A DNA stretch of 64,000 nt. Origin: Streptomyces sp. NBC_00690 (GTDB lineage: Bacteria > Actinomycetota > Actinomycetes > Streptomycetales > Streptomycetaceae). The first letter of the stretch is position 1; each line of letters begins with the position of its first letter. Both the position numbers and the translations under genes were made by a program. The notes beneath the pieces were generated by a model. The model searched no databases, was not told the origin of the DNA, and saw only the letters and a program-made list of their open reading frames with translations. Where the stretch lies: NCBI RefSeq assembly GCF_036226685.1, contig NZ_CP109009.1, positions 5,297,501 through 5,361,500 on the forward strand, in the 5' to 3' direction. Shown here in pieces: positions 1 to 64,000 of the stretch.

Positions 1-864
1 GGCCATCTGTTGCGTTTCCCTTCCGTGCACCCATATACGGCGTGTGGTGATCTTCGCTTCGGCCCTGTCGTACTGGGACAGCACGGACCAGTGGTCCCGC
101 ACCGGCTCTCCAGCGGCGGGTGAGGGAAGGCCGACCTTGGTCCGCACGGTGACGGCAAGCGGCTCCGGGAGCCGCTCGATCTCCAACCACGCCCGGTTCA
201 ACAGATGGAGCATCGAACACTCCTCCAGCAGCCGCGCGGGCCAGCCGGGCCCCGAACCGGGAATCGCCCCCAACTCCCGCACCCGGGAGGCCAGCCCCGG
301 CGCCTGCGCGTCCACCATGCGTGCAGCGGTCTCTTCCCAGAGGCCGTAACCCGCGCGCTCGGCCGTCGCCAGCCCACCGCGCAGCAGGTCGGTCAAGCGC
401 TGTTCCAACTCCAGTGCTCCGGAAGTGATCCGCTCGGCCCGACGCGCCGCCCTGCGTCTGGCCGCCTCCGGATCCGCGACCTCCCCCGCTCGCGTCTCGC
501 CGCTTCCCTGCTCCGCTCGACTCCGCCGCCCACTCAGCCACTGCTCGGCCCAGTCCGGCTCCGCGCTCGCCCGTACTGCCTCCTCGTCCGTGACCCACAG
601 CAGAAGCAGCCCCAGCGCATGCTTGCAGGGGAACTTCCTGCTCGGACAACTGCACTTGTACGCGGGGCCCGTGATGTCCACGACCGTCTGGTAGGGCTTG
701 CTCCCGCTGCCCTTGCACAGACCCCATATCGCTCCGGCTTCGCTCCGACCCGTGCCCGACCACTGGCCCGTTGTGCCGAGCCTGCTCCCCGCCTTCTGTG
801 ATGTGGCGTCAGGAGCCAGTGCCAGGACCTGTTCCGATGTCCAGCGAACCCCCGTCTGATTCAT
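1..864 (-). CDS. SWIM zinc-finger protein, C-terminus outside the window
   Basis: Reading the minus strand from ATG 864 gives an open frame of 288 codons that runs off the left edge, so the C-terminus is missing. The defining feature is a SWIM-type zinc ligand set CxCx6CxH, with Cys71, Cys73, Cys80 and His82. SWIM domains bind DNA or protein in this superfamily; the molecular target here is unknown. The gene diverges from the MoxR/DUF5682/vWA operon across 118 bp. This fits the frequent neighbourhood of SWIM proteins with MoxR-vWA genes in actinomycetes (family knowledge) and suggests they work together (inference). A TAACGT box lies 7 nt before the ATG, so the mRNA may be leaderless. The frame is certain; the role is not. 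Confidence 0.85.
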   Translation of the reverse strand, partial: MNQTGVRWTSEQVLALAPDATSQKAGSRLGTTGQWSGTGRSEAGAIWGLCKGSGSKPYQTVVDITGPAYKCSCPSRKFPCKHALGLLLLWVTDEEAVRASAEPDWAEQWLSGRRSRAEQGSGETRAGEVADPEAARRRAARRAERITSGALELEQRLTDLLRGGLATAERAGYGLWEETAARMVDAQAPGLASRVRELGAIPGSGPGWPARLLEECSMLHLLNRAWLEIERLPEPLAVTVRTKVGLPSPAAGEPVRDHWSVLSQYDRAEAKITTRRIWVHGRETQQMA

Positions 865-871
865 GTCCACG

Positions 872-877
872 ACGTTA
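872..877 (-). promoter_or_regulatory. candidate -10 box for a leaderless SWIM transcript
   Basis: Read on the minus strand this is TAACGT, fitting TANNNT, and 7 nt separate it from ATG 864. That spacing would place the transcription start at the start codon. No convincing -35 hexamer was found. Confidence 0.35.
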
Positions 878-882
878 GCCCC

Positions 883-933
883 CACCACTGACAAACGGCT
901 CTGACCTGCACTGACGGTTGACTGTCAGTGGTG
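883..933. promoter_or_regulatory. 11-bp inverted repeat in the SWIM / MoxR divergent promoter
   Basis: CACCACTGACA (883-893) and TGTCAGTGGTG (923-933) are perfect inverted arms 29 nt apart, with a third ACTGAC copy at 910-915. The right arm begins at the end of a TTGACT hexamer (918-923) that resembles a -35 for the plus-strand operon. The arrangement suits a regulator acting on both divergent promoters. The protein that binds is unknown. Confidence 0.5.
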
Positions 934-982
934 TGGTGCAGGGTGGGAACCACATCGGATCGCACGATCTGGAGGGGGACAC

Positions 983-2107
983 ATGACCATGCCCGAGACC
1001 AGTTCCGGCATCGGCGCGGAGGCCGGCGCCGAGGTGCTGCGACCCCATGCCGAGGTGGCCTTCGCACAGGAGTTGGAGGCCCTCGCGGCGGCCGATGACC
1101 GACCGCGCCCCGTCAACTGGCGGCTCTCTCCCTGGGCGGTCGCCACGTATCTGCTGGGCGGCACCCTGCCGGACGGGACGGTGATCTCCCCCAAGTACGT
1201 GGGGCCCCGCAGGATCGTGGAGGTCGCCGTCACCACCCTCGCCACCGACCGTGCGCTGTTGCTCCTCGGGGTGCCGGGCACCGCGAAGACCTGGGTGTCC
1301 GAGCATCTGGCCGCCGCCGTCAGCGGGGACTCGACCCTGCTCGTGCAGGGCACGGCCGGCACCTCGGAGGAGGCCATCCGCTATGGGTGGAACTACGCGC
1401 GACTGCTGGCCCACGGTCCGAGTCGGGACGCTTTGGTGCCCAGCCCTGTGATGCGCGCGATGGCTGAGGGAATGACCGCCCGTGTGGAGGAACTGACCAG
1501 GGTCCCGGCCGATGTGCAGGACGCGCTCATCACGATCCTGTCGGAGAAGACCCTGCCGGTCCCCGAACTCGGGCAGGAGGTCCAGGCCGTCCGAGGGTTC
1601 AACCTCATCGCCACTGCCAATGACCGCGACCGTGGTGTCAACGACCTCTCCAGCGCCCTGCGTCGACGTTTCAACACGGTGGTACTGCCGCTGCCCGCGA
1701 CCACCGAAGCGGAGGTGGACATCGTCTCCCGTCGAGTCGATCAGCTCGGGCGTTCGCTCGACCTGCCCGACGCACCGGCGGGACTGGAGGAGATCCGGAG
1801 GGTGGTCACCGTGTTCAGGGAGCTCCGGGAGGGAGTCTCGTCCGACGGCCGCACCAAGATCAAGTCTCCGTCGGGGACGCTGTCCACCGCCGAAGCGATC
1901 TCCGTGGTGACCGGGGGGCTCGCCCTGGCCGCCCACTTCGGTGACGGCGTGCTGCGCCCCGCGGACATGGCGGCCGGAATCCTCGGTGCGGTGGTGCGCG
2001 ACACGGCCTCCGACCGCGTGGTCTGGCAGGAGTACCTGGAGGCCGTGGTCCGTGAGCGCGATGGCTGGCAGGACTTCTACCGGGCCTGCCGCGAGGTGAG
2101 CGTATGA
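983..2107 (+). CDS. MoxR-type AAA+ ATPase
   Basis: This 374-residue AAA+ protein has a Walker A GVPGTAKT at residues 96-103. The segment ARVEELTRVP takes the place of the usual Walker B DE, so it carries Glu-Glu, as in other members with the RVEELTR signature. A sensor-like stretch ATANDRDRGVNDLSSALRRRF follows. MoxR ATPases act as ATP-driven chaperones that remodel or activate partners, usually together with vWA proteins. The ATG has a GGAGGGGGAC ribosome site just upstream. Its stop overlaps the DUF5682 start by 4 nt (ATGA), so the two are translated together. The substrate is unknown; the family assignment is firm. Confidence 0.93.
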   Translation: MTMPETSSGIGAEAGAEVLRPHAEVAFAQELEALAAADDRPRPVNWRLSPWAVATYLLGGTLPDGTVISPKYVGPRRIVEVAVTTLATDRALLLLGVPGTAKTWVSEHLAAAVSGDSTLLVQGTAGTSEEAIRYGWNYARLLAHGPSRDALVPSPVMRAMAEGMTARVEELTRVPADVQDALITILSEKTLPVPELGQEVQAVRGFNLIATANDRDRGVNDLSSALRRRFNTVVLPLPATTEAEVDIVSRRVDQLGRSLDLPDAPAGLEEIRRVVTVFRELREGVSSDGRTKIKSPSGTLSTAEAISVVTGGLALAAHFGDGVLRPADMAAGILGAVVRDTASDRVVWQEYLEAVVRERDGWQDFYRACREVSV

Positions 2108-4878
2108 CCGGCCCGCTGCTGCTAGGAGTCCGTCACCACGGGCCGGGCTCGGCGCGGGCGGTGAGGGCCGCGCTCGAAGCCGCTCGTCCGCCGGCCGTCC
2201 TGATCGAGGGGCCGCCCGAGGGCAATGACCTGATCGCTCTCGCCGCGGACGAGGGGATGCGACCCCCGGTGGCGCTCCTGGCCCACGCCGTGGACGATCC
2301 GGGGCGGGCCGCCTTCTGGCCGCTCGCGGAGTTCTCCCCCGAGTGGGTGGCGATCCGTTGGGCCCTGGCGCGGGGTGTTCCCGTCCGCTTCATCGACCTT
2401 CCGGCTGCGCACTCGCTGGCACTTGCGGCCGAAGAGGAACAGCGGGAAGCGGACGATCGCAGCACGTCGGACGACGATCGCCCCCTGCCGGGCAGCGAGC
2501 CGGCAGACGCCGACCGGCACGGGCGGGACGTTCCTGCATCCGACGGACCCGAGGACCCCGGTGGAGTGCCCGGAGCGCATGCACCGGAGCCGGCCGGTGC
2601 TGGAACCGTGGATCGGAAGGCGGGGGAGAGCGCTGAGCCAGGCCAGCAGCGCCCGCCCGCGAACATCGAACAGGCCATGTCCGCCGACGTACGCATCGAT
2701 CCCCTCGCGGTCCTGGCGGAGACGGCCGGATACGACGATCCGGAGCGTTGGTGGGAAGACGTCGTCGAACACCAGGGTGGCCCGGCCGCCCCGGAGACCG
2801 TGGCTGCGGACGCACCGGTCCCCACCGCGCCGCACGATGGATCAGCGTCCGATGCAGAGAAAGGGACGGGGACCGACCCGCTGGCGCCGTTCGCCGCACT
2901 CGGAGAGGCCATGGCCGTGTTGCGCGATACGTACGGTCATGGCGGGCATCGCCGGGACCTGGTGCGCGAGGCGTATATGAGGCTTCAGTTGCGCACCGCG
3001 CGCAAGGAGTTCGGTGACGGGGTGGCCGTGGTCTGCGGTGCGTGGCACGTGCCGGCCCTCAGTGAGAGGACCACCATCGCCGCGGACCGGGCCGTACTCA
3101 AGGGTCTCCCCAGGACCAAGACGGAGATGACCTGGGTTCCCTGGACCCATCGCAGGCTCTCCCGGTACAGCGGATACGGCGCTGGGATCGAGTCGCCGGG
3201 GTGGTACCAGCACCTTTTCCACACGCAGGAGCGCCCCATCGAGCGATGGATGGTCAAGGTCGTCGCACTCCTGCGCGAAGAGGACCAACCCGTGTCATCG
3301 GCCCACGCCATCGAAGCGGTTCGGCTCGCCCAGACCCTGGCGGTCCTGCGCGGACGACCGCTGGCCGGGCTCGCCGAGACGACCGACGCGATCCGAGCGG
3401 TCATGTGTGAGGGCTCGGACGTGCCACTCCAGCTGATCAAGGACCGATTGACTATCGGCGATGTGCTCGGCGCGGTTCCGGAGGGTGCCCCCGCCGTGCC
3501 GCTCCAGCGGGACCTGGCCCGGGCCCAGCGCAGACTGCGACTGAAACCGGAGGCGTCGGAGCGGCAGTTGGAGCTCGATCTGCGGTCCGACGGCGACGCC
3601 GCCCGGAGCCGACTGCTGCACCGGCTGCGGCTGCTCCGCGTGGAGTGGGGCGAGCCGCATGCCGGGCGGAGCAGCACCGGCACCTTCCGGGAGGGCTGGC
3701 GGCTGCGCTGGGAGCCCGAGTTGTACGTACGCGTGGCCGAGGCCGGAGTCTGGGGCACCACCGTCCTGTCCGCCGCCACGGCCAAGGCGGAGCACCGGGC
3801 GCTCTGTGCGACCACCCTCGGCGAGATCACGGCACTCGCCGAGGAGTGTCTGTTGGCCGAACTGACCGACGCGCTCCCGGTGGTGATGCGTTCGCTCGCG
3901 GACCGGGCCGCGCTGGACACGGATGTCGGCCACCTCGCCGAGGCGTTGCCCGCCCTCGCCCGGTCCCTGCGCTACGGCGATGTCCGCGCGACCGACACCG
4001 CAGCCCTCGCCGAGGTCGCGACCGGCCTTGCCCAACGGATCTGCGTGGGACTGCCACCCGCCTGCTCGGGACTCGATGCCGACGGCGCCTTCGCCATGCG
4101 CCAGCACATCGACGCCGTCCACACCGCCGTGGGGCTGCTGCCCGCCGCGGAAGAACTCGGCGAGCGCTGGAGTTCCGTCCTGCTGCGGTTGGCCTCTCGG
4201 GACTCCGTGCCCGGGTTGCTGCGGGGCCGCGCGGCCCGGCTCCTCCTCGACGACGGACGGCTCGACGACATGGAGGCCGCCCGGCTGATGGGCCTGGCCC
4301 TGTCCAGCGGTGCTCCGCCGGCCGAGGCCGCCACCTGGATCGAGGGATTCGTCGGCGGAGCTTCGGGCGGTGGGCTCCTCCTGGTGCACGACGAGCGACT
4401 GCGGGGGCTGGTCGACACCTGGCTGAGCGGAGTGTCAGGGGATGCGTTCACCGATGTCCTTCCGTTGCTGCGCCGCACCTTCGCCGCTTATGAACCGGCC
4501 GTTCGGCGAACACTGGGCGAATTGGTACGGAGATCCACGGCGGAGGGGGCAACCCGCCGTGGGGCGGGGGCGCGAGGGCTCGGCGCAGTCGGTTCCGAGG
4601 GATTCGGGGACGGTCTCGACCGGCCACGGGCGGACGCGGTGCTGCCGATGCTGCGATTGATCCTCGGTATCGCCGCCGAGGAAGCAGGGGGACCAGCGGA
4701 AGCGACGGAAAGGTCTGCAACGCCCGTATCAGTTGAAACGGCCGGAGCGGCTGAAACGGCGATTTGCGCCACGGGGGAGCGGGCGATGGCGGACGGGCTC
4801 ACCGCCGGGGCCGCGATGAGCGGGATCGGACCGGGAACGAGCGGGCGTGCGGACGGCAGAGGGGGCGGTGCGAAGTGA
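2104..4878 (+). CDS. DUF5682 family protein (MoxR/vWA partner)
   Basis: The product is a 924-residue protein of unknown function matching the DUF5682 pattern that accompanies MoxR and vWA genes. The N-terminus carries GVRHHGPGS and EGPPE (residues 35-39), and a GAWH motif ends at His315. The E plus GxxH combination recalls the TraB/ChaN/EreA hydrolase-like superfamily, which is inference from motif shape only. Residues about 115-255 are a low-complexity acidic and proline-rich insert, and the last 70 residues are also disordered. It overlaps the gene before it by 4 nt (ATGA) and the vWA gene after it by 4 nt (GTGA), so the three products are probably made in fixed ratio. Enzymatic activity is unproven. 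Confidence 0.85.
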   Translation: MTGPLLLGVRHHGPGSARAVRAALEAARPPAVLIEGPPEGNDLIALAADEGMRPPVALLAHAVDDPGRAAFWPLAEFSPEWVAIRWALARGVPVRFIDLPAAHSLALAAEEEQREADDRSTSDDDRPLPGSEPADADRHGRDVPASDGPEDPGGVPGAHAPEPAGAGTVDRKAGESAEPGQQRPPANIEQAMSADVRIDPLAVLAETAGYDDPERWWEDVVEHQGGPAAPETVAADAPVPTAPHDGSASDAEKGTGTDPLAPFAALGEAMAVLRDTYGHGGHRRDLVREAYMRLQLRTARKEFGDGVAVVCGAWHVPALSERTTIAADRAVLKGLPRTKTEMTWVPWTHRRLSRYSGYGAGIESPGWYQHLFHTQERPIERWMVKVVALLREEDQPVSSAHAIEAVRLAQTLAVLRGRPLAGLAETTDAIRAVMCEGSDVPLQLIKDRLTIGDVLGAVPEGAPAVPLQRDLARAQRRLRLKPEASERQLELDLRSDGDAARSRLLHRLRLLRVEWGEPHAGRSSTGTFREGWRLRWEPELYVRVAEAGVWGTTVLSAATAKAEHRALCATTLGEITALAEECLLAELTDALPVVMRSLADRAALDTDVGHLAEALPALARSLRYGDVRATDTAALAEVATGLAQRICVGLPPACSGLDADGAFAMRQHIDAVHTAVGLLPAAEELGERWSSVLLRLASRDSVPGLLRGRAARLLLDDGRLDDMEAARLMGLALSSGAPPAEAATWIEGFVGGASGGGLLLVHDERLRGLVDTWLSGVSGDAFTDVLPLLRRTFAAYEPAVRRTLGELVRRSTAEGATRRGAGARGLGAVGSEGFGDGLDRPRADAVLPMLRLILGIAAEEAGGPAEATERSATPVSVETAGAAETAICATGERAMADGLTAGAAMSGIGPGTSGRADGRGGGAK

Positions 4879-6131
4879 CGACCGAAGAGACGGCCGTGGA
4901 GCCGGGGGCGGCCCGGACCGCTCCGCAATCAGTGGCCCCCGTACCCCCGGAGCCCACGGCGACTGACGCGCCGGGGACTCTGCCCGAGGCGTCGGAAGGC
5001 GAGCGGCTGCGGCGATGGCGACTGGTCCTCGGCGGTGAGTCGGCCGATGGCACGGGCTGCTCCCTCGCCGGGGCGGACGCGGCCATGGACGGTGCCCTCA
5101 CCGCCCTCTACGGCACGGCGCCGAACGGCGGTCGCAGCAAGGACCGTGGCGCCGGTCTAGGCTCCTCCTCGCCTTCCGTGGCCCGCTGGCTCGGCGACAT
5201 CCGTACGTACTTCCCCAGTTCGGTGGTCCAGGTCATGCAGCGCGACGCCATCGAGCGACTGGACCTGGCGACCCTGCTGCTGGAGCCGGAGATGCTGGAG
5301 GCAGTGGAGGCGGACGTCCATCTCGTCGGCACCCTCATCTCACTGAACAAGGCCATGCCGGAGACGACGAAGGAGACCGCCAGAGCCGTGGTCCGCAAGG
5401 TGGTCGACGACCTGGAGAAGCGGTTGGCGACCCGTACCCGGTCCACCCTCACCGGCGCGCTCGACCGCTCGGCCCGCACCAGCCGCCCCCGCCACCAGGA
5501 CATCGACTGGGACCGCACCATCCGCAGCAACCTCAAGAACTATCTGCCGGAGTTCTCCACGGTCGTCCCGGAGCGGCTGATCGGCTACGGGCGCGCATCC
5601 CAGTCCATGAAGAAGGAGGTCGTGCTCTGCATCGACCAGTCGGGCTCGATGGCGGCTTCCATCGTCTACGCCTCGGTGTTCGGTGCAGTGCTCGCCTCCA
5701 TGCGGGCCATCGCCACCCGTCTCGTCGTCTTCGACACCGCGGTGGTCGATCTCACCGACCAACTCGACGACCCGGTCGATGTCCTCTTCGGTACCCAACT
5801 CGGCGGCGGCACCGACATCAACAGGGCCCTGGCGTACTGCCAGTCGCAGATATCCCGGCCGGCCGACACCGTCGTGGTGTTGATCAGCGATCTCTACGAG
5901 GGCGGTATACGGGACGAGATGCTCAAGCGGGTGGCGGCGATGAAGGCGTCCGGAGTGCAGTTCGTGGCGCTGCTCGCCCTCTCGGACGAAGGGACGCCCG
6001 CGTACGACCGCGGTCATGCGGCTGCGCTGGCTGAGCTCGGGGTTCCGGCATTCGCTTGTACGCCGGACCTTTTCCCGGACGTCATGGCGGCGGCGATCGA
6101 GAAGAGGCCGCTCCCGATACCCGACCGATGA
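4875..6131 (+). CDS. vWA domain protein, MIDAS intact
   Basis: GTG 4875 overlaps the stop of the upstream gene (GTGA) and gives 418 residues; longer readings extend into the previous gene. After a proline/glutamate-rich N-terminus, a helical region (about residues 95-240) leads into a von Willebrand factor A domain. The metal-binding MIDAS is complete: DQSGS at 254-258, with a GGGTD threonine near 313. Such vWA proteins bind divalent metal and usually act as adaptors for MoxR ATPases. No signal peptide or membrane segment is visible, so the complex should be cytoplasmic. It is the last gene of the operon. Confidence 0.9.
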   Translation: MTTEETAVEPGAARTAPQSVAPVPPEPTATDAPGTLPEASEGERLRRWRLVLGGESADGTGCSLAGADAAMDGALTALYGTAPNGGRSKDRGAGLGSSSPSVARWLGDIRTYFPSSVVQVMQRDAIERLDLATLLLEPEMLEAVEADVHLVGTLISLNKAMPETTKETARAVVRKVVDDLEKRLATRTRSTLTGALDRSARTSRPRHQDIDWDRTIRSNLKNYLPEFSTVVPERLIGYGRASQSMKKEVVLCIDQSGSMAASIVYASVFGAVLASMRAIATRLVVFDTAVVDLTDQLDDPVDVLFGTQLGGGTDINRALAYCQSQISRPADTVVVLISDLYEGGIRDEMLKRVAAMKASGVQFVALLALSDEGTPAYDRGHAAALAELGVPAFACTPDLFPDVMAAAIEKRPLPIPDR

Positions 6132-6404
6132 GCGGCGAGGGTGCCGCTGAGTCTTTTGGCGGCCCTCCACGGCGGTCCTGCGATGGGACAGACAGAGGAC
6201 CCATGGGCCGGTGCAAGGCCGGCACCTACCGACATCAGGGTCTCGGCTGTTGGGCTGCGGCGGGGCAGGAGGGCGAGCATCCGTACAACGCGGACTCTCT
6301 CCGCATACGGCCACCGGCGGAGGGGAACGGGCGGGGACGACGGCGTCCACGTCCCCGGTTCGAACCCCGTTGAGTCACCCTGCGGCGCGACCTGCGTCAC
6401 AGCC

Positions 6405-6430
6405 GTCCGACCCTCTTCGGCGGGTCGGAC
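6405..6430. terminator. 9-bp hairpin after the vWA operon
   Basis: GTCCGACCC (6405-6413) pairs perfectly with GGGTCGGAC (6422-6430) around an 8-nt loop. No T-run follows, as is common for streptomycete terminators. It lies 273 nt past the vWA stop. Confidence 0.5.
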
Positions 6431-6652
6431 CGCCCGTGCCCCGGCGGCCCCTTCCGGTGCGGATTCCGCAGGCCAGTAGGGCCGAACGGCAGATGCCCCG
6501 GGGGCTTCGACGCCACTGCGACACGGCCTGAGGATCGATCTGTGACTGTTATCACCACTCCTGTGTGAGCTCCAATTTAGGGAGCCACCGTCCACGGGGA
6601 TAACCTGCGAGACGGACATGCCGCGTGCTCGGACACCGTGTGCGCATCCCTT

Positions 6653-6668
6653 GTGACATCGCAGTCAC
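6653..6668. promoter_or_regulatory. GTGAC-N6-GTCAC palindrome upstream of sucC
   Basis: A perfect 5-6-5 palindrome sits 65 nt before the sucC GTG, where an operator would act. It resembles a Crp half-site pair, but GTGA and TCAC are 8 nt apart rather than 6, so the regulator is left open. Confidence 0.35.
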
Positions 6669-6733
6669 GTTGCCCTTCGCGGCACGCCCACGCAGACAAC
6701 GAACCGCGATCAGCAGAAAAGGGACGGACGCGC

Positions 6734-7915
6734 GTGGACCTGTTCGAGTACCAGGCGAGGGATCTCTTCGCCAAGCACGGTGTACCGGTGCTGGCCGGTG
6801 AAGTCATCGACACGCCTGAGGCGGCGCGCGCGGTGACCGAGCGTCTCGGCGGCCGGTCGGTCGTCAAGGCGCAGGTGAAGGTCGGCGGCCGAGGCAAGGC
6901 CGGCGGCGTGAAGCTTGCCTCCAGCCCGGATGACGCGGTCGAGAAGGCCGGTCAGATCCTTGGCATGGACATCAAGGGCCACACCGTACACAAGGTGATG
7001 TTGGCGGAGACCGCCCCGGACATCGCCGAGGAGTACTACGTCTCGTACCTCCTCGACCGCACCAACCGCACCTTCTTGGCCATGGCCTCCGTCGAGGGCG
7101 GGATGGACATCGAGGAGGTCGCGGCCACCAAGCCCGAGGCCCTCGCGAAGATCCCGATCGACGCCAACGACGGTGTCTCCGCGGAGAAGGCCGCCGAGAT
7201 CGTCGCTGCCGCGAAGTTCCCGGCTGAGGTCGCTGACCAGGTTGCCGACATTCTGGTGACCCTGTGGAAGACCTTCATCGCTGAGGACGCGCTCCTCATC
7301 GAGGTCAACCCGCTGGCCAAGCTCGCCGACGGCCGGGTCATCGCGCTCGACGGCAAGGTTTCTCTCGATGAGAACGCCGACTTCCGTCAGGCCGACCACG
7401 AGGCTCTTGAGGACAAGGCTGCGGCCAATCCGCTGGAAGCCGCTGCCAAGGCCAAGAACCTCAACTACGTCAAGCTTGAGGGCGAGGTCGGCATCATCGG
7501 CAACGGCGCAGGTCTGGTGATGTCCACGCTGGACGTCGTCGCCTACGCCGGCGAGGGCCACGGCGGCGTCAAGCCCGCCAACTTCCTCGACATCGGTGGT
7601 GGCGCCTCCGCCGAGGTCATGGCGAACGGCCTGGAGATCATCCTGGGTGACCCGGACGTCAAGTCCGTGTTCGTCAATGTCTTCGGTGGCATCACCGCCT
7701 GTGACGAGGTCGCCAACGGCATCGTGCAGGCTCTGGAGCTGCTGAAGACCAAGGGCGAGGCCGTCACCAAGCCGCTGGTCGTGCGTCTCGACGGCAACAA
7801 CGCGGAGCTGGGTCGCAAGATCCTCTCCGACGCGAACCACCCGCTCGTGCAGCGCGTGGACACCATGGACGGCGCGGCCGACAAGGCTGCCGAGCTCGCC
7901 GCGGCTGCGAAGTAA
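6734..7915 (+). CDS. sucC: succinyl-CoA synthetase, beta subunit
   Basis: GTG 6734, preceded by AAAAGGGACGG, gives 393 residues, close to the usual 390-400. The N-terminus has the [18 protein letters not shown] signature of SucC, and an ATP-grasp domain covers the first 240 residues. With SucD it converts succinyl-CoA, phosphate and a nucleoside diphosphate to succinate, CoA and the triphosphate in the TCA cycle, in the cytoplasm. The C-terminal ligase-CoA domain contains the [13 protein letters not shown] stretch. sucD follows after 21 nt, so the two form an operon; a strong hairpin closes it. Frames on the opposite strand are shadows. Confidence 0.98.
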
Positions 7916-7936
7916 GGGACGAGGGACTCCACAACC

Positions 7937-8821
7937 ATGGCTATCTTCCTCACCAAGGACAGCAAGGTCATCGTCCAGGGCATGACCGGTGCCACGGGCA
8001 TGAAGCACACCAAGCTCATGCTGGCTGATGGCACCAACATCGTCGGCGGAGTGAACCCCCGCAAGGCCGGTACGACCGTCGACTTCGACGGCACCTCCGT
8101 ACCCGTCTTCGGCTCGGTAGCCGAGGCGATCAAGGAGACCGGCGCTGACGTCTCGGTCCTCTTCGTGCCCCCGGCCTTCGCCAAGGCAGCCGTCGTCGAG
8201 GCCATCGACGCCGAGATCCCGCTGGCCGTCGTCATCACCGAGGGCATTGCGGTGCACGACTCCGCCGCCTTCTGGGCGTACGCCACCAGCAAGGGCAACA
8301 AGACCCGGATCATCGGCCCGAACTGTCCTGGACTGATCACCCCCGGCGCTTCCAACGCCGGCATCATCCCGGGTGACATCACCAAGCCCGGTCGGATCGG
8401 TCTGGTCTCCAAGTCCGGCACGCTGACCTACCAAATGATGTACGAGCTGCGGGACATCGGCTTCTCCTCGGCCGTCGGCATCGGTGGCGACCCGGTCATC
8501 GGCACCACCCACATCGACGCGCTCGCGGCCTTCGAGGCCGACCCGGAGACGGAGCTGATCGTGATGATCGGCGAGATCGGCGGCGACGCCGAGGAGCGCG
8601 CGGCCGACTTCATCAAGGCCAATGTCACCAAGCCGGTCGTCGGCTATGTCGCGGGCTTCACCGCCCCCGAAGGCAAGACGATGGGCCACGCTGGCGCCAT
8701 CGTGTCCGGTTCGTCCGGCACGGCGCAGGCGAAGAAGGAGGCCCTGGAGGCCGCCGGGGTGCGGGTTGGCAAGACCCCCACCGAGACGGCCGTCCTGGCT
8801 CGGGAACTGCTCAAGGGCTGA
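7937..8821 (+). CDS. sucD: succinyl-CoA synthetase, alpha subunit
   Basis: This 294-residue protein is full length. It has the N-terminal CoA-binding Rossmann domain ([15 protein letters not shown]) and the phosphohistidine loop [10 protein letters not shown] with catalytic His251. It forms the active enzyme with the SucC product and takes the phosphoryl group on the histidine. The MIGEIGG and GPNCPG motifs are typical. It lies 21 nt after sucC and is followed by a 14-bp terminator hairpin. Confidence 0.98.
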
Positions 8822-8850
8822 TGCCCGAGAGTGATCAACGTGTGGTGAAC

Positions 8851-8896
8851 ACGGGTGTGGGCCCTGCCGGGGAACGACGGCGGGGCCCGCACCCGT
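8851..8896 (+). terminator. sucCD terminator hairpin
   Basis: ACGGGTGTGGGCCC (8851-8864) pairs with GGGCCCGCACCCGT (8883-8896) with one mismatch, and inner GCCG/CGGC pairs extend the stem. It starts 29 nt past the sucD stop. Confidence 0.75.
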
Positions 8897-8969
8897 TTCG
8901 GCCTGTTCGCGCTGTATCGGCCCCGGCGCCCTGTGCACACGGCACACAGCGCACGGCCGCCCCGCCCTC

Positions 8970-9012
8970 GCCCCGCCTCGCACCGCAAGCAGGGTGCGAA
9001 GCGAAGCGGGGC
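8970..9012 (-). terminator. hairpin closing the minus-strand HTH gene
   Basis: Outer arms GCCCCGC (8970-8976) and GCGGGGC (9006-9012) enclose inner arms CGCACC (8979-8984) and GGTGCG (8993-8998). It lies 12 nt past the stop at 9025 and, with the previous hairpin, separates two convergent genes. Confidence 0.6.
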
Positions 9013-9024
9013 GGGCGTCGAGGT

Positions 9025-10731
9025 TCAGCGGGTCTGTGGCATGAGCCGACCCGGCCCGTGCGCCGGGTCGGAGAGCAGCCTCTCCCGCAACTCCTTGCTG
9101 CGTTCCGACAACTGTTGGGGTCCCGCATGGGCGGGGATGCCCTGGACCTGCCGGCCCGGGGCGATCGTCGGCTGGTACTGGGTGGGCGCCGTGGCCGCCG
9201 CCAGCCCGGTGATCCCGATGAGCAGCGTGGTGACGGTCAGGGCGGTTCGCGTCCAGAACCAGACATGGCGTTCGCTGTTCCTGCGGACCACGGCTGCCGG
9301 TGTCGGTTGCGGCGCCGGACAGGCGTCCGCCAGGGCGATCAACTGCTCGTGCAGCGCTTCCTCGGAACCGAGCTGAGGCAGTCGCGCCGCGATAGCCTCC
9401 CGCGCATGCAGTACCCGGTTCGCCGCGGCCGGTGTGCTCGCCTCCGTCTCGGCCGCAGCCTCGGGCAGGTCGAGGTGTAGCCCGTCGTAGAGCAGGAGGG
9501 TACGGCGGTACGCGGGTGGGAGCTCCAACAGCGCATCGAGGAGTTCACGCCACCTGGGTTCGAGCGGTGGGGTGTCGGGATCCCGATAGCCGGGCCGCAG
9601 CCGCTGCCACGGGGACATCGCGTACTCGTAGGCGGCGGCGCGCACCCAACCGATCGGATCCCGGTCGGTGGCGACTTCCGGCCAGTGCTGCCACGCGAGG
9701 TGGAAGGCCCGCTCCACGGACTCATGGGCGAGCGTGCGCCGACCGGTGAGCAGGAACGCCTGCCGTACGAGGTCGGGTGCCGCCCGTGTGTAGAGGTCGT
9801 CGAACGCCTCCGCGGGGGTCGGTCCGCACGTGCTGTCGGGCAGTGAGTCGCGCGGTGACCAGTGGGGCCAGACGGACTCGTACGGCTCCCCCTCCTGGTC
9901 TTCGGCCGGCTGAGCGGCACCGGCGGCCGACTCCCCGGCTGGTGCAGTTGCTTCGACCGACTTGGCCGACTCGGCCGACTCGACCGCTTTGGCAGCTTTG
10001 GCTGATTCGGCGGAAACGGAACCAGCGGAGACATCGAGGGCGGCGGCAGGCACAGGCGGTTCCGTAGGAGGCGTAGGAGGAACTGGAGGCGCGGGATGGA
10101 CGACTGGCAGGGCGGGGCTGGCCGGATGCGGAGGCGCCGGCCTGGCGGCGCGCTTCACCGCGGGAACGGGCCGGGTGGTGTCGTGCGGCTGCTTTCCTCG
10201 GGCCGGCTTGGGCGCCTGGGCGGCCTGTGCCTGGGGCGGTTTCGGACCGGAAGCGGCGCCGTACGACGCCCCTTCGTGGTGGTCCTCGCCGTGTTCCTTC
10301 GCGACGGATTGCGGTGGTGACGGCCGTGGCGTCTGCGCCATCGGGGCCGCTTCAACCGGAGTCGTCGCAACCTGGTCCGCTGTATCCAGTGGTGCCCCGT
10401 CCGGGCTCGACGCTCCCGCAAGAGCGACCGCAGTAACCGCATCCGACGGTCCTTGCGCGCTCTCGGCGCCCGCCACGGCCGGGGCGCTGCCGGTGTCGAC
10501 ATCCGCCGTGGCAGGTTCCCCCGACGGCGCCAGCAACCTCATGTACGCCTCCCGGCGCCGGCCGCGCGGATCAGTGCGCCCCGTCTCCCACGCCCGCACG
10601 GTCGCCTTCGTCACACCGAGTGCGATGGCGACCTCCTGCTCGCTCATCGACTTCGCCTCGCGCAATCTGCGCCGTTCCTTCGGGGAGGGCAGCGGAGTCC
10701 CGGAAGCGGAGTGGGTGGTGCTCTGGGTCAT
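9025..10731 (-). CDS. membrane-anchored regulator: XRE HTH, sigma-like region, one TM helix
   Basis: ATG 10731 gives 568 residues. Residues about 15-60 form an XRE-type helix-turn-helix (EQEVAIALGVTKATVRAWE). Residues 70-305 are low-complexity Ala/Pro/Ser/Glu. Residues about 308-377 resemble sigma region 2 and 392-452 resemble sigma region 4 of ECF factors, with the pattern ELPPAYRRTLLLYDGLHLDLPE. One hydrophobic helix (about 492-515) follows, then a 50-residue tail predicted outside the cell. The order HTH, sigma-like, TM suggests a membrane-held transcription regulator (inference). It is divergent from perM across 116 nt. Whether the sigma-like part binds RNA polymerase is unknown. Confidence 0.75.
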   Translation of the reverse strand: MTQSTTHSASGTPLPSPKERRRLREAKSMSEQEVAIALGVTKATVRAWETGRTDPRGRRREAYMRLLAPSGEPATADVDTGSAPAVAGAESAQGPSDAVTAVALAGASSPDGAPLDTADQVATTPVEAAPMAQTPRPSPPQSVAKEHGEDHHEGASYGAASGPKPPQAQAAQAPKPARGKQPHDTTRPVPAVKRAARPAPPHPASPALPVVHPAPPVPPTPPTEPPVPAAALDVSAGSVSAESAKAAKAVESAESAKSVEATAPAGESAAGAAQPAEDQEGEPYESVWPHWSPRDSLPDSTCGPTPAEAFDDLYTRAAPDLVRQAFLLTGRRTLAHESVERAFHLAWQHWPEVATDRDPIGWVRAAAYEYAMSPWQRLRPGYRDPDTPPLEPRWRELLDALLELPPAYRRTLLLYDGLHLDLPEAAAETEASTPAAANRVLHAREAIAARLPQLGSEEALHEQLIALADACPAPQPTPAAVVRRNSERHVWFWTRTALTVTTLLIGITGLAAATAPTQYQPTIAPGRQVQGIPAHAGPQQLSERSKELRERLLSDPAHGPGRLMPQTR

Positions 10732-10847
10732 GTGGGGCTCCCCGAAGCGCTGCACTCGGCGTAAAAGTACATAAACGTATCTTGAGCGACACAACGGCCA
10801 TTCGCCTGTTACATGGATAGAGCGCGTGTCGTTGGGAGCATGGGCCG

Positions 10848-12977
10848 GTGACCCAGACGACCGATCACGGCACTTTCCCCGCACCGGCACCCGTTCTCGT
10901 ACAGGGCCGACGGAAGGCCGCCCTGGTGGCCTGCTTCGCCCGTGGAGCCACCACCGCAGGGCTGGGGCTCGGCGCGATCGCCGTACTGGTGATGGTGCTG
11001 TGGATCAGTTCCCCGTACCCCGACAGCGGACCGCAGGGCGCGCTCCATGTGGCCGCCGGCATCTGGCTGCTGGCCCACGGAACCGAACTCGTCCGGACGG
11101 ACACCCTCACCGGGCCGCCCGCGCCGATGGGCTTGGTGCCCCTGCTGCTCGTGGCGCTGCCCGTCTGGCTCGTCCACCGTGCGGCCCGTGATGCGCTGCT
11201 GCCCGCCAACGGGCGTCCCAGGCCCTCGGCAGGCGGGGTGATCTGCGCGGTGAGCGCCGGATATCTGCTGGTCGGCGCGGCGGCAACGGTCTATGCGGCC
11301 CGCGGCCCACTGATCGCGGACACCCGCAGCGCAGTGCTGCACCTGCCGCTGGTGACGGTCCTGGCAGCCGTGGCGGGCGTGTGGACCGCGAGCGGTCGCC
11401 CCGGTGGTTCCCTCCCGACCTGGCTGCCGAGGACCTGGCGGCTGACGCTCGCCCGCACCTGGCTGATCGTGGCAGTGCGCGCGGCCGTGGCCGGGGTGCT
11501 GGCGCTGTTCGGCGGCGGAGCGCTGCTCGTCGCCGCCGCACTGGTGTGGCACGCGGATGCCACCCAGGACACCTTCCTGCACCTCGCATCGGTGTGGTCG
11601 GGCCGGCTCGCGGTGCTGCTGCTGGGTCTCGTGCTCGTACCCAATGCGGCGGTGTGGGCCGCGGCCTACGGTCTGGGACCTGGGTTCACCCTCGGTACGG
11701 GAGCGACCGCCACGCCCATCGCCGTGTCCGCGGACCCGGCACTGCCGCCGTTCCCGCTGCTCGCCGCGGTACCCGCGGAGGGGCCGGGAACTCCGTGGAA
11801 CTGGGCCTGCGCAGCGGTTCCGCTGATCGCAGCACTCGTGATCGCCCGGTTCGTGACGGCGACGGCAGCTCCGCGCGGCGCCCCGCGGGCGCAGGTGTGG
11901 AGCAACCGCGAGACCGCCCTGACCGCGCTGTGCGGTGCCGTGGGGTGCGGCCTGTTGACGGCGGCGATGGCCGCGGCCTCGGGCGGCGCGCTGGGGACGG
12001 GTCGACTGACGCACTTCGGTCCCGTGTGGTGGCAGTCGGGCGGGGCCGCGCTGCTCTGGTCGGCCGCGATCGCGATTCCCGTATCCGTTCTGCTGCGCGT
12101 GTGGCGCGTACGAGGCCAGCGTGCGCCGCAGTCGTCGACGGCAGACGAGTCCGGTCCCCGGCCGTCGATGACCGCGGCTCGGGCAGTGCGGGTCGACGAG
12201 GTGATCATCGACGACGGAGGCGATTGCTATGACTTCCTGCCCACGGAGCCATGGCGCGAGCGGGACGATGCGGCGCACCGCACTGTCGCGTCTACGTCTG
12301 CGTCGACGCCTGCGGCGCAGGGCGCGTCAACCACGCCGCCTCCGCTACCCACGCCGACCTTGCTGCGGCCGGCGCAGCCCGGTGCCGGGAGCGCCGATGC
12401 CGTCACCCCGGACGGTCACCGGTCCGATGAGGCCGCGGGCCAGTCCCCGTCCGCGGAACCGTCTCGTATCGACTGGGCGAAACGACAGCCGGAGATCGGT
12501 ACGGCGTGGATGGCTCCGCGACCGGAGTCAGGGCCGGGGGCTCCCGTGCCCGTCGCGTCAGGCGCGGGGCACCCCGACCCCACCGACGTCCACTCGAAAG
12601 AAGCAGGGTCCATGACGGAACTGACCCCCTCCGGGGAAGGTCCGACCGTCCCCGGCACAGGAAGCGGAACATCCACGGACGCCGTCGCTCGACCGTCCGT
12701 CTCCCTGCGCAAGCCCTGGTCCGCGCCTCCCAGCCCCTGGCCGAGCAGCCCCGGCACCCCCCGCAACCCCGACAGCCTCAGCAGCCCCGGCGACCCTGAT
12801 GCGAGCGATGCCCGTACGGGCGAGGGGACGCCAAGGGGTGAGGGGAATCGGGAGAGCACTCCGGATGCGCCGACCGTTGCCGACCAGCAGAGTTCGACGG
12901 ACTCCCGGAAGACGCCCCAGGCTCCCGGCCAGACCGATGCTCCCGGCCGGACCGACCCACCCGGGCCGCAGGAGTAG
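10848..12977 (+). CDS. perM: DUF6350 / PerM-type cell-division membrane protein
   Basis: GTG 10848 starts a 709-residue protein. The first 430 residues hold many hydrophobic helices, starting around VLVMVLWIS. The last 280 are disordered, rich in Pro, Ser and Asp, and probably cytoplasmic. Actinobacterial PerM (Rv0955 in M. tuberculosis) is needed for cell-division protein stability, and it lies next to purN-purH as here, which supports the assignment. No catalytic motif is visible. The next gene on this strand, purN, begins 1.36 kb further on because a minus-strand membrane protein gene intervenes. The family call rests on topology, length and synteny. Confidence 0.8.
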
Positions 12978-13240
12978 CGGCCGGCCGCCCGGCGCAGCCC
13001 GCCCCACCGATCCGGTCGAAGCGCACGGCCGAGCGGTCGAGCGGCAGAGCGGTCGATCGGCCGATGAAGGCGGGCGCCGAGCGGATGCGTCCAGGGGCCG
13101 CCCGACTTGCTGACGGCCCCCGAAGTCCTGCCGGTGTCCCTCGTGGTCCACGCCGGTCCACGCGCGTCCGATCTGGCGTCCGGTCCGCCCCTGGGCTGTG
13201 ATGCCGGCCTGTTCCCGGGCCCGGTCTGCTCCCGCGGACG

Positions 13241-14029
13241 CTACTCCTTGACGCCGAGCACGCCGCGGAGGTCCTTCGGCAGCTCCTGGTTGCAGGCGAT
13301 CTGGGCATTCTTCGTCAGCGCGTCCCGCTCACAGGTGTAGAAGTCCCTGAAGACCAGTTGGGAGGCGAAGACACCGGCGACGATGAGCAGGGCGATGCCC
13401 GCCATCACCACACCGGTCACCGCGGCGGTGCGCTGCGACCTGCCGGCGGCCTGGACCGATGCCCCGTTGGCAGCCGCGCCCGGGACGGCCGAGGTGTCGC
13501 GTTTCTTGTTCGCCCGCAGGGAGCTGATGCCCCAGTAAAGCGACAGGGCGCCGAGCAGCAGGGCGATCTCCGTGAAGTCGAACAGCACGAAGAAGAAGGC
13601 CCACATGCCCGAGAGCAGGGAGTAGCGGGCCCGGCGTTGAGCCGGGTCGGTGGGGTCCCAGCGCAGCCCCGGAGGGGTGCCACCGGGGCCCTGCTGCCCG
13701 CCGTTGGACCCGTCGGAGCCGCCCGGGCGACCGCCGAAGCCGCCGCCCGAGGAGCGGCCGGGCTGGCGGCTGCTCCACTGGCTGCCCCATCTGCCGCGCT
13801 CGTCGGACGAGCCCGATGATCCTGAGGAGTCGGGTGCACCGTTGTCGGGTGATTCCGAGCCGGACGAGCCGGTGGACCCGGAGCCGGATGATTGGTCGTT
13901 CGAGGGCTGCCGCGGCTGCCACGGCTGGTCCGGCTTCCCCTCCGGCGGCGGCGCGAAGGGGTTGTTGTCGTCGGTGGACTGGCGCTCCCGCGACAACAGG
14001 AGGTCCGTACGGCGGCGTCGGTCCCGCAT
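13241..14029 (-). CDS. small Gly/Ser-rich membrane protein, unknown function
   Basis: This 262-residue protein has a long polar N-terminus (residues 1-125) rich in Gly, Ser, Pro and Gln. Two hydrophobic helices follow: around 138-165 (LLSGMWAFFFVLFDFTEIAL) and around 205-230 (VVMAGIALLIVAGVFA). A short tail has two cysteines that could pair outside the cell. It occupies the place of the small membrane protein gene Rv0954 near perM in mycobacteria, though I do not claim homology. ATG 14029 has GAGGGGAAG upstream. No enzymatic motif is seen. It converges with perM. Confidence 0.75.
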   Translation of the reverse strand: MRDRRRRTDLLLSRERQSTDDNNPFAPPPEGKPDQPWQPRQPSNDQSSGSGSTGSSGSESPDNGAPDSSGSSGSSDERGRWGSQWSSRQPGRSSGGGFGGRPGGSDGSNGGQQGPGGTPPGLRWDPTDPAQRRARYSLLSGMWAFFFVLFDFTEIALLLGALSLYWGISSLRANKKRDTSAVPGAAANGASVQAAGRSQRTAAVTGVVMAGIALLIVAGVFASQLVFRDFYTCERDALTKNAQIACNQELPKDLRGVLGVKE

Positions 14030-14334
14030 CTGGTGAACGTCTTCCCCTCAGACCCTGTGCACATGGGGTCGTGTGTCGTCGTACCCGTTGTGAGACGGGT
14101 GTGTTCCCCTGACGCTACCTCCCTGCTCCGCCCCCGTCCCGTGGGGGCCTTCCCGCGTGCCGGTATCGTTGCTGACGGTCGGCCTCTTCGTAGGGTTCCC
14201 CGTATGCGGGAGCGTGACTCGTTCGTACGACCGTACAAAGACGATCGACCGCACTCAGAGACGATCCGCTGGGAGCCGTCACCTCCGGTCGATCACGTAC
14301 AACACCAAGTCGATCACGCAGAAAGAGACCCGCT
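14030..14334. promoter_or_regulatory. divergent intergenic region upstream of purN
   Basis: These 305 nt separate the minus-strand membrane protein gene from purN and must hold promoters for both. I see AAAGAGA 8-14 nt before the purN GTG as a weak ribosome site. No clear palindrome, riboswitch fold or -10/-35 pair was found. Confidence 0.4.
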
Positions 14335-14979
14335 GTGGCCTCTCCGTCCTTCGTCCCTTCAGCCGACCGGCCGGCCCGACTGGTGGTCCTGGTCTCCGGC
14401 TCGGGCACCAATCTCCAGGCCCTGCTCGATGCGAGCGCCGCTGACCCCGAGGGTTTCGGCGCCCGGGTCGTCGCGGTGGGTGCTGACCGGGACGGCACCG
14501 TCGGCCTGGAGCGCGCCCGGCAGGCCGGTCTGCCAACGTTCGTGTGCAAGGTGAAGGACCACGACGACCGTGAGGCGTGGGACCGGGCGCTGACGGACGC
14601 CGTCGCCTCCCATGAACCGGACCTCGTGGTGTCGGCGGGATTCATGAAGATCGTGGGCAAGGAGTTCCTCGCCCGGTTCGACGGTCGGTGCATCAACACC
14701 CACCCCGCCCTGCTACCCAGTTTTCCCGGGGCCCACGGAGTGCGCGACGCCCTTGCGTACGGCGCCCGGGTCACCGGATGCACCGTCCACTTCGTCGACG
14801 ACGGTGTCGACACCGGCCCGATCATCGCGCAGGGCGCGGTGCAGGTCCGGCAGGAGGACGACGAAGCCGCTCTCCATGAGCGCATCAAGGAAGTCGAGCG
14901 AGCGCTGCTCGTCGAGGTCGTGGGGCGTCTGGCCCGCAACGGCTATCGCATTGAGGGACGAAAGGTAGTTATCCCGTGA
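14335..14979 (+). CDS. purN: phosphoribosylglycinamide formyltransferase
   Basis: The 214-residue protein matches PurN in length and motifs: [14 protein letters not shown] near the N-terminus for phosphate binding, and [16 protein letters not shown] with the catalytic Asn-His pair. [19 protein letters not shown] supplies the catalytic Asp. It transfers a formyl group from 10-formyl-THF to GAR in de novo purine synthesis, cytoplasmic. Its stop overlaps the purH GTG by 4 nt (GTGA), so the two are translationally coupled. folD, which supplies the one-carbon unit, lies 2.7 kb downstream. Confidence 0.97.
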
Positions 14980-16556
14980 CTGTTGAGGCTACTGAGACTG
15001 CCGTGGCCGAGAAGCGGGCCATCCGGCGAGCGCTGATCAGCGTGTACGACAAGACGGGCCTGGAGGACCTCGCCCGTGGTCTGCACGGCGCCGGTGTGGA
15101 GCTCGTCTCCACCGGCTCCACCGCTGCGAAGATCGCTGCGGCCGGGGTGCCGGTCACCAAGGTCGAGGAGCTGACCGGCTTCCCCGAGTGCCTGGACGGG
15201 CGGGTCAAGACGCTCCACCCCCGGGTGCACGCGGGCATCCTCGCCGATCTGCGGCTCGATTCCCACCGTGACCAACTCGCCGAACTCGGTGTCGAGCCGT
15301 TCGGCCTTGTGATCGTCAACCTCTACCCCTTCCGGGAGACCGTCGCCTCCGGCGCGGCCCCCGACGAGTGCGTGGAGCAGATCGACATCGGTGGACCTTC
15401 CATGGTCCGCGCCGCGGCCAAGAACCACCCGTCGGTGGCCGTGGTCACGAGCCCCGCCCGGTACGCAGACGTCCTCGCGGCGGTGCAGGACGGCGGCTTC
15501 GACCTCGGTGCCCGCAAGCGCCTGGCCGCCGAGGCGTTCCAGCACACCGCGGCCTACGACGTGGCCGTCGCCTCCTGGTTCGCCTCCTCCTACGCGCCCG
15601 CCGACGAGTCCGGCTTCCCCGACTTCGTGGGCGTCACCTACGAGCGCTCGTCGGTGCTGCGCTACGGCGAGAACCCGCACCAGGCCGCCGCCCTCTACGT
15701 GGGTGGGGCCGGCGGGCTCGCCGAGGCCGAGCAGTTGCACGGCAAGGAGATGTCGTACAACAACTACACGGACACCGAGGCCGCACGCCGTGCCGCGTAC
15801 GACCACGAAGAGCCCTGTGTCGCGATCATCAAGCACGCGAACCCCTGCGGCATCGCCATCGGCGAGGACGTCGCCGAGGCCCACCGCAAGGCACACGCCT
15901 GCGACCCGGTCTCCGCGTACGGCGGTGTGATCGCGGTCAACCGGCCGGTCTCCGTCGCCCTCGCCGAGCAGATCGCGGGAATCTTCACCGAGGTCGTCGT
16001 CGCCCCCGCCTATGAGGACGGCGCGGTCGAGGTGCTCGCCCGCAAGAAGAACATCCGGGTCCTGCGCTGCCCCGACGCCCCCGCCGCGCACGTCGAGGCC
16101 AAGCCCATCGACGGCGGCACGCTGGTGCAGATCACCGACCGGCTCCAGGCGGCGGGGGACGACTCCGCGAACTGGACGCTGGCGACGGGCGAGGCCCTCA
16201 GCGCCGACGAGTTGGCCGAGTTGTCCTTCGCCTGGCGGGCCTGTCGCGCGGTCAAGTCCAACGCCATCCTGCTCGCCAAGGACGGTGGGTCCGTCGGCGT
16301 CGGCATGGGGCAGGTCAACCGGGTCGACTCCGCGAAGCTCGCGGTGGAGCGTGCCGGCGAAGAGCGTGCACGAGGCTCCTACGCCGCGTCGGACGCGTTC
16401 TTCCCCTTCCCCGACGGCCTGGAGATCCTGACGGCGGCGGGCGTCAAGGCCGTGGTCCAGCCGGGCGGATCGGTCCGTGACGACGCGGTCATCGAGGCGG
16501 CCAAGGCGGCCGGCGTGACGATGTACTTCACCGGTACGCGCCACTTCTTCCACTGA
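14976..16556 (+). CDS. purH: bifunctional AICAR transformylase / IMP cyclohydrolase
   Basis: The 526-residue length is typical. The N-terminal MGS-like IMP cyclohydrolase domain (about 1-200) carries [12 protein letters not shown] and [11 protein letters not shown]. The C-terminal AICAR transformylase domain has KHANPCGIA and [10 protein letters not shown]. Together they carry out the last two steps to IMP using 10-formyl-THF. GTG 14976 overlaps purN (GTGA). A 10-bp terminator hairpin starts 25 nt after the stop. Long open frames on the opposite strand are codon-bias shadows. Confidence 0.98.
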
Positions 16557-16580
16557 CACCTCGCCCGGACAGGGCGGCCA

Positions 16581-16612
16581 CGGCCCGCAGTTCCCCCGGG
16601 AGCTGCGGGCCG
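16581..16612 (+). terminator. purNH terminator hairpin
   Basis: CGGCCCGCAG (16581-16590) and CTGCGGGCCG (16603-16612) form a perfect 10-bp stem with a 12-nt loop, 25 nt past the purH stop. Confidence 0.85.
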
Positions 16613-16736
16613 TCGCGCATTGCGGTGACTGCTCACTGGGCCGGTTCGGGGGTGCGGGTGGGGGAGAGCGTCCGTCGACGTACCTCGCCGCCGTGTTCCG
16701 CAGCGCTCAGAGGCTGTGGAAAGAGTGGAAACAACA

Positions 16737-16793
16737 GAGGCCGTGACGTTTCTCCAGCGACGGGGACGCCATCGGGAGATCGGTCACGGCCTC
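16737..16793 (-). terminator. long hairpin ending the minus-strand membrane gene
   Basis: GAGGCCGTGAC (16737-16747) and GTCACGGCCTC (16783-16793) are perfect 11-bp arms, with inner TCTCC/GGAGA pairs. Read on the minus strand, the stem is followed by the T-rich TGTTGTTTCC, and it lies 64 nt past the stop at 16858. Confidence 0.7.
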
Positions 16794-16857
16794 GGGCCGC
16801 AGCGGGGTCGATCGGGGGTCGGTCGTACGGCTCCGAACCACCGGTCGTGGCGGACGG

Positions 16858-17460
16858 TCAGTGCCGGGGACGGTTGAACCAGGCCGCACCGTCGGACTTG
16901 CCGACGAACACGGCTATCAGCACGGCGAGCACCGTGTAGATCAGACCGACGAGGACGAAGATGAACGGGTAGATCCCGAGTACCGCCGTGACGACGGCGA
17001 AGACGAGCGTGGTGACCCGGATGCCGTTGCCGCCCTTGGCGAGCTTCGCAGCCAGGAACATCGCAAACGCACCCCACAGCAGGGCGAGCACACCGACGAC
17101 GTGGAAGCTGTCGCTGTACTGGGCCAGATCCTGGAATGCCTGGTCGTTGCGGAACTCCGGGTCGTCCTTGAGTTCCTCGATGCCCACACCCGCCCAGAAC
17201 AACAACAGCGCACCGATGAGCTGGAATCCGCCGATGACGTACAGCATCACGCGGGCCGCTTTCACCCCGCCCGGCATCTCGGTCGGCGGGCCGCCGTACC
17301 CGTACCCGTCGCCGTATCCACCGCCGAAGGACTGCACCGGCGGCGCCTGGGGATAGCCGAACGAGGGCTGTGCCTGGGGCTGCCCCTGCTGGGGGTAGCC
17401 GTAGCCCGGCTGACCGCCCTGCTGCTGGCCGTAGGGGTTGTTCGGGTCGCCGAAGCTCAT
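16858..17460 (-). CDS. four-helix membrane protein with Pro/Gln/Gly/Tyr-rich N-terminus
   Basis: ATG 17460 begins a 200-residue protein starting [15 protein letters not shown]; the frame is open 33 nt further upstream but a GGAGGAATCC ribosome site favours this start. Residues 1-75 are a low-complexity Gly/Tyr/Gln/Pro stretch. Four hydrophobic helices follow, for example [20 protein letters not shown] and [18 protein letters not shown]. The soluble loop between helices 1 and 2 is acidic. Such N-terminal tails are common in small streptomycete membrane proteins. No function is assigned. It is divergent from folD over 256 nt. Confidence 0.8.
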
Positions 17461-17549
17461 GGGGGGATTCCTCCGTTGGAAGCGGGGACGCACGGCCGAC
17501 GGAGGACGGTCGAACGAGCGGTTGTCCCCCCGACCTTCCGCGGTTGTCT

Positions 17550-17586
17550 ACCACGTCATCGTGGTGTTGCCACGGACTTTTTGTCC
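17550..17586 (+). promoter_or_regulatory. three competing hairpins upstream of folD
   Basis: ACCACG (17550-17555) pairs with CGTGGT (17560-17565). CGTGG can instead pair with CCACG (17570-17574). GGAC (17574-17577) and GTCC (17583-17586) flank five T residues. Mutually exclusive stems about 130 nt before folD look like a small attenuator, or simply promoter-region symmetry. Confidence 0.3.
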
Positions 17587-17716
17587 AGTCGGTATGCCTA
17601 TGTGTTGTGCAAGTGCAACCTCGGAATCGGGCGGGTGGCCATGGCTTTCGTCCCCCGGGCCCGAGGGGGAGGCAGGGGATTGGAACCAGGACGGGTCCAT
17701 CCGCGAGGATGGGTCT

Positions 17717-18580
17717 ATGACTGCCCAGATTCTCGATGGCAAGGCCACCGCAGCCGCGATCAAATCCGAAATTGCCGTCCGTGTGGAGGCCCTCAAGGAG
17801 AAGGGGGTGACACCGGGGCTCGGCACCCTCCTCGTGGGGGACGACCCGGGCAGCCGTTGGTACGTCAACGGCAAGCACCGCGACTGTGCGCAGGTCGGCA
17901 TGGCCTCGATCCAGCGCGAGCTGCCGGCCACCGCTACCCAGGAGGAGATCGAGGACGTCGTCCGGGAGCTCAACGAGAACCCCGAGTGCACCGGCTACAT
18001 CGTGCAGTTGCCGCTCCCCAAGGGCATCGACGCCAACCGGGTGCTGGAGCTGATGGACCCGGAGAAGGACGCGGACGGCCTCCACCCGATGAGCCTGGGC
18101 CGGCTGGTGCTCGGCGAACCGGGGCCGCTGCCCTGCACCCCGTACGGGATCGTCCAGCTGCTGCGCCGCCATGGCGTGGAGATCAACGGCGCCCATGTCG
18201 TCGTCGTCGGCCGGGGCATCACCATCGGGCGTCCCATGCCGCTCGTGCTCACCCGGAAGTCGGAGAACGCGACGGTGACGCAGTGCCACACCGGAACGCG
18301 CGATCTCGCGTCGCATCTGCGGCAGGCCGACATCATCGTCGCGGCGGCGGGCGTGCCGCACCTGGTGAAGCCCGAGGACGTGAAGCCCGGCGCGGCGGTC
18401 CTGGATGTCGGCGTGAGCCGGGACGAGAACGGCAAGATCGTCGGTGATGTCCATCCGGGGGTCGCCGAGGTCGCCGGTTGGGTCGCTCCGAACCCCGGTG
18501 GCGTTGGCCCGATGACCCGGGCCCAGCTGCTGGTGAACGTGGTCGAAGCGGCGGAACGCTCGGTCGCAGTGGCGGGTTGA
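17717..18580 (+). CDS. folD: methylene-THF dehydrogenase / methenyl-THF cyclohydrolase
   Basis: ATG 17717 gives 287 residues, the normal FolD length. It contains the substrate motif [12 protein letters not shown] with the catalytic Lys, the [11 protein letters not shown] loop, the Rossmann stretch [14 protein letters not shown] and the C-terminal [10 protein letters not shown] signature. It interconverts 5,10-methylene-, methenyl- and 10-formyl-THF, feeding PurN and PurH encoded just upstream. The frame stays open 279 nt upstream of this ATG, but nothing there resembles FolD. The DUF3017 gene follows after 21 nt in the same direction. Confidence 0.97.
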
Positions 18581-18601
18581 CCAGGAGAAGAGGCTGCCCT
18601 G

Positions 18602-19360
18602 ATGGGCGTACGTACGAATGACGACCCCGAGGCGGGGGGACCGGCGCCGCACCAGGCTGCCGGCAGCCCCGTCGGCGCTGGGGGTCGTCCTGCCGGGCAG
18701 GACGCAGCGGCCCGACCGGAGGGGGCAACCGGCCCCAACGGGTCGGGGCCGGACGCCGCGGGCGGTGGCCGACCGTCCGACAACGGCGTAGCGACGCCTG
18801 CCGGTGACGCGGCACAGGCTCGGGAGGGGGACGCGGACTCCGGGCCGGAGACGACGGAGCCCGCGCAGGAGCCGACAGCGGGACAGGGGAAGGACCGGGC
18901 GAACGGGCGGGCGAGGGCGGATTCGCCGGAGCCGGACGCCGACGCCACGGCGCCCTCGGTGCAGACCTCGCGCCGGCCGCCGACCCTCACCACCGATACG
19001 GCCCGCCCCGAAGGCGGCGGCCGAGCGGCCCCGGGTGACGCTCCGGCTCCCGCCCGTCAGTGGCCGCTGCTCGCCGTCCTCGCGCTCACCGGGGCCGGTC
19101 TGCTGATCATCGGACTCGACCCCTTCGCGGAGGCGTTCCGCATCGGCGCGATCCTGGTGGGCGTGGCGCTGATCACAGGCGCCGTGCTGCGTCGCACCCT
19201 GCCCTCGGTCGGCATGCTCGCGGTGCGTTCGCGCTTCACCGACATGGTCACGTACGCGGTGCTCGGTGGAGCGATCACCCTGCTCGCCCTGATGGCACAG
19301 CCGGACCCTTGGCTGGAACTTCCGTTCCTGAAGGATCTGGTCGAATTCGCCGTGCGCTGA
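18602..19360 (+). CDS. DUF3017 membrane protein
   Basis: The protein has 252 residues. Residues 1-150 are low-complexity Pro/Ala/Gly/Asp and probably disordered. Residues about 155-240 hold three hydrophobic helices (WPLLAVLALTGAGLLIIGLD, FRIGAILVGVALITGAVL, DMVTYAVLGGAITLLALMA) that match the DUF3017 layout. The gene follows folD by 21 nt, an arrangement common in streptomycetes. Function is unknown. A perfect 12-bp terminator lies 35 nt downstream, so folD and this gene probably share a transcript. Confidence 0.85.
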   Translation: MGVRTNDDPEAGGPAPHQAAGSPVGAGGRPAGQDAAARPEGATGPNGSGPDAAGGGRPSDNGVATPAGDAAQAREGDADSGPETTEPAQEPTAGQGKDRANGRARADSPEPDADATAPSVQTSRRPPTLTTDTARPEGGGRAAPGDAPAPARQWPLLAVLALTGAGLLIIGLDPFAEAFRIGAILVGVALITGAVLRRTLPSVGMLAVRSRFTDMVTYAVLGGAITLLALMAQPDPWLELPFLKDLVEFAVR

Positions 19361-19395
19361 CCGACGGTGGGCTGCCGTTCGGCGCGCTGACGTAC

Positions 19396-19431
19396 GGCGC
19401 CTGTCCTCTCCCCCGAGGAAGGACAGGCGCC
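19396..19431 (+). terminator. 12-bp perfect terminator after DUF3017
   Basis: GGCGCCTGTCCT (19396-19407) and AGGACAGGCGCC (19420-19431) pair without mismatch around a 12-nt loop. Confidence 0.9.
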
Positions 19432-19554
19432 GCAGCCGTCCCAGAGTCATGGACGCGCCAATTCGGTTTCAAGGGACGAAGGTGGCCTGTGGCACGGAAG
19501 TGACCATTCCGCCATGGTGCGATCCCCCTGTCCCCGGAGTGGGAGACTGATGGC

Positions 19555-19603
19555 GCATTCGGTATGGGGGGCGCACGTGGGGCGCGGTCGTCATTCCGAA
19601 TGC
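19555..19603. repeat. 8-bp inverted repeat GCATTCGG / CCGAATGC
   Basis: Arms at 19555-19562 and 19596-19603 lie 33 nt apart in the promoter region of the XRE/DUF2690 gene. This may be an operator; no partner is known. Confidence 0.3.
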
Positions 19604-19639
19604 TCCCGTGCACGCCGGTGGCAGGAACTGACATCCTGG

Positions 19640-19695
19640 CCCTGCGCATCTTCTTGAACGGTCCGCCGTGGTGGACCGTCCGGAATGGCGCAGGG
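19640..19695 (+). promoter_or_regulatory. two-tier hairpin leader before the XRE/DUF2690 gene
   Basis: Outer arms CCCTGCGC (19640-19647) and GCGCAGGG (19688-19695) enclose inner arms ACGGTCC (19658-19664) and GGACCGT (19673-19679). Both stems are perfect. The element ends 56 nt before the ATG, where it could be a folded 5' leader or an operator. Confidence 0.4.
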
Positions 19696-19751
19696 GGCGG
19701 ATAGGCGCGGGGCACTGCACCTACGTTCGGGGGGACAAGGGGGGTTAGACC

Positions 19752-20804
19752 ATGCCTCGTTGGAAAGCGCTGCCAGATGAGCTCGACCCGGAGGTCCGGG
19801 AGTTCGCCGAGAATCTACGGCGACTCGTGGACCGCAGCGGGTTGAGCATCGCGGCAGTATCGGACCGCACGGGCTACAGCAAAACGTCGTGGGAGCGCTA
19901 TCTCAATGGGCGAATACTCGCGCCCAAGGGCGCTGTCGTCGCACTGGCGGAGGTGACGGGCACCAGCACCATCCACCTCACCACCCTGTGGGAGTTGGCG
20001 GAGCGCGCCTGGAGCCGGGCCGAGATGCGCCACGACCGCACGATGGAACAGATACGGATATCCCAGGCGCGGGCCGCGCTCGGGGATTCGGGCCCCGTCG
20101 GGCGGTCACCGTCGATAGGCGACCCGATGGACGGCGGGCGGCCCAGGGGGGCGGCGACCCGCCCGGGCACGGCGGCTCCCGCGGGGTTTCCTCCGTACAC
20201 GGGACAGGCGGCCAGCATGGGGCAGGGCCCCGGCCGGTCCGGTCATCGGGCGGCGCCGCCCGCAGGCCGACGCCAATCCGGTGGCAACGGCACGCCTCCC
20301 AGCAAGCGCCGGGTCGGCATGTTCCTCGGTGGAGTGGTCGGCGCGCTGGCGGTGATCGCCGGTGCCGTGCTGCTCACCGACCTCGGCGGGGAGCAGGACC
20401 ACACGAAGAACGTGGCCGCAACCCCCTCGCAGGCCGCCACCAGCAGCACCCCGGTGCTGCCGGAAGGGGTGAAGTGCAGCGGCAAGGACTGCACGGGTCA
20501 GGACCCGGAGACGATGGGCTGCGGCGGTGAGTTCGCCAAGACCACCGCGACCGCGCAGATCGGCGAGGCCAAGGTGGAGGTCCGCTACAGCGAGATCTGC
20601 AAGGCGGCCTGGGCCAGGCTCACGGCAGCCGCCCCCGGTGACACCGTGGACATCAGCGTGGGTGGCAAGGGCCGGCAGGAGGGCCTGGTGAATGCGGACA
20701 ACGACGCCTATACGCCGATGACGGCCGTGGCGGCGGGCACCGAACCCAAGGCGTGCGCGATCGCGAGGACGACGGGGGTCAAGACCTGCACCAAGGTGCA
20801 GTGA
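19752..20804 (+). CDS. XRE-family regulator with TM helix and DUF2690 domain
   Basis: The 350-residue protein begins with a helix-turn-helix (residues about 15-75, IAAVSDRTGYSKTSWERYLNG). A coiled basic segment and a Pro/Gly linker follow, then one TM helix near 194-214 (VGMFLGGVVGALAVIAGAVLL) and an extracytoplasmic DUF2690 domain. That domain shows the Cys pattern C-SGKD-C-TGQDPETMG-C and further cysteines near 279 and the C-terminus. Cytoplasmic DNA binding plus an external sensor suggests one-component transmembrane signalling (inference). A 10-bp terminator lies 4 nt past the stop. Confidence 0.88.
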   Translation: MPRWKALPDELDPEVREFAENLRRLVDRSGLSIAAVSDRTGYSKTSWERYLNGRILAPKGAVVALAEVTGTSTIHLTTLWELAERAWSRAEMRHDRTMEQIRISQARAALGDSGPVGRSPSIGDPMDGGRPRGAATRPGTAAPAGFPPYTGQAASMGQGPGRSGHRAAPPAGRRQSGGNGTPPSKRRVGMFLGGVVGALAVIAGAVLLTDLGGEQDHTKNVAATPSQAATSSTPVLPEGVKCSGKDCTGQDPETMGCGGEFAKTTATAQIGEAKVEVRYSEICKAAWARLTAAAPGDTVDISVGGKGRQEGLVNADNDAYTPMTAVAAGTEPKACAIARTTGVKTCTKVQ

Positions 20805-20808
20805 GCCG

Positions 20809-20831
20809 GCGCCCGGTGTGACACCGGGCGC
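20809..20831 (+). terminator. 10-bp hairpin after the DUF2690 gene
   Basis: GCGCCCGGTG (20809-20818) and CACCGGGCGC (20822-20831) form a perfect stem with a 3-nt loop, 4 nt past the stop. Confidence 0.85.
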
Positions 20832-20954
20832 GCCGCCGCCGTACGCACCCGTACTGAGCTGCGCGGTTTCCGGCGTTCGTGTGGGCGTGAGCTGCACCAC
20901 AAGGGGTCGCCTGAACGCGTCGCCCCGGGTCGGATAGCCTGACCGCTGGATGTC

Positions 20955-20968
20955 TCTTCACATCAAGA
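20955..20968. promoter_or_regulatory. palindromic TCTTCACATCAAGA box upstream of mdh
   Basis: TCTT and AAGA flank a 6-nt core, giving a 14-bp near palindrome 97 nt before the mdh ATG. MarR-family sites in streptomycetes, including those of TamR that controls TCA-cycle genes, are of this general type. The match to TamR is from memory and unverified. Confidence 0.4.
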
Positions 20969-20995
20969 TTCATCAGGAGTCACCGTGCTTCCTGA

Positions 20996-22054
<1,059 letters not shown>

Positions 22055-22096
22055 GCCGGCGGCGTAGCCAGCTCGCTTCACCCGGTCTGACGGGTC

Positions 22097-22129
22097 AAGC
22101 CCCCGGTCGCGGTAAGCGGCCGGGGGCTT
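22097..22129. terminator. bidirectional terminator between mdh and the minus-strand hypothetical
   Basis: AAGCCCCCGG (22097-22106) and CCGGGGGCTT (22120-22129) are perfect 10-bp arms between convergent genes, 42 nt past the mdh stop. Confidence 0.88.
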
Positions 22130-22251
22130 CCCTGCGTCGAACGGTGCGTTCTCGGCCCTGGATGGCCGTTGTCGTTGATCCTGGCCGCATCCTGCCCGCC
22201 CTCCGGGAGGACCGTACGTCCGTTGGTGGGCACCACGGCAGAACTCTGTTG

Positions 22252-22602
22252 TCAGTCGCCCGGGTCCACTCCTGGGACGGGGAAGCGGCCTTCCTCGCCC
22301 CACTGCGCGGGGGCCAGCAGGGCCAGTTCTGCCTCGTCCAGGGGGCGGGACTCCGCGTGCCACACGGCCGTCAACGGTACGTCGAACGGGAACTCCACCT
22401 GGGTGCCGTCCTCGAACGAGACCACCACATGGGTGTCGGGGCCGGCCGGATGGTTGTCGAGCCAGAGCACGTCCTCCACCACTGCCGTCAATCGCCCCTC
22501 GGGCCCCACCAGTCGATATCCCTCGTCCACGCCCTGTGAGGACACGGACAACAGGGTGGGCTGGTGGAGCGCCGCCCGCTCGTCGCGGTAGTACGAGGTC
22601 AC
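22252..22602 (-). CDS. conserved hypothetical, 116 residues
   Basis: GTG 22602 is preceded by AAGGG on the minus strand. The product is acidic and soluble, with alternating hydrophobic strands (GRLTAVVEDVLWLD, HVVVSFEDGTQVEFPFDVPLTAVWH), which suggests a small beta-rich fold. No signal peptide, cysteines or known catalytic motif were seen. It lies 34 nt from the minus-strand hydrolase gene in head-to-tail order, so the two may be cotranscribed. I do not recognise the family. Confidence 0.65.
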   Translation of the reverse strand: MTSYYRDERAALHQPTLLSVSSQGVDEGYRLVGPEGRLTAVVEDVLWLDNHPAGPDTHVVVSFEDGTQVEFPFDVPLTAVWHAESRPLDEAELALLAPAQWGEEGRFPVPGVDPGD

Positions 22603-22636
22603 GTGGGCCCTTCTGTCAGGATTCGGAAGAAGGGAG

Positions 22637-23701
22637 CTAGGGTCGATCCGTTCCGAGGAACGACAGCACTTCCCGTTCGAAGCGCTTCTTCGCCTCCAAC
22701 TGGGGGAGGTGGCCCACGCCGTGCAGTTCCACGAGCCGCGAGGCGGGGATGGCAGCGGCGGCCAGTCGGCCCAGTACGGGGAAGTTACCGAGCTTCGCCC
22801 GGTTCTCCGGGGTGGCGTACGACTTGCCGACCGCGGCGCGGTCCTCCTGGCCGATCACCAGCAGCACCGGAAGTCGTAGGGCGGGCAGGTCCTGCACCAC
22901 CGGCTGGTGGTACGCCATCTGATAGGTGCGGGCCGATGCGAGCGCCCAACGCGGGTACTCCCCGCTGAGGGTGACGCGGTACCGCAGTTCCACGTTCCGC
23001 TCGTAGGCCCGTCGCCAGGTCACCACATACGACTGGTAGAAGGCCCGGATGCCGGGGAGGCCGGTGTTCGCCAGTTCGTCCGCGAACAGTCGCTCGGTGG
23101 TGTGCGCGGGGACCAGTTCCCGGTAGTCCTCCAGTCCCACCGGGTTGGCCAGCACCAGACGGCGGATCCGCGTCGGATGCAGCAGGGCGAAGCGCACTCC
23201 GAGCATTCCGCCCATGGAGTGGCCCACCACGTCGACGTCCGCGATGCCGAGGTGGTCCAGGAGCGCCACGGTGTTGTGCGCGAGCAGTTCGAAGCTGTAG
23301 TCGAGGGCGGGCTTCGACGATCGCCCGAACCCGATCTGGTCCGGCACCACGACCCGGTTCCCGGCCGCGGCCAGTGCGCGGGCGGTGGTCGTCCAGGCCC
23401 CGCCGTCGAAGTTCTTGCCGTGCAGCAGCAGGACCGTGCGCCCGGTGGGGGACTGGCCCGAGGGTGCGATGTCCAGATACGCCATGTCGACGGTCTCGCC
23501 CTGGTTGACCATCCGCAGGAACCGTACGGGGTACGCGGTCGCGTACCCCTCCATGGCGATCCCCAGCGGCTGGTCGTACGTCGGGTCGGCGGGGGTGTGC
23601 AGCGCACCGGCCCCATGTGCCGGAGCGGCAGCCGCCACTCCCGTACCCATCGTGGCGACGGCCCCCGCACCCACGGAGAGAAACGTCCGGCGTGTTGTCA
23701 C
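22637..23701 (-). CDS. Tat-exported alpha/beta hydrolase
   Basis: GTG 23701 with GGGGGAT upstream gives 354 residues. The N-terminus reads TTRRTFLSVGAGAVATM, a twin-arginine signal (TRRTFL) followed by a hydrophobic stretch and an AxA-type cleavage site around residue 30. The mature enzyme has the alpha/beta hydrolase fold: oxyanion motif LLLHGKNFDG, nucleophile elbow GHSMGG, an acid in IGQEDRA and a catalytic His in HGVGHLPQLE. Substrate is unknown; folding before export suggests a cofactor-free but fast-folding enzyme. A longer start at 23747 exists but would bury the Tat motif. Confidence 0.88.
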   Translation of the reverse strand: MTTRRTFLSVGAGAVATMGTGVAAAAPAHGAGALHTPADPTYDQPLGIAMEGYATAYPVRFLRMVNQGETVDMAYLDIAPSGQSPTGRTVLLLHGKNFDGGAWTTTARALAAAGNRVVVPDQIGFGRSSKPALDYSFELLAHNTVALLDHLGIADVDVVGHSMGGMLGVRFALLHPTRIRRLVLANPVGLEDYRELVPAHTTERLFADELANTGLPGIRAFYQSYVVTWRRAYERNVELRYRVTLSGEYPRWALASARTYQMAYHQPVVQDLPALRLPVLLVIGQEDRAAVGKSYATPENRAKLGNFPVLGRLAAAAIPASRLVELHGVGHLPQLEAKKRFEREVLSFLGTDRP

Positions 23702-23978
23702 ACATCCCCCAACTCGGTCGTACATCTGTGCGCTCATAGTGCACCAACTCCCCACAAGATCAAAGGAGTCTGCGGTTGGCTGTGGATTGATCGGGGGGTC
23801 AGCCGGGGGATCAACTGGGGGCGATCGAGGGCTTACAGAGGGAGTCGATGGCGGTCCCTCGGCGTACGGCCGTGAATCACCGGTGGACCGGCAGTGGATC
23901 GCCGGTGGACCGACACCGGATCGGCAGCGGATCGCCAGTGGACCGGCACGCGGCCGGTCCTGGAGGCGGCGCATCCGG
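23702..23978. other. gap between hydrolase and permease genes, with an 11-bp tandem array
   Basis: Both flanking genes are on the minus strand. Besides the array at 23881-23957, a G-rich stretch (23790-23830) repeats GATC and GGGGG motifs. No gene is supported. Confidence 0.5.
23881..23957. repeat. seven tandem 11-bp units
   Basis: Units of exactly 11 nt follow the consensus CAGYGGAYCGS, starting at 23881, 23892, 23903, 23914, 23925, 23936 and 23947; a degenerate eighth unit precedes at 23870. The period equals about one helical turn. Function is unknown. Confidence 0.7.
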
Positions 23979-24803
23979 TCAGGGCTCGCCGAATCGTGCC
24001 AGCGCCAGAGCGCCGGCCACGGCCACGGCGAACCCCAGCACCGCCAACCACGCCAACCCCGCCCGGGTGTGATCGCCCAGCCAGACCACCCCGACCACGG
24101 CCGGGCCGACCGTCTCGCCAAGGACGAGCCCTGCCGTCGCCACCGTCACCGAGCCGCGGGAGAACGCCGAGGTCAGCAGGAGGAAGGCCGCTGCCCCGCC
24201 CAGAAGCAGCGCATAGAGCGCGGGGTTGGCCAACACCTCGGGCAGGGCGATCGAGTCGATCAACCGGACCGCGACCTCCACCACCCCGAATCCCGCGCCG
24301 GCGCCCAACCCCAGCACCAGGGCGCGCGATCTGTTCGGAAGCCCGCCGGCGAGCGCTCCGACCAGCAGGACCGCGACCGCGACCCCCAGCAGCGACCAGC
24401 CCAATGCGGTGGAGCCGGGGCGGTCCCCCTCGGCGCCGGCGGCCAGGCCCAGCATCGCGAGGCCGGCGCAGACCGTACCCACCGCGCCCCACTCCACCGC
24501 GCTCAGCCTCATGTGCAGCAGCCGGGAGGCGACCAGGGCGGTGACCGCGAGGGAGGCGGCGAGCGCCGCGCCCACCACATAGATGGGCAGGGACCGCAGG
24601 GCCACGATCTGCAACGCGAATCCGCATCCGTCGAGTGCGAGCCCCAACAGATAGCGCCACTGGCGCAGGGCCCGCAGGAGCAGTGCCGTATCGACGCCGG
24701 AACCCGAGCCCGGTTCGGCGGCCTTCGCCGCTATGGCCTGGAGAACGGAAGCGGTGCCGTAGCAGAGAGCTGAACCAAGCGCGCAAAGCATGCCAAGGAT
24801 CAC
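23979..24803 (-). CDS. EamA/DMT-like membrane transporter
   Basis: GTG 24803 starts a protein of 274 residues beginning VILGMLCALGSALCYGTASVLQA. About nine to ten hydrophobic helices cover the chain, and the repeated half-structure is that of drug/metabolite transporter (EamA) permeases. No soluble domain is present. A TTG at 24821 and an ATG at 24773 are other possible starts; none has a strong ribosome site. The transported substrate cannot be inferred. It is divergent from the lipoprotein/ATP-grasp pair. Confidence 0.7.
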   Translation of the reverse strand: MILGMLCALGSALCYGTASVLQAIAAKAAEPGSGSGVDTALLLRALRQWRYLLGLALDGCGFALQIVALRSLPIYVVGAALAASLAVTALVASRLLHMRLSAVEWGAVGTVCAGLAMLGLAAGAEGDRPGSTALGWSLLGVAVAVLLVGALAGGLPNRSRALVLGLGAGAGFGVVEVAVRLIDSIALPEVLANPALYALLLGGAAAFLLLTSAFSRGSVTVATAGLVLGETVGPAVVGVVWLGDHTRAGLAWLAVLGFAVAVAGALALARFGEP

Positions 24804-24922
24804 AAAACGACTGTAGATCAATGGGGTTGATCGTCCGTTTGAAGGTGGTGTGCCTGTCGGCCACTAGTCTGACGTCGATTTACGGTGCGTTGTAGGACAG
24901 TCACACGAACGGGGGTTAGGTG

Positions 24923-25204
24923 ATGGCTCGTCGACGCCTGAGGTCGAGCACGGTACTGCTGGGAGGCATAGGGGTGTTGGCGGTGTCCCTCACCTCGTGC
25001 GGTGCGGAACCGGACAAGCGAGGCGCGGACCGACTGTCCCAAGAACAGCTCGCGATGAGCGAGTGCAGGGAACACGATGGCGAGGGCGACTACGCCTCCT
25101 CCGCCTACGGTCGGGTCGAGGACGGCTTGGTCACGGGCGGCAGCTTCGACGAAGACGCCGTCGAGCGCGGCGGCTTCGGCTGCGCGGGCTCCGGCGGCGG
25201 CTGA
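24923..25204 (+). CDS. small lipoprotein with C-terminal RGGFG tail
   Basis: ATG 24923 has GGGGG 8 nt upstream; the GTG three bases earlier is also possible. The 93-residue product has a basic start (MARRRLR), a hydrophobic core and a lipobox LTSC ending at Cys26, so it should be lipidated and anchored outside the membrane. The rest is acidic, with Cys48. It ends RGGFG (82-86), CAGSGGG. The RGGFG stretch also occurs in the E. coli lipoprotein YgiB, whose gene sits beside the ATP-grasp gene ygiC (family knowledge). Here an ATP-grasp gene follows after 15 nt. The pair probably acts together (inference). Confidence 0.7.
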   Translation: MARRRLRSSTVLLGGIGVLAVSLTSCGAEPDKRGADRLSQEQLAMSECREHDGEGDYASSAYGRVEDGLVTGGSFDEDAVERGGFGCAGSGGG

Positions 25205-25219
25205 ACGGGGACTGGTCCA

Positions 25220-26401
25220 ATGAAGCGTCACACCATCGAGCCGCGTCCGGGCTGGCAGGCGATCGTCGAACAGCAGGGGTGCATCTACCCCCTGACCCGC
25301 TACCCGGACGGCTCCCTGCGCCCCTACTGGGACGAGAGCGCCTACTACGAGTTCTCGTTGCCCGAGGTGGAGGCATTGGAGGAGGTCGTCGAGGAACTCC
25401 ACACGATGTGCCTCGCCGCCGCTGCACACATCGTCGAACGGAACCGGTTCGCCGAATTAGGCATCACCCAGCCCCGGCTGGTCTCCTTGGTCGCCGAGTC
25501 CTGGCGGCGGCGGGACGAACTCCCCACCATCTACGGCAGGTTCGACCTCCGCTACGACGGCACCGGGCCGGCCAAGATGTTGGAGTACAACGCCGACACA
25601 CCGACCTCGCTGGTCGAGGCCGCGAGCCCCCAGTGGTTTTGGATGGAAGACCGTTTCCCCGGCGCCGACCAGTGGAACTCCCTGCACGAGCGGCTCGTCG
25701 ACGCATGGCGCAAGCAGGCTTCCCTGCTGCCGCCCGGGCCCGTGCACTTCGCCCACTCCGCGGGCGACGACCTCGGTGAGGACCTGATGACGGTCGCCTA
25801 TCTCAGGGAGACCGCGGAACAGGCGGGCCTCGTCACCCAAGCGCTCTCGGTGGAGGAGATCGGTTGGGACCGGCTGTCCCGGCGCTTCGTCGACCAACGT
25901 CTGCGCTTCATCCGCTCCTGCTTCAAGCTCTACCCCTGGGAGTGGCTGACGACCGACCGCTTTGGGCCCCATGTGCTCGAAACGCTCGACAACGGCGGCG
26001 GCACCGGCACCACCTGCTGGATCGAACCCGCCTGGAAGATGCTGCTCTCCAACAAGGCGCTGCTCGCGATCCTCTGGGAGCTCAACCCCGGCCATCCCCA
26101 TCTGCTGCCCGCCTATCTCGACGGTCCGCGTGAACTGGCCGTCGAGGGTGGCTATGTCGCCAAACCGCTCCTGGGGCGGGAAGGCGCCGGGGTCACGATC
26201 CACGGAGCAGGCACCGCACCCCTCGTACGGGAGGAACCGTGCTGCTACCAGGGCTTCGCCCCGCTACCGGACTTCGACGGCAACCGGGTGGTGCTCGGTG
26301 CGTGGACCGTCGAGGGCGAGGCAGCGGGGCTGGGCATCCGAGAGTCGTCCGGTCCGATCACGGACGGGTATGCCCGCTTCCTGCCCCACGTCATCCTCTG
26401 A
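25220..26401 (+). CDS. ATP-grasp ligase, glutathionylspermidine synthase family (YgiC/YjfC-like)
   Basis: The 393-residue protein matches the glutathionylspermidine-synthase ATP-grasp domain. It has YGRFDLRYDGTGPAKMLEYNADTP near residue 105, LYPWEW and GTTCWIEPAWKMLLSNKALLAILWE in the middle, and VAKPLLGREGAGV with the ATP-grasp Lys, then YQGFAPLP. The amidase half of E. coli Gsp is absent, as in YgiC. These enzymes form amide bonds using ATP; streptomycetes normally use mycothiol rather than glutathione, so the substrate is probably not glutathione. It follows the RGGFG lipoprotein gene by 15 nt, which suggests that protein as substrate or partner. Confidence 0.85.
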   Translation: MKRHTIEPRPGWQAIVEQQGCIYPLTRYPDGSLRPYWDESAYYEFSLPEVEALEEVVEELHTMCLAAAAHIVERNRFAELGITQPRLVSLVAESWRRRDELPTIYGRFDLRYDGTGPAKMLEYNADTPTSLVEAASPQWFWMEDRFPGADQWNSLHERLVDAWRKQASLLPPGPVHFAHSAGDDLGEDLMTVAYLRETAEQAGLVTQALSVEEIGWDRLSRRFVDQRLRFIRSCFKLYPWEWLTTDRFGPHVLETLDNGGGTGTTCWIEPAWKMLLSNKALLAILWELNPGHPHLLPAYLDGPRELAVEGGYVAKPLLGREGAGVTIHGAGTAPLVREEPCCYQGFAPLPDFDGNRVVLGAWTVEGEAAGLGIRESSGPITDGYARFLPHVIL

Positions 26402-26470
26402 CGTCGCCCCGGCCGCGACCCCGGTGGGGGCGTGGCCGTTCAGGGATCCTGGGCAGGAGTTGGTGGGTCG

Positions 26471-27148
26471 TCAGTCGGCGATGTAGTCGCGCAGACGGGC
26501 GGGCTTCAGGCCGGCCGCATCGGCCGCGGCCAAGGCGCGATTGAGGTCGGCCGGCAGGTCGTCGGTGAAGTGCAGCAGGATGATGTCGCCGGCCTGGAGT
26601 TGCGGGGTGGGGGGCTGCCAACTGCCCCAGGTGGTGAAGTCGTGCGTCCAGGTCACCAGCGCCTTCGCACCGCAGGCGCCGGCGGCGATGCGGGTGTCCT
26701 CGTTGTAGACGCCGTAGGGCGGACGCAGCAGCCGGGGCTCCAGGCCGAAGGTCGACAGGGCCCGCTGACGTGCGCCGCAGATCTCGGCCCGCTGGCCCGC
26801 CAGGTCCAATGAGCTGAGGTACGGGTGGGTCACGGTGTGGTTCTCGACCCGGGACGGACCGTGGTCGAGCAGATTCCGGAAGTACGGGACGCCGTAGCTG
26901 GCGGCGTCCGACACCAGGAACAGCGAGGCGGGAACGTTCCGGTCGCGCAGGATCTTGGCCGCGGCGGGATTCTGCGCCCAGCCGTCGTCGATGGTGATGA
27001 AGACGACCGGATCGTCCGTGGAGACCTTCGAGACGACGGGGACCGGCGTTGGCCAGGCGGCCTGCGCGGGGGTGGTCAGGCCCAGAAGGGCGAGGAGAGG
27101 TACGAGGACGGCGAGTAGCACTCGGGGTCTCGGCATGGCCCGCATCAT
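26471..27148 (-). CDS. secreted polysaccharide deacetylase (NodB fold)
   Basis: The 225-residue protein has an N-terminal Sec signal (VLLAVLVPLLALLGLTTPAQA, cleavage after AQA). The catalytic NodB domain follows, with the metal/base motif TIDDGW, the HTVTHP histidines and RPPYGVYN. A late HF stretch (ILLHFTDD) supplies the last motif. CE4 enzymes remove acetyl groups from chitin oligomers, xylan or peptidoglycan sugars; the substrate cannot be told from sequence. ATG 27148 is used; ATG 27136 (MPRPRVLLA) is equally plausible and gives a cleaner signal peptide. It stands alone on its strand. Confidence 0.9.
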   Translation of the reverse strand: MMRAMPRPRVLLAVLVPLLALLGLTTPAQAAWPTPVPVVSKVSTDDPVVFITIDDGWAQNPAAAKILRDRNVPASLFLVSDAASYGVPYFRNLLDHGPSRVENHTVTHPYLSSLDLAGQRAEICGARQRALSTFGLEPRLLRPPYGVYNEDTRIAAGACGAKALVTWTHDFTTWGSWQPPTPQLQAGDIILLHFTDDLPADLNRALAAADAAGLKPARLRDYIAD

Positions 27149-27526
27149 TGGTCCAGACCAGCGGTCGTGTCAATGGCCTGGATGACACCCCGATCGGTAG
27201 CCGTGTCCGAGGTGGTGGGAACGTTTCGGTCCGGCTGAACTCACCTTTCCCTGGCGGCTCATGAGTGTCGCCGGGCCGTGGGCCGCGACCCGTGCGTTGA
27301 CGCGCGTCGCCGAGCTGGAGGGGTGCGGGGAGATGGATTCCCTTGGATCCCGAAGCCGGCCGCTGACCTCCGGGCCCGATCATCGCTGACCCTCGCCATC
27401 CATCGTCGACCCTCGTCATCGTCGGGCGCTCGACGATGACGAGGGGCGAGGGCGCGCGGGGGGTGGGCGCTGAGGGGGCGAGGGGCTGACGGAGTGGTCC
27501 TCAGCGCGGTCGTGCCGCGGCTGGGC
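27149..27526. other. 378-nt gap with a very strong hairpin
   Basis: It separates two minus-strand genes. The left part must carry the deacetylase promoter. The right part holds the 15-bp hairpin at 27410-27445 preceded by related CCCTCG-CATC repeats (27390-27424). No gene is seen. Confidence 0.6.
27410..27445 (-). terminator. 15-bp perfect hairpin downstream of rocD
   Basis: CCCTCGTCATCGTCG (27410-27424) and CGACGATGACGAGGG (27431-27445) pair completely around a 6-nt loop, 81 nt past the rocD stop. Confidence 0.85.
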
Positions 27527-28732
27527 TCAGCCCGCCAGCACCGCCCGCAACTGGTCGAGGCCCCAGTCCAGATCCTCCTTGCTGATCACCAGCGGTGGGG
27601 CGATCCGGATGGTCGAACCGTGGGTGTCCTTCACCAGTACGCCCCGGTCCATCAGCTTCTCGGAGATCTCCCGACCCGTTCCGCGCTCCGGCACGATGTC
27701 AACGCCCGCCCACAGCCCCCGGCCGCGTACGGCTTCCACCGAGCCCGTACCGACCATCAGCCCGAGTTCATGGTGGAGGTGCTCACCGAGTTCGCTCGCC
27801 CACTGCTGGTACTCCCCACTGCGCAGCATCGCGATCACCTCCAGTGCCACCGCACAGGCCAGTGGATTCCCGCCGAAGGTCGAACCGTGCTCCCCAGGGC
27901 GGAAGACGCCGAGCACCTCCTGCGAGGAGACCACCGCGGACACCGGGACGACTCCGCCGCCGAGCGCCTTGCCGAGCACGTACATGTCCGGCACCACGCC
28001 CTCGTGCTCCAGGGCGAACGTCCGACCCGTACGGCCGAGGCCCGACTGGATCTCATCCGCGATGAAGAGGATGTTGCGCTCCTGGGTGAGCCGACGGACC
28101 CCCGCCAGATATCCCGGCGGCGGCACCAGAACCCCCGCCTCGCCCTGGATCGGCTCCAGCAGCACCGCCACCGTGTTCTCGGTGAGGGCGGCCTCCATCG
28201 CCGTGAGGTCCCCGTACGGGACGATCTCAAAGCCCGGGGTGTACGGGCCGAAGTCCGCACGGGCCTCCGGATCGGTCGAGAAGCTGATCACCGTCGTCGT
28301 GCGCCCGTGGAAGTTGTTCGAAGCGACCACGATCTTCGCCATGTTGTCGACCACGCCCTTGACCCGGTAGCCCCACTTCCGGGCGGTCTTCACCGCGGTC
28401 TCCACGGCCTCCGCGCCGGTGTTCATCGGAAGCACCGACTCCATCCCGCACAAATCGGCGAGCTGCTCGCAGAAGTCCGCGAAACGGTCGTGGTAGAAGG
28501 CGCGCGAAGTGAGCGTGACGCGCTCCAGCTGCGCCTTGGCGGCATCGATCAGACGACGGTTTCCATGGCCGAAATTCAGCGCCGAGTATCCCGCGAGCAT
28601 GTCGAGGTAGCGACGTCCCTCGACATCAGTCATCCATGCGCCCTCCGCCGAGGTCACAACGATGGGGAGCGGGTGGTAGTTGTGCGCACTGTGGGCTTCG
28701 GCGGCGGCAATGGCGCTCTCTGATGCAGACAC
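27527..28732 (-). CDS. rocD: ornithine aminotransferase
   Basis: GTG 28732 lies 5 nt after GGAG and gives 401 residues, the usual ornithine aminotransferase length. Longer readings to 28864 add only basic non-homologous residues. Class-III aminotransferase motifs are clear: NTGAEAVETAVKTARKWGY, the FHGRT loop, FIADEIQSGLGRTG with the cofactor Asp, and VLGKALGGGVVPVSA carrying the PLP-binding Lys. It converts ornithine and 2-oxoglutarate to glutamate semialdehyde and glutamate. The HSAHNYHPLP N-terminus is typical of RocD. It is divergent from glyA over 297 nt. Confidence 0.93.
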   Translation of the reverse strand: MSASESAIAAAEAHSAHNYHPLPIVVTSAEGAWMTDVEGRRYLDMLAGYSALNFGHGNRRLIDAAKAQLERVTLTSRAFYHDRFADFCEQLADLCGMESVLPMNTGAEAVETAVKTARKWGYRVKGVVDNMAKIVVASNNFHGRTTTVISFSTDPEARADFGPYTPGFEIVPYGDLTAMEAALTENTVAVLLEPIQGEAGVLVPPPGYLAGVRRLTQERNILFIADEIQSGLGRTGRTFALEHEGVVPDMYVLGKALGGGVVPVSAVVSSQEVLGVFRPGEHGSTFGGNPLACAVALEVIAMLRSGEYQQWASELGEHLHHELGLMVGTGSVEAVRGRGLWAGVDIVPERGTGREISEKLMDRGVLVKDTHGSTIRIAPPLVISKEDLDWGLDQLRAVLAG

Positions 28733-28925
28733 GGGATCTCCGATCGCGTAGTTCACATGGCTCTCGCGGAGGCTTGTCGCAAGACAAGGCTTCCGGCTGG
28801 GGCAGGGTGATGCCCCTGTTTCTATCGTCGCTCGCCGAGTGGGTGAAGAAACCTTGCTGCGCACTCTGAGCGATCCGGCTCGCCCCGGGGACGCGTACTA
28901 AGGTTGCGGGTACGCACGGCGACTG

Positions 28926-29025
28926 GCGCACGGGGAACTGACCCCGAGGGAGCCCTGCGCGCAACAACCGACGAGGTGTCGCCCGCCTGGGCACCCGGGA
29001 TCGTCAAGAACGATGACCCGGAGGA
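28926..29025 (+). promoter_or_regulatory. structured leader of glyA and its ribosome site
   Basis: GCGCA (28926-28930) pairs with TGCGC (28956-28960) and encloses CGGGG (28931-28935) / CCCCG (28942-28946). GCCC/GGGC pairs follow near 28981-28992. GGAGGAC before the ATG is the ribosome site. The fold does not match the glycine aptamer consensus I know. Confidence 0.35.
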
Positions 29026-29029
29026 CGTC

Positions 29030-30298
29030 ATGAGCCTGCCCCCGCTCCATCCCGCGCTACGCGCCACCGATCCGGAACTGGCCGAACTCATCCTCGCCGA
29101 GGAACAGCTTCAAGCCACCACTCTGAGGCTCATCCCCAGCGAGAACTATGTCTCCGCCGCCGTTTTGGAAGCGTCCGGCACGGTCCTTCAGAACAAGTAC
29201 AGCGAGGGGTATGCCGGCCGCCGCTACTACGAGGGCCAGCAGAACATCGACCAGGTCGAACGGCTCGCGGTCTCCCGGGCCAAGGACCTGTTCGGTGTCG
29301 AGCACGCCAATGTGCAGCCCTACTCGGGCTCCCCGGCCAACCTCGCCGTCTATCTGGCCTTCGCCGAGCCCGGGGACACCGTGATGGGGATGGCACTTCC
29401 GATGGGCGGGCACCTCACACACGGCTGGGGCGTCTCCGCCACCGGACGCTGGTTCCGCGGTGTGCAGTACGGCGTACGCCAGGACACCGGATTGATCGAC
29501 TTCGACGAGGTCCGCGAGCTGGCGCTCAAGGAACGCCCGAAGATCATTTTCTGTGGTGGTACCGCCCTTCCCCGAACCATCGACTTCGCCGCCTTCGCGG
29601 ACATCGCCCGTGAGTCCGGTGCCGTCCTCGTCGCCGACATCGCGCACATTGCCGGGCTGATCGCAGGCGGCGCCCATCCTTCCCCCGCACCGCACGCGGA
29701 CGTCATCTCCACAACCACGCACAAGACGCTCCGAGGCCCCCGTGGAGCGATGCTGATGTCCCGCGAGGAGCACGCCAAGGCGATCGACAAGGCTGTCTTC
29801 CCCGGTCTCCAGGGCGGGCCCCACAACCAGACCACCGCGGCCATCGCCGTGGCCCTTCGCGAGGCGGCGCAACCCTCCTTCCGCAGCTATGCGCATGCCG
29901 TGGTCGCCAACGCCCGGGCGCTGGCCGACGAACTGCTCGCACGTGGTTTCGACCTGGTCTCCGGCGGCACGGACAACCATCTGATCCTGATGGACCTCAC
30001 CCCCAAGGACGTCCCCGGCAAGATCGCGGCCAAGGCCCTCGACCGGGCCGGGATCGTCGTGAACTACAACACCGTCCCCTATGACCCGCGCAAGCCGTTC
30101 GATCCTTCCGGCATCCGCATCGGTACGCCCTCCCTCACCTCGCGAGGGTTGGGCACCGACCAGATGGCCGCCGTGGCGGACTGGATCGACCGAGGTGTGA
30201 CCGCTGCCGGCGCAGGCGATGAGGACGCATTGGCCGCGATCCGCTCTGAGGTGGCCGAGTTGATGGCCGCCCATCCCGCCCCGGGGCTCACCGGCTAG
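29030..30298 (+). CDS. glyA: serine hydroxymethyltransferase
   Basis: ATG 29030 follows GGAGGAC with ideal spacing and gives 422 residues. The frame is open 126 nt upstream without homology. Motifs include LIPSENYVS, NKYSEGYAGRRYYEGQQNID, the THKTLRGPRGAML loop with the PLP Lys, and FPGLQGGPHN. The enzyme converts serine and THF to glycine and 5,10-methylene-THF, and supplies FolD, PurN and PurH encoded upstream. A few usual glycine residues near the PLP loop are replaced, but all catalytic positions I can judge are present. Confidence 0.97.
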   Translation: MSLPPLHPALRATDPELAELILAEEQLQATTLRLIPSENYVSAAVLEASGTVLQNKYSEGYAGRRYYEGQQNIDQVERLAVSRAKDLFGVEHANVQPYSGSPANLAVYLAFAEPGDTVMGMALPMGGHLTHGWGVSATGRWFRGVQYGVRQDTGLIDFDEVRELALKERPKIIFCGGTALPRTIDFAAFADIARESGAVLVADIAHIAGLIAGGAHPSPAPHADVISTTTHKTLRGPRGAMLMSREEHAKAIDKAVFPGLQGGPHNQTTAAIAVALREAAQPSFRSYAHAVVANARALADELLARGFDLVSGGTDNHLILMDLTPKDVPGKIAAKALDRAGIVVNYNTVPYDPRKPFDPSGIRIGTPSLTSRGLGTDQMAAVADWIDRGVTAAGAGDEDALAAIRSEVAELMAAHPAPGLTG

Positions 30299-30332
30299 TG
30301 GATCGGGCCGGCAGATCCGGCCAGTGGTATCG

Positions 30333-30369
30333 GGTGGCCGGGTCGCCCCCGTTTGACGATCCGGCCACC
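30333..30369. terminator. terminator between glyA and the minus-strand secreted protein gene
   Basis: GGTGGCCGG (30333-30341) and CCGGCCACC (30361-30369) form a perfect 9-bp stem. A smaller stem GGCCGG/CCGGCC (30306-30322) precedes it. It serves the convergent genes on both sides. Confidence 0.75.
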
Positions 30370-30411
30370 TGCTGGGCCGCTGAGCCGCCCCCGTGGCGTC
30401 TCAGCCGCCCG

Positions 30412-31200
30412 TCAGCTGACGACAGTCCCGTCCTTCCCGCCCCTTCGTCCGAGGAGCGGGAGGAACCTTCGCCACATCGACAGCAGTGCGGCCGAACCGG
30501 CCCCCAGCACCAGGCCCGGTATCGCCCACCACCAGCCCTTCCCGAGGTCCGAGGCGGACCCCGCCGACGCGGCTGCTCCGCCCCCGCTCGACCCGCTGTC
30601 CGACATCCGGCCGGTGTCGTCCGCCGCACCACCGTCCACCGCACTTCGGTCGCCCCCGGCTGACGCTCCCCCTGAGGACCCTGAGGACCCTGAGGACCCT
30701 GAGGACCCTGAGCCGGGCGCCCCGGGTTTTGGATCCACCGGCTCCACCAGCTTCGGGTTGCCCAACAGCCCCAGCTCCTTGAGCAGCCCGGCAAGCCGGG
30801 CAGGCTGCTCCACCTCACGCCAGACACCCTTCATGGGTGGCTCATCGGTCTCCGAGAACGACGAGAGCGTCCAGATGGTGTCGAAGGTCTTGCTCGGATA
30901 GAGCCGATCCACCCGCCAGGCCCTGATGTCGTGCACCAACCAGGAGACCTGGACGCCGTATGGCTCCTGCGCCTGCGCACTCAGATGCTCCGGTGGGCTC
31001 GCCTGACCGTCCCTCTGCTCGCCCAGCAGCCCGAGCAAGGTCTGATACCTCTCGTCAGCGACGGACAGCGCGGCAGCCCGCTCGAGGTTCGAAGTGGTCA
31101 GCAACACGCTCGTCGGTCCACCTGCCAGCGCGCTCGATGCCCATGACCAGCTCATCGCCAAGGCCACGGCCAGCGCGGCAACACATCGCCACAGTCGCAT
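30412..31200 (-). CDS. secreted or C-terminally anchored protein of the sigma/anti-sigma operon
   Basis: ATG 31200 has GGGGGAAG upstream and yields 262 residues. A signal peptide (LWRCVAALAVALAMSWSWASSALA) is followed by a 125-residue domain, with LERAAALSVADERYQTLLGLL and VSWLVHDIRAWRVDRLY. A Gly/Ser-rich spacer contains a GSS repeat, and one TM helix (WWWAIPGLVLGAGSAALLSMW) plus a basic tail end the protein. It should sit outside the cell, anchored at the C-terminus. It is third in an operon with the sigma factor and anti-sigma genes, 61 nt after the latter, which suggests a role in the sensed signal. I do not recognise the domain. Confidence 0.7.
   Translation of the reverse strand: MRLWRCVAALAVALAMSWSWASSALAGGPTSVLLTTSNLERAAALSVADERYQTLLGLLGEQRDGQASPPEHLSAQAQEPYGVQVSWLVHDIRAWRVDRLYPSKTFDTIWTLSSFSETDEPPMKGVWREVEQPARLAGLLKELGLLGNPKLVEPVDPKPGAPGSGSSGSSGSSGSSGGASAGGDRSAVDGGAADDTGRMSDSGSSGGGAAASAGSASDLGKGWWWAIPGLVLGAGSAALLSMWRRFLPLLGRRGGKDGTVVS
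30671..30712. repeat. 9-nt tandem repeat CCTGAGGAC
   Basis: Four full copies and a partial fifth encode GSSGSSG in the spacer of the secreted protein. Length variation by replication slippage would keep the frame. Confidence 0.8.
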
Positions 31201-31261
31201 TCTTCCCCCAGAGGTCCGCCCGGTACGGCCCATCCGCACCGCGTCACCTCTGGTACACCGC

Positions 31262-32498
31262 TCAACCCGATGGGGTTCCCGCTTCTGTGGCATCACTTCG
31301 GGGTCGGATGGATTCCGCGATCTCCACGGCTCGGGACAGCGTGGCCACTCCCTCCAGTCGGAGCGTCGTCCGCCGCCCGTCGACCGACCACAGCAGGGTG
31401 GGGCCCGCGGTCCGTTCCGTGTGGGTCCAGTCGCCTTGGTCGTCCTGCAACGGCAACCGCAGGAGATGGGGCTCGGAGAACCAGAGCCCGTTGTCGCCGC
31501 CCAGGGTCACCCAGGTCGGCATCAACGGCGTCTGCTTGGCGAACCCCACGTCGACGGAGGCCCGGAACTCGTCCAGTCGCACCACCCGCCCCCGCTCGCT
31601 CCAGCACAGCGTCAGCACGGAACGCCCGCCGGTCACCTCGGTCAGTGCCACCGCCTGCGGCCTGCCGAGCACCGTGGGCAACTGGGCGCGGAAGCCGGCG
31701 CGGCGCTCCGCTTCGGCCAACGGCAGCGGCTTCTCACAGCCCGGAGTCGGTGTGCCGGGGCGTGGTGTCGCCGATGGCTCATGGGTCACCCGCACCCCGC
31801 CGAAGCCGAACCAGTCCGCCACCGCAGCCCGCACCGGAGGTGTGAGCACCAGCAAGACCAGCACCCCGGAGAGCACGACCGCCCAGGACCGCCAGCGCAG
31901 CAGGGCCCGGCGCCACAACCGCCGTACCCGCCCGGCTCGCTCTGCCCGACCCGCCCGCCATACCCGCCAGGCTCGGCCCAGGGGTCGGCGCGCGGGCCCA
32001 TCCCCACCATGAGCAGCGCGTGCCGCATGCTGTCGCCCCTGACCGGATGCGCCCTCCAGCTGACCAGCGGATGCGGATGCGGATGCGGATGCGGATGTGG
32101 ATGAGAACCCGGCGGGACCACACGCTTCGCCAGCAGCCATATCGACGGCAGCCATATCGACGGCAGCCGCATCGGCTGCGGGGTGGGCCGGAGGAGTGAA
32201 TTCCGCCGAAATGGGCCCGGGTGCGGGCAAGGACACGGACAGGGACAAGGGCACCGATGCAGCCGGGTCTGAGCTCGCCCGCTCGGCGAGGATCCGCGCC
32301 AGCACCCGCTCGGCCATCGTCTCGCCGTCCACATCGGGTATCCGCAGACCGCGGCCCAGCACCCGCAGTTCCTGGGCCAACGCCTCCTGCCGCTCGCCCG
32401 CCTCCTGCCCAGAGCCAGCCGCCTGCCGCTCGCCGAATTCCCACGCCCCCTGCCGCCCGCTCGCCCGCGCCTGGTCCTTCGGCCCGGGCCGCTCACCC

Positions 32499-32506
<8 letters not shown>
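31262..32506 (-). CDS. putative transmembrane anti-sigma factor
   Basis: ATG 32506 lies 7-8 nt after GGGAGG and overlaps the sigma gene by 8 nt, so the GTG at 32515 is less likely. The 414-residue product has a cytoplasmic part (1-195) with low-complexity repeats. A TM helix follows near 200-220 (SWAVVLSGVLVLLVLTPPV), then an extracytoplasmic domain of about 190 residues with two cysteines. This topology and position after an ECF sigma gene fit an anti-sigma factor (inference); no ZAS zinc motif HxxxCxxC was found. The DNA includes six copies of a 6-nt repeat. Confidence 0.72.
32068..32103. repeat. 6-nt tandem repeat CGGATG
   Basis: Five exact copies and one variant (TGGATG) encode alternating Ser-Ala in the cytoplasmic part of the anti-sigma protein. 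A 15-nt direct repeat CATATCGACGGCAGC (32138-32152, 32153-32167) lies next to it. Confidence 0.8.
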
Positions 32507-34188
<1,682 letters not shown>

Positions 34189-34502
34189 GCGGGCACCGGC
34201 GCCCGGCTCGGTTCGCCCCGGTGGCCCCGGCCCCCGTACCGTCGGGTGCGGCGCGAGCCGCGGCCCGCGGGTCGACCGTCGGAAAAGGTCGGTGTTTGAC
34301 CGCCGGCGGGCGGTATTGCAGCCGCCCGCACCAACCCTGACCAGCCACGGGGCAACCTTGAGGCCGGCCGGCAGCGCCGGGTGTGTCCAACGCCTCTGGT
34401 CACATGCACCGTGCAGCCGCCACACTGGCGGCTGCACCACATCCGTCAACAGCTGACGTGCGGATGGACAGCCAGCCCGTACGAGACGATGAGGAGAACG
34501 AC
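34189..34502. promoter_or_regulatory. 314-nt trpS - 2H phosphoesterase spacer with two hairpins
   Basis: GCGGGCGG/CCGCCCGC (34306-34313, 34322-34329) and GTGCAGCCGCC/GGCGGCTGCAC (34411-34421, 34427-34437) are perfect stems. Both contain the string GCAGCCGCC, so the last arm can pair with either site. The second is probably a terminator, or an attenuator 65 nt before the next gene. Confidence 0.5.
34411..34437 (+). terminator. 11-bp hairpin between trpS and the 2H phosphoesterase gene
   Basis: Perfect 11-bp arms with a 5-nt loop ACACT. It lies 222 nt past the trpS stop. Confidence 0.6.
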
Positions 34503-35093
34503 GTGGGGACCGTAACGCTCGGCGTTTCGATCGCGGTCCCGGAGCCCTACGGCAGCCTGCTCCAAGAGCGGCGTGTGGGCTTCGGTGACCCCGCCGCACA
34601 TGGGATTCCCACGCACATCACCCTCCTGCCGCCGACCGAGGCGGACCCCGCGCTGCTGCCCGCCATCGAGGCCCACCTCACAGAGATCGCCCGCGCCGGT
34701 CGACCGTTCCCGATGCGCCTGTGCGGTACGGGCACCTTCCGCCCCGTGTCGCCCGTGGTCTTCATCCAGGTGGTCGAGGGCGCGGCGGCCTGCTCCTGGT
34801 TGCAGAAGCGGGTGCGGGACGACTCCGGGCCGCTGGTGCGCGAGCTCCAGTTCTCGTACCACCCGCACGTGACGGTGGCGCACGCCATCTCCGAAGAGGC
34901 GATGGACCGCGCCTATGCGGAGCTGGCGGAGTTCGAGGCGGCTTGGACGTGCGCCTCCTTCGCCCTCTACGAACAGGGTGCGGACGGTGTGTGGCGCAAG
35001 CTGCACGAGTACGCGTTCGGCGGTGGCATCGGATCCGTGCCGGCCCAGGGCTCCCCGGTCGACGAGCCGGCCACGGCGCCCTCCACCTCGTAA
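34503..35093 (+). CDS. 2'-5' RNA ligase family (2H phosphoesterase)
   Basis: GTG 34503 follows GAGGAGAACGAC and gives 196 residues, so the longer reading from 34383, which crosses a hairpin, is rejected. The two HxT motifs of the 2H fold are present: HITLLPP near residue 38 and HVTVAHA near 122. Such enzymes cleave or join 2'-5' or cyclic phosphates in RNA or nucleotides; the true substrate is unknown. The last 20 residues are disordered. Confidence 0.88.
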   Translation: MGTVTLGVSIAVPEPYGSLLQERRVGFGDPAAHGIPTHITLLPPTEADPALLPAIEAHLTEIARAGRPFPMRLCGTGTFRPVSPVVFIQVVEGAAACSWLQKRVRDDSGPLVRELQFSYHPHVTVAHAISEEAMDRAYAELAEFEAAWTCASFALYEQGADGVWRKLHEYAFGGGIGSVPAQGSPVDEPATAPSTS

Positions 35094-35108
35094 CGTCCCC
35101 GGGGGACG
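35094..35108. terminator. self-complementary stem at the 2H gene end
   Basis: CGTCCCC and GGGGACG flank one base and begin right after the stop codon. The loop is too short for a normal hairpin unless pairs open. Confidence 0.3.
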
Positions 35109-35229
35109 CTGCGACCCCGCCGCACCCACCGGGTGCCCCTGACGCGGTGGACTGCCCCGGCACTGGGTCAAGATCACCCGGTCGAATTCACACGGTTGAG
35201 CTCGCAGGGTCGAGATCACACGGCGGACA

Positions 35230-35985
35230 TCAGAGGGGCAGTCGGCGAAAGAGGCCGCGCGGCGCGTGCCGCAGGGCCGTCATCACCACCCTCAGCACCC
35301 CCGGCACCCAGATGGCCTCGCTCCTGCGCCGCAGTCCCAGCTCCACGGCCGTGGCGACCGCCTCGGGGGTGGTGGCGAGGGGTGCCTCGGGCATACCGGC
35401 CGTCATACGGGTCCGTACGAACCCGGGGCGCACCACCATGACGTGGACCCCGGTGCCGTGGAGTGCGTCCCCGAGGCCCTGGGCGAAGGCGTCCAGACCG
35501 GCTTTGCTGGAGCCGTAGATGAAGTTGGTGCGGCGGGCGCGTTCGCCCGCGACTGACGAGAGCACCACCAGCGAGCCGTGCCCCTGGTTCTGGAGGGCCA
35601 CCGCGCAGATCAGTCCGGCCGAGACGGCGCCCGTGTAGTTGGTCTGGGCGACGCGGACCGCGGCCGGGGGGTCGCCCTCGTCGTTCGCCTGGTCGCCGAG
35701 GACCCCGAACGCGAGCAGCACCAGGTCGATGTCCCCCTCGGCGAAGACCTTTCCGAGTACCTCTTCGTGCGGAACCGGGTCGAGTGCATCGAAGGGCACG
35801 GTGCGCACCTCTGCGCCGAGCGTGCGCAGCGAGCCGGCCGCGGCCTCCAACTCGGGGGAGGGCCGGCCGGCCAACCAGACCGTACGGACGCGGCGGGCGA
35901 TCATCCGCCGGGCGACGGCCAGCCCGATCTCCGATGTGCCGCCGAGGACGAGGAGGGACTGCGGGGTGCCGAAGGCGTCCTTCAT
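35230..35985 (-). CDS. dprE2: decaprenylphospho-2-keto-ribose reductase (SDR)
   Basis: The 251-residue short-chain dehydrogenase has an AAGGAG ribosome site. The NAD(P) loop is LVLGGTSEIGLAVARR, followed by LLAFGVLGDQ, and the catalytic set is Ser in VVLSSVAG with YGSSK. DprE2 reduces the keto intermediate made by DprE1 to give decaprenylphosphoryl-arabinose. The head-to-tail dprE1 gene 66 nt upstream makes this assignment much more likely than a generic SDR. The protein lacks a membrane helix. Confidence 0.88.
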   Translation of the reverse strand: MKDAFGTPQSLLVLGGTSEIGLAVARRMIARRVRTVWLAGRPSPELEAAAGSLRTLGAEVRTVPFDALDPVPHEEVLGKVFAEGDIDLVLLAFGVLGDQANDEGDPPAAVRVAQTNYTGAVSAGLICAVALQNQGHGSLVVLSSVAGERARRTNFIYGSSKAGLDAFAQGLGDALHGTGVHVMVVRPGFVRTRMTAGMPEAPLATTPEAVATAVELGLRRRSEAIWVPGVLRVVMTALRHAPRGLFRRLPL

Positions 35986-36051
35986 GCCGGATGACTCCTT
36001 GGGGTGTGTTCTGACTGCTGGATCGGGGCAGGGCGCGGAACGGCCGCGGTG

Positions 36052-37479
36052 TCAGAGGGCGAGGCGACGAGCCAGGTCGGAGCTGAAGACCCCCTGCGGG
36101 TCCAGTCGGGCTCGTAGTTCGCGGAAGTCCGCGAGCCGCGGATACATGCCGTCGAGGAGTTCGGGGCGGAGCCGGGAGTCCTTGGCGAGGTAGATCCGTC
36201 CGCCCGCCGCCGCGACCTCCTCGTCGAGTTCGTCGAGGAAGTCGCCCAGACCGTCCAGCCCGGCGGGAACGTCCAGCGCGAGCGTCCAGCCGGGCATGGG
36301 GAAGGAGAGCCAGCCGGGGTCCGCCGCGCCGAAGCGCTTCAGCACGGCGAGGAAGGAGGGGCAGCCCCGTTCGGCGATGCGTCGGACGATGCGCCGCAGG
36401 GCTTCCTCCTGGCCGTGGCCGACCACGAACTGGTACTGGACGAATCCGTCGGGGCCGTAGATCCGGTTCCAGTGCGGTACGGCGTCCAGGGGGTGGAAGA
36501 ACCTGGTCAGCGGCTGGAGTTCGGCTCTGCGGGACCGTGGTGCCCGGTGGTACCAGAAGGCGTTGAAGAGTCCCACCGAGGTTCGGTTGAGCAGTCCCCG
36601 CGGTACGTGGGCGGGGGGTGCGGGCAGCCGTCCCGGACGGAAGGCCAGTGGTGTCCGTCGGGCCCGGGCGTCCAACGCGTCCAGTGGGGCGTGCTCCCCG
36701 CGGGTGAGGACCGCACGTCCGAGGGATCGGCCGCGGGCGAGGAGGTCGATCCAGGCGACGGAGTAGCGGTAGCGGTGGTCGTCGGTGGTGAGTCTGGACA
36801 GCAGATCGTCCAGGTCGGTGGCGCGCTCGGTGTCCACCGCCACCAAGGAGGTCTCCACCCGGTGCAGCCGTACGGTCGCGGACAGGACCACTCCGGTGAG
36901 TCCCATGCCGCCCGCCGTGGCGTCGAAGAGGGCGGTGCCGGGCCGAACGGTCTGGATCTCGCCGTCGGCGGTCAGCAGGTCGATGGATTCCACATGGCGC
37001 GAGAAGGAGCCGCTGACGTGGTGGTTCTTGCCGTGGATGTCCGCACCGAACGCGCCTCCCACGGTCACTTGTCGGGTGCCGGGTGTCACCGGGACGAACC
37101 AGCCGAGCGGGAGCAGCACCTCCATCAGTTGGTGCAGGCTCACTCCGGCGTCACAGGTCACGGTTCCGCTGTGCGTGTCGATGCCGTGGATGCGGGCGAG
37201 AGCGGTCATGTCGAGCACACAGCCGCCGGCGTTCTGGGCGGCGTCGCCGTAGGCACGCCCGAGACCTCGTGCGATCCCGCCCCGCGCGCCCAGGCTCCGG
37301 ACCACTGCCGCGGTCTGCTCGGCGGAGCGCGGACGCACCATCCGTGCGGTGGTCGGTGCCGTACGTCCCCAGCCGCTCAGTCGGACGAACGGATCGGCCT
37401 CGTCGAGGAGGCTCGATGGGGTGCCGGTGTCCACGAAGCCGTCGGGCGGAGCGGGGTCAGAGGGAGTGTCGACAGACAT
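36052..37479 (-). CDS. dprE1: decaprenylphosphoryl-ribose 2-oxidase (FAD)
   Basis: The 475-residue FAD enzyme is DprE1-like throughout. It has a PCMH FAD-binding domain (GIARGLGRAYGDAAQN, GTRQVTVGGAFGADIHGKNHH) and the C-terminal stretch KRFGAADPGWLSFPMPGWTLALDVP, with the catalytic-type Lys in YLAKDSR (Lys433). In the M. tuberculosis enzyme as I recall it, GWNICVDFP contains Cys387; here the aligned residue is Ala401. It oxidises decaprenylphosphoryl-ribose before DprE2. The dprE1-dprE2 operon faces away from the PAP2-ubiA pair. About 20 extra N-terminal residues are disordered. Confidence 0.92.
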   Translation of the reverse strand: MSVDTPSDPAPPDGFVDTGTPSSLLDEADPFVRLSGWGRTAPTTARMVRPRSAEQTAAVVRSLGARGGIARGLGRAYGDAAQNAGGCVLDMTALARIHGIDTHSGTVTCDAGVSLHQLMEVLLPLGWFVPVTPGTRQVTVGGAFGADIHGKNHHVSGSFSRHVESIDLLTADGEIQTVRPGTALFDATAGGMGLTGVVLSATVRLHRVETSLVAVDTERATDLDDLLSRLTTDDHRYRYSVAWIDLLARGRSLGRAVLTRGEHAPLDALDARARRTPLAFRPGRLPAPPAHVPRGLLNRTSVGLFNAFWYHRAPRSRRAELQPLTRFFHPLDAVPHWNRIYGPDGFVQYQFVVGHGQEEALRRIVRRIAERGCPSFLAVLKRFGAADPGWLSFPMPGWTLALDVPAGLDGLGDFLDELDEEVAAAGGRIYLAKDSRLRPELLDGMYPRLADFRELRARLDPQGVFSSDLARRLAL

Positions 37480-37631
37480 AGCGTCGACCGTATAGCCGGT
37501 TATGCCCGCATTTTCGTAGTGTCTTGCTGACTCGCCGAAATGGGTGATTAAACGAGTGTCATCAAAGAATGGCGTGAAAACTGGGCGATCGCCCAGAAGA
37601 GTCGCCCCTGGTTCATGGGAAGGGGTGGTGG

Positions 37632-38426
37632 ATGACCGACGCAGTGGACACCGGATGTGCCGGACACGCCGAGGCGGACCGCGGCCGGGCTGCGACCGAT
37701 GGTGGATGGCTGGCCGCCGATCGACGGCTGCTGTCCGCGATGCGGGAGTGCGGCGCCCAGCCGGAGATCGCCGCGGTCGCCCGAGCGCTCTCCTTCGTCG
37801 GTGAACACGGCGCGCTCTGGCTCGCCGCCGGCCTGGTGCACGCGGCAGTGGACCGGAAACGCCGGAGGGCGTGGCTCCGGGCGACGGTCGTGGTCGGCGG
37901 GGCGCATCTCGTGAGCGTGGGCGTCAAACGGGTGGTGCGCAGAGCACGCCCCGGCGCGACTTCTTACCCACCTGCGCCGAACGGAACGGAAGCCGGCGCC
38001 CCGGGGCGCAGGTGGCAAGAAGACGCCTGTGCCTCCGGTACCACCCATACCGCCCGTGCCTCCAGTACTGCCCGTACCGCCTGTGCCGTCCGCCCGGGTG
38101 TGTACGCCTCGAAGCGGGACGACGCGCAGCGGTCGTCCGGGCCATCCGCATGGCCACCCCTGGTGAGCACCGCAGGCCGCTACTCCTTCCCCAGTTCCCA
38201 CGCCACCTCGGCCGCCGCGGCTGCCGTAGCCTTCGGCGCCCTGCTGCCCGCGGCGCGGCGGCTGCTGCCCCCGGTCGCTGCCGCCATGTGCGTCTCCCGG
38301 CTCGTCGTCGGCGTCCACTACCCCACCGACATCGCCGCAGGTGCCGCGCTCGGCGGGCTCGCCGCCCACCTCGGACACCGTTGGACGCTCCGCCCCCTCG
38401 CCGTGGGAGGAGGGCATGATGAATGA
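37632..38426 (+). CDS. PAP2 phosphatase, probably acting on decaprenyl-phospho-5-phosphoribose
   Basis: The 264-residue membrane phosphatase carries the three PAP2 signatures: KRVVRRARP, SFPSSHATS and SRLVVGVHYPTD. About 70 low-complexity residues (roughly 108-178) are inserted between motifs 1 and 2, unlike the compact family. Divergent from dprE1 and overlapping ubiA by 11 nt, it is placed to remove the 5-phosphate in the decaprenyl-phospho-arabinose pathway, as Rv3807c does in mycobacteria (inference from context). GGGG before the ATG is the ribosome site. Confidence 0.85.
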   Translation: MTDAVDTGCAGHAEADRGRAATDGGWLAADRRLLSAMRECGAQPEIAAVARALSFVGEHGALWLAAGLVHAAVDRKRRRAWLRATVVVGGAHLVSVGVKRVVRRARPGATSYPPAPNGTEAGAPGRRWQEDACASGTTHTARASSTARTACAVRPGVYASKRDDAQRSSGPSAWPPLVSTAGRYSFPSSHATSAAAAAVAFGALLPAARRLLPPVAAAMCVSRLVVGVHYPTDIAAGAALGGLAAHLGHRWTLRPLAVGGGHDE

Positions 38427-39381
38427 ACCCGGCACCGCCCTGCTGGTACGGCCCGAGCGGGGGTCCAGGCGCTCGCCCGCGCCGCCCCGCGGCGGTCTGC
38501 TGGCCGGGCTGCTGAGGACCGCCAGACCCCGGCAGTGGGTCAAGAACCTGCTGGTCCTCGCCGCGCCCGCCGCCGCGGGCGAACTGGATTCCCGATCCAC
38601 GGCGGCCCGGCTCGCGGTCGTCTTTGTCCTCTTCACCGCTGCCGCGGCGGCCGTCTATCTGATCAACGATGCCCGGGACGCTGAAGCGGACCGCGCCCAT
38701 CCGGTCAAGTGTCGCCGCCCGGTCGCCGCCGGGCTGGTGCCCGTACAGCTGGCCTACGTCGTCGGCGCACTCCTCGCCGCCCTCGCCGTGGCGGGCGCCG
38801 CCGCCTTCTGCAACGCCATGACCGGGGCGCTGATCACCGCGTACCTCTCCATGCAACTCGCCTACTGCATCTGGCTGAAACACGTACTCGTCGTCGATAT
38901 GGCCGTCGTCACCACCGGCTTTCTGCTGCGTGCCATGACCGGAGGAGTGGCACTCGACATTCCGCTCTCCCGGTGGTTCCTGATCACCACGGGGTTCGGA
39001 GCGCTGTTCATGGTGGCGGCCAAGCGCTACTCGGAAGCCGTGCAGATGGACGGCAGGGGCGGCGGCAAGGGCGCGACCAGGGCCCTGCTGAGCGAGTACA
39101 CCACCGGCTATCTGCGTTTCGTCTGGCAGCTCGCGGCCTCGGTCGCCGTACTCGCCTACTGCCTCTGGGCCCTGGAGAACGGCGTCCCGAACGAGTCCGC
39201 ACTGCTGCCCTGGCGGCAACTCTCGATGATCGCCTTCATCCTCGCGGTCCTGCGGTACGCCGTGTTCGCCGATCGCGGGACGGCCGGTGAACCCGAGGAC
39301 GTGGTGCTGGGCGACCGGGCGCTGGCGGTGATCGGTCTGGTGTGGGCCGCGATGTATGCGTGCGCAGTCGCCGGACTGTGA
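38416..39381 (+). CDS. ubiA: decaprenyl-phosphate phosphoribosyltransferase (UbiA family)
   Basis: ATG 38416 follows GGAGG by 5 nt; ATG 38419 is an alternative. The 321-residue protein has about nine TM helices. It carries the prenyltransferase motif LINDARDAEADRAHP (NDxxDxxxD). RPRQWVKNLLV at the N-terminus and MVAAKRYSE mark the branch of Rv3806c, which joins PRPP to decaprenyl phosphate. The gene overlaps the PAP2 gene, so the two proteins are made together. Streptomycetes do not make mycobacterial arabinogalactan, so the end product here is unclear. Confidence 0.9.
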   Translation: MMNEPGTALLVRPERGSRRSPAPPRGGLLAGLLRTARPRQWVKNLLVLAAPAAAGELDSRSTAARLAVVFVLFTAAAAAVYLINDARDAEADRAHPVKCRRPVAAGLVPVQLAYVVGALLAALAVAGAAAFCNAMTGALITAYLSMQLAYCIWLKHVLVVDMAVVTTGFLLRAMTGGVALDIPLSRWFLITTGFGALFMVAAKRYSEAVQMDGRGGGKGATRALLSEYTTGYLRFVWQLAASVAVLAYCLWALENGVPNESALLPWRQLSMIAFILAVLRYAVFADRGTAGEPEDVVLGDRALAVIGLVWAAMYACAVAGL

Positions 39382-39436
39382 TCTTCCGATGCATGATCCG
39401 GCCACTGCCGACGGCAACGGAGGGTAGGCGTAGGCC

Positions 39437-40339
39437 ATGGATTGGTTGACCAAGCTCCCCGTCGTCGGGCCCACCGTCGTCCGGCTGATGCAGACGCACG
39501 CCTGGCGTTCCTACGAGACGCTGGAACGAGTGCACTGGACCCGGCTCGCCGCGGCCATCACCTTCCTGAGTTTCCTGGCGCTCTTCCCGCTGATCACGGT
39601 CGCCGCCGCAGTCGGGGCCGCACTGCTCAGCGACGACCAGCTCGGCAAGCTGGAGGACAAGGTCAGCGAGCAGGTGCCGGGCATTTCCGAACAGCTCAAC
39701 ATCGACTCGCTGGTGGCCAATGCCGGCACGGTCGGTCTGGTCGCCGGTGCGCTGCTGCTGCTGACCGGCATCGGCTGGGTCGGCGCCATGCGGGACTGTC
39801 TGCGCGCCGTGTGGGGGACCGACGACGAGGACGAGGGCAACCCCTTCGTCCGCAAGGCCAAGGACGCGGGCGTACTGCTGGGTCTCGGCGCGACCGCGCT
39901 GGTCTCCCTCGGCGCCTCTGCGCTCGGCTCCAGCGCGGTGGGCTGGACGGCGGATCGGCTCGGCCTCGACAAGGACGGCGCCTGGGGAGTGCTGCTGTCC
40001 GTCGTGGCGATCGCCATCGCCGTCCTCGCGGACTTCCTGATGCTGCTCTATCTGCTCACCCTGCTACCAGGTGCCCAGCCCGAGCGGCGCCGACTGATCG
40101 TGGCCGGGCTGATCGGCGCCGTCGGATTCGAACTGCTGAAGCTGCTCCTGAGCGGCTATATGGCGGGTGTGGCGTCCAAGAGCATGTACGGGGCCTTCGG
40201 CGTACCGATCGCCCTGCTGCTGTGGATCAACTTCACGGCGAAACTGCTGCTGTTCTGTGCGGCCTGGACGGCGACCCCCAGCAGGAGTTCGGCGATCGTG
40301 GCGGACATCGAGGGACCGAAGGCACCGCGGGCGACCTGA
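39437..40339 (+). CDS. YihY/BrkB family inner-membrane protein
   Basis: The 300-residue protein has five to six TM helices with family signatures: AAAITFLSFLALFPLITVAAA in the first third, ALLLLTGIGWVGAMRDCLRAVW, and MYGAFGVPIALLLWINFTAKLLLFCAAW near the end. Despite the old label ribonuclease BN it has no nuclease motif. It lies 55 nt after ubiA in the same direction, so cotranscription is possible. Function is unknown; a role in lipid or envelope transport is only a guess. Confidence 0.88.
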   Translation: MDWLTKLPVVGPTVVRLMQTHAWRSYETLERVHWTRLAAAITFLSFLALFPLITVAAAVGAALLSDDQLGKLEDKVSEQVPGISEQLNIDSLVANAGTVGLVAGALLLLTGIGWVGAMRDCLRAVWGTDDEDEGNPFVRKAKDAGVLLGLGATALVSLGASALGSSAVGWTADRLGLDKDGAWGVLLSVVAIAIAVLADFLMLLYLLTLLPGAQPERRRLIVAGLIGAVGFELLKLLLSGYMAGVASKSMYGAFGVPIALLLWINFTAKLLLFCAAWTATPSRSSAIVADIEGPKAPRAT

Positions 40340-40459
40340 AGGCCGTCCCAGAAGGATGCGTGCGACCCCATCTCGCCGGCCCTCCGCCGCAACCGATGAA
40401 TTCCGCTCCCGTGCCTGGTCAACCTCGGTGGAGCAGGAACACACAGATGGGAGCAGCAC

Positions 40460-41047
40460 ATGGGACAGCTGGTCGTGGTCAACTTCGTATCGTTGGACGG
40501 CGTCACGCAGTCGGTCCTCTCGGCCGACGAGGACCGGGACGGTGGGTTCGATCGGGGTGGTTGGGTGCTGCCCTATGTCGACGAGGTGGTGGAGCGGTTC
40601 ATGAGCGGGGCCACGGCTGGTGCCGGAGCCCTGCTGCTGGGCCGTAGGACGTATGAGATCTTCGCGGCCACATGGCCGTACGCCGATATGAACGACCCCG
40701 CGGTGGCCGCGATGAACGCGATGCCCAAGTACGTGGCCTCCCGCACAGTCAGGGATCTGACGTGGGCGAACTCCACCGTCCTCGGTGCCGATCTGGCGGC
40801 GGAGGTCAGCCGCATCAAGGCCGCGTCCGAGCGCGAGACGGTGGTGTTGGGCAGCGGGGGACTGCTCGGGACCCTGATCGAACACGACCTCGTCGATGAG
40901 TACCGGCTGCTGGTCTTTCCGCTGGTCCTGGGCGGCGGGAAGCAACTCTTCGCCGACGGCCAGAGCGCCCGCCGTCTGACGCTGACCGCGACGCAGCCGA
41001 CACCGTCCGGCGTCTTGATCAACACATATCGCCGCGCTGAAGGCTGA
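40460..41047 (+). CDS. RibD C-terminal / dihydrofolate-reductase-like protein
   Basis: The 195-residue protein belongs to the small DHFR-fold reductase family, with NFVSLDGVTQS near the start, LLLGRRTYEIFAATWP and LGSGGLLGTLIEHDLVDEYRLLVFPLVLGGGKQLF. These proteins bind NADPH; true DHFR activity is not expected. The ATG sits after GGGAGCAGCAC. It is a common streptomycete orphan. A 13-bp tandem repeat follows the stop. Confidence 0.88.
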   Translation: MGQLVVVNFVSLDGVTQSVLSADEDRDGGFDRGGWVLPYVDEVVERFMSGATAGAGALLLGRRTYEIFAATWPYADMNDPAVAAMNAMPKYVASRTVRDLTWANSTVLGADLAAEVSRIKAASERETVVLGSGGLLGTLIEHDLVDEYRLLVFPLVLGGGKQLFADGQSARRLTLTATQPTPSGVLINTYRRAEG

Positions 41048-41066
41048 GGGCCTCTCCGCCAGGCCC

Positions 41067-41118
41067 TTCACCAGGCCCCTTCACCAGGCCCCTTCACCAG
41101 GTCCCTTCACCAGGCCGG
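41067..41118. repeat. four tandem 13-bp units TTCACCAGGCCCC
   Basis: Units start at 41067, 41080, 41093 and 41106; the last two have one or two changes. They lie just past the reductase stop and before the end of dacA on the other strand. Confidence 0.8.
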
Positions 41119-41171
41119 GAACCCGCCCCCGGACCGGGACTCCTTCGAGGGCCGCCTGACCGGGCCCCCGG

Positions 41172-42401
41172 TCACCCCCGGTGGGAGGGCCAGCGCCGGT
41201 TCACCACGAAGAACGCACCGGCGAGCGCCACCAGCACACCGCCCACGATCGCCAGGGCGATCCCGACGCCCCCGGAGGACTCCTCCCGGGCGATGGCCAC
41301 CGGCTTCGCCTGCGTACCGTCCTTCCCCGGGCCGGCGCCGACCGCCTCCTTGAGGCGTGCCGAGCGCGGCGGCACCAGCTCGCCGACCGGGGTGACCTTC
41401 CCACCGGCCGCGAAACCCCAGTCGAGCAGTCGGGCGGTCTCCTTGTAGACGGCCTGGCTCTCATCCGATTCGGGGTTCATGACGGTGACCAGCAGCACCT
41501 TTCCGCCCCGTTCGGCGACCCCGGTGAACGTCGAACCCGCATGGGTGGTGTTGCCGTTCTTGACGCCCGCGATCCCCGGGTACGGGGTGACGCCGTCCTC
41601 ACCGGTCAGCAGTCGGTTGGTGTTCTGGATCTCGAAGGTCTCGCGCTTGTTCCCGTCCATCTCGCCCGGGAACTGGGCGCGGACGGTGGCGGCGTAGTCC
41701 CGGAAGTCCTTCTTCTGCATTCCGTTGCGCGCGATGAGCGTCAGGTCGTACGCGGAGGAGACCTGGCCGGCGGCGTCATAGCCGTCGGGTGAGGCGACCC
41801 GGGTGTCCAGCGCCTGCAACTCCTCCGCGTGGGCCTGCATGTCCTGGACGGTCTTGGGGATGCCGCCGTTCATGGCCGACAGGACGTGGACGGCGTCATT
41901 GCCGGAACGGAGGAAGACTCCCAGCCAGAGGTCGTTGACGGTGTAGGTGAGCTCCTCCTTCACCCCGACGAGACTGCTGTTGGTGCCGACCTCGGAGAGT
42001 TCGGCGGCGGAGACCTTGTGGGTGGCCTCCTTCGGCAGTTTCGGCAGCAGGGTGTCGGCGAAGAGCATCTTGATCGTCGAGGCCGGTGGCAGTCGCCAGT
42101 GGGCGTTGTGGGACGCGAGTACGGCCCCGCTCTCGGCGTCCGCCACGATCCAGGACCTGCTGCTGATGTCCTTGGGGAGCACGGGCGCACCCGTGCCGAG
42201 GTTGACCTGGGTGCCCGCCTTGCCGAGTTGCGCCCCGCCGACCGTGGACATCACCGACGGGGGATTCGGCTGCTTGCGCGCCTTGCCGTCGGTCGTACGC
42301 TCATGAGTGTCCGCAGCGGCGGGCGCGGCGACGAGCAGCGGCAGCAGCGAGGCGGCGGTGACCGCCGACGCGGTCCGGCGCACGGCCTTCATCGTGATCA
42401 T
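41172..42401 (-). CDS. dacA: D-alanyl-D-alanine carboxypeptidase, PBP5 type
   Basis: ATG 42401 gives 409 residues, and the frame is open far upstream without homology. It has a Sec signal peptide (TASAVTAASLLPLLVAAPAAA), then the penicillin-binding motifs: SxxK in PPASTIKM, SxN in LRSGNDAV, and KNG (in GVKNGNTTHAG) in place of KTG. A C-terminal TM helix (VGIALAIVGGVLVALAGAFFVV) anchors it. It trims terminal D-Ala from peptidoglycan stem peptides outside the membrane. A small membrane protein gene is divergent. Confidence 0.93.
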   Translation of the reverse strand: MITMKAVRRTASAVTAASLLPLLVAAPAAADTHERTTDGKARKQPNPPSVMSTVGGAQLGKAGTQVNLGTGAPVLPKDISSRSWIVADAESGAVLASHNAHWRLPPASTIKMLFADTLLPKLPKEATHKVSAAELSEVGTNSSLVGVKEELTYTVNDLWLGVFLRSGNDAVHVLSAMNGGIPKTVQDMQAHAEELQALDTRVASPDGYDAAGQVSSAYDLTLIARNGMQKKDFRDYAATVRAQFPGEMDGNKRETFEIQNTNRLLTGEDGVTPYPGIAGVKNGNTTHAGSTFTGVAERGGKVLLVTVMNPESDESQAVYKETARLLDWGFAAGGKVTPVGELVPPRSARLKEAVGAGPGKDGTQAKPVAIAREESSGGVGIALAIVGGVLVALAGAFFVVNRRWPSHRG

Positions 42402-42423
42402 CTTCAAAGCAGGCACGTGCGTG

Positions 42424-42429
42424 AAATTA
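42424..42429 (-). promoter_or_regulatory. candidate -10 box of dacA
   Basis: Read on the minus strand this is TAATTT (TANNNT), 22 nt before ATG 42401, in an AT-rich patch unusual for the region. The -35 hexamer is unclear. Confidence 0.3.
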
Positions 42430-42537
42430 CAGTGCTGATCAGAAAATATGCTTATCGGGTTGATGACTCGCCGGGAACGCCGCCGAGACGGCCCACCCCA
42501 CCCACCTCGACCGATGAACGGCAGCGATACTGGACGG

Positions 42538-42789
42538 ATGAAGCTCAACCGCCCCACATCCTGGTTCCTGCTCGCGTTCGGGGTGTGGAGCTGGTTCATC
42601 TGGGTCACCTTCGTCAAAAACCTTTGGCAGGACGGCAGCGGACTCGCCTTCGACGACGCGGGCGATCCCACGGGCTACTTCTGGGTTCATCTGCTGCTCG
42701 CCATCACGTCCTTCCTTCTGGGGACGGTCGTAGGACTCATCGGGTTGCGTGGGGTCCGCGCCTTGCGGCGCGAAGAACGCGAAGAATAG
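42538..42789 (+). CDS. small two-helix membrane protein (SCO4848 family)
   Basis: ATG 42538 yields 83 residues starting MKLNRPTSWFLLAFGVWSW. Two TM helices flank a short loop with DGSGLAFDDAGDPTGYF; the tail is basic then acidic. An in-frame ATG at 42514 is possible but lacks a better ribosome site. I recall this as a streptomycete family named after SCO4848, next to dacA and a metallophosphoesterase gene, as here. Function is unknown. It ends 11 nt before the next gene. Confidence 0.75.
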   Translation: MKLNRPTSWFLLAFGVWSWFIWVTFVKNLWQDGSGLAFDDAGDPTGYFWVHLLLAITSFLLGTVVGLIGLRGVRALRREEREE

Positions 42790-42800
42790 GGGAGCTTTCT

Positions 42801-44264
42801 GTGATCGTGGTCGTCGTGCTCGTCTTCGTGGCGGTGCTCGCCCTCCTGGCAGGCGCGCACTGGTACGTCTGGCGGAGATTGGTCCGCGACACCACACAGG
42901 CCCGTGGCGTGGCCCGTGGAGTGGGTACCGTCGCCCTCTGGGTGCTGCCGCTGCTCTCCTTCGGAGCGCTGGTGGCAGGCCGCGCGGGCGCGCCTTTTTG
43001 GCTGGAAAGGGTGGTGGCCTGGCCGGGGTACCTGTGGCTGGCGGTGCTGCTCTATCTGGTGCTCGCCCTGCTGGTGGGGGAAGTCGTCCGAGCGGTGTGG
43101 CTTCGTCGTTCCCGTGGGTCTCAGCAGCCCCAGCAGCTTCGGGGAGCGGGTGCCTCCGCGGCACCCTCCCCGATCGATGCGCCGCCATCGAACCAGGAAC
43201 CCGCGGTGGTCACCGTGCCGCCATCGGAACCCGCCACCAACACCAGCACCGAGAGCGGCACCACCGCACTCCCGTCCTCGGGCAGGACCCACACCGAGAA
43301 CGCCCCGGCCGCCGCCTCCGCGGCAACGGACACCCCGTCATCCGTACGGGGTACGGGGGCCGGCGACACCGACACCTCCGCTGATCGAGCACCCACCCAC
43401 GAGGTCAAGCCCGCCACCACTCCCGACGACCCCCGTACCGTCTCCCGGCGCCTCTTCGTCTCCCGGGTCGTCGGTGGCGGTGCCGCCGTCGCCGCGCTCG
43501 GCACGGTCGGGCACGGCGCCTACGGGGTGCTGCGCGGTCCCAAGATCAAACGGGTGACCGTTCCGCTCGCCAAGCTGCCCAGGTCCGCGCACGGCTTCCG
43601 CATCGCCGTCGTCAGCGACATCCACCTCGGGCCCATACTCGGCCGTGCCCACACCCAACGGATCGTGGACACCATCAACGCCGCGTCCCCCGATCTCGTC
43701 GCCGTCGTCGGCGACATGGTCGACGGCAGCGTCGCCGACCTCGGGTCCGCGGCCGAGCCCTTGAACCAGCTCCGGGCCCGGCACGGCTCGTTCTTCGTCA
43801 CCGGGAACCACGAGTACTTCTCCGGGGCGGAGGAGTGGGTCGACCATGTGCGGGAACTCGGGCTGCGCCCGCTGGAGAACGAGCGCGTCGAGATCGCCGG
43901 ATTCGACCTCGCGGGAGTCGACGACATCGAGGGCGAGAAGTTCGGCAGGGGGCCCGACTTCCGCAAGGCCCTCGGCGACCGTGACAGCGCCCGGGCCGCC
44001 GTCCTGCTGGCCCACCAGCCCGTGGTCATCCACGACGCCGTGGAACACGGGGTCGACCTCCAGCTCTCCGGTCACACCCACGGCGGCCAACTCTGGCCCG
44101 GCAACCATCTGGCCGCGCTCGCCAATCCGACCGTCGCCGGCCTTGAGCGGTACGGCGACACCCAGCTCTATGTGACCCGCGGCGCCGGCGCCTGGGGGCC
44201 GCCCGTGCGGGTCGGCGCCTCATCCGACATCACCGTGGTGCAGTTGGCGTCCCGCCAGGCGTGA
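42801..44264 (+). CDS. membrane metallophosphoesterase (YkuE-like) with an internal twin-arginine motif
   Basis: GTG 42801 lies 6 nt after GGGGAG and gives 487 residues. Three TM helices (about 1-20, 45-62, 72-92) are followed by 110 disordered residues. Then SRRLFV (Arg216-Arg217) precedes a hydrophobic stretch (222-240), a Tat-like signal. The catalytic domain holds all metal motifs: SDIHLG, GDMVDG, TGNHEY, LAHQP and GHTHGG. The B. subtilis relative YkuE is a Tat substrate (family knowledge). The last 35 nt overlap the histidine kinase gene on the other strand. Confidence 0.9.
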   Translation: MIVVVVLVFVAVLALLAGAHWYVWRRLVRDTTQARGVARGVGTVALWVLPLLSFGALVAGRAGAPFWLERVVAWPGYLWLAVLLYLVLALLVGEVVRAVWLRRSRGSQQPQQLRGAGASAAPSPIDAPPSNQEPAVVTVPPSEPATNTSTESGTTALPSSGRTHTENAPAAASAATDTPSSVRGTGAGDTDTSADRAPTHEVKPATTPDDPRTVSRRLFVSRVVGGGAAVAALGTVGHGAYGVLRGPKIKRVTVPLAKLPRSAHGFRIAVVSDIHLGPILGRAHTQRIVDTINAASPDLVAVVGDMVDGSVADLGSAAEPLNQLRARHGSFFVTGNHEYFSGAEEWVDHVRELGLRPLENERVEIAGFDLAGVDDIEGEKFGRGPDFRKALGDRDSARAAVLLAHQPVVIHDAVEHGVDLQLSGHTHGGQLWPGNHLAALANPTVAGLERYGDTQLYVTRGAGAWGPPVRVGASSDITVVQLASRQA

Positions 44265-45996
44265 CCGTGTCGGTGTAGGACGGCGGCGCGTGGGAGGCAC
44301 CGGCGGTGGCCGCGGGGAGCAGCACCGTCACGGCCAACCCCCGGCCCCGCGCCGTCCGCACCGACACCTCACCCCCGTGGGACGCGACGACGGCCTGCAC
44401 GATCGCCATGCCGAGCCCACTGCCGGGAGGCTGCGGCCGTTCCCGCCAGCCCTCGCCGACGGTTGCATCGTCACCCGTCGCCGGCGGGACCTCCCCGGAA
44501 ACCAACGCATCGGCGGCCACCTCGGCGGCCCCGACCGATCGACCCGCAGCTGTCCCCACAGCCGTCCCGTCAGCCGATCCCGTCTCCCGTACCGCTGCTT
44601 CCCGTACCGCTGTCTCCCGCTCCTCCGCCTCCCTCGTGGCCGCTGTCGCTCCCGCGGCCCGGAAGAAGCGGTCGAAGATCCGGTCCGCGTCCTGAGCCGC
44701 CATCCCCGGGCCCTCGTCGGCAACGGTCAGCCGCACCCACCCGGGGCGATCGCCCCCGCCCGGCTGCCGCGCCAACTCCAGCCGTACCCGGGCGGTGACC
44801 GGCGTGTGCGCCCGTACGTTCCCCAATAGGTTCCCCACGATCTGACGCAGTGCGGACTCATCGCCCTGCACCGCCAACCGCCCTGATGCGCTCAGGGCGA
44901 CGGGCCGGTCCGGCTGCTGCGCCCGCAGATCGTCGGCCCCGTCCCGTACCAGTTGTGCCAGATCCACCGGGGCCATCCGCAGCGGGGCCTGCCGGTCCAG
45001 TCGGGCCAGTGTCAGCAGCTCCTCGACCAGTCGGCCCATCCGGTCCGCTTCGGCGTTCATCCGGGCCAGCGCCCGGGAACGCTCCACCGGGCCGCGCAGC
45101 ATCCCCCGGTCGTACAACTGGAGGTAGCCGCGTATCGCGGACAGCGGGGTGCGCAGTTCGTGCGAGGCGTCGGCGACGAACCGGCGCAGTTGGGCCGCGC
45201 TGCGCTCCCGGGTCTCAAAGGCCGATTCCACCTGGTGAAGCATGGAGTTGAGCGCGACCCGCAGTTGCTCGATCTCGGTCGCCGTGGGGGAGTCGGCCGG
45301 CACCCGGCGGGTTAGATCGCCCTCCGCTATGGCGGACGCCGTCTCCACCATGTCCTCCAGCGGACGGAGCCTGCGCCTGGCCCAGCCCATGGTGACCAGG
45401 GCCAGCAGCACCAGCAGCAGCACACCGAAGACGATGTCGAACTTGAGCGCCTTGCGCAGGGCGTTGTGCATCGCGCCCGTGCTGGTCGCCATCAACACGA
45501 TCGTGCCGTCGGCCAGCCGGGCGCCGACCACCCGGTAGGGCTCCCCGTTGACCTGGATGTCCCGGACCGCGCTGGAACGGCTGAGGGCGGACGGATCGGC
45601 GACGGCCGAGGCGATGGCGCGCTGGCGGGAGGTGGGCTCGATCCCGGCGAACGAGGTGGGCTGCCCCCGGTCATCGAGCGCCACGATCATGGTGTCGGAG
45701 CGAGGCAGCCCGGACTGCCGGTCGCCGGGTGCGAACTGCTCCAGCAGGGTGCCGAGGGCCCTGAGCGATTCGACTTCCTTCTGGGTGAAGCCGGTTCGCT
45801 CCAGGGCGTTGCGGTTGCCGACGAGTTCGGTGTCGACCCGGTCGATGAGGAAGTGCTGCATCCCCATCAGGCTGACGGCGGTCGCCACGGTGATGCCGAG
45901 GGCCAGCAGCATGACGTTGACGGCCGTCAGTTTGGCGCGCAGGGAGTGCGGCGCGTGCCGGTGCCCACGCCGGGTCCCGCTGGCTGTCCCCTTCAC
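44230..45996 (-). CDS. sensor histidine kinase
   Basis: The 588-residue protein starts at GTG 45996, overlapping the regulator stop by 4 nt (GTGA). Two TM helices (about 30-50 and 190-210) bracket a sensor domain of 140 residues. HAMP and the HisKA box DASHELRTPLSAIRGY follow. The catalytic domain has N-box GNLLGNVRAHTP, G1 DEGPGM, F-box IFDRFFRAAG and G2 GSGLGMAI. A 72-residue Ala/Glu/Arg insert (453-524) lies between F- and G2-boxes in the ATP lid. It phosphorylates the OmpR-type regulator encoded upstream. The signal is unknown. Confidence 0.93.
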   Translation of the reverse strand: MKGTASGTRRGHRHAPHSLRAKLTAVNVMLLALGITVATAVSLMGMQHFLIDRVDTELVGNRNALERTGFTQKEVESLRALGTLLEQFAPGDRQSGLPRSDTMIVALDDRGQPTSFAGIEPTSRQRAIASAVADPSALSRSSAVRDIQVNGEPYRVVGARLADGTIVLMATSTGAMHNALRKALKFDIVFGVLLLVLLALVTMGWARRRLRPLEDMVETASAIAEGDLTRRVPADSPTATEIEQLRVALNSMLHQVESAFETRERSAAQLRRFVADASHELRTPLSAIRGYLQLYDRGMLRGPVERSRALARMNAEADRMGRLVEELLTLARLDRQAPLRMAPVDLAQLVRDGADDLRAQQPDRPVALSASGRLAVQGDESALRQIVGNLLGNVRAHTPVTARVRLELARQPGGGDRPGWVRLTVADEGPGMAAQDADRIFDRFFRAAGATAATREAEERETAVREAAVRETGSADGTAVGTAAGRSVGAAEVAADALVSGEVPPATGDDATVGEGWRERPQPPGSGLGMAIVQAVVASHGGEVSVRTARGRGLAVTVLLPAATAGASHAPPSYTDTVTPGGTPTAPR

Positions 45997-46700
45997 GAGA
46001 GCCCGTACCCCACGCCCCGACGGGTGGTGATCAACGGTGGCCCGAGCGGGTCGAGCTTGCGCCGTAGATAGCTGATGTACGTCTCCACCACGGTCGACTC
46101 CGCTTCGTGCTCGTAGCTCCAGACGTGCCGCAGCAGTTGGTCCTTGGGAACCACCCGTCCACCGTTGCGCACCAGGAACCGCAACAGGGCGTACTCGGTG
46201 GGTGTGAGTTGTACGGAACGCCCCCCGCGCCGCACGGCGTACGTCGTCTCGTCCAACTCCAGGTCCCCGTACCGCAGTGGAGGCGGTACGGACAGCACAT
46301 CGGCCGGTCGGGTGCGCCTCAGTACGGCGGTGACCCGCGCCACCACCTCGTCGACGTTGAATGGTTTGGTGATGTAGTCGTCACCGAAGCCCAACGCCCC
46401 CACGATCTCCGCGGGTGCGTCCCGGGCCGTGAGGAAGACGATCGCCGTGTCCGGGTGCAACGCACGCATCTCGCGCCCCAGCACCCGGCCGTCACCGTCG
46501 GGGAGCATCACATCGAGCAGGGCCGCGTCCGGTCTGGCCCGGCTGGCCAACCACTGCGCCTGGCGCACACTGCCCGCCGTCATCACCTCGAACCGGTGGT
46601 ACCTCAGGGCGATGGACAGCACATCGGCGATGCTCGGCTCGTCCTCCACGATCAGGACCGTCGCCCCGGCGCAGTCCCCGCCCCGCTCCTCCTGGCTCAT
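45993..46700 (-). CDS. OmpR-family response regulator
   Basis: The 235-residue protein has a receiver domain (VLIVEDEPSIADVL, phospho-acceptor Asp in LLDVMLPDGDG, Lys in DDYITKPFN). A winged-helix domain follows with LTPTEYALLRFLVRNGGRVVPKDQLLRHVW and YISYLRRKLD. It binds DNA when phosphorylated by the downstream kinase. The gene is first in a two-gene operon, divergent from the MMPL transporter (214 nt), which makes that transporter a natural target (inference). Confidence 0.95.
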   Translation of the reverse strand: MSQEERGGDCAGATVLIVEDEPSIADVLSIALRYHRFEVMTAGSVRQAQWLASRARPDAALLDVMLPDGDGRVLGREMRALHPDTAIVFLTARDAPAEIVGALGFGDDYITKPFNVDEVVARVTAVLRRTRPADVLSVPPPLRYGDLELDETTYAVRRGGRSVQLTPTEYALLRFLVRNGGRVVPKDQLLRHVWSYEHEAESTVVETYISYLRRKLDPLGPPLITTRRGVGYGLS

Positions 46701-46914
46701 TCCGCCCCCTCCCGACCCGATGAACCCCGGGCCGTTGCCTCTGTCCCATCGATCCAGGTCGATGGGGATCTCAGTATCGGCACCTCGGGCGGGTGAGGGG
46801 CCGTTCGATGCCTGGGAGTTCCTTGTGAGTCAGGGACGAATCCCGCCATGACCGCACCGCACGGCCGATTCTGTAGCCACTCGGGGGCTGGGGATCGACG
46901 AAGGAGCAGTGATC

Positions 46915-49362
46915 GTGACGGCGTTGGCACGGTGGTGCTATCGGCATCGGCTGGTGGTTCTGGTGTTGTGGGTGGGGGCGCTGTTGGGCCTGGGGGTGGC
47001 CGGAACCGCCGCGGGCACTCACTACTCGAATGTCTTCAGCCTTCCCGACACCGACTCCAAGAAGGCGCTCGACCTGCTGGTCAAGGCGTTCCCGGAGCGG
47101 TCGGGGGACCAGAACACCCTGGTGTGGCGGGTGCAGGACGGCTCGGTGCGGGACGCCCCCGTACGGCAGCGACTGGAGCCTGCCCTCCGGGAGATCGCGG
47201 GGATGCGCGGGGTCGGCGAGGTCATCAGTCCCTACGCACCCGAAGGCGCGATCCAGATCAGCACGGACGGGCGGACCGCGTACGCCCAGATCACCTTCGT
47301 CGACCAGGCGGACGCGGTGCCCAAGGCGCTCGTCCAGGACGTCGTGGACCTCACCGAGGCGGCGGCGGGCGACGGATTGCAGACGGAGATCGGCGGACAG
47401 GCCGTCAAACGCATCCAGGAACCGCCGATGGGCACCGCGGAACTCGTGGGTCTCGGAGCCGCTGCCGTCGTGCTCTTCCTGGCGTTCGGCTCCCTCTTCG
47501 CGATGGCATTGCCCCTGGTCGTCGCCGTGTTCGCGGTCGGTACGGCGATGATGGCGACGATCCTGCTCAGCCATGTGACGGACGTGCCCGAGGTGGGCCC
47601 GCTGCTCGGCTCGCTCATCGGGCTCGGGGTCGGCATCGACTACGCGCTGTTCATCGTCACCCGGCACCGCAAGGGGCTTCTTCGCGGCATGGAGCCGGAG
47701 GAGTCCGCGGTCAATGCGCTCAACACCTCTGGGCGCGCGGTGCTGTTCGCAGGCGGGACGGTGTGCATCGCGCTCGCCGGCATGCTCGTGATGAACCTCC
47801 GCTTCCTGGACGGTGTGGTGATCGCCACCTCGCTCACCGTCGTCCTGAGCGTCCTGGCCGCCGTGACCCTGCTGCCCGCGCTCATGGGGGTGCTCGGACC
47901 GAAGGTGCTCAGCCGTCGGCAGCGTCAGCGGTTGGCCGCGAACGGGCCCGCGCCCGCCGAGGCGAGCGGTCTCGCCGCCCGCTGGTCAGCGATGGTCCAG
48001 CGTCGGCCGCGAGCGATCGGCGCGGTGGCGCTGCTGGTGATGGTGGCCCTGGCGATCCCGGTGTTCTCGCTCCGGCTGGGCGCGACCGACCAGGGCAATC
48101 ACCCGGAGGAATCGACGACGCGCCAGGCGTACGACCTGCTGGCCGACGGCTTCGGCCCCGGCTTCAACGGGCCGCTGCAACTGGTCGCCGACGGTGTCGA
48201 ACCCCGGGCCGTCCAAGAACTCGTGCAACAGGTGAGCAAGACCGAGGGCGTGGCCTTCGCCGCGGCGCTGCCGTCACAGCCGGGCTCGGGGCTGACGGTG
48301 ATCCAGGTGGTGCCGACGACGTCACCGCAGTCCGAGGAGACCGACCGACTGATCGACGTCCTACGGGAGGACGTCATCGCCGAGTCTGGTGAGAAGGTCC
48401 ACGTCGGCGGGGTCACGGCCGTCTTCAAGGACTTCGCGGCCGTGACCAGCGAGCGGCTTCCGTACTTCGTCGCCACGATCATCGTGCTCGGCTTCGTCCT
48501 CCTGATGATCGCCTTCCGATCGATCCTCGTGCCGCTGACCGCCGCGGTGATGAACCTGATCGCCGCAGCCGCATCCTTCGGGGTGCTGGTGGCGATCTTC
48601 CAATGGGGCTACGGAACCGAACTTCTCGGCATCGGCAAGGAAGGGCCGATCACTGCGTTCCTCCCGGTCATCATGTTGTCCCTGCTCTTCGGACTCTCCA
48701 TGGACTACCAGGTCTTCCTGGTCAGCCGGATGCACGAGGAGTGGGTGCACACCAAGGACAACGCCCGGGCCGTGCGGGTGGGACTGGCCGAGACCAGCCG
48801 GGTCATCAACTGCGCCGCCCTGATCATGATCTGTGTCTTCGGTGCCTTCGTCCTCAGCGGTGACATGGAGGCGGGCATGGCCGGCGTGGGGCTGGCGGTC
48901 GCGGTGGCTCTGGATGCGTTCCTGCTGCGGACGGCGCTGGTTCCGGCCGTGATGCATCTGCTCGGACGGTCCAACTGGTGGTTGCCGGCCGTACTGGAGG
49001 CTCGACTTCCCCATCTGGCGGTGGAACCGGGAGACGCCCTGCCCGACGAACCGGCGTCGGCCTCCCGTACGGCGGCGCCCACGACCGGCTCGACCGGCTC
49101 GGTCGTGCACGGGCTCGTCCACACCGGGCGGGGCGAGCCGGTGATGGGCGGTGTGCTCACGCTGGAGTCACCCGACGGCGCACGGATCGACCGGGTGGTG
49201 TCGCTGGCCGACGGCTCGTACATCCTCTCGGCTCCCGAGGGGGGCGCCCACCTTCTGACGGTCACATCGACCGGGCACGAACAGTGGGTGAGGCACGTCG
49301 TCGTCGGCGATGAGCCCCTGGTGCAGGACGTGGTGCTGGCCCCGGTGGGCGCTCGCCACTGA
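46915..49362 (+). CDS. MMPL-family transporter with C-terminal beta-sandwich domain
   Basis: GTG 46915 lies 8 nt after AAGGAG, better than GTG 46909, and gives 815 residues. Two MMPL halves are seen, each with an N-terminal helix, a large external loop and five further helices. The GxxxDY motifs are GLGVGIDYALFIVTRHR and FGLSMDYQVFLVSRMHEEW. It is a proton-driven RND-type exporter of lipids or drugs. Residues about 728-815 form an extra domain with VHGLVHTGRGEPVMGGVLTLESPDG and SLADGSYILSAP, like carboxypeptidase regulatory or CnaB-type modules. Substrate is unknown. Confidence 0.9.
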   Translation: MTALARWCYRHRLVVLVLWVGALLGLGVAGTAAGTHYSNVFSLPDTDSKKALDLLVKAFPERSGDQNTLVWRVQDGSVRDAPVRQRLEPALREIAGMRGVGEVISPYAPEGAIQISTDGRTAYAQITFVDQADAVPKALVQDVVDLTEAAAGDGLQTEIGGQAVKRIQEPPMGTAELVGLGAAAVVLFLAFGSLFAMALPLVVAVFAVGTAMMATILLSHVTDVPEVGPLLGSLIGLGVGIDYALFIVTRHRKGLLRGMEPEESAVNALNTSGRAVLFAGGTVCIALAGMLVMNLRFLDGVVIATSLTVVLSVLAAVTLLPALMGVLGPKVLSRRQRQRLAANGPAPAEASGLAARWSAMVQRRPRAIGAVALLVMVALAIPVFSLRLGATDQGNHPEESTTRQAYDLLADGFGPGFNGPLQLVADGVEPRAVQELVQQVSKTEGVAFAAALPSQPGSGLTVIQVVPTTSPQSEETDRLIDVLREDVIAESGEKVHVGGVTAVFKDFAAVTSERLPYFVATIIVLGFVLLMIAFRSILVPLTAAVMNLIAAAASFGVLVAIFQWGYGTELLGIGKEGPITAFLPVIMLSLLFGLSMDYQVFLVSRMHEEWVHTKDNARAVRVGLAETSRVINCAALIMICVFGAFVLSGDMEAGMAGVGLAVAVALDAFLLRTALVPAVMHLLGRSNWWLPAVLEARLPHLAVEPGDALPDEPASASRTAAPTTGSTGSVVHGLVHTGRGEPVMGGVLTLESPDGARIDRVVSLADGSYILSAPEGGAHLLTVTSTGHEQWVRHVVVGDEPLVQDVVLAPVGARH

Positions 49363-49439
49363 GGAGCAACGGAAAACCGCAGGAGCCACGAAGGAGCCGC
49401 TGAGAAGTAGCCGAGGAGGGGAGTGGCCGGGCGGGCCGG

Positions 49440-50267
49440 TCACTCCTCCCGGTCGGTGCCCGTCCCGATGTCCGTCCCGGTGTCCGCCCTGGTGTCCGGG
49501 GCGGGCGCCTTCCCCCTCGGCGCGGATGCGGTCCGTCGGCGCGGGGCGGGGGCCTTCTCCTTGCGGGCAGCCACGTTCTGCGCCATCCCGGGCAGCAGGT
49601 CCGTCAGCAGTTCGTGCACATCGTGGACGAGGGGCCGCAGCACCCGGAAGCGGGCGAGGGTGATGCCCCGGGCGGTGACCCGCGCACCGCGCACCGCCAG
49701 TTGTCTGCTGCGCTCGTGCCCCTCCGAGCGGTCGAAGACCCAGTAGAGGACGAGCCCCATCTGGGAGAGCCACATCAGCTCGGGGAAGGCATCGGCCAAC
49801 TCATCGGGGACCTTGGCCTTGGCGCCGGCGAGCGTCTGGCGGTGGACGTCGATGGCCTCCTCGCGGGCGGGCTCCGACTCCGGTGAGAACGGGCTGAGCG
49901 GGCTGTCCGGGTCGGCCGCGTTCTTGAAGAACTGGGCCGCGAACTCGTGGTACGGCTCCGCGATGTCCAGCCAGGCCAGCAGCACCCCCGCGAGCCTGGC
50001 CTCCAACTTGGTCTCCCGCTCCAGCACCGGCCGGACGGCGGCCTGGTGCTCGGCCGCGATCCGGTCGTAGAAGCCCTGGATGAGGTGCTCTTTGGAGGAG
50101 AAGTAGTAGTAGGCGTTGCCTACGGAAACCCCCGCTTCCTTGGCGATGGCCCGCATGGTCGTCTTGTCGTAGCCGCGCTCCTGGAACAGCCGGAGCGCGG
50201 TTTCGAGGATGAGCGTCCGGGTCTGTTCGCTCTTCGGGATGCTCTTGGGGGACTTCTCTTCACTCAC
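49440..50267 (-). CDS. TetR/AcrR-family repressor
   Basis: This 275-residue regulator has the TetR N-terminal HTH (TRTLILETALRLFQERGYDKTTMRAIAKEAGVSVGNAYYYFSSKEHLI) and a helical ligand domain. A basic, Pro/Ala-rich tail with Asp-Thr-Gly repeats (DTGTDIGTGTD) is unusual. It is the last gene of a three-gene operon. The two TTGAAC-type palindromes ahead of that operon are its likely operators (inference). Confidence 0.9.
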   Translation of the reverse strand: MSEEKSPKSIPKSEQTRTLILETALRLFQERGYDKTTMRAIAKEAGVSVGNAYYYFSSKEHLIQGFYDRIAAEHQAAVRPVLERETKLEARLAGVLLAWLDIAEPYHEFAAQFFKNAADPDSPLSPFSPESEPAREEAIDVHRQTLAGAKAKVPDELADAFPELMWLSQMGLVLYWVFDRSEGHERSRQLAVRGARVTARGITLARFRVLRPLVHDVHELLTDLLPGMAQNVAARKEKAPAPRRRTASAPRGKAPAPDTRADTGTDIGTGTDREE

Positions 50268-50276
50268 GGTGCGAGC

Positions 50277-50711
50277 CTAGCCGGGCAGTTCGCACTGGTC
50301 GTCGCAGGCTGCCTGCCCGGAACCGTTGCCCGGACCCGCACCGGAGAGCTCGCGGTACTTGGCGGCGGCGAGCATGGTGCCGCGGACGAAGGGCGCTCCG
50401 CTCGGGGTGGCGAGCCAGTGGGCCTTCGGGCGGTGCTCGGCGAGCGCCCACAGACAGACGATCCATGCCGCGGATCCGCTGAAGATCTGGCCCTGGTCGC
50501 CGATGACGGTGATCTCCCGCTGGGTGCGGGCGTGGTCGAGTTCGGGGAACAGCCGCTGCGCCTCCACGGATCCGGCGGGCACCAGGCGCAGCGGTACGAG
50601 TTGGGGTTGGCCCTTGAGCCAGTGCCGCAGATGGACGCAGAGGGAGCAGTTGGCGTCGTAGAGGACGGTCAGCGAGGCGATCGGGGCGTTGGGACGGGGC
50701 TGGCTGGCCAT
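50277..50711 (-). CDS. DUF393 (DCC family) thiol-disulfide oxidoreductase-like protein
   Basis: ATG 50711 with GGAGCG upstream gives 144 residues; a longer reading to 50735 is less likely. The active-site-like motif YDANCSLCVHL fits DxxCxxC, the DCC signature with Ser in place of the usual Pro. The body has VPLRLVPAGS and AWIVCLWAL. A short C-terminal Cys-rich tail (ACDDQC) is odd. The gene is middle in the operon, 4 nt after the membrane protein gene and 9 nt before tetR. Redox activity is presumed from the family, not shown. Confidence 0.82.
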   Translation of the reverse strand: MASQPRPNAPIASLTVLYDANCSLCVHLRHWLKGQPQLVPLRLVPAGSVEAQRLFPELDHARTQREITVIGDQGQIFSGSAAWIVCLWALAEHRPKAHWLATPSGAPFVRGTMLAAAKYRELSGAGPGNGSGQAACDDQCELPG

Positions 50712-50715
50712 GGGG

Positions 50716-51165
50716 TCACGCTCCGGCCCTGGCACGGCCGCCGTCGTTGGGGGGCGGGGTGCGGTCGGCCGGGTTGGTCCAGCCCTGCGGGCTCACCGGC
50801 GGGATCTGCTCGCGCTCCATCACACCGCGCCTGCGGATCTTGTTGAGGACGTAGACGTTGCCGAGGTGCATCACACCGAGGACCAGCAGCACCACGCCGA
50901 GCTTCACCGAGAGGGCGTCGAAGAGTTCCCGGGCGTTGTCGACGGTTTCGGCGACCCGCAGGTAGAGGGCGACGAAGCCCAGGTTCACCAAGTAGAAGCC
51001 GACGACGAGGAGATGGTTCACGGCTTCGGCCAACTTCTCGTTGCCGTGCATGACGTCCGACAGGAAGATCCGCCCGTTCTTGCTGAGCGTGCGGGCCACC
51101 CAGATCGTCAGGGCCACGCTGATCAGCAGATAGACGATGTACGCGACCACATTGAGGTCGTCCAT
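50716..51165 (-). CDS. three-to-four-helix membrane protein, first gene of the tetR operon
   Basis: ATG 51165 follows AAGGAG by 8-9 nt, so the upstream in-frame start at 51237, inside an operator, is rejected. The 149-residue protein has TM helices around 5-28, 55-80 and 92-115, and a C-terminal polar tail with two arginine-rich patches. No motif is recognised. Its position suggests it is the main target of the TetR repressor. Confidence 0.78.
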   Translation of the reverse strand: MDDLNVVAYIVYLLISVALTIWVARTLSKNGRIFLSDVMHGNEKLAEAVNHLLVVGFYLVNLGFVALYLRVAETVDNARELFDALSVKLGVVLLVLGVMHLGNVYVLNKIRRRGVMEREQIPPVSPQGWTNPADRTPPPNDGGRARAGA

Positions 51166-51177
51166 GCCACACGCTCC

Positions 51178-51191
51178 TTGAACACGTTCAA
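51178..51191. promoter_or_regulatory. TetR-type operator O1, TTGAACACGTTCAA
   Basis: A 6-2-6 palindrome overlapping the start of AAGGAG in the 5' leader of the membrane gene, 12 nt before ATG 51165. Binding here would block transcript elongation or ribosome access. Confidence 0.75.
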
Positions 51192-51200
51192 AAGTGCTGA

Positions 51201-51237
51201 CGGGATTGAATGTAGACCTGTTTTTGAACATGTTCAA
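51201..51237 (-). promoter_or_regulatory. promoter of the membrane protein - DCC - tetR operon
   Basis: On the minus strand TTGAAC (51237-51232) and TACATT (51214-51209) are separated by exactly 17 nt, a good vegetative-type promoter. The -35 lies inside operator O2. Confidence 0.65.
51224..51237. promoter_or_regulatory. TetR-type operator O2, TTGAACATGTTCAA
   Basis: A perfect 14-bp palindrome centred 46 bp from O1 and overlapping the -35 of the minus-strand operon. It also lies 63 nt before the divergent hydrolase start, so it may control both genes. Confidence 0.8.
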
Positions 51238-51286
51238 GTGAGTCTGGTGAGTGGAAAACTCAAGAGCGCCGACCTAGGTGTGGGCT

Positions 51287-51292
51287 TAATGT
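51287..51292 (+). promoter_or_regulatory. candidate -10 for a leaderless hydrolase mRNA
   Basis: TAATGT ends 7 nt before GTG 51300, and no ribosome site lies upstream of the GTG. The -35 is unclear. Confidence 0.35.
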
Positions 51293-51299
51293 CAGCCCG

Positions 51300-52112
51300 G
51301 TGAACCTGACATATGACCTGGCCGGCACCGGCCCCACCGTTCTGCTCCTGCACTCCACCGTCTGCGACCGCCGCATGTGGGACCCCCAATGGCAGGCCCT
51401 CGTAGACGCGGGCTGGCAGGTCATCCGCTGCGACTTCCGTGGGTACGGGGAGACTCCCGCGGGTCGCGGCCCCTACAGCGACGCGGACGACGTCCTGGCG
51501 CTCCTGGACGAACTCCACATCGACCAGGCCGCGCTGGTCGGCTCCTCCTACGGCGGGCGGATCGCCCTGGAGACCGCGGCCCTGGCCCCCAAGCGGGTCA
51601 CCGCCCTCGCCCTGCTCTGTGCCGGGCTGCCCGACATGGGTGCCAGCCCCGAACTCGTCGCGTTCGACGAGAGGGAGACGGAACTCTTCGAGGCCAACGA
51701 TCTGTCCGGCGCGGCTGAACTCAACGGCCGCACCTGGCTCGGCCCCGACGCGAGCCCCGCGGCCCACTCAGCGGTGCGCCAGATGCAGCAGCACGCCTTC
51801 GAGGTGCAGGACGCAGCCGCCCATGAACACGGTGAGCACTACGGCGACCGGGACTTCGACCCCCAGACCCTCACCGCGGTGACCGCGCCCGCGCTCGTCG
51901 CCTTCGGCGCCCACGACCTGCCCGACTTCCGTGCCACCGCGCGCCGTCTGGCCTCGCTGCTCCCCTCGGCCGAACTAAGGGAGTTGGCCTGGGCCGGTCA
52001 TCTGCCCGCACTGGAACGCCCGGACGAGACCACCGGGCTGCTGCTGGACTTCCTGCGCACGCACCACCGCCCCGAGCCCGCCCGGACGGCTCCACCTGTC
52101 GACCGCCCCTGA
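51300..52112 (+). CDS. alpha/beta hydrolase
   Basis: The 270-residue enzyme has the oxyanion region LLLHSTVCDRRMW, the nucleophile elbow GSSYGG with catalytic Ser, an Asp in FGAHDLPD and a His in AWAGHLPALERP. It is soluble and has no signal peptide. Lid residues are those of small esterase/lactonase-type members. GTG 51300 is probably leaderless. It is divergent from the TetR operon and may be under the same repressor. Confidence 0.88.
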   Translation: MNLTYDLAGTGPTVLLLHSTVCDRRMWDPQWQALVDAGWQVIRCDFRGYGETPAGRGPYSDADDVLALLDELHIDQAALVGSSYGGRIALETAALAPKRVTALALLCAGLPDMGASPELVAFDERETELFEANDLSGAAELNGRTWLGPDASPAAHSAVRQMQQHAFEVQDAAAHEHGEHYGDRDFDPQTLTAVTAPALVAFGAHDLPDFRATARRLASLLPSAELRELAWAGHLPALERPDETTGLLLDFLRTHHRPEPARTAPPVDRP

Positions 52113-52167
52113 CCGGGGCGCCCCACTCCGATCGGCGTTGTCAGTGGGCCCGACTACCGTCGTTCGC

Positions 52168-52464
52168 ATGGGACTGGTGACCTTCGTCGACGAGACGACA
52201 ACAGGTGAACGACTGGGCTCCGTGGGCGTCGTGGTCGCCGAGGAGCGGCTGCCGCTCGGGGAGCTCATTCGACGACGGGTGAGACAGGAGGCCCCCGGCG
52301 ATGACGTGGACGCCGCCTGCGAGCGCGCCATCAAGGCATTCGGCCGCAACGGCTTCCTGGTGCTCGTGGGAGAGCGGCAGATATCCGAGCTCGACGAGGT
52401 CGTCTGTCTCGCGAAGACGACCGAAGTCACCTTCCTCAAGCTCGTTCCCCTGGTCGGTGGCTGA
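52168..52464 (+). CDS. 98-residue protein resembling a ubiquitin-like beta-grasp, ending Gly-Gly
   Basis: ATG 52168 yields 98 residues that end LVPLVGG followed directly by the stop. Read by eye, the order is strand (1-7), turn, strand (17-24), helix (30-58), strand (63-67) and a last strand (86-93). The C-terminal third is similar in spacing to ubiquitin, with a Gly after the third strand, a connecting segment, then a T-x-V-x-x-L-x-L strand and GG. The stop overlaps the DUF4132 ATG by one nt (TGATG), so the two are coupled. No E1, protease or ligase gene is in the window. The fold and the tag role are inference; it may be an unrelated small protein. Confidence 0.6.
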   Translation: MGLVTFVDETTTGERLGSVGVVVAEERLPLGELIRRRVRQEAPGDDVDAACERAIKAFGRNGFLVLVGERQISELDEVVCLAKTTEVTFLKLVPLVGG

Positions 52465-54944
52465 TGCAGAACTGGCAATCGGCTTACGCCGACATCATGG
52501 CCGTCCGCGCGGCCATCGCCGCGGGGGACCTTCCCGAGCTCGCCGACCTGCTCGTCCAGATCGGCACCCGGGAGAGCAACCAATGGCCGGGCGACCGGGC
52601 CTCCATGCTCAAACGGACGAGTGAACTGCCCGAAGACCAGCGCCAGGAGCTGGCCCGGCACTGGATCAGCCGCTATCACGAGGGGGCCGACACCGCAGTG
52701 GCCCTCAGCGTCATGATCACTCTGATCCGTACCGCCGACCCCGGCGCCGAACTGCTCGAAGTCGAGCGCCAGGAGCGGATCGAGCGCCTCTCCCAGGACA
52801 CCGACTGCTACGACGCCCACCAGTTGGTGGAGCTCATCCGAGCCGAGCAGAAGGCAGGCCGCCGCCTGCCCGGGCCCTTCGTCGCCATGGTCCGACGCTC
52901 CCGACTGGCCGCCTACTGGTCCGAGGACCCTCTCGACGACATCCTTGGTGAGCTGACCGAGCCCGTGCTCAACCCGGGCGAGGCATGGGCGGACCGAGCC
53001 CTCGCCGACGCCGCGACCTGGGGGGAGCCCGGGCGACTGCTGCTCCAGCGGCTCCTGGCAGCCAGGTCCGCGAAACCCACCCGTGCGTGGGAGCGGGCCG
53101 TCCGCGCCCTGGTGGCGGAGATCGGCCCGGGGACCGTCCGGACCGCGGCGCTGGCCTGGTTGGGACTGGTCGGCAGCCCCCGGACGCTCCCGCTCAGAAT
53201 CAGGTACGGATCGGACCAGGAGTACGACGCCTACAACGCCGACGCACTGCGCGGTCTCGCTTGGCTCGCCTCCCTGGTGGAACCGGGGCAGGACACCGTG
53301 CGTGCCCTGGGCGCACTGGTCACGACCTCGTTGCGCAAGCTCCCCGACATAGGACCCAGGAGCCCCAAGGTCGCCAATGCGGCCGTCGTCGCGCTCTCCC
53401 GCACGGAAGGCGAAGCAGCCCTCGCCGAACTGGCCCGACTGTCCACCCGGGTCGTCTACAAGCCCACGCTGAAGATGATCGGCACCGCCCTCGACTCACG
53501 CGCGGAGGACGCCGGCATCTCCCGGGAGGAGATCGAGGAGCTCAGCACCCCCACGTACGGACTGACCACGGTCGGGCGCGGTGAGCGGGCCGTCGGGGAC
53601 GCCACCGCCCTGCTGGAGGTGCGCGGAAGCAAGACACTGCTCTCCTGGCGGACCGCCGCGGGACGGATCGTGAAGAGCCCGCCCGCCGCGGTCAAGAGCG
53701 CCTTCGCGGAGGAGGTCAAGGAGATCAGGGCCGCCGCCAAGGACATCGACAAGATGCTCACCGCACAGTCCGAGCGGCTGGACCGACAGTTCCTCGCCCG
53801 CCGCAGCTGGCCGCAGGGCCGTTGGCGCGAACGCATCCTGGACCACCCACTGGTGGGGACGCTCGCGCGCAGACTGATCTGGACCGTCGACGGTGTGAGC
53901 GCCGCCCTGGACGGCACGGAACTGCGCACGGCCGACGGCGAGCGGGTGAGTGCCGACCCGAGCGCGACCGTCACCCTCTGGCACCCGGTGGGACGCCCCG
54001 ATGCCGAAGCCGCGGCCTGGCGGCACTGGTTGGAGGACCGGGAGATCACCCAGCCGTTCAAGCAGGCCCACCGGGAGACCTACCCCCTCACCGACGTCGA
54101 GCGCACCACCGGGAACTACTCCAACCGCTTCGCCGGCCACTTCCTACGGCAGTACCAGTTCCACGCACTGGCCGCGGCCCGCGGATGGACCTCCAAGCTG
54201 AGACTGTGCGTCGACGACGTCGCACCGCCCCCCTACAAGGAACTGCCCCTGTGGGGGCTGCGCGCCGAGTTCTGGATCGAGAGCGTGGGCGGCCCGGAGG
54301 ACGGCGACCTCAGCTCCTCGGGCGCCTACCAGCGCATCGCCACCGATCAGGTCCGCTTCTACCCCCTGGAAGCCGCGCACAACTGGGCCCACGTCGGTGG
54401 TGGCGCCTATGCGCAGCGCGCCTACTGGCGCAAGGACGGGGCTCCGATACTCGACCCGCTGCCGCTGCACGCCGTACCCGAACTGGTCCTCTCCGAAGTC
54501 CTGCGGGACGTGGACCTCTTCGTCGGCGTGGCGTCCGTCGGCAACGACCCCACCTGGCAGGACGGCGGACCGGGCGGCCACTTTCGCGACTACTGGCAGT
54601 CCTTCGCCTTCGGTGACCTGTCCCGCACCGCCCAGGCGCGCGGCGAACTGCTCACCCGACTGCTTCCCCGGCTCGCGATCGGAGACCGCTGCACCGTGGA
54701 GGGTCGGTTCCTCCACGTGCGGGGCGAACTCCACACGTACCGCATCCATCTGGGGTCGGGAAACATCCTGATCGCTCCGATGGACCGCTACCTCTGCATC
54801 GTGCCGGGGGCCCGGGTCGGTGCGACGGACAGCGGATATCTGCCGTTCGAGGGGGACAACACCCTCGCGGTGATTCTCAGCAAGGCGATGCTGCTGGCCA
54901 ACGATAAGGAGATCACCGACCCGACGATCACCACCCAGCTGTGA
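52464..54944 (+). CDS. DUF4132 domain protein
   Basis: The 826-residue protein has a helical N-terminal two thirds, with repeated Ala/Leu-rich pairs of helices as in HEAT-type arrays (about 150-360). A C-terminal DUF4132 (MolR-type) domain of about 400 residues includes WRERILDHPLVGTLARRLIWTV, QAHRETYPLTDVE, NRFAGHFLRQYQFHALAAARGW and HIGSGNILIAP-like segments. Function of DUF4132 is unknown. It starts on the last base of the ubiquitin-like gene stop. A 16-bp terminator ends the transcript. No membrane segment is seen. Confidence 0.85.
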   Translation: MQNWQSAYADIMAVRAAIAAGDLPELADLLVQIGTRESNQWPGDRASMLKRTSELPEDQRQELARHWISRYHEGADTAVALSVMITLIRTADPGAELLEVERQERIERLSQDTDCYDAHQLVELIRAEQKAGRRLPGPFVAMVRRSRLAAYWSEDPLDDILGELTEPVLNPGEAWADRALADAATWGEPGRLLLQRLLAARSAKPTRAWERAVRALVAEIGPGTVRTAALAWLGLVGSPRTLPLRIRYGSDQEYDAYNADALRGLAWLASLVEPGQDTVRALGALVTTSLRKLPDIGPRSPKVANAAVVALSRTEGEAALAELARLSTRVVYKPTLKMIGTALDSRAEDAGISREEIEELSTPTYGLTTVGRGERAVGDATALLEVRGSKTLLSWRTAAGRIVKSPPAAVKSAFAEEVKEIRAAAKDIDKMLTAQSERLDRQFLARRSWPQGRWRERILDHPLVGTLARRLIWTVDGVSAALDGTELRTADGERVSADPSATVTLWHPVGRPDAEAAAWRHWLEDREITQPFKQAHRETYPLTDVERTTGNYSNRFAGHFLRQYQFHALAAARGWTSKLRLCVDDVAPPPYKELPLWGLRAEFWIESVGGPEDGDLSSSGAYQRIATDQVRFYPLEAAHNWAHVGGGAYAQRAYWRKDGAPILDPLPLHAVPELVLSEVLRDVDLFVGVASVGNDPTWQDGGPGGHFRDYWQSFAFGDLSRTAQARGELLTRLLPRLAIGDRCTVEGRFLHVRGELHTYRIHLGSGNILIAPMDRYLCIVPGARVGATDSGYLPFEGDNTLAVILSKAMLLANDKEITDPTITTQL

Positions 54945-54984
54945 CACCTGCCCCGAGCGGGCGGCCTGGGGCCGGGAGCGGACA

Positions 54985-55025
54985 TGGGTGGGGGCAGACG
55001 CCCGAAGGCCGTCTGCCCCCACCCA
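54985..55025. terminator. 16-bp perfect bidirectional terminator
   Basis: TGGGTGGGGGCAGACG (54985-55000) and CGTCTGCCCCCACCCA (55010-55025) pair fully around a 9-nt loop, between the DUF4132 gene and the convergent membrane gene. It is one of the two longest perfect stems in the window. Confidence 0.93.
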
Positions 55026-55049
55026 CACAAGCTCCCCCGTACGGTGCCG

Positions 55050-55574
55050 CTAGAGACTGCTCACCGAGCGGGCGTAGTTGATCTGCCCCATGATCTCCTG
55101 GAACGCATAGGGGCTGTGCACCGGAATCATCGTCGCGTGGTGCTTGCCCCCGCTCGCCACCGTCACCTGGACGAAGCCCGTCGTCTTGCGCTCCTTGATC
55201 AGCAGGAAGAGCAGACCCAACAGACAGGCCAGGGCGAAGACGATCGCCAGCACCACCGCGTACGTCGGAATCTTCTCCTCGGTGCGCGACATGTCCGTGG
55301 CGTTCCAGACGGCGCCCCTCAGCGGCATCGGCCCGGCCGGCGTGATGATCGACTCGCTCATCACCGTGATGTCACCGATCGCCAACAGCGGGGTCCCGCC
55401 CGTCGGCGGACCGTGCACGGGCACCGGGACCCCTGCCGGCTGGGTCTGGGAGTAGCCCGCAGGCTGGTGCGGGTAGCCGTATCCCGGAGTGTCATGTGGG
55501 TATCCATAGGGCTGTGTGGGCCCCCACTGGTACTCGGGCTCGCCCTCCGCCGCGTATGGATTCGGCTCGGTCAT
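55050..55574 (-). CDS. single-TM protein with Pro/Tyr-rich N-terminus
   Basis: ATG 55574 follows GGGGAAACCAAG and gives 174 residues; the longer reading to 55673 crosses the sdh terminator. Residues 1-65 are Pro/Gly/Tyr/Gln-rich. A 25-residue segment (ITVMSESIITPAGPMPL) precedes one TM helix near 112-137 (TYAVVLAIVFALACLLGLLFLLI). A basic C-terminal domain follows with VQVTVASGGKHHATMIPV. The family is known to me only as a streptomycete membrane protein. It lies downstream of sdhB but has its own leader after a terminator. Confidence 0.75.
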   Translation of the reverse strand: MTEPNPYAAEGEPEYQWGPTQPYGYPHDTPGYGYPHQPAGYSQTQPAGVPVPVHGPPTGGTPLLAIGDITVMSESIITPAGPMPLRGAVWNATDMSRTEEKIPTYAVVLAIVFALACLLGLLFLLIKERKTTGFVQVTVASGGKHHATMIPVHSPYAFQEIMGQINYARSVSSL

Positions 55575-55677
55575 CTTGGTTTCCCCGCTTCCCGCTGCAA
55601 CACATACAGACGTTCCCACGATCCTGCCAGGTCTCGCCGCACTCGGTGAAGTCCGTACCGGTAACGGTGCCAAGGGC

Positions 55678-55710
55678 GAAGGCCCCGGTCCGCAGGGAAC
55701 CGGAGCCTTC
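55678..55710 (-). terminator. sdhCDAB terminator hairpin
   Basis: GAAGGC-c-CCGGT (55678-55689) and ACCGG-a-GCCTTC (55699-55710) form an 11-bp stem with one mismatch, 43 nt past the sdhB stop. Confidence 0.7.
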
Positions 55711-55752
55711 GAGATCCCGGAAGCGCGTCCGGGAGGCAGATATGACGTTCGA

Positions 55753-56511
55753 TCAGAAGCGGCGGGTGATCAGCGCCCGCTTCACTTCCTGGATCGCCTT
55801 GGTGACCTCGATCCCACGCGGACAGGCGTCCGTGCAGTTGAACGTCGTACGGCAGCGCCACACGCCGTCCTTGTCGTTCAGGATCTCCAACCGCTGCTCC
55901 CCGGCCTCGTCGCGCGAGTCGAAGATGAAGCGGTGCGCATTGACGATGGCCGCCGGGCCGAAGTACTGCCCGTCGTTCCAGAACACCGGGCAGGAGCTGG
56001 TGCACGCGGCGCACAGGATGCACTTGGTGGTGTCGTCGAAGCGCTCGCGGTCCTCGGCGGACTGGAAGCGCTCACGCGTCGGCTCGTTCCCCTTGGTCAC
56101 CAGGAACGGCATCACGTCCCGGTACGCCTGGAAGAACGGCTCCATGTCCACGATCAGGTCCTTGAGGACCGTCAGGCCCTTGATGGGCTCGACCGTGATC
56201 GGCTTGGCGGGGTTGAGGTCCTTGATCAGCGTCTTGCAGGCGAGCCTGTTCTTGCCGTTGATCCGCATCGCGTCCGAGCCGCAGATCCCGTGCGCGCACG
56301 AGCGGCGGAAGGTCAGCGTGCCGTCGACATCCCACTTGATCTTGTGAAGACCGTCGAGGACCCGCTCCTTGGGGTCGATCTCGATCGGGAAGTCCTCCCA
56401 GACCGCGTCCTCGGAGACCTCCGGGTTGAAGCGGCGGATGCGGAAGGTGACCGTGATGTACGGCGAGGCGGCTGAGTCGGCCTCGACCTTGTCCAGTACG
56501 GGGGTAGCCAT
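55753..56511 (-). CDS. sdhB: succinate dehydrogenase iron-sulfur subunit
   Basis: The 252-residue protein has the three cluster motifs of SdhB. The [2Fe-2S] motif is CAHGICGSD...C, where Asp replaces the third Cys as in E. coli. The [4Fe-4S] motif is CILCAACTSSCP and the [3Fe-4S]/[4Fe-4S] region is CRTTFNCTDACPRGI. It passes electrons from SdhA to quinone at the membrane. Its ATG overlaps the sdhA stop by one nt (TGATG). Last gene of sdhCDAB, followed by a hairpin. Confidence 0.98.
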   Translation of the reverse strand: MATPVLDKVEADSAASPYITVTFRIRRFNPEVSEDAVWEDFPIEIDPKERVLDGLHKIKWDVDGTLTFRRSCAHGICGSDAMRINGKNRLACKTLIKDLNPAKPITVEPIKGLTVLKDLIVDMEPFFQAYRDVMPFLVTKGNEPTRERFQSAEDRERFDDTTKCILCAACTSSCPVFWNDGQYFGPAAIVNAHRFIFDSRDEAGEQRLEILNDKDGVWRCRTTFNCTDACPRGIEVTKAIQEVKRALITRRF

Positions 56512-58271
56512 CAGTACTTACGCTCCATCGGCTGGTAGCGGGTCTGGACGACCGGCTTGTAGTCGAGACGGATGCTCTCGGAGCCGTCGTCGCCGACCTC
56601 GCGGTACGCCATGGTGTGGCGCATGAAGTTGACGTCGTCGCGGTTGGGGTAGTCCTCGCGGTAGTGACCGCCGCGGGATTCCTTGCGGGCCAGCGCCGAG
56701 ACGGCCATGACCTCGGCCAGGTCGAGCAGGTTGCCCAGCTCGATGGCCTCCAGCAGGTCCGTGTTGAACCGCTTGCCCTTGTCCTGGATGGACACGTTCT
56801 TGTAGCGGGCGCGAAGCTCGCCGATCTTCTCGACCGCCGTCTTGATGGTCTGCTCGGTGCGGAAGACCATGACGTTGGCGTCCATGGTCTCCTGGAGCTC
56901 GCGGCGGATGTCGGAGACCCGCTCCTTGCCGGTGGAGTTGCGCAGCCGCTCCACCTGCTCCTGGACCAGCGACGCCGGGTTCTCGGGGAGATCGACGTAG
57001 TCGTTCTTCGCGGAGTACTCGGCGGCGGCGATGCCGGAGCGCTTGCCGAAGACGTTGATGTCCAGCAGCGAGTTGGTGCCCAGCCGGTTGGCGCCGTGCA
57101 CCGAGACGCAGGCGACCTCACCGGCGGCGTACAGACCGGGAACGACGGTGGTGTTGTCCGAGAGGACCTCACCCTCGACGTTGGTGGGGATGCCGCCCAT
57201 GGCGTAGTGCGCGGTCGGCTGGATCGGGATCGGGTCCGTGTACGGCTCGATGCCCAGATAGGTGCGCGCGAACTCCGTGATGTCGGGCAGCTTGGCGTCC
57301 AGCTGCTCCGGCGGCAGGTGGGTCAGGTCGAGGTAGACGTGGTCGCCCTCGGGTCCGCAGCCGCGGCCCTCGCGGATCTCCGTGTAGATGGAGCGCGAGA
57401 CGACGTCCCGCGAGGCGAGGTCCTTCATGACGGGCGCGTACTTCTCCATGAAGCGCTCGCCGTCCTTGTTGCGCAGGATGCCGCCCTCACCGCGGGCGCC
57501 CTCCGTGAGCAGGATGCCCATGCGCCAGATGCCCGTCGGGTGGAACTGGAAGAACTCCATGTCCTCCAGCGGCAGCCCGCGCCGGTAGCAGGCGGCCTGC
57601 CCGTCACCGGTGAGCGTGTGGGCGTTGGAGGTCACCTTGAAGAACTTGCCGGTGCCGCCGGAGGCGTAGATGACGGCCTTCGCCTGGAAGATGTGGATCT
57701 CGCCGGTGGCCAGCTCGTAGGCGACCACGCCGGACGACTTCTTGACTCCGGTCTCGGGGTCCTCGGTGATCAGCTGGTCCAGGACGTAGAACTCGTTGAA
57801 GAACTCGACGCCCTCCTTGACGCAGTTTTGGTACAGCGTCTGGAGGATCATGTGGCCAGTGCGGTCCGCCGCGTAGCAGGACCTGCGGACGGGGGCCTCG
57901 CCGTGGTTGCGGGAGTGCCCGCCGAAGCGGCGCTGGTCGATGGTGCCGTTCGGGGTGCGGTTGAACGGCAGGCCCATCTTCTCCAGGTCGAGGACGGCGT
58001 CGATGGCCTCCTTCGCCAGGATCTCGGCGGCGTCCTGGTCGACCAGGTAGTCACCGCCCTTGACCGTGTCGAAGGTGTGCCACTCCCAGTTGTCCTCTTC
58101 CACGTTGGCGAGCGCGGCGGCCATGCCGCCCTGCGCCGCACCGGTGTGGGAGCGGGTGGGGTAGAGCTTCGTCAGGACTGCGGTCCGGCTGCGCTTGGTG
58201 GCCTCGATGGCCGCACGCATGCCCGCTCCGCCAGCGCCGACGATGACGGTGTCGTACTTGTGGATCTTCAT
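56511..58271 (-). CDS. sdhA: succinate dehydrogenase flavoprotein subunit
   Basis: ATG 58271 gives 586 residues, the usual length; the longer in-frame reading to 58382 overlaps sdhD. FAD motifs are IVGAGGAGMRAA and RSHTGAAQGGMAAAL, with the flavinylation His in RSHTGAAQGG. Catalytic RRSCYAADRTG and HPTGIW also match. A 586-residue chain oxidises succinate to fumarate with FAD. It follows sdhD by 20 nt and overlaps sdhB by one nt. Confidence 0.98.
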   Translation of the reverse strand: MKIHKYDTVIVGAGGAGMRAAIEATKRSRTAVLTKLYPTRSHTGAAQGGMAAALANVEEDNWEWHTFDTVKGGDYLVDQDAAEILAKEAIDAVLDLEKMGLPFNRTPNGTIDQRRFGGHSRNHGEAPVRRSCYAADRTGHMILQTLYQNCVKEGVEFFNEFYVLDQLITEDPETGVKKSSGVVAYELATGEIHIFQAKAVIYASGGTGKFFKVTSNAHTLTGDGQAACYRRGLPLEDMEFFQFHPTGIWRMGILLTEGARGEGGILRNKDGERFMEKYAPVMKDLASRDVVSRSIYTEIREGRGCGPEGDHVYLDLTHLPPEQLDAKLPDITEFARTYLGIEPYTDPIPIQPTAHYAMGGIPTNVEGEVLSDNTTVVPGLYAAGEVACVSVHGANRLGTNSLLDINVFGKRSGIAAAEYSAKNDYVDLPENPASLVQEQVERLRNSTGKERVSDIRRELQETMDANVMVFRTEQTIKTAVEKIGELRARYKNVSIQDKGKRFNTDLLEAIELGNLLDLAEVMAVSALARKESRGGHYREDYPNRDDVNFMRHTMAYREVGDDGSESIRLDYKPVVQTRYQPMERKY

Positions 58272-58291
58272 GTGGTTCGTCAGCCCCGGCT

Positions 58292-58777
58292 TTAGCGGAT
58301 GTTCGGGTCGAAGGTGAAGATCACCAGCGTGCCCAGCAGGATGGTGAACACCGTCGCGGTGTACAGCAGGCCCTTGAGCCACAGGCGCGTGTTCGGCCGC
58401 TCGGCGTAGTCGTTGATGACGGTACGCAGGCCGTTGGCGCCGTGCAGCATGGCGAGCCAGAGCATCAGCAGGTCCCAGACCTGCCAGAACGGGGACGCCC
58501 AGCGACCGGCGACAAAAGCGAAGCCGATCTTGGAGACGCCGCCGTCCAGCACCAGCTGGATCACGAGGTGGCCGATGACCAGCACGACCAGCACCACGCC
58601 GGAGAGCCGCATGAAGAGCCAGGCGGCCATCTCGAAGTTGCCGCGGGTGGCGCGCGGGGTCTTGCCCGTGCGCTTGCGGGGGGCCTCGATCAGGGGGGCC
58701 GGGTTGTCCACGTCGTAGAGCGAGCCGCTCTCGACGGGACCGATCGCGGAAGAGGTGTCAGCAGACATGTCCGGCAT
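58292..58777 (-). CDS. sdhD: succinate dehydrogenase membrane anchor subunit
   Basis: ATG 58777 overlaps the sdhC stop (TGATG), so this start is chosen over the ATG at 58768. The 161-residue protein has a 50-residue polar N-terminus and three TM helices. The second motif, LVIGHLVIQL, carries a haem-ligand-type His, and LHGANGLRTVINDY is the anchor signature. It anchors SdhAB and helps bind quinone and haem. Confidence 0.93.
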   Translation of the reverse strand: MPDMSADTSSAIGPVESGSLYDVDNPAPLIEAPRKRTGKTPRATRGNFEMAAWLFMRLSGVVLVVLVIGHLVIQLVLDGGVSKIGFAFVAGRWASPFWQVWDLLMLWLAMLHGANGLRTVINDYAERPNTRLWLKGLLYTATVFTILLGTLVIFTFDPNIR

Positions 58778-59157
58778 CAACTCCCGAAGACTTCACGTAC
58801 GGCGTGTCCGAGGACGGGGTAGAGCGCACCCGCCATCAGCACGATCCAAATGCCCATGACCGTCCAGAGCATCTGCTTCTGGTAGCGCGGTCCCTTGGAC
58901 CAGAAGTCCACGGCGATGACCCGCAGGCCGTTGAGCGCGTGGAACAGCACGGCGGCGACGAGGCCGTACTCCAACAGGGCAACGATCGGCGTCTTGTAGA
59001 CGGCTACGACCTTGTCGTAGTCCTCGGGGGAGACACGGACGAGAGCAGTGTCAAGGACATGGACGAACAGGAAGAAGAAGATGAGGACGCCGGTGACTCG
59101 ATGAGCCACCCATGACCACATTCCTTCCCGGCCGCGGTACAGCGTTCCAGCCGGCAC
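58777..59157 (-). CDS. sdhC: succinate dehydrogenase cytochrome b subunit
   Basis: GTG 59157 has GGAGG 8 nt upstream and gives 126 residues. A frame open to 59310 was rejected because this length and N-terminus (VPAGTLYRGREGMWSWVAHRVTG) fit the family. Three TM helices contain FFFLFVHVLDTALV and LFHALNGLRVIAVDFWS, with likely haem-ligand histidines. First gene of sdhCDAB. Confidence 0.93.
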   Translation of the reverse strand: MPAGTLYRGREGMWSWVAHRVTGVLIFFFLFVHVLDTALVRVSPEDYDKVVAVYKTPIVALLEYGLVAAVLFHALNGLRVIAVDFWSKGPRYQKQMLWTVMGIWIVLMAGALYPVLGHAVREVFGS

Positions 59158-59380
59158 GGAAGAGCCCTCCGGGAGCGGGGATTGGGGCCTGCCGGCTTGC
59201 GATGGTCGGTCTGGCCCGGCCGGGTATGGTCCACCGGCCCCGGCCATCGTAGCGACGACTTGTCGGTTCGTTCGCGCCGGGTCGGCAGGTGTGATCAAAC
59301 AGGCAATCAAAGAGCCACGGACGGGCTATCGCCAGGCCGGGTGGTATGGGGACGTGTCGGGGCCGTGGTCGCCGAGGGGG
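59158..59380 (-). promoter_or_regulatory. sdhCDAB promoter region
   Basis: A TACGAT box (59251-59246) lies 89 nt before sdhC, and two direct TTTGAT copies (59311-59306, 59299-59294) sit 12 nt apart upstream. These are candidate promoter and activator sites. The -35 is unclear. Confidence 0.3.
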
Positions 59381-60067
59381 CTAGGACACCAGGCGGATCA
59401 GTCGGGATCGGGCCAGACCGCGCAATTCCTCTGCGGCGACCTCCCGCTCTGTGTCGGGGGTATGGGCGAGTCGCGCACGGATGCCGATCAAGATCTGATC
59501 GAGGTGTTCGGCTGGCCGGAAAGTGACGAGGGAGATGACGAAGGAGTGGCCGAATCTGCTCTCGTACGCGGCGTGGGCCGCGGCCAGTGCGGTCAGGGCG
59601 GATGTCGGTACGTCCGTCAGGGCCCGGTCCGGCCCCGCGGCGGGTTCCCGGGCGAGCGCCTCGTGGAGATCTGCGGGGGAGAGGTCGTAGCTGGCCTCGT
59701 CGCAGGCCGCCAGCAGCACATCGAGATCGGGGTAGGGGCGGTGGGCGGCCAGCCGTTCGGCCCAATGCCGGCTCCCGCAGCAGTTCAGGAGGGCGGCGAC
59801 GGCGGCGTCCTGGTCCATCCGGTTGAGGAGTTCCAGACCGGCGGGCGCGAGGGGGTGCTGCCCGGGCAGTCGGGCTCGTGATCGGGGCGTCAGCGCGGTG
59901 GGAGTGCCCGGCGGGGCTGCCGGTCGCTTCGGGAGGCCGACGGGGACTTCGCTGGACAGCGTGGGCTCCTGGAACTGGGACGCGTCGAGCGCCGGAAGGT
60001 CGTCGGCGATCGAGCGGAGGGCTGGGTGAGGCCGGGAGGGCGACAGGGGAGGGCAAGTGGTTAGCAA
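59381..60067 (-). CDS. uraD: OHCU decarboxylase
   Basis: The C-terminal 160 residues match 2-oxo-4-hydroxy-4-carboxy-5-ureidoimidazoline decarboxylase. Features are LLNRMDQDAAVAALLNCCGSRHWAERLAAHRPYPDLD, a helix with YDLSPADLHEALA, and YESRFGHSFVISLVTFRP. The enzyme gives S-allantoin in purine degradation. The start is uncertain. TTG 60067 gives 228 residues with a disordered Pro-rich N-terminus; ATG 59818 would trim the first domain helix. No other urate genes are near. Upstream is a gap of 326 nt before the GH20 gene. Confidence 0.75.
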   Translation of the reverse strand: MLTTCPPLSPSRPHPALRSIADDLPALDASQFQEPTLSSEVPVGLPKRPAAPPGTPTALTPRSRARLPGQHPLAPAGLELLNRMDQDAAVAALLNCCGSRHWAERLAAHRPYPDLDVLLAACDEASYDLSPADLHEALAREPAAGPDRALTDVPTSALTALAAAHAAYESRFGHSFVISLVTFRPAEHLDQILIGIRARLAHTPDTEREVAAEELRGLARSRLIRLVS

Positions 60068-60393
60068 GTCAGCAAAGAGAACTAATGGAACTTATGGAAC
60101 TAGTGCGACTGACGGTTGGTAAGGGAGGCGAGAGGTGTCGAAGAGGGAGAGGGTTGGAGCGGGCGGACGGTTGGGCGAGACGGCCAGAACCCCAGAACCA
60201 TGTGAAGTAAGTGACAGAAGGGGCAGGAGTGCCTCCACGCTATCGATGCCGCTGAAGGGCTGTCCGACGGATGAGCGATTTTCACCCGGACGGGAGAGTT
60301 TCACCTGCTGTATCAGGTGATGTGGGGTAGTTGGGCCCTTTCATGAGATTCGTCTGATTCATAAGATTCACTCGTTTTAAGGGAGGTATGTAA
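60068..60393 (+). promoter_or_regulatory. GH20 promoter region and ribosome site
   Basis: It holds the palindrome at 60301-60320, a TAAGAT box (60362-60367) 26 nt before the GTG, and GGGAGG (60381-60386) as ribosome site. The region from 60060 is AT-richer than its neighbours. No DasR-type box (ACTGGTCTAGACCACT-like) is seen. Confidence 0.4.
60301..60320. promoter_or_regulatory. TCACCTG-N6-CAGGTGA palindrome before the GH20 gene
   Basis: Perfect 7-bp arms at 60301-60307 and 60314-60320 lie 42 nt upstream of the TAAGAT box. A candidate activator or repressor site. Confidence 0.45.
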
Positions 60394-62031
60394 GTGATAC
60401 GGCATTTCGCGCGTACTGGAGGATGGAGCGGTACGGCAGTCGTCGTGGCCGCTGTCCTCTCGATAGCAGCGACCGGCTGCTCAACGGGAACCTCGGATGA
60501 ACCGGGAGGTTCCGGTCAGTCGGGGCGATCCAGTCGCACCGATGCCGGCGCTGGCCGCGGCACGGCGGACCCCACGCCCAGCCCGTCACCCACCCGGACG
60601 TACCCCCTCTCCACTGCACCGGCGACGATCCCCGCCGTACGGAACCACGAACCGGCACGCGGTCCGGGCTGGCGGCCCGCGCCCGGTTCGGGAGTCGTCG
60701 TCACCGCGGGCGGCGAGGCCCTGGCGGACGAGGCCAGACTGCTCGCAGGCGAACTCAAGATCGCCTACCGGGAGGCCGGGCCCGTCAGACCCGGCGATGT
60801 GGAACTGGTCCTCGCACCCTCCCAGCAGGGCGGCTCCGAGTCGTACACCGTCCAGACCGCCGACAATCGCGTCCGAATAGCGGGTCCCTCCGAAGCCGGT
60901 GTCTTCTACGGCACCCGCACGCTCAAGCAGGCGGTGCGCTCCGGCGGCGCCATGCCCGAAGGCGTCATTCGGGATGCGCCCGACCGGCCTCAGCGCGGAC
61001 TGATGGTGGACACCGCCCGCAAGCACTTCAGCGCGGGCTGGATCGAGGGGCGGCTGCGGGAGATGGCCGACCTCAAGCTCAATCAGTTCGGACTGCACTT
61101 CTCCGACGACCAGGGGTTTCGGATCGAGTCGGACAGCCATCCCGAGGTGGTGTCCCGCGACCACCTGACCAAGGCGGAGGTGCGTCGCATCCTCGCGCTC
61201 GCCGCCTCCCTGCACATCACCGTGATCCCCGAGATCGACTCGCCTGGCCATCTGGGGGCGGTACTCGCCGCCCATCCGCAACTGCGACTCAGGGACGCGG
61301 CGGGTCGCAGCGTGCGGGGAGCGATCGACATCGGCAACCCGGCTTCGGCGCGGCTCGTCGACGAACTCCTCACCGAGTACGCCGATCTGTTCGAAGGTGC
61401 CTATTGGCACCTCGGGGGTGACGAGTACCAGGCCCTCACTCGACGCGATCCGGAAGCATCCTTTCCGCGCCTCGCCGCCATCGCCCGCGAGGAGTACGGC
61501 CCCGAAGGACAGGTCCAGGACCTGGCTACCCAGTGGGTCAACGACCGGGCCGAGGTGTTGCGTCCGCTCGATCGGCGGCTCAAGGCGTGGAACGACGGCT
61601 TCTTCCGCGGCGGTGAGGTCAGCGTCGACAAGGACATCGAGGTCGAGTACTGGACCGGCAAGGAGATAGGGGCCCGCCCGCCCGTGGAGTACCTCGCCGA
61701 GGGGCGCCGGGTGGTGAACGTCAACGACGAGTACCTCTACTACGTACTCGGCGAGCCCAATGACTTCCGCTATCCGACCGGTCAGCGCATCTACGAGCAG
61801 TGGACCCCGCTGGTGCTCCGCGGCACCCGACCGGTTCCAGCGAAGTACTCCGACCAGATCGTCGGGGCACGATTCGCCATCTGGTGTGATCTGGCGGGCT
61901 CCCAGACGCCGGACCAGATCGCGCGGGCGATCGTCCTCCCGCTGAGCGCATTGGCCCAGAAGGTGTGGGACCCGCGGAAACCCGCCCTCAGTTGGGCCCG
62001 GTTCGCGGCGCTCGCCGAACGTCTGGACTGA
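60394..62031 (+). CDS. GH20 beta-N-acetylhexosaminidase, lipoprotein
   Basis: GTG 60394 has GGGAGG 7 nt upstream. The 545-residue protein carries a signal peptide with a lipobox AATGC (Cys29), then a 70-residue Pro/Ser/Thr linker. GH20b and catalytic TIM-barrel domains follow with RGLMVDTARKHFSAGWI and HLGGDEYQ (Asp343-Glu344, the catalytic pair). It should remove terminal N-acetylglucosamine outside the cell from chitin oligomers or cell-wall glycans. Some aromatic positions of classical chitobiases could not be checked. No chitin genes are near. Confidence 0.92.
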   Translation: MIRHFARTGGWSGTAVVVAAVLSIAATGCSTGTSDEPGGSGQSGRSSRTDAGAGRGTADPTPSPSPTRTYPLSTAPATIPAVRNHEPARGPGWRPAPGSGVVVTAGGEALADEARLLAGELKIAYREAGPVRPGDVELVLAPSQQGGSESYTVQTADNRVRIAGPSEAGVFYGTRTLKQAVRSGGAMPEGVIRDAPDRPQRGLMVDTARKHFSAGWIEGRLREMADLKLNQFGLHFSDDQGFRIESDSHPEVVSRDHLTKAEVRRILALAASLHITVIPEIDSPGHLGAVLAAHPQLRLRDAAGRSVRGAIDIGNPASARLVDELLTEYADLFEGAYWHLGGDEYQALTRRDPEASFPRLAAIAREEYGPEGQVQDLATQWVNDRAEVLRPLDRRLKAWNDGFFRGGEVSVDKDIEVEYWTGKEIGARPPVEYLAEGRRVVNVNDEYLYYVLGEPNDFRYPTGQRIYEQWTPLVLRGTRPVPAKYSDQIVGARFAIWCDLAGSQTPDQIARAIVLPLSALAQKVWDPRKPALSWARFAALAERLD

Positions 62032-62568
62032 AAGCCCGCGCACGGTGAAGGCGGCGGGAGCGCGAGGTGCTCGGACGGGTCCGAACATGACCGTCGGCAG
62101 GGGTACGGGGTCCTACGACCGGTGGCGTTCAAGCGGGAGTCGAGGCCCGATCCGGGTCGACGCGACGCCACGGAAGCATCCGGTCAGCGGGGTGCGGCGC
62201 GAGTCCGCCCGGGGGTGTGCGGACTCGCACCGCTGCTTCCCGGGAGCCCGCAGGAACGATGCACCGTCCCGTCAATCGAGCTCCAGGTGCGCAGAATGTA
62301 ACAGAAGTGTGGTGCAAGTGTGTATGGGTAGTGCTCACTTGATAAATCGTGATGTGGGGCGTCCAAGACCGCTCAGCTCCGCCCAAACGTGGCGGACGGG
62401 GCTTGGATGGGAGTAGTTTGCGCCAAGCAGCCCGAGACCCATGCTGATGAGCGGTTCGTAGTACCGCCCTGCAAGGACCCGGTTCTCCGGTGCCTTCGGC
62501 ATGACGCGATTGAGCCACGGGGCTCAGGTGTGCGCGGTAATGACATGCGTGCGCGATGGGAGGCGTCA
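62032..62568. other. 537-nt gap with candidate regulatory sites
   Basis: No gene is convincing. AGTGCTCACT (62330-62339) is a palindrome of the general BldD type. A GGGAGG ribosome site precedes GTG 62569. An A/T-richer patch spans 62285-62350. Confidence 0.4.
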
Positions 62569-63165
62569 GTGGCGTCGAAGAGCCTGAGGGAACTGATCGC
62601 ACAGGCGGACGAGCGGGGATTGGCCGCGAGCGGGCTCGCCTGCCTGGAGCGCTGTCTGCCCCTGCTCGCCTCCGAGACCGATCCACTCGGTCCGTTGTGG
62701 GATGGACTCGCCGAAGGTGCGGAGGGCTGGCCGGGACGGCTGGCCGAAGCCAGGGACACGCTGGCAGGGGCCGCACCCCCGGGCGATGGCGAGGCGGACG
62801 GGGCCGCCGCTCTGATCCGGCACATGCTCGATGCCGCACCGGACGACTGGCAGGTCGAGCCGCTGCGCGAGTGGGCCGACGACTGCTCGGTGGCGGCGCT
62901 CGAACTCCACCACCGACTCGACGCCGGTCCGGCCGGCGAGCCGACCGCGTCCGCCGTGATCGAGGTGCTCAAGGGGTGCCGCGAGGGCGAGCCGACCCAT
63001 GCGGGACCGCTGGTGACCGCCGAACTACGCCGTCAACTGCGGGTCCTGGAGATCCTGGCCCAAGGGGAGGGCCGGATCGGGCTGAGACAGGTGCAGCGCG
63101 TCTCCACCGAGGGGCAGCGGGTGCTGCGCGCGGTGGTGTCCCGCCGGGCCAGGGTCCAGCGCTGA
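62569..63165 (+). CDS. conserved hypothetical, 198 residues, helical
   Basis: GTG 62569 follows GGGAGG by 5 nt. The 198-residue product is mostly alpha-helical, rich in Ala, Glu and Leu (SKSLRELIAQADERGLAASGLACLERCLPLL, AELRRQLRVLEILAQG). It is acidic, with no membrane segment or signal peptide. A longer reading to 62389 has poor coding character. I do not recognise the family or see a catalytic motif. It is alone between two long gaps. Confidence 0.65.
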   Translation: MASKSLRELIAQADERGLAASGLACLERCLPLLASETDPLGPLWDGLAEGAEGWPGRLAEARDTLAGAAPPGDGEADGAAALIRHMLDAAPDDWQVEPLREWADDCSVAALELHHRLDAGPAGEPTASAVIEVLKGCREGEPTHAGPLVTAELRRQLRVLEILAQGEGRIGLRQVQRVSTEGQRVLRAVVSRRARVQR

Positions 63166-63958
63166 TCCGGTCGCGCCCACGGTGAACCCGGCGCGCGGGC
63201 GGGTTCAGGCGTGGCGTCCGGGGCGACCGGCCGGCGCTTCGCTCGGGGGTGTGGCGATCGACGCTGCTTGCCCGGCCTGCGTCAGGGCTGTTTGTCCTGC
63301 TCGGCGTCGTGGTGCGTCAGCGCTGCTCTGCCGCTCGCTCGGCGCGTTGGCCCCCCGTCCTGCCCGGTACACCGATCCGCACATGGGTTCGATGGCCGGT
63401 GCAGGTCATATCGAGGGCGCGCTAGAGAACGGTGCCCTGTGAAGTCCGTTTGCTCGCCCGGATTCGTCAACCACAGACCAGCCGCAGACCAGCCGCAGAC
63501 CAGCTCAGACCAATCCAGACGGCCGCAGACCAGAGCAGTCGAGCGCGGTGGAAAGTGAGCGCGCTGGCGTTCCGAAGGCCGGTGGGCGCTCGCCCGCCAG
63601 GGGGTTTGCCCGCGCTCGGCGGTGGCAGACGGAGGGACGACCGGGGCCGCCACCCCCGGCCTGAGTAGTCCCCTAGAGGCCCCCTGAGCAGGCATTTTGC
63701 GCCCTGGTCGGGGGGCTTCAACCGTTGCGGGTGCGGCCTGTTTCTGGGTCTTTTCGGCCGCTCGTGACCGCTGCTGGTCATGCGTTGGTCACGGTGCCCA
63801 ACTGGAGTCCTCGCAAGTCGCGACGGACTCACTTGGCGTTCAGTAAAGCTGAGGGACCCCTTAAGGCGAAGCGAAAGATCAAATATCGGAAGGCCCTTTT
63901 TAAAGCCGCCCCCGGGTGCTAGAAGTGGAGCTACGAAATCCGCTTGAAAGGCTCTCCC
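63166..63958. other. 793-nt gap without genes
   Basis: No coding frame is convincing. It contains the 11-bp repeats (63471-63533), two GGTCA inverted copies near 63770-63790, and an AT-rich run 63850-63905 that probably carries the promoter of the last gene. Confidence 0.5.
63471..63533. repeat. tandem CCGCAGACCAG units
   Basis: Units of 11 nt begin at 63471, 63482 and 63493; degenerate shorter copies follow (63504, 63514), and one exact copy is at 63523-63533. The period equals that of the array at 23881-23957, though the sequences differ. Confidence 0.7.
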
Positions 63959-64000
63959 GTGTCACGTTCGCACACCCCCCTACCCGCAGAGGACCGCACG
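63959..64000 (+). CDS. N-terminal fragment of a gene cut by the window end
   Basis: GTG 63959 follows GAAAGG by 7 nt and opens a frame of 14 codons beginning MSRSHTPLPAEDR. The fragment is too short to identify. The AT-rich leader upstream supports a real start. Confidence 0.45.
   Translation, partial: MSRSHTPLPAEDRT

Follow-up and report, generated by a model that had tools for sequence, protein, structure and literature searches.

A predicted ubiquitin-like protein with a Gly-Gly end, encoded in a two-gene unit with a DUF4132-DUF7737 protein in Streptomyces and some other actinobacteria

Introduction

To our knowledge, few bacterial ubiquitin-like proteins (Ubls) that end in Gly-Gly have been described. 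The well-studied Gly-Gly-ended Ubls have led to pathways, namely those of thiamine, molybdopterin and cysteine, tRNA thiolation, and conjugation. Carriers of this kind are often encoded beside the enzyme that they serve, and their E1 may lie elsewhere in the genome and be common to several of them. Urm1 is both a sulfur carrier and a protein modifier.

DUF4132 is found from E. coli to actinobacteria. In E. coli the DUF4132 protein is presumably MolR (YehI), the role of which is uncertain. According to the accessible part of one report, a DUF4132 'may be involved' in molybdopterin biosynthesis (PMC8533742). The accessible parts of the DUF4132 literature that we searched, from which subscription titles were mostly absent, mention no ubiquitin-like partner for this domain, and the pairing described here is absent from the Ubl contexts set out in the accessible parts of three papers (PMC1779556; PMC1949818; PMC7159879).

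Results

Two overlapping genes

The window analysed here is the whole 64,000-nucleotide stretch from positions 5,297,501 to 5,361,500 of contig NZ_CP109009.1 of Streptomyces sp. NBC_00690, a genome of 9.17 Mb with a main contig of 8.83 Mb and 69% GC in this region. A prior reading of the letters alone (the sequence-only reading) had proposed a 98-aa and an 826-aa open reading frame joined by a one-base TGATG overlap, and both frames are as it described. The small protein (98 aa; 52168..52464, forward strand, stop codon included) has a predicted ubiquitin fold and an exact C-terminal Gly-Gly, the last part of the tail FLKLVPLVGG (residues 89–98; 52432..52461, forward strand). This Gly-Gly is encoded mature, so that no processing is needed. 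The start of the partner gene (826 aa; 52464..54944, forward strand) overlaps the small gene's stop by one base within TGATG. A second copy of the small gene was not found in the host genome, where all other matches had E > 0.5.

The partner, encoded throughout on the forward strand, comprises a predicted HEAT/importin-like alpha-solenoid (residues 1–360; 52464..53543), DUF4132 (PF13569; residues 400–575; 53661..54188; Pfam E 1e-51, 175.8 bits against a curated cut-off of 27) and DUF7737 (PF24879; residues 723–826; 54630..54941; Pfam E 3.4e-38). Pfam scans of this protein and five other partners recovered DUF5724/HEAT, DUF4132 and DUF7737, all other matches being weak and short of the cut-off, and recognised no known ligase or JAB domain in any of the six. 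When PDB structures were searched with the partner, the matches were all taken up by the N-terminal solenoid. This N-terminal part seems to be exchangeable: in two distant members (genomes G381 and G097, loci L142 and L143) the partner is about 1670–1690 aa long and carries DUF5724 ahead of DUF4132-DUF7737. Another DUF4132 gene of the window's genome (G000:C1:2895552-2896100, locus L010) has a short product, read as about 296 aa, with no DUF7737 match.

Fold and family of the small protein

The AF2 model of the small protein has a beta-grasp topology (pLDDT 75, with low confidence in the tail), in line with the order of strands and helix proposed from the sequence. A Foldseek search of PDB structures returned mostly ubiquitin-like folds, all with E-values > 0.001, the top match being a molybdopterin synthase (MoaD-type) chain (5mpo_B). 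We regard the protein as having a predicted beta-grasp (ubiquitin) fold.

PF02597 (ThiS) had no match in the 77 and 10 alignment members scanned up to E 10, with the window protein in both sets, and other Pfam families gave only weak matches in these members (best E 0.007). Run over the window's own genome, PF02597 found four other places, the small protein's not among them, and hhalign detected no profile similarity between the small protein and these four carriers (probability 0.1; the alignments were shallow). The window's small protein likewise had no NCBIfam match. One search returned 5841 database matches at E up to 0.01, and among the matches listed with a named source the relatives came from Streptomyces and other actinobacteria. 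We rate the small protein as a new family of Gly-Gly-ended Ubls, and the partner in its two-gene unit as new too.

Most listed relatives (P0017–P0120) have about 130 residues, among them a conserved insert (GLVQP...E..LNGY.LR.PRRID; about 32 aa) that is absent from the window's 98-aa form. This insert, largely seen in relatives without Gly-Gly as well, may have a role of its own.

The Gly-Gly end

All 301 distinct proteins drawn from the best 120 of each of three database searches, window protein included, end in Gly-Gly, a set that leans toward near relatives as the searches gave 489, 5841 and 5065 matches. In these same proteins the eight residues preceding Gly-Gly are also under strong constraint, with L at −4 present in all 301, as are the two terminal glycines, and F at −10 and L at −7 in 300. 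A chance Gly-Gly end is ruled out by this count, against 10 of 1222 other called proteins.

Profile scans of whole genomes gave a similar picture across the order, where 46 places in 45 of 197 genomes carry the small protein: 42 end in Gly-Gly, one in Gly-Ser (G447), and in three the tail could not be recognised (G457, G569, G579). The Gly-Ser protein of G447 nevertheless has an intact partner. Phylum-wide, 19 of 396 genomes matched: 10 with a Gly-Gly end, among which the frame of G387 has an internal stop and the protein of G259 is shortened; eight, all from one family (f16), with other ends; and one (G007, E 7.6e-4) judged spurious and kept out of the counts. The relatives without Gly-Gly (L101–L108, L144–L148) have ends such as VLERSVVASGS, and tblastn found no DUF4132 beside them in the five stretches fetched. 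Thus the exact terminal Gly-Gly (LVPLVGG) noted in the window is confirmed and recurs, with few exceptions, in homologues, which do not show the rarity of Gly-Gly that would have counted against the claim.

Gene arrangement and joint decay

Neighbours were listed at 80 loci, which had been retrieved by searching for either the tail or the N-terminal motif, a choice of patterns that biases counts of Gly-Gly in this set. At 69 of the 80 the next gene on the same strand is a DUF4132 relative. For 67 of these 69 a possible start codon in the partner's frame falls between −8 and +12 bases relative to the stop of the small gene, with the TGATG overlap in 43. The other 11 loci have no adjacent downstream partner; a relative lies elsewhere in 10 of their genomes, in some < 10 kb away on the other strand, and G591 is the sole genome of the eleven with no partner relative at E 1e-10.

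In the order-wide scan, a PF13569 match lies close by on the same strand at at least 35 of the 46 places, in either gene order (the order is reversed in other genomes), with G171 and G524 added by tblastn. A DUF4132 fragment lies alongside in G444, G457 and G523, and the partner is on the opposite strand within a few kb in G551 and in G412, the latter with a DUF7737 fragment alongside too. No partner was found in the 11-kb stretches read at G422, G569, G579 and G480; the small protein is truncated or broken in the first three of these and full length, if diverged in appearance, in G480, and elsewhere in the genome a DUF7737 gene or fragment is present in both G579 and G480. In G727 one frame spans the small protein, lacking its first strand, and DUF4132. 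In G457 (L169), G747 (L208) and G780 (L212) a deletion fuses the start of the small gene to the end of the partner gene; these deletions, together with one in G638 (below), look as though the whole unit is decaying. The called proteins from the 80 loci include no stable gene fusion.

The window's flanking succinate dehydrogenase (sdh) genes lie within 10 kb at 62 of the 80 loci, nearly all of them in Streptomyces. Across the 47 loci with both genes and flanking sdh genes, the identity of the latter having been checked for this set, distances between small proteins correlate with those between partners at 0.82. With the flanking sdh genes partialled out r is 0.72, a value that 0 of 999 permutations reached (highest 0.45). 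Linked neighbours that travel together can correlate without contact, so this correlation favours joint inheritance over binding.

DUF7737 marks the pairing

The sequence-only reading had named the DUF4132 protein as the partner or target. Adjacency, co-occurrence, joint decay and correlated evolution strongly support this partnership, which our counts narrow to those DUF4132 proteins that also carry DUF7737. Of the 197 genomes of the order, 123 have DUF4132 and 45 have the small protein, so that DUF4132 in general is ruled out as the mark of a partner; DUF7737, over cut-off in 43 genomes, is the better mark. Both small protein and DUF7737 are found in 42 genomes, including some in which one member is damaged (e.g. 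G457, G579), and neither in 151. The small protein occurs without DUF7737 in three (G422, G444, G569; all truncated or broken), and DUF7737 occurs alone in one (G417). This co-occurrence has a Fisher p of 4e-38, a value that treats related genomes as independent. DUF4132 proteins that lack DUF7737 are found where there is no small protein, so DUF4132 as such can do without it. In one family of this order (f77, G397–G413) DUF4132 has expanded, with up to 12 matches in some genomes, and DUF7737 is found only in G411.

In the phylum sample of 396 genomes, DUF7737 occurs in 10, exactly the ten with a Gly-Gly-ended small protein, of which five are shared with the order sample. The eight genomes whose relative ends otherwise all lack it. 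One of the Gly-Gly genomes (G097) comes from f16, the same family as those eight. That the Gly-Gly end is kept with DUF7737, with one intact exception, and dropped in relatives without DUF7737 suggests that the end itself is used.

A blind test started from DUF7737. It was over cut-off in 31 of 394 genomes of the class, and 31 stretches were fetched from the 20 genomes that lie outside the family of the window. Matches to the small-protein profile came from 18 of the 31 stretches and 17 of the 20 genomes; in 13 genomes the locus encodes a separate Gly-Gly-ended protein, in G638 (L195) the small protein has an internal deletion and retains its Gly-Gly end, and G727, G747 and G780, with the joined frames described above, make up the rest. 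The misses were G662, at a contig end, and G697 and G756, with a broken or cut partner. Thirteen stretches have no small gene, ten of them being further DUF7737 copies in nine genomes with a small gene elsewhere; these extra copies may share that gene.

E1, JAB and carrier machinery

No E1, E2 or JAB gene had been visible to the sequence-only reading. For E1 and JAB, at the sensitivity of tblastn, this holds for the surroundings of the unit: the genome's own ThiF and JAB queries, which may overlook more distant families of either kind, had no match at E 1e-4 in 100 loci (1.75 Mb). E1-like and JAB genes do lie elsewhere in the window's genome. It has four ThiS-family (PF02597) places, which from sequence and neighbours we take to be two CysO-like carriers, a ThiS by a ThiG-like gene and a MoaD-like carrier. 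There is also one strong ThiF protein with a rhodanese domain, presumably a MoeZ-like E1, together with one weaker ThiF match. The single JAB match is about 0.46 kb from a CysO-like gene. An E1 acting in trans is thus possible given the ThiF-rhodanese protein. The literature searched gave no paper on MoeZ with a sulfur carrier in Streptomyces.

Discussion

The small gene and the DUF4132-DUF7737 gene are a two-gene unit in Streptomyces and some other actinobacteria, and their products very probably work as a pair, as they are kept and lost together. While this pairing is well supported, the chemistry is what we infer. The reading that we put first, to which we give about an even chance, makes the small protein a carrier or modifier: a borrowed E1 would activate it, and the DUF4132-DUF7737 protein would be either its user or the protein on which it is used. 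In its favour we count the beta-grasp prediction, the constraint on Gly-Gly, the pairing with DUF7737, the overlap or near-overlap of the genes, their joint loss, and an E1 in trans. Under such a scheme the mature Gly-Gly would be used chemically, being adenylated and perhaps thiocarboxylated, presumably by the cell's general ThiF-rhodanese (MoeZ-like) E1. A general E1 is proposed because none was found beside the small gene, and activation by a shared E1 is favoured because use of the Gly-Gly end is suggested and because known carriers are often encoded beside the enzyme served and have their E1 in common. The activated tail might then dock into the DUF4132-DUF7737 protein or become attached to it; DUF7737 would be the likely place for docking or acceptance of the tail, and the N-terminal solenoid would serve as a scaffold. 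The outcome could be sulfur delivery about as readily as an Urm1/SAMP-like attachment to protein.

Several observations count against a carrier or modifier: the small protein has neither detectable profile similarity to the genome's own carriers nor a Pfam ThiS match; tblastn found no E1 or JAB relative near the 100 loci; G447 has a Gly-Ser end with an intact partner; the single frame of G727 would bury Gly-Gly; and the partnership has gaps, at the 11 of 80 loci without an adjacent downstream partner and the 13 of 31 blind DUF7737 stretches without a small gene.

Some of these observations are what would be expected if the small protein were instead a non-covalent subunit, structural or regulatory, that stays permanently with the DUF4132-DUF7737 protein, its Gly-Gly tail lodged in a pocket and never activated, which we regard as possible, if somewhat unlikely. 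Pairing with one kind of protein, the coupling of the genes and their correlated evolution would all suit such a subunit, as would the lack of an E1 or JAB relative nearby, ten conserved tail residues fit a tail held in a groove, and the Gly-Ser end beside an intact partner in G447 also speaks for this reading. We know of no non-covalent Ubl, however, for which near-absolute conservation of an exact terminal Gly-Gly has been shown. Moreover, the eight relatives of the phylum sample without Gly-Gly sit in genomes without DUF7737. In favour of a non-covalent role, the accessible part of one paper considers that TmoB, RnfH and YukD may serve stability or assembly (PMC1949818).

A bolder form of the carrier or modifier reading, which we consider doubtful, would make the DUF4132-DUF7737 protein a new kind of Ubl-receiving enzyme that takes the activated Gly-Gly from a borrowed general E1, without E2, E3 or JAB, in an undescribed reaction, either sulfur transfer or a self-contained attachment to protein. 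A broad modifier, attached to a wide range of proteins in the cell with the large protein as ligase or receptor, is in our judgement quite improbable: the exact Gly-Gly end, the solenoid scaffold and the candidate E1 in trans are consistent with broad modification, but six partners scanned with Pfam have no recognised ligase or JAB domain, and the genome's one JAB match adjoins a CysO-like gene. Least probable is a conflict or defence module with the large protein as effector and the small one as switch. Its scattered occurrence (45 of the 197 genomes of the order), its frequent decay and the Ubl systems reported in other prokaryotic conflict systems in the accessible part of PMC7159879 would suit such a module. 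Against it, four proteins had no PADLOC match, the phage collection gave no match and the plasmid collection one, an 11.85-Mb Nonomuraea record, and 62 of 80 loci, nearly all in Streptomyces, keep the flanking sdh genes within 10 kb.

The unit ties a family of thousands of database matches to a single uncharacterised domain and so offers a first functional handle for DUF7737, while DUF4132 gains a biochemical context that can be tested. The relatives with neither Gly-Gly nor DUF7737 provide a natural control for the purpose of the tail.

Comparison with known systems

Like the bacterial Ubl conjugation operons with E1, E2, E3 and JAB (e.g. the FtsH-ternary systems, as given in the accessible part of PMC7159879), the small gene places a Ubl in a bacterial gene cluster, but unlike them its unit gave no linked E1 or JAB relative in the tblastn search of the 100 loci. 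With the DUF4132/MolR proteins (YehI in E. coli) the partner has DUF4132 in common; of the 14 control genomes E. coli was the one matched by PF13569, whereas DUF7737 was found in none. The likeness to Urm1 and SAMP, which are Gly-Gly-ended Ubls able to work with one E1-like enzyme, comes here from the fold prediction and the Gly-Gly end, and differs in that the small gene adjoins the gene of one large protein. From ThiS, MoaD and CysO (PF02597) the small protein is set apart by the failure of PF02597 to match its 77 and 10 alignment members, by the lack of detectable profile similarity to four such carriers of its own genome, by a longer fixed tail (FLKLVPLVGG against, e.g., TILPAVAGG and EVLPPFAGG in those carriers), and by a partner, DUF4132-DUF7737, that is no known sulfur-transfer enzyme. 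It resembles these carriers in size, in its predicted beta-grasp fold, perhaps in a Gly-Gly that follows a hydrophobic strand, and in having its gene beside one large partner with a candidate E1 encoded elsewhere.
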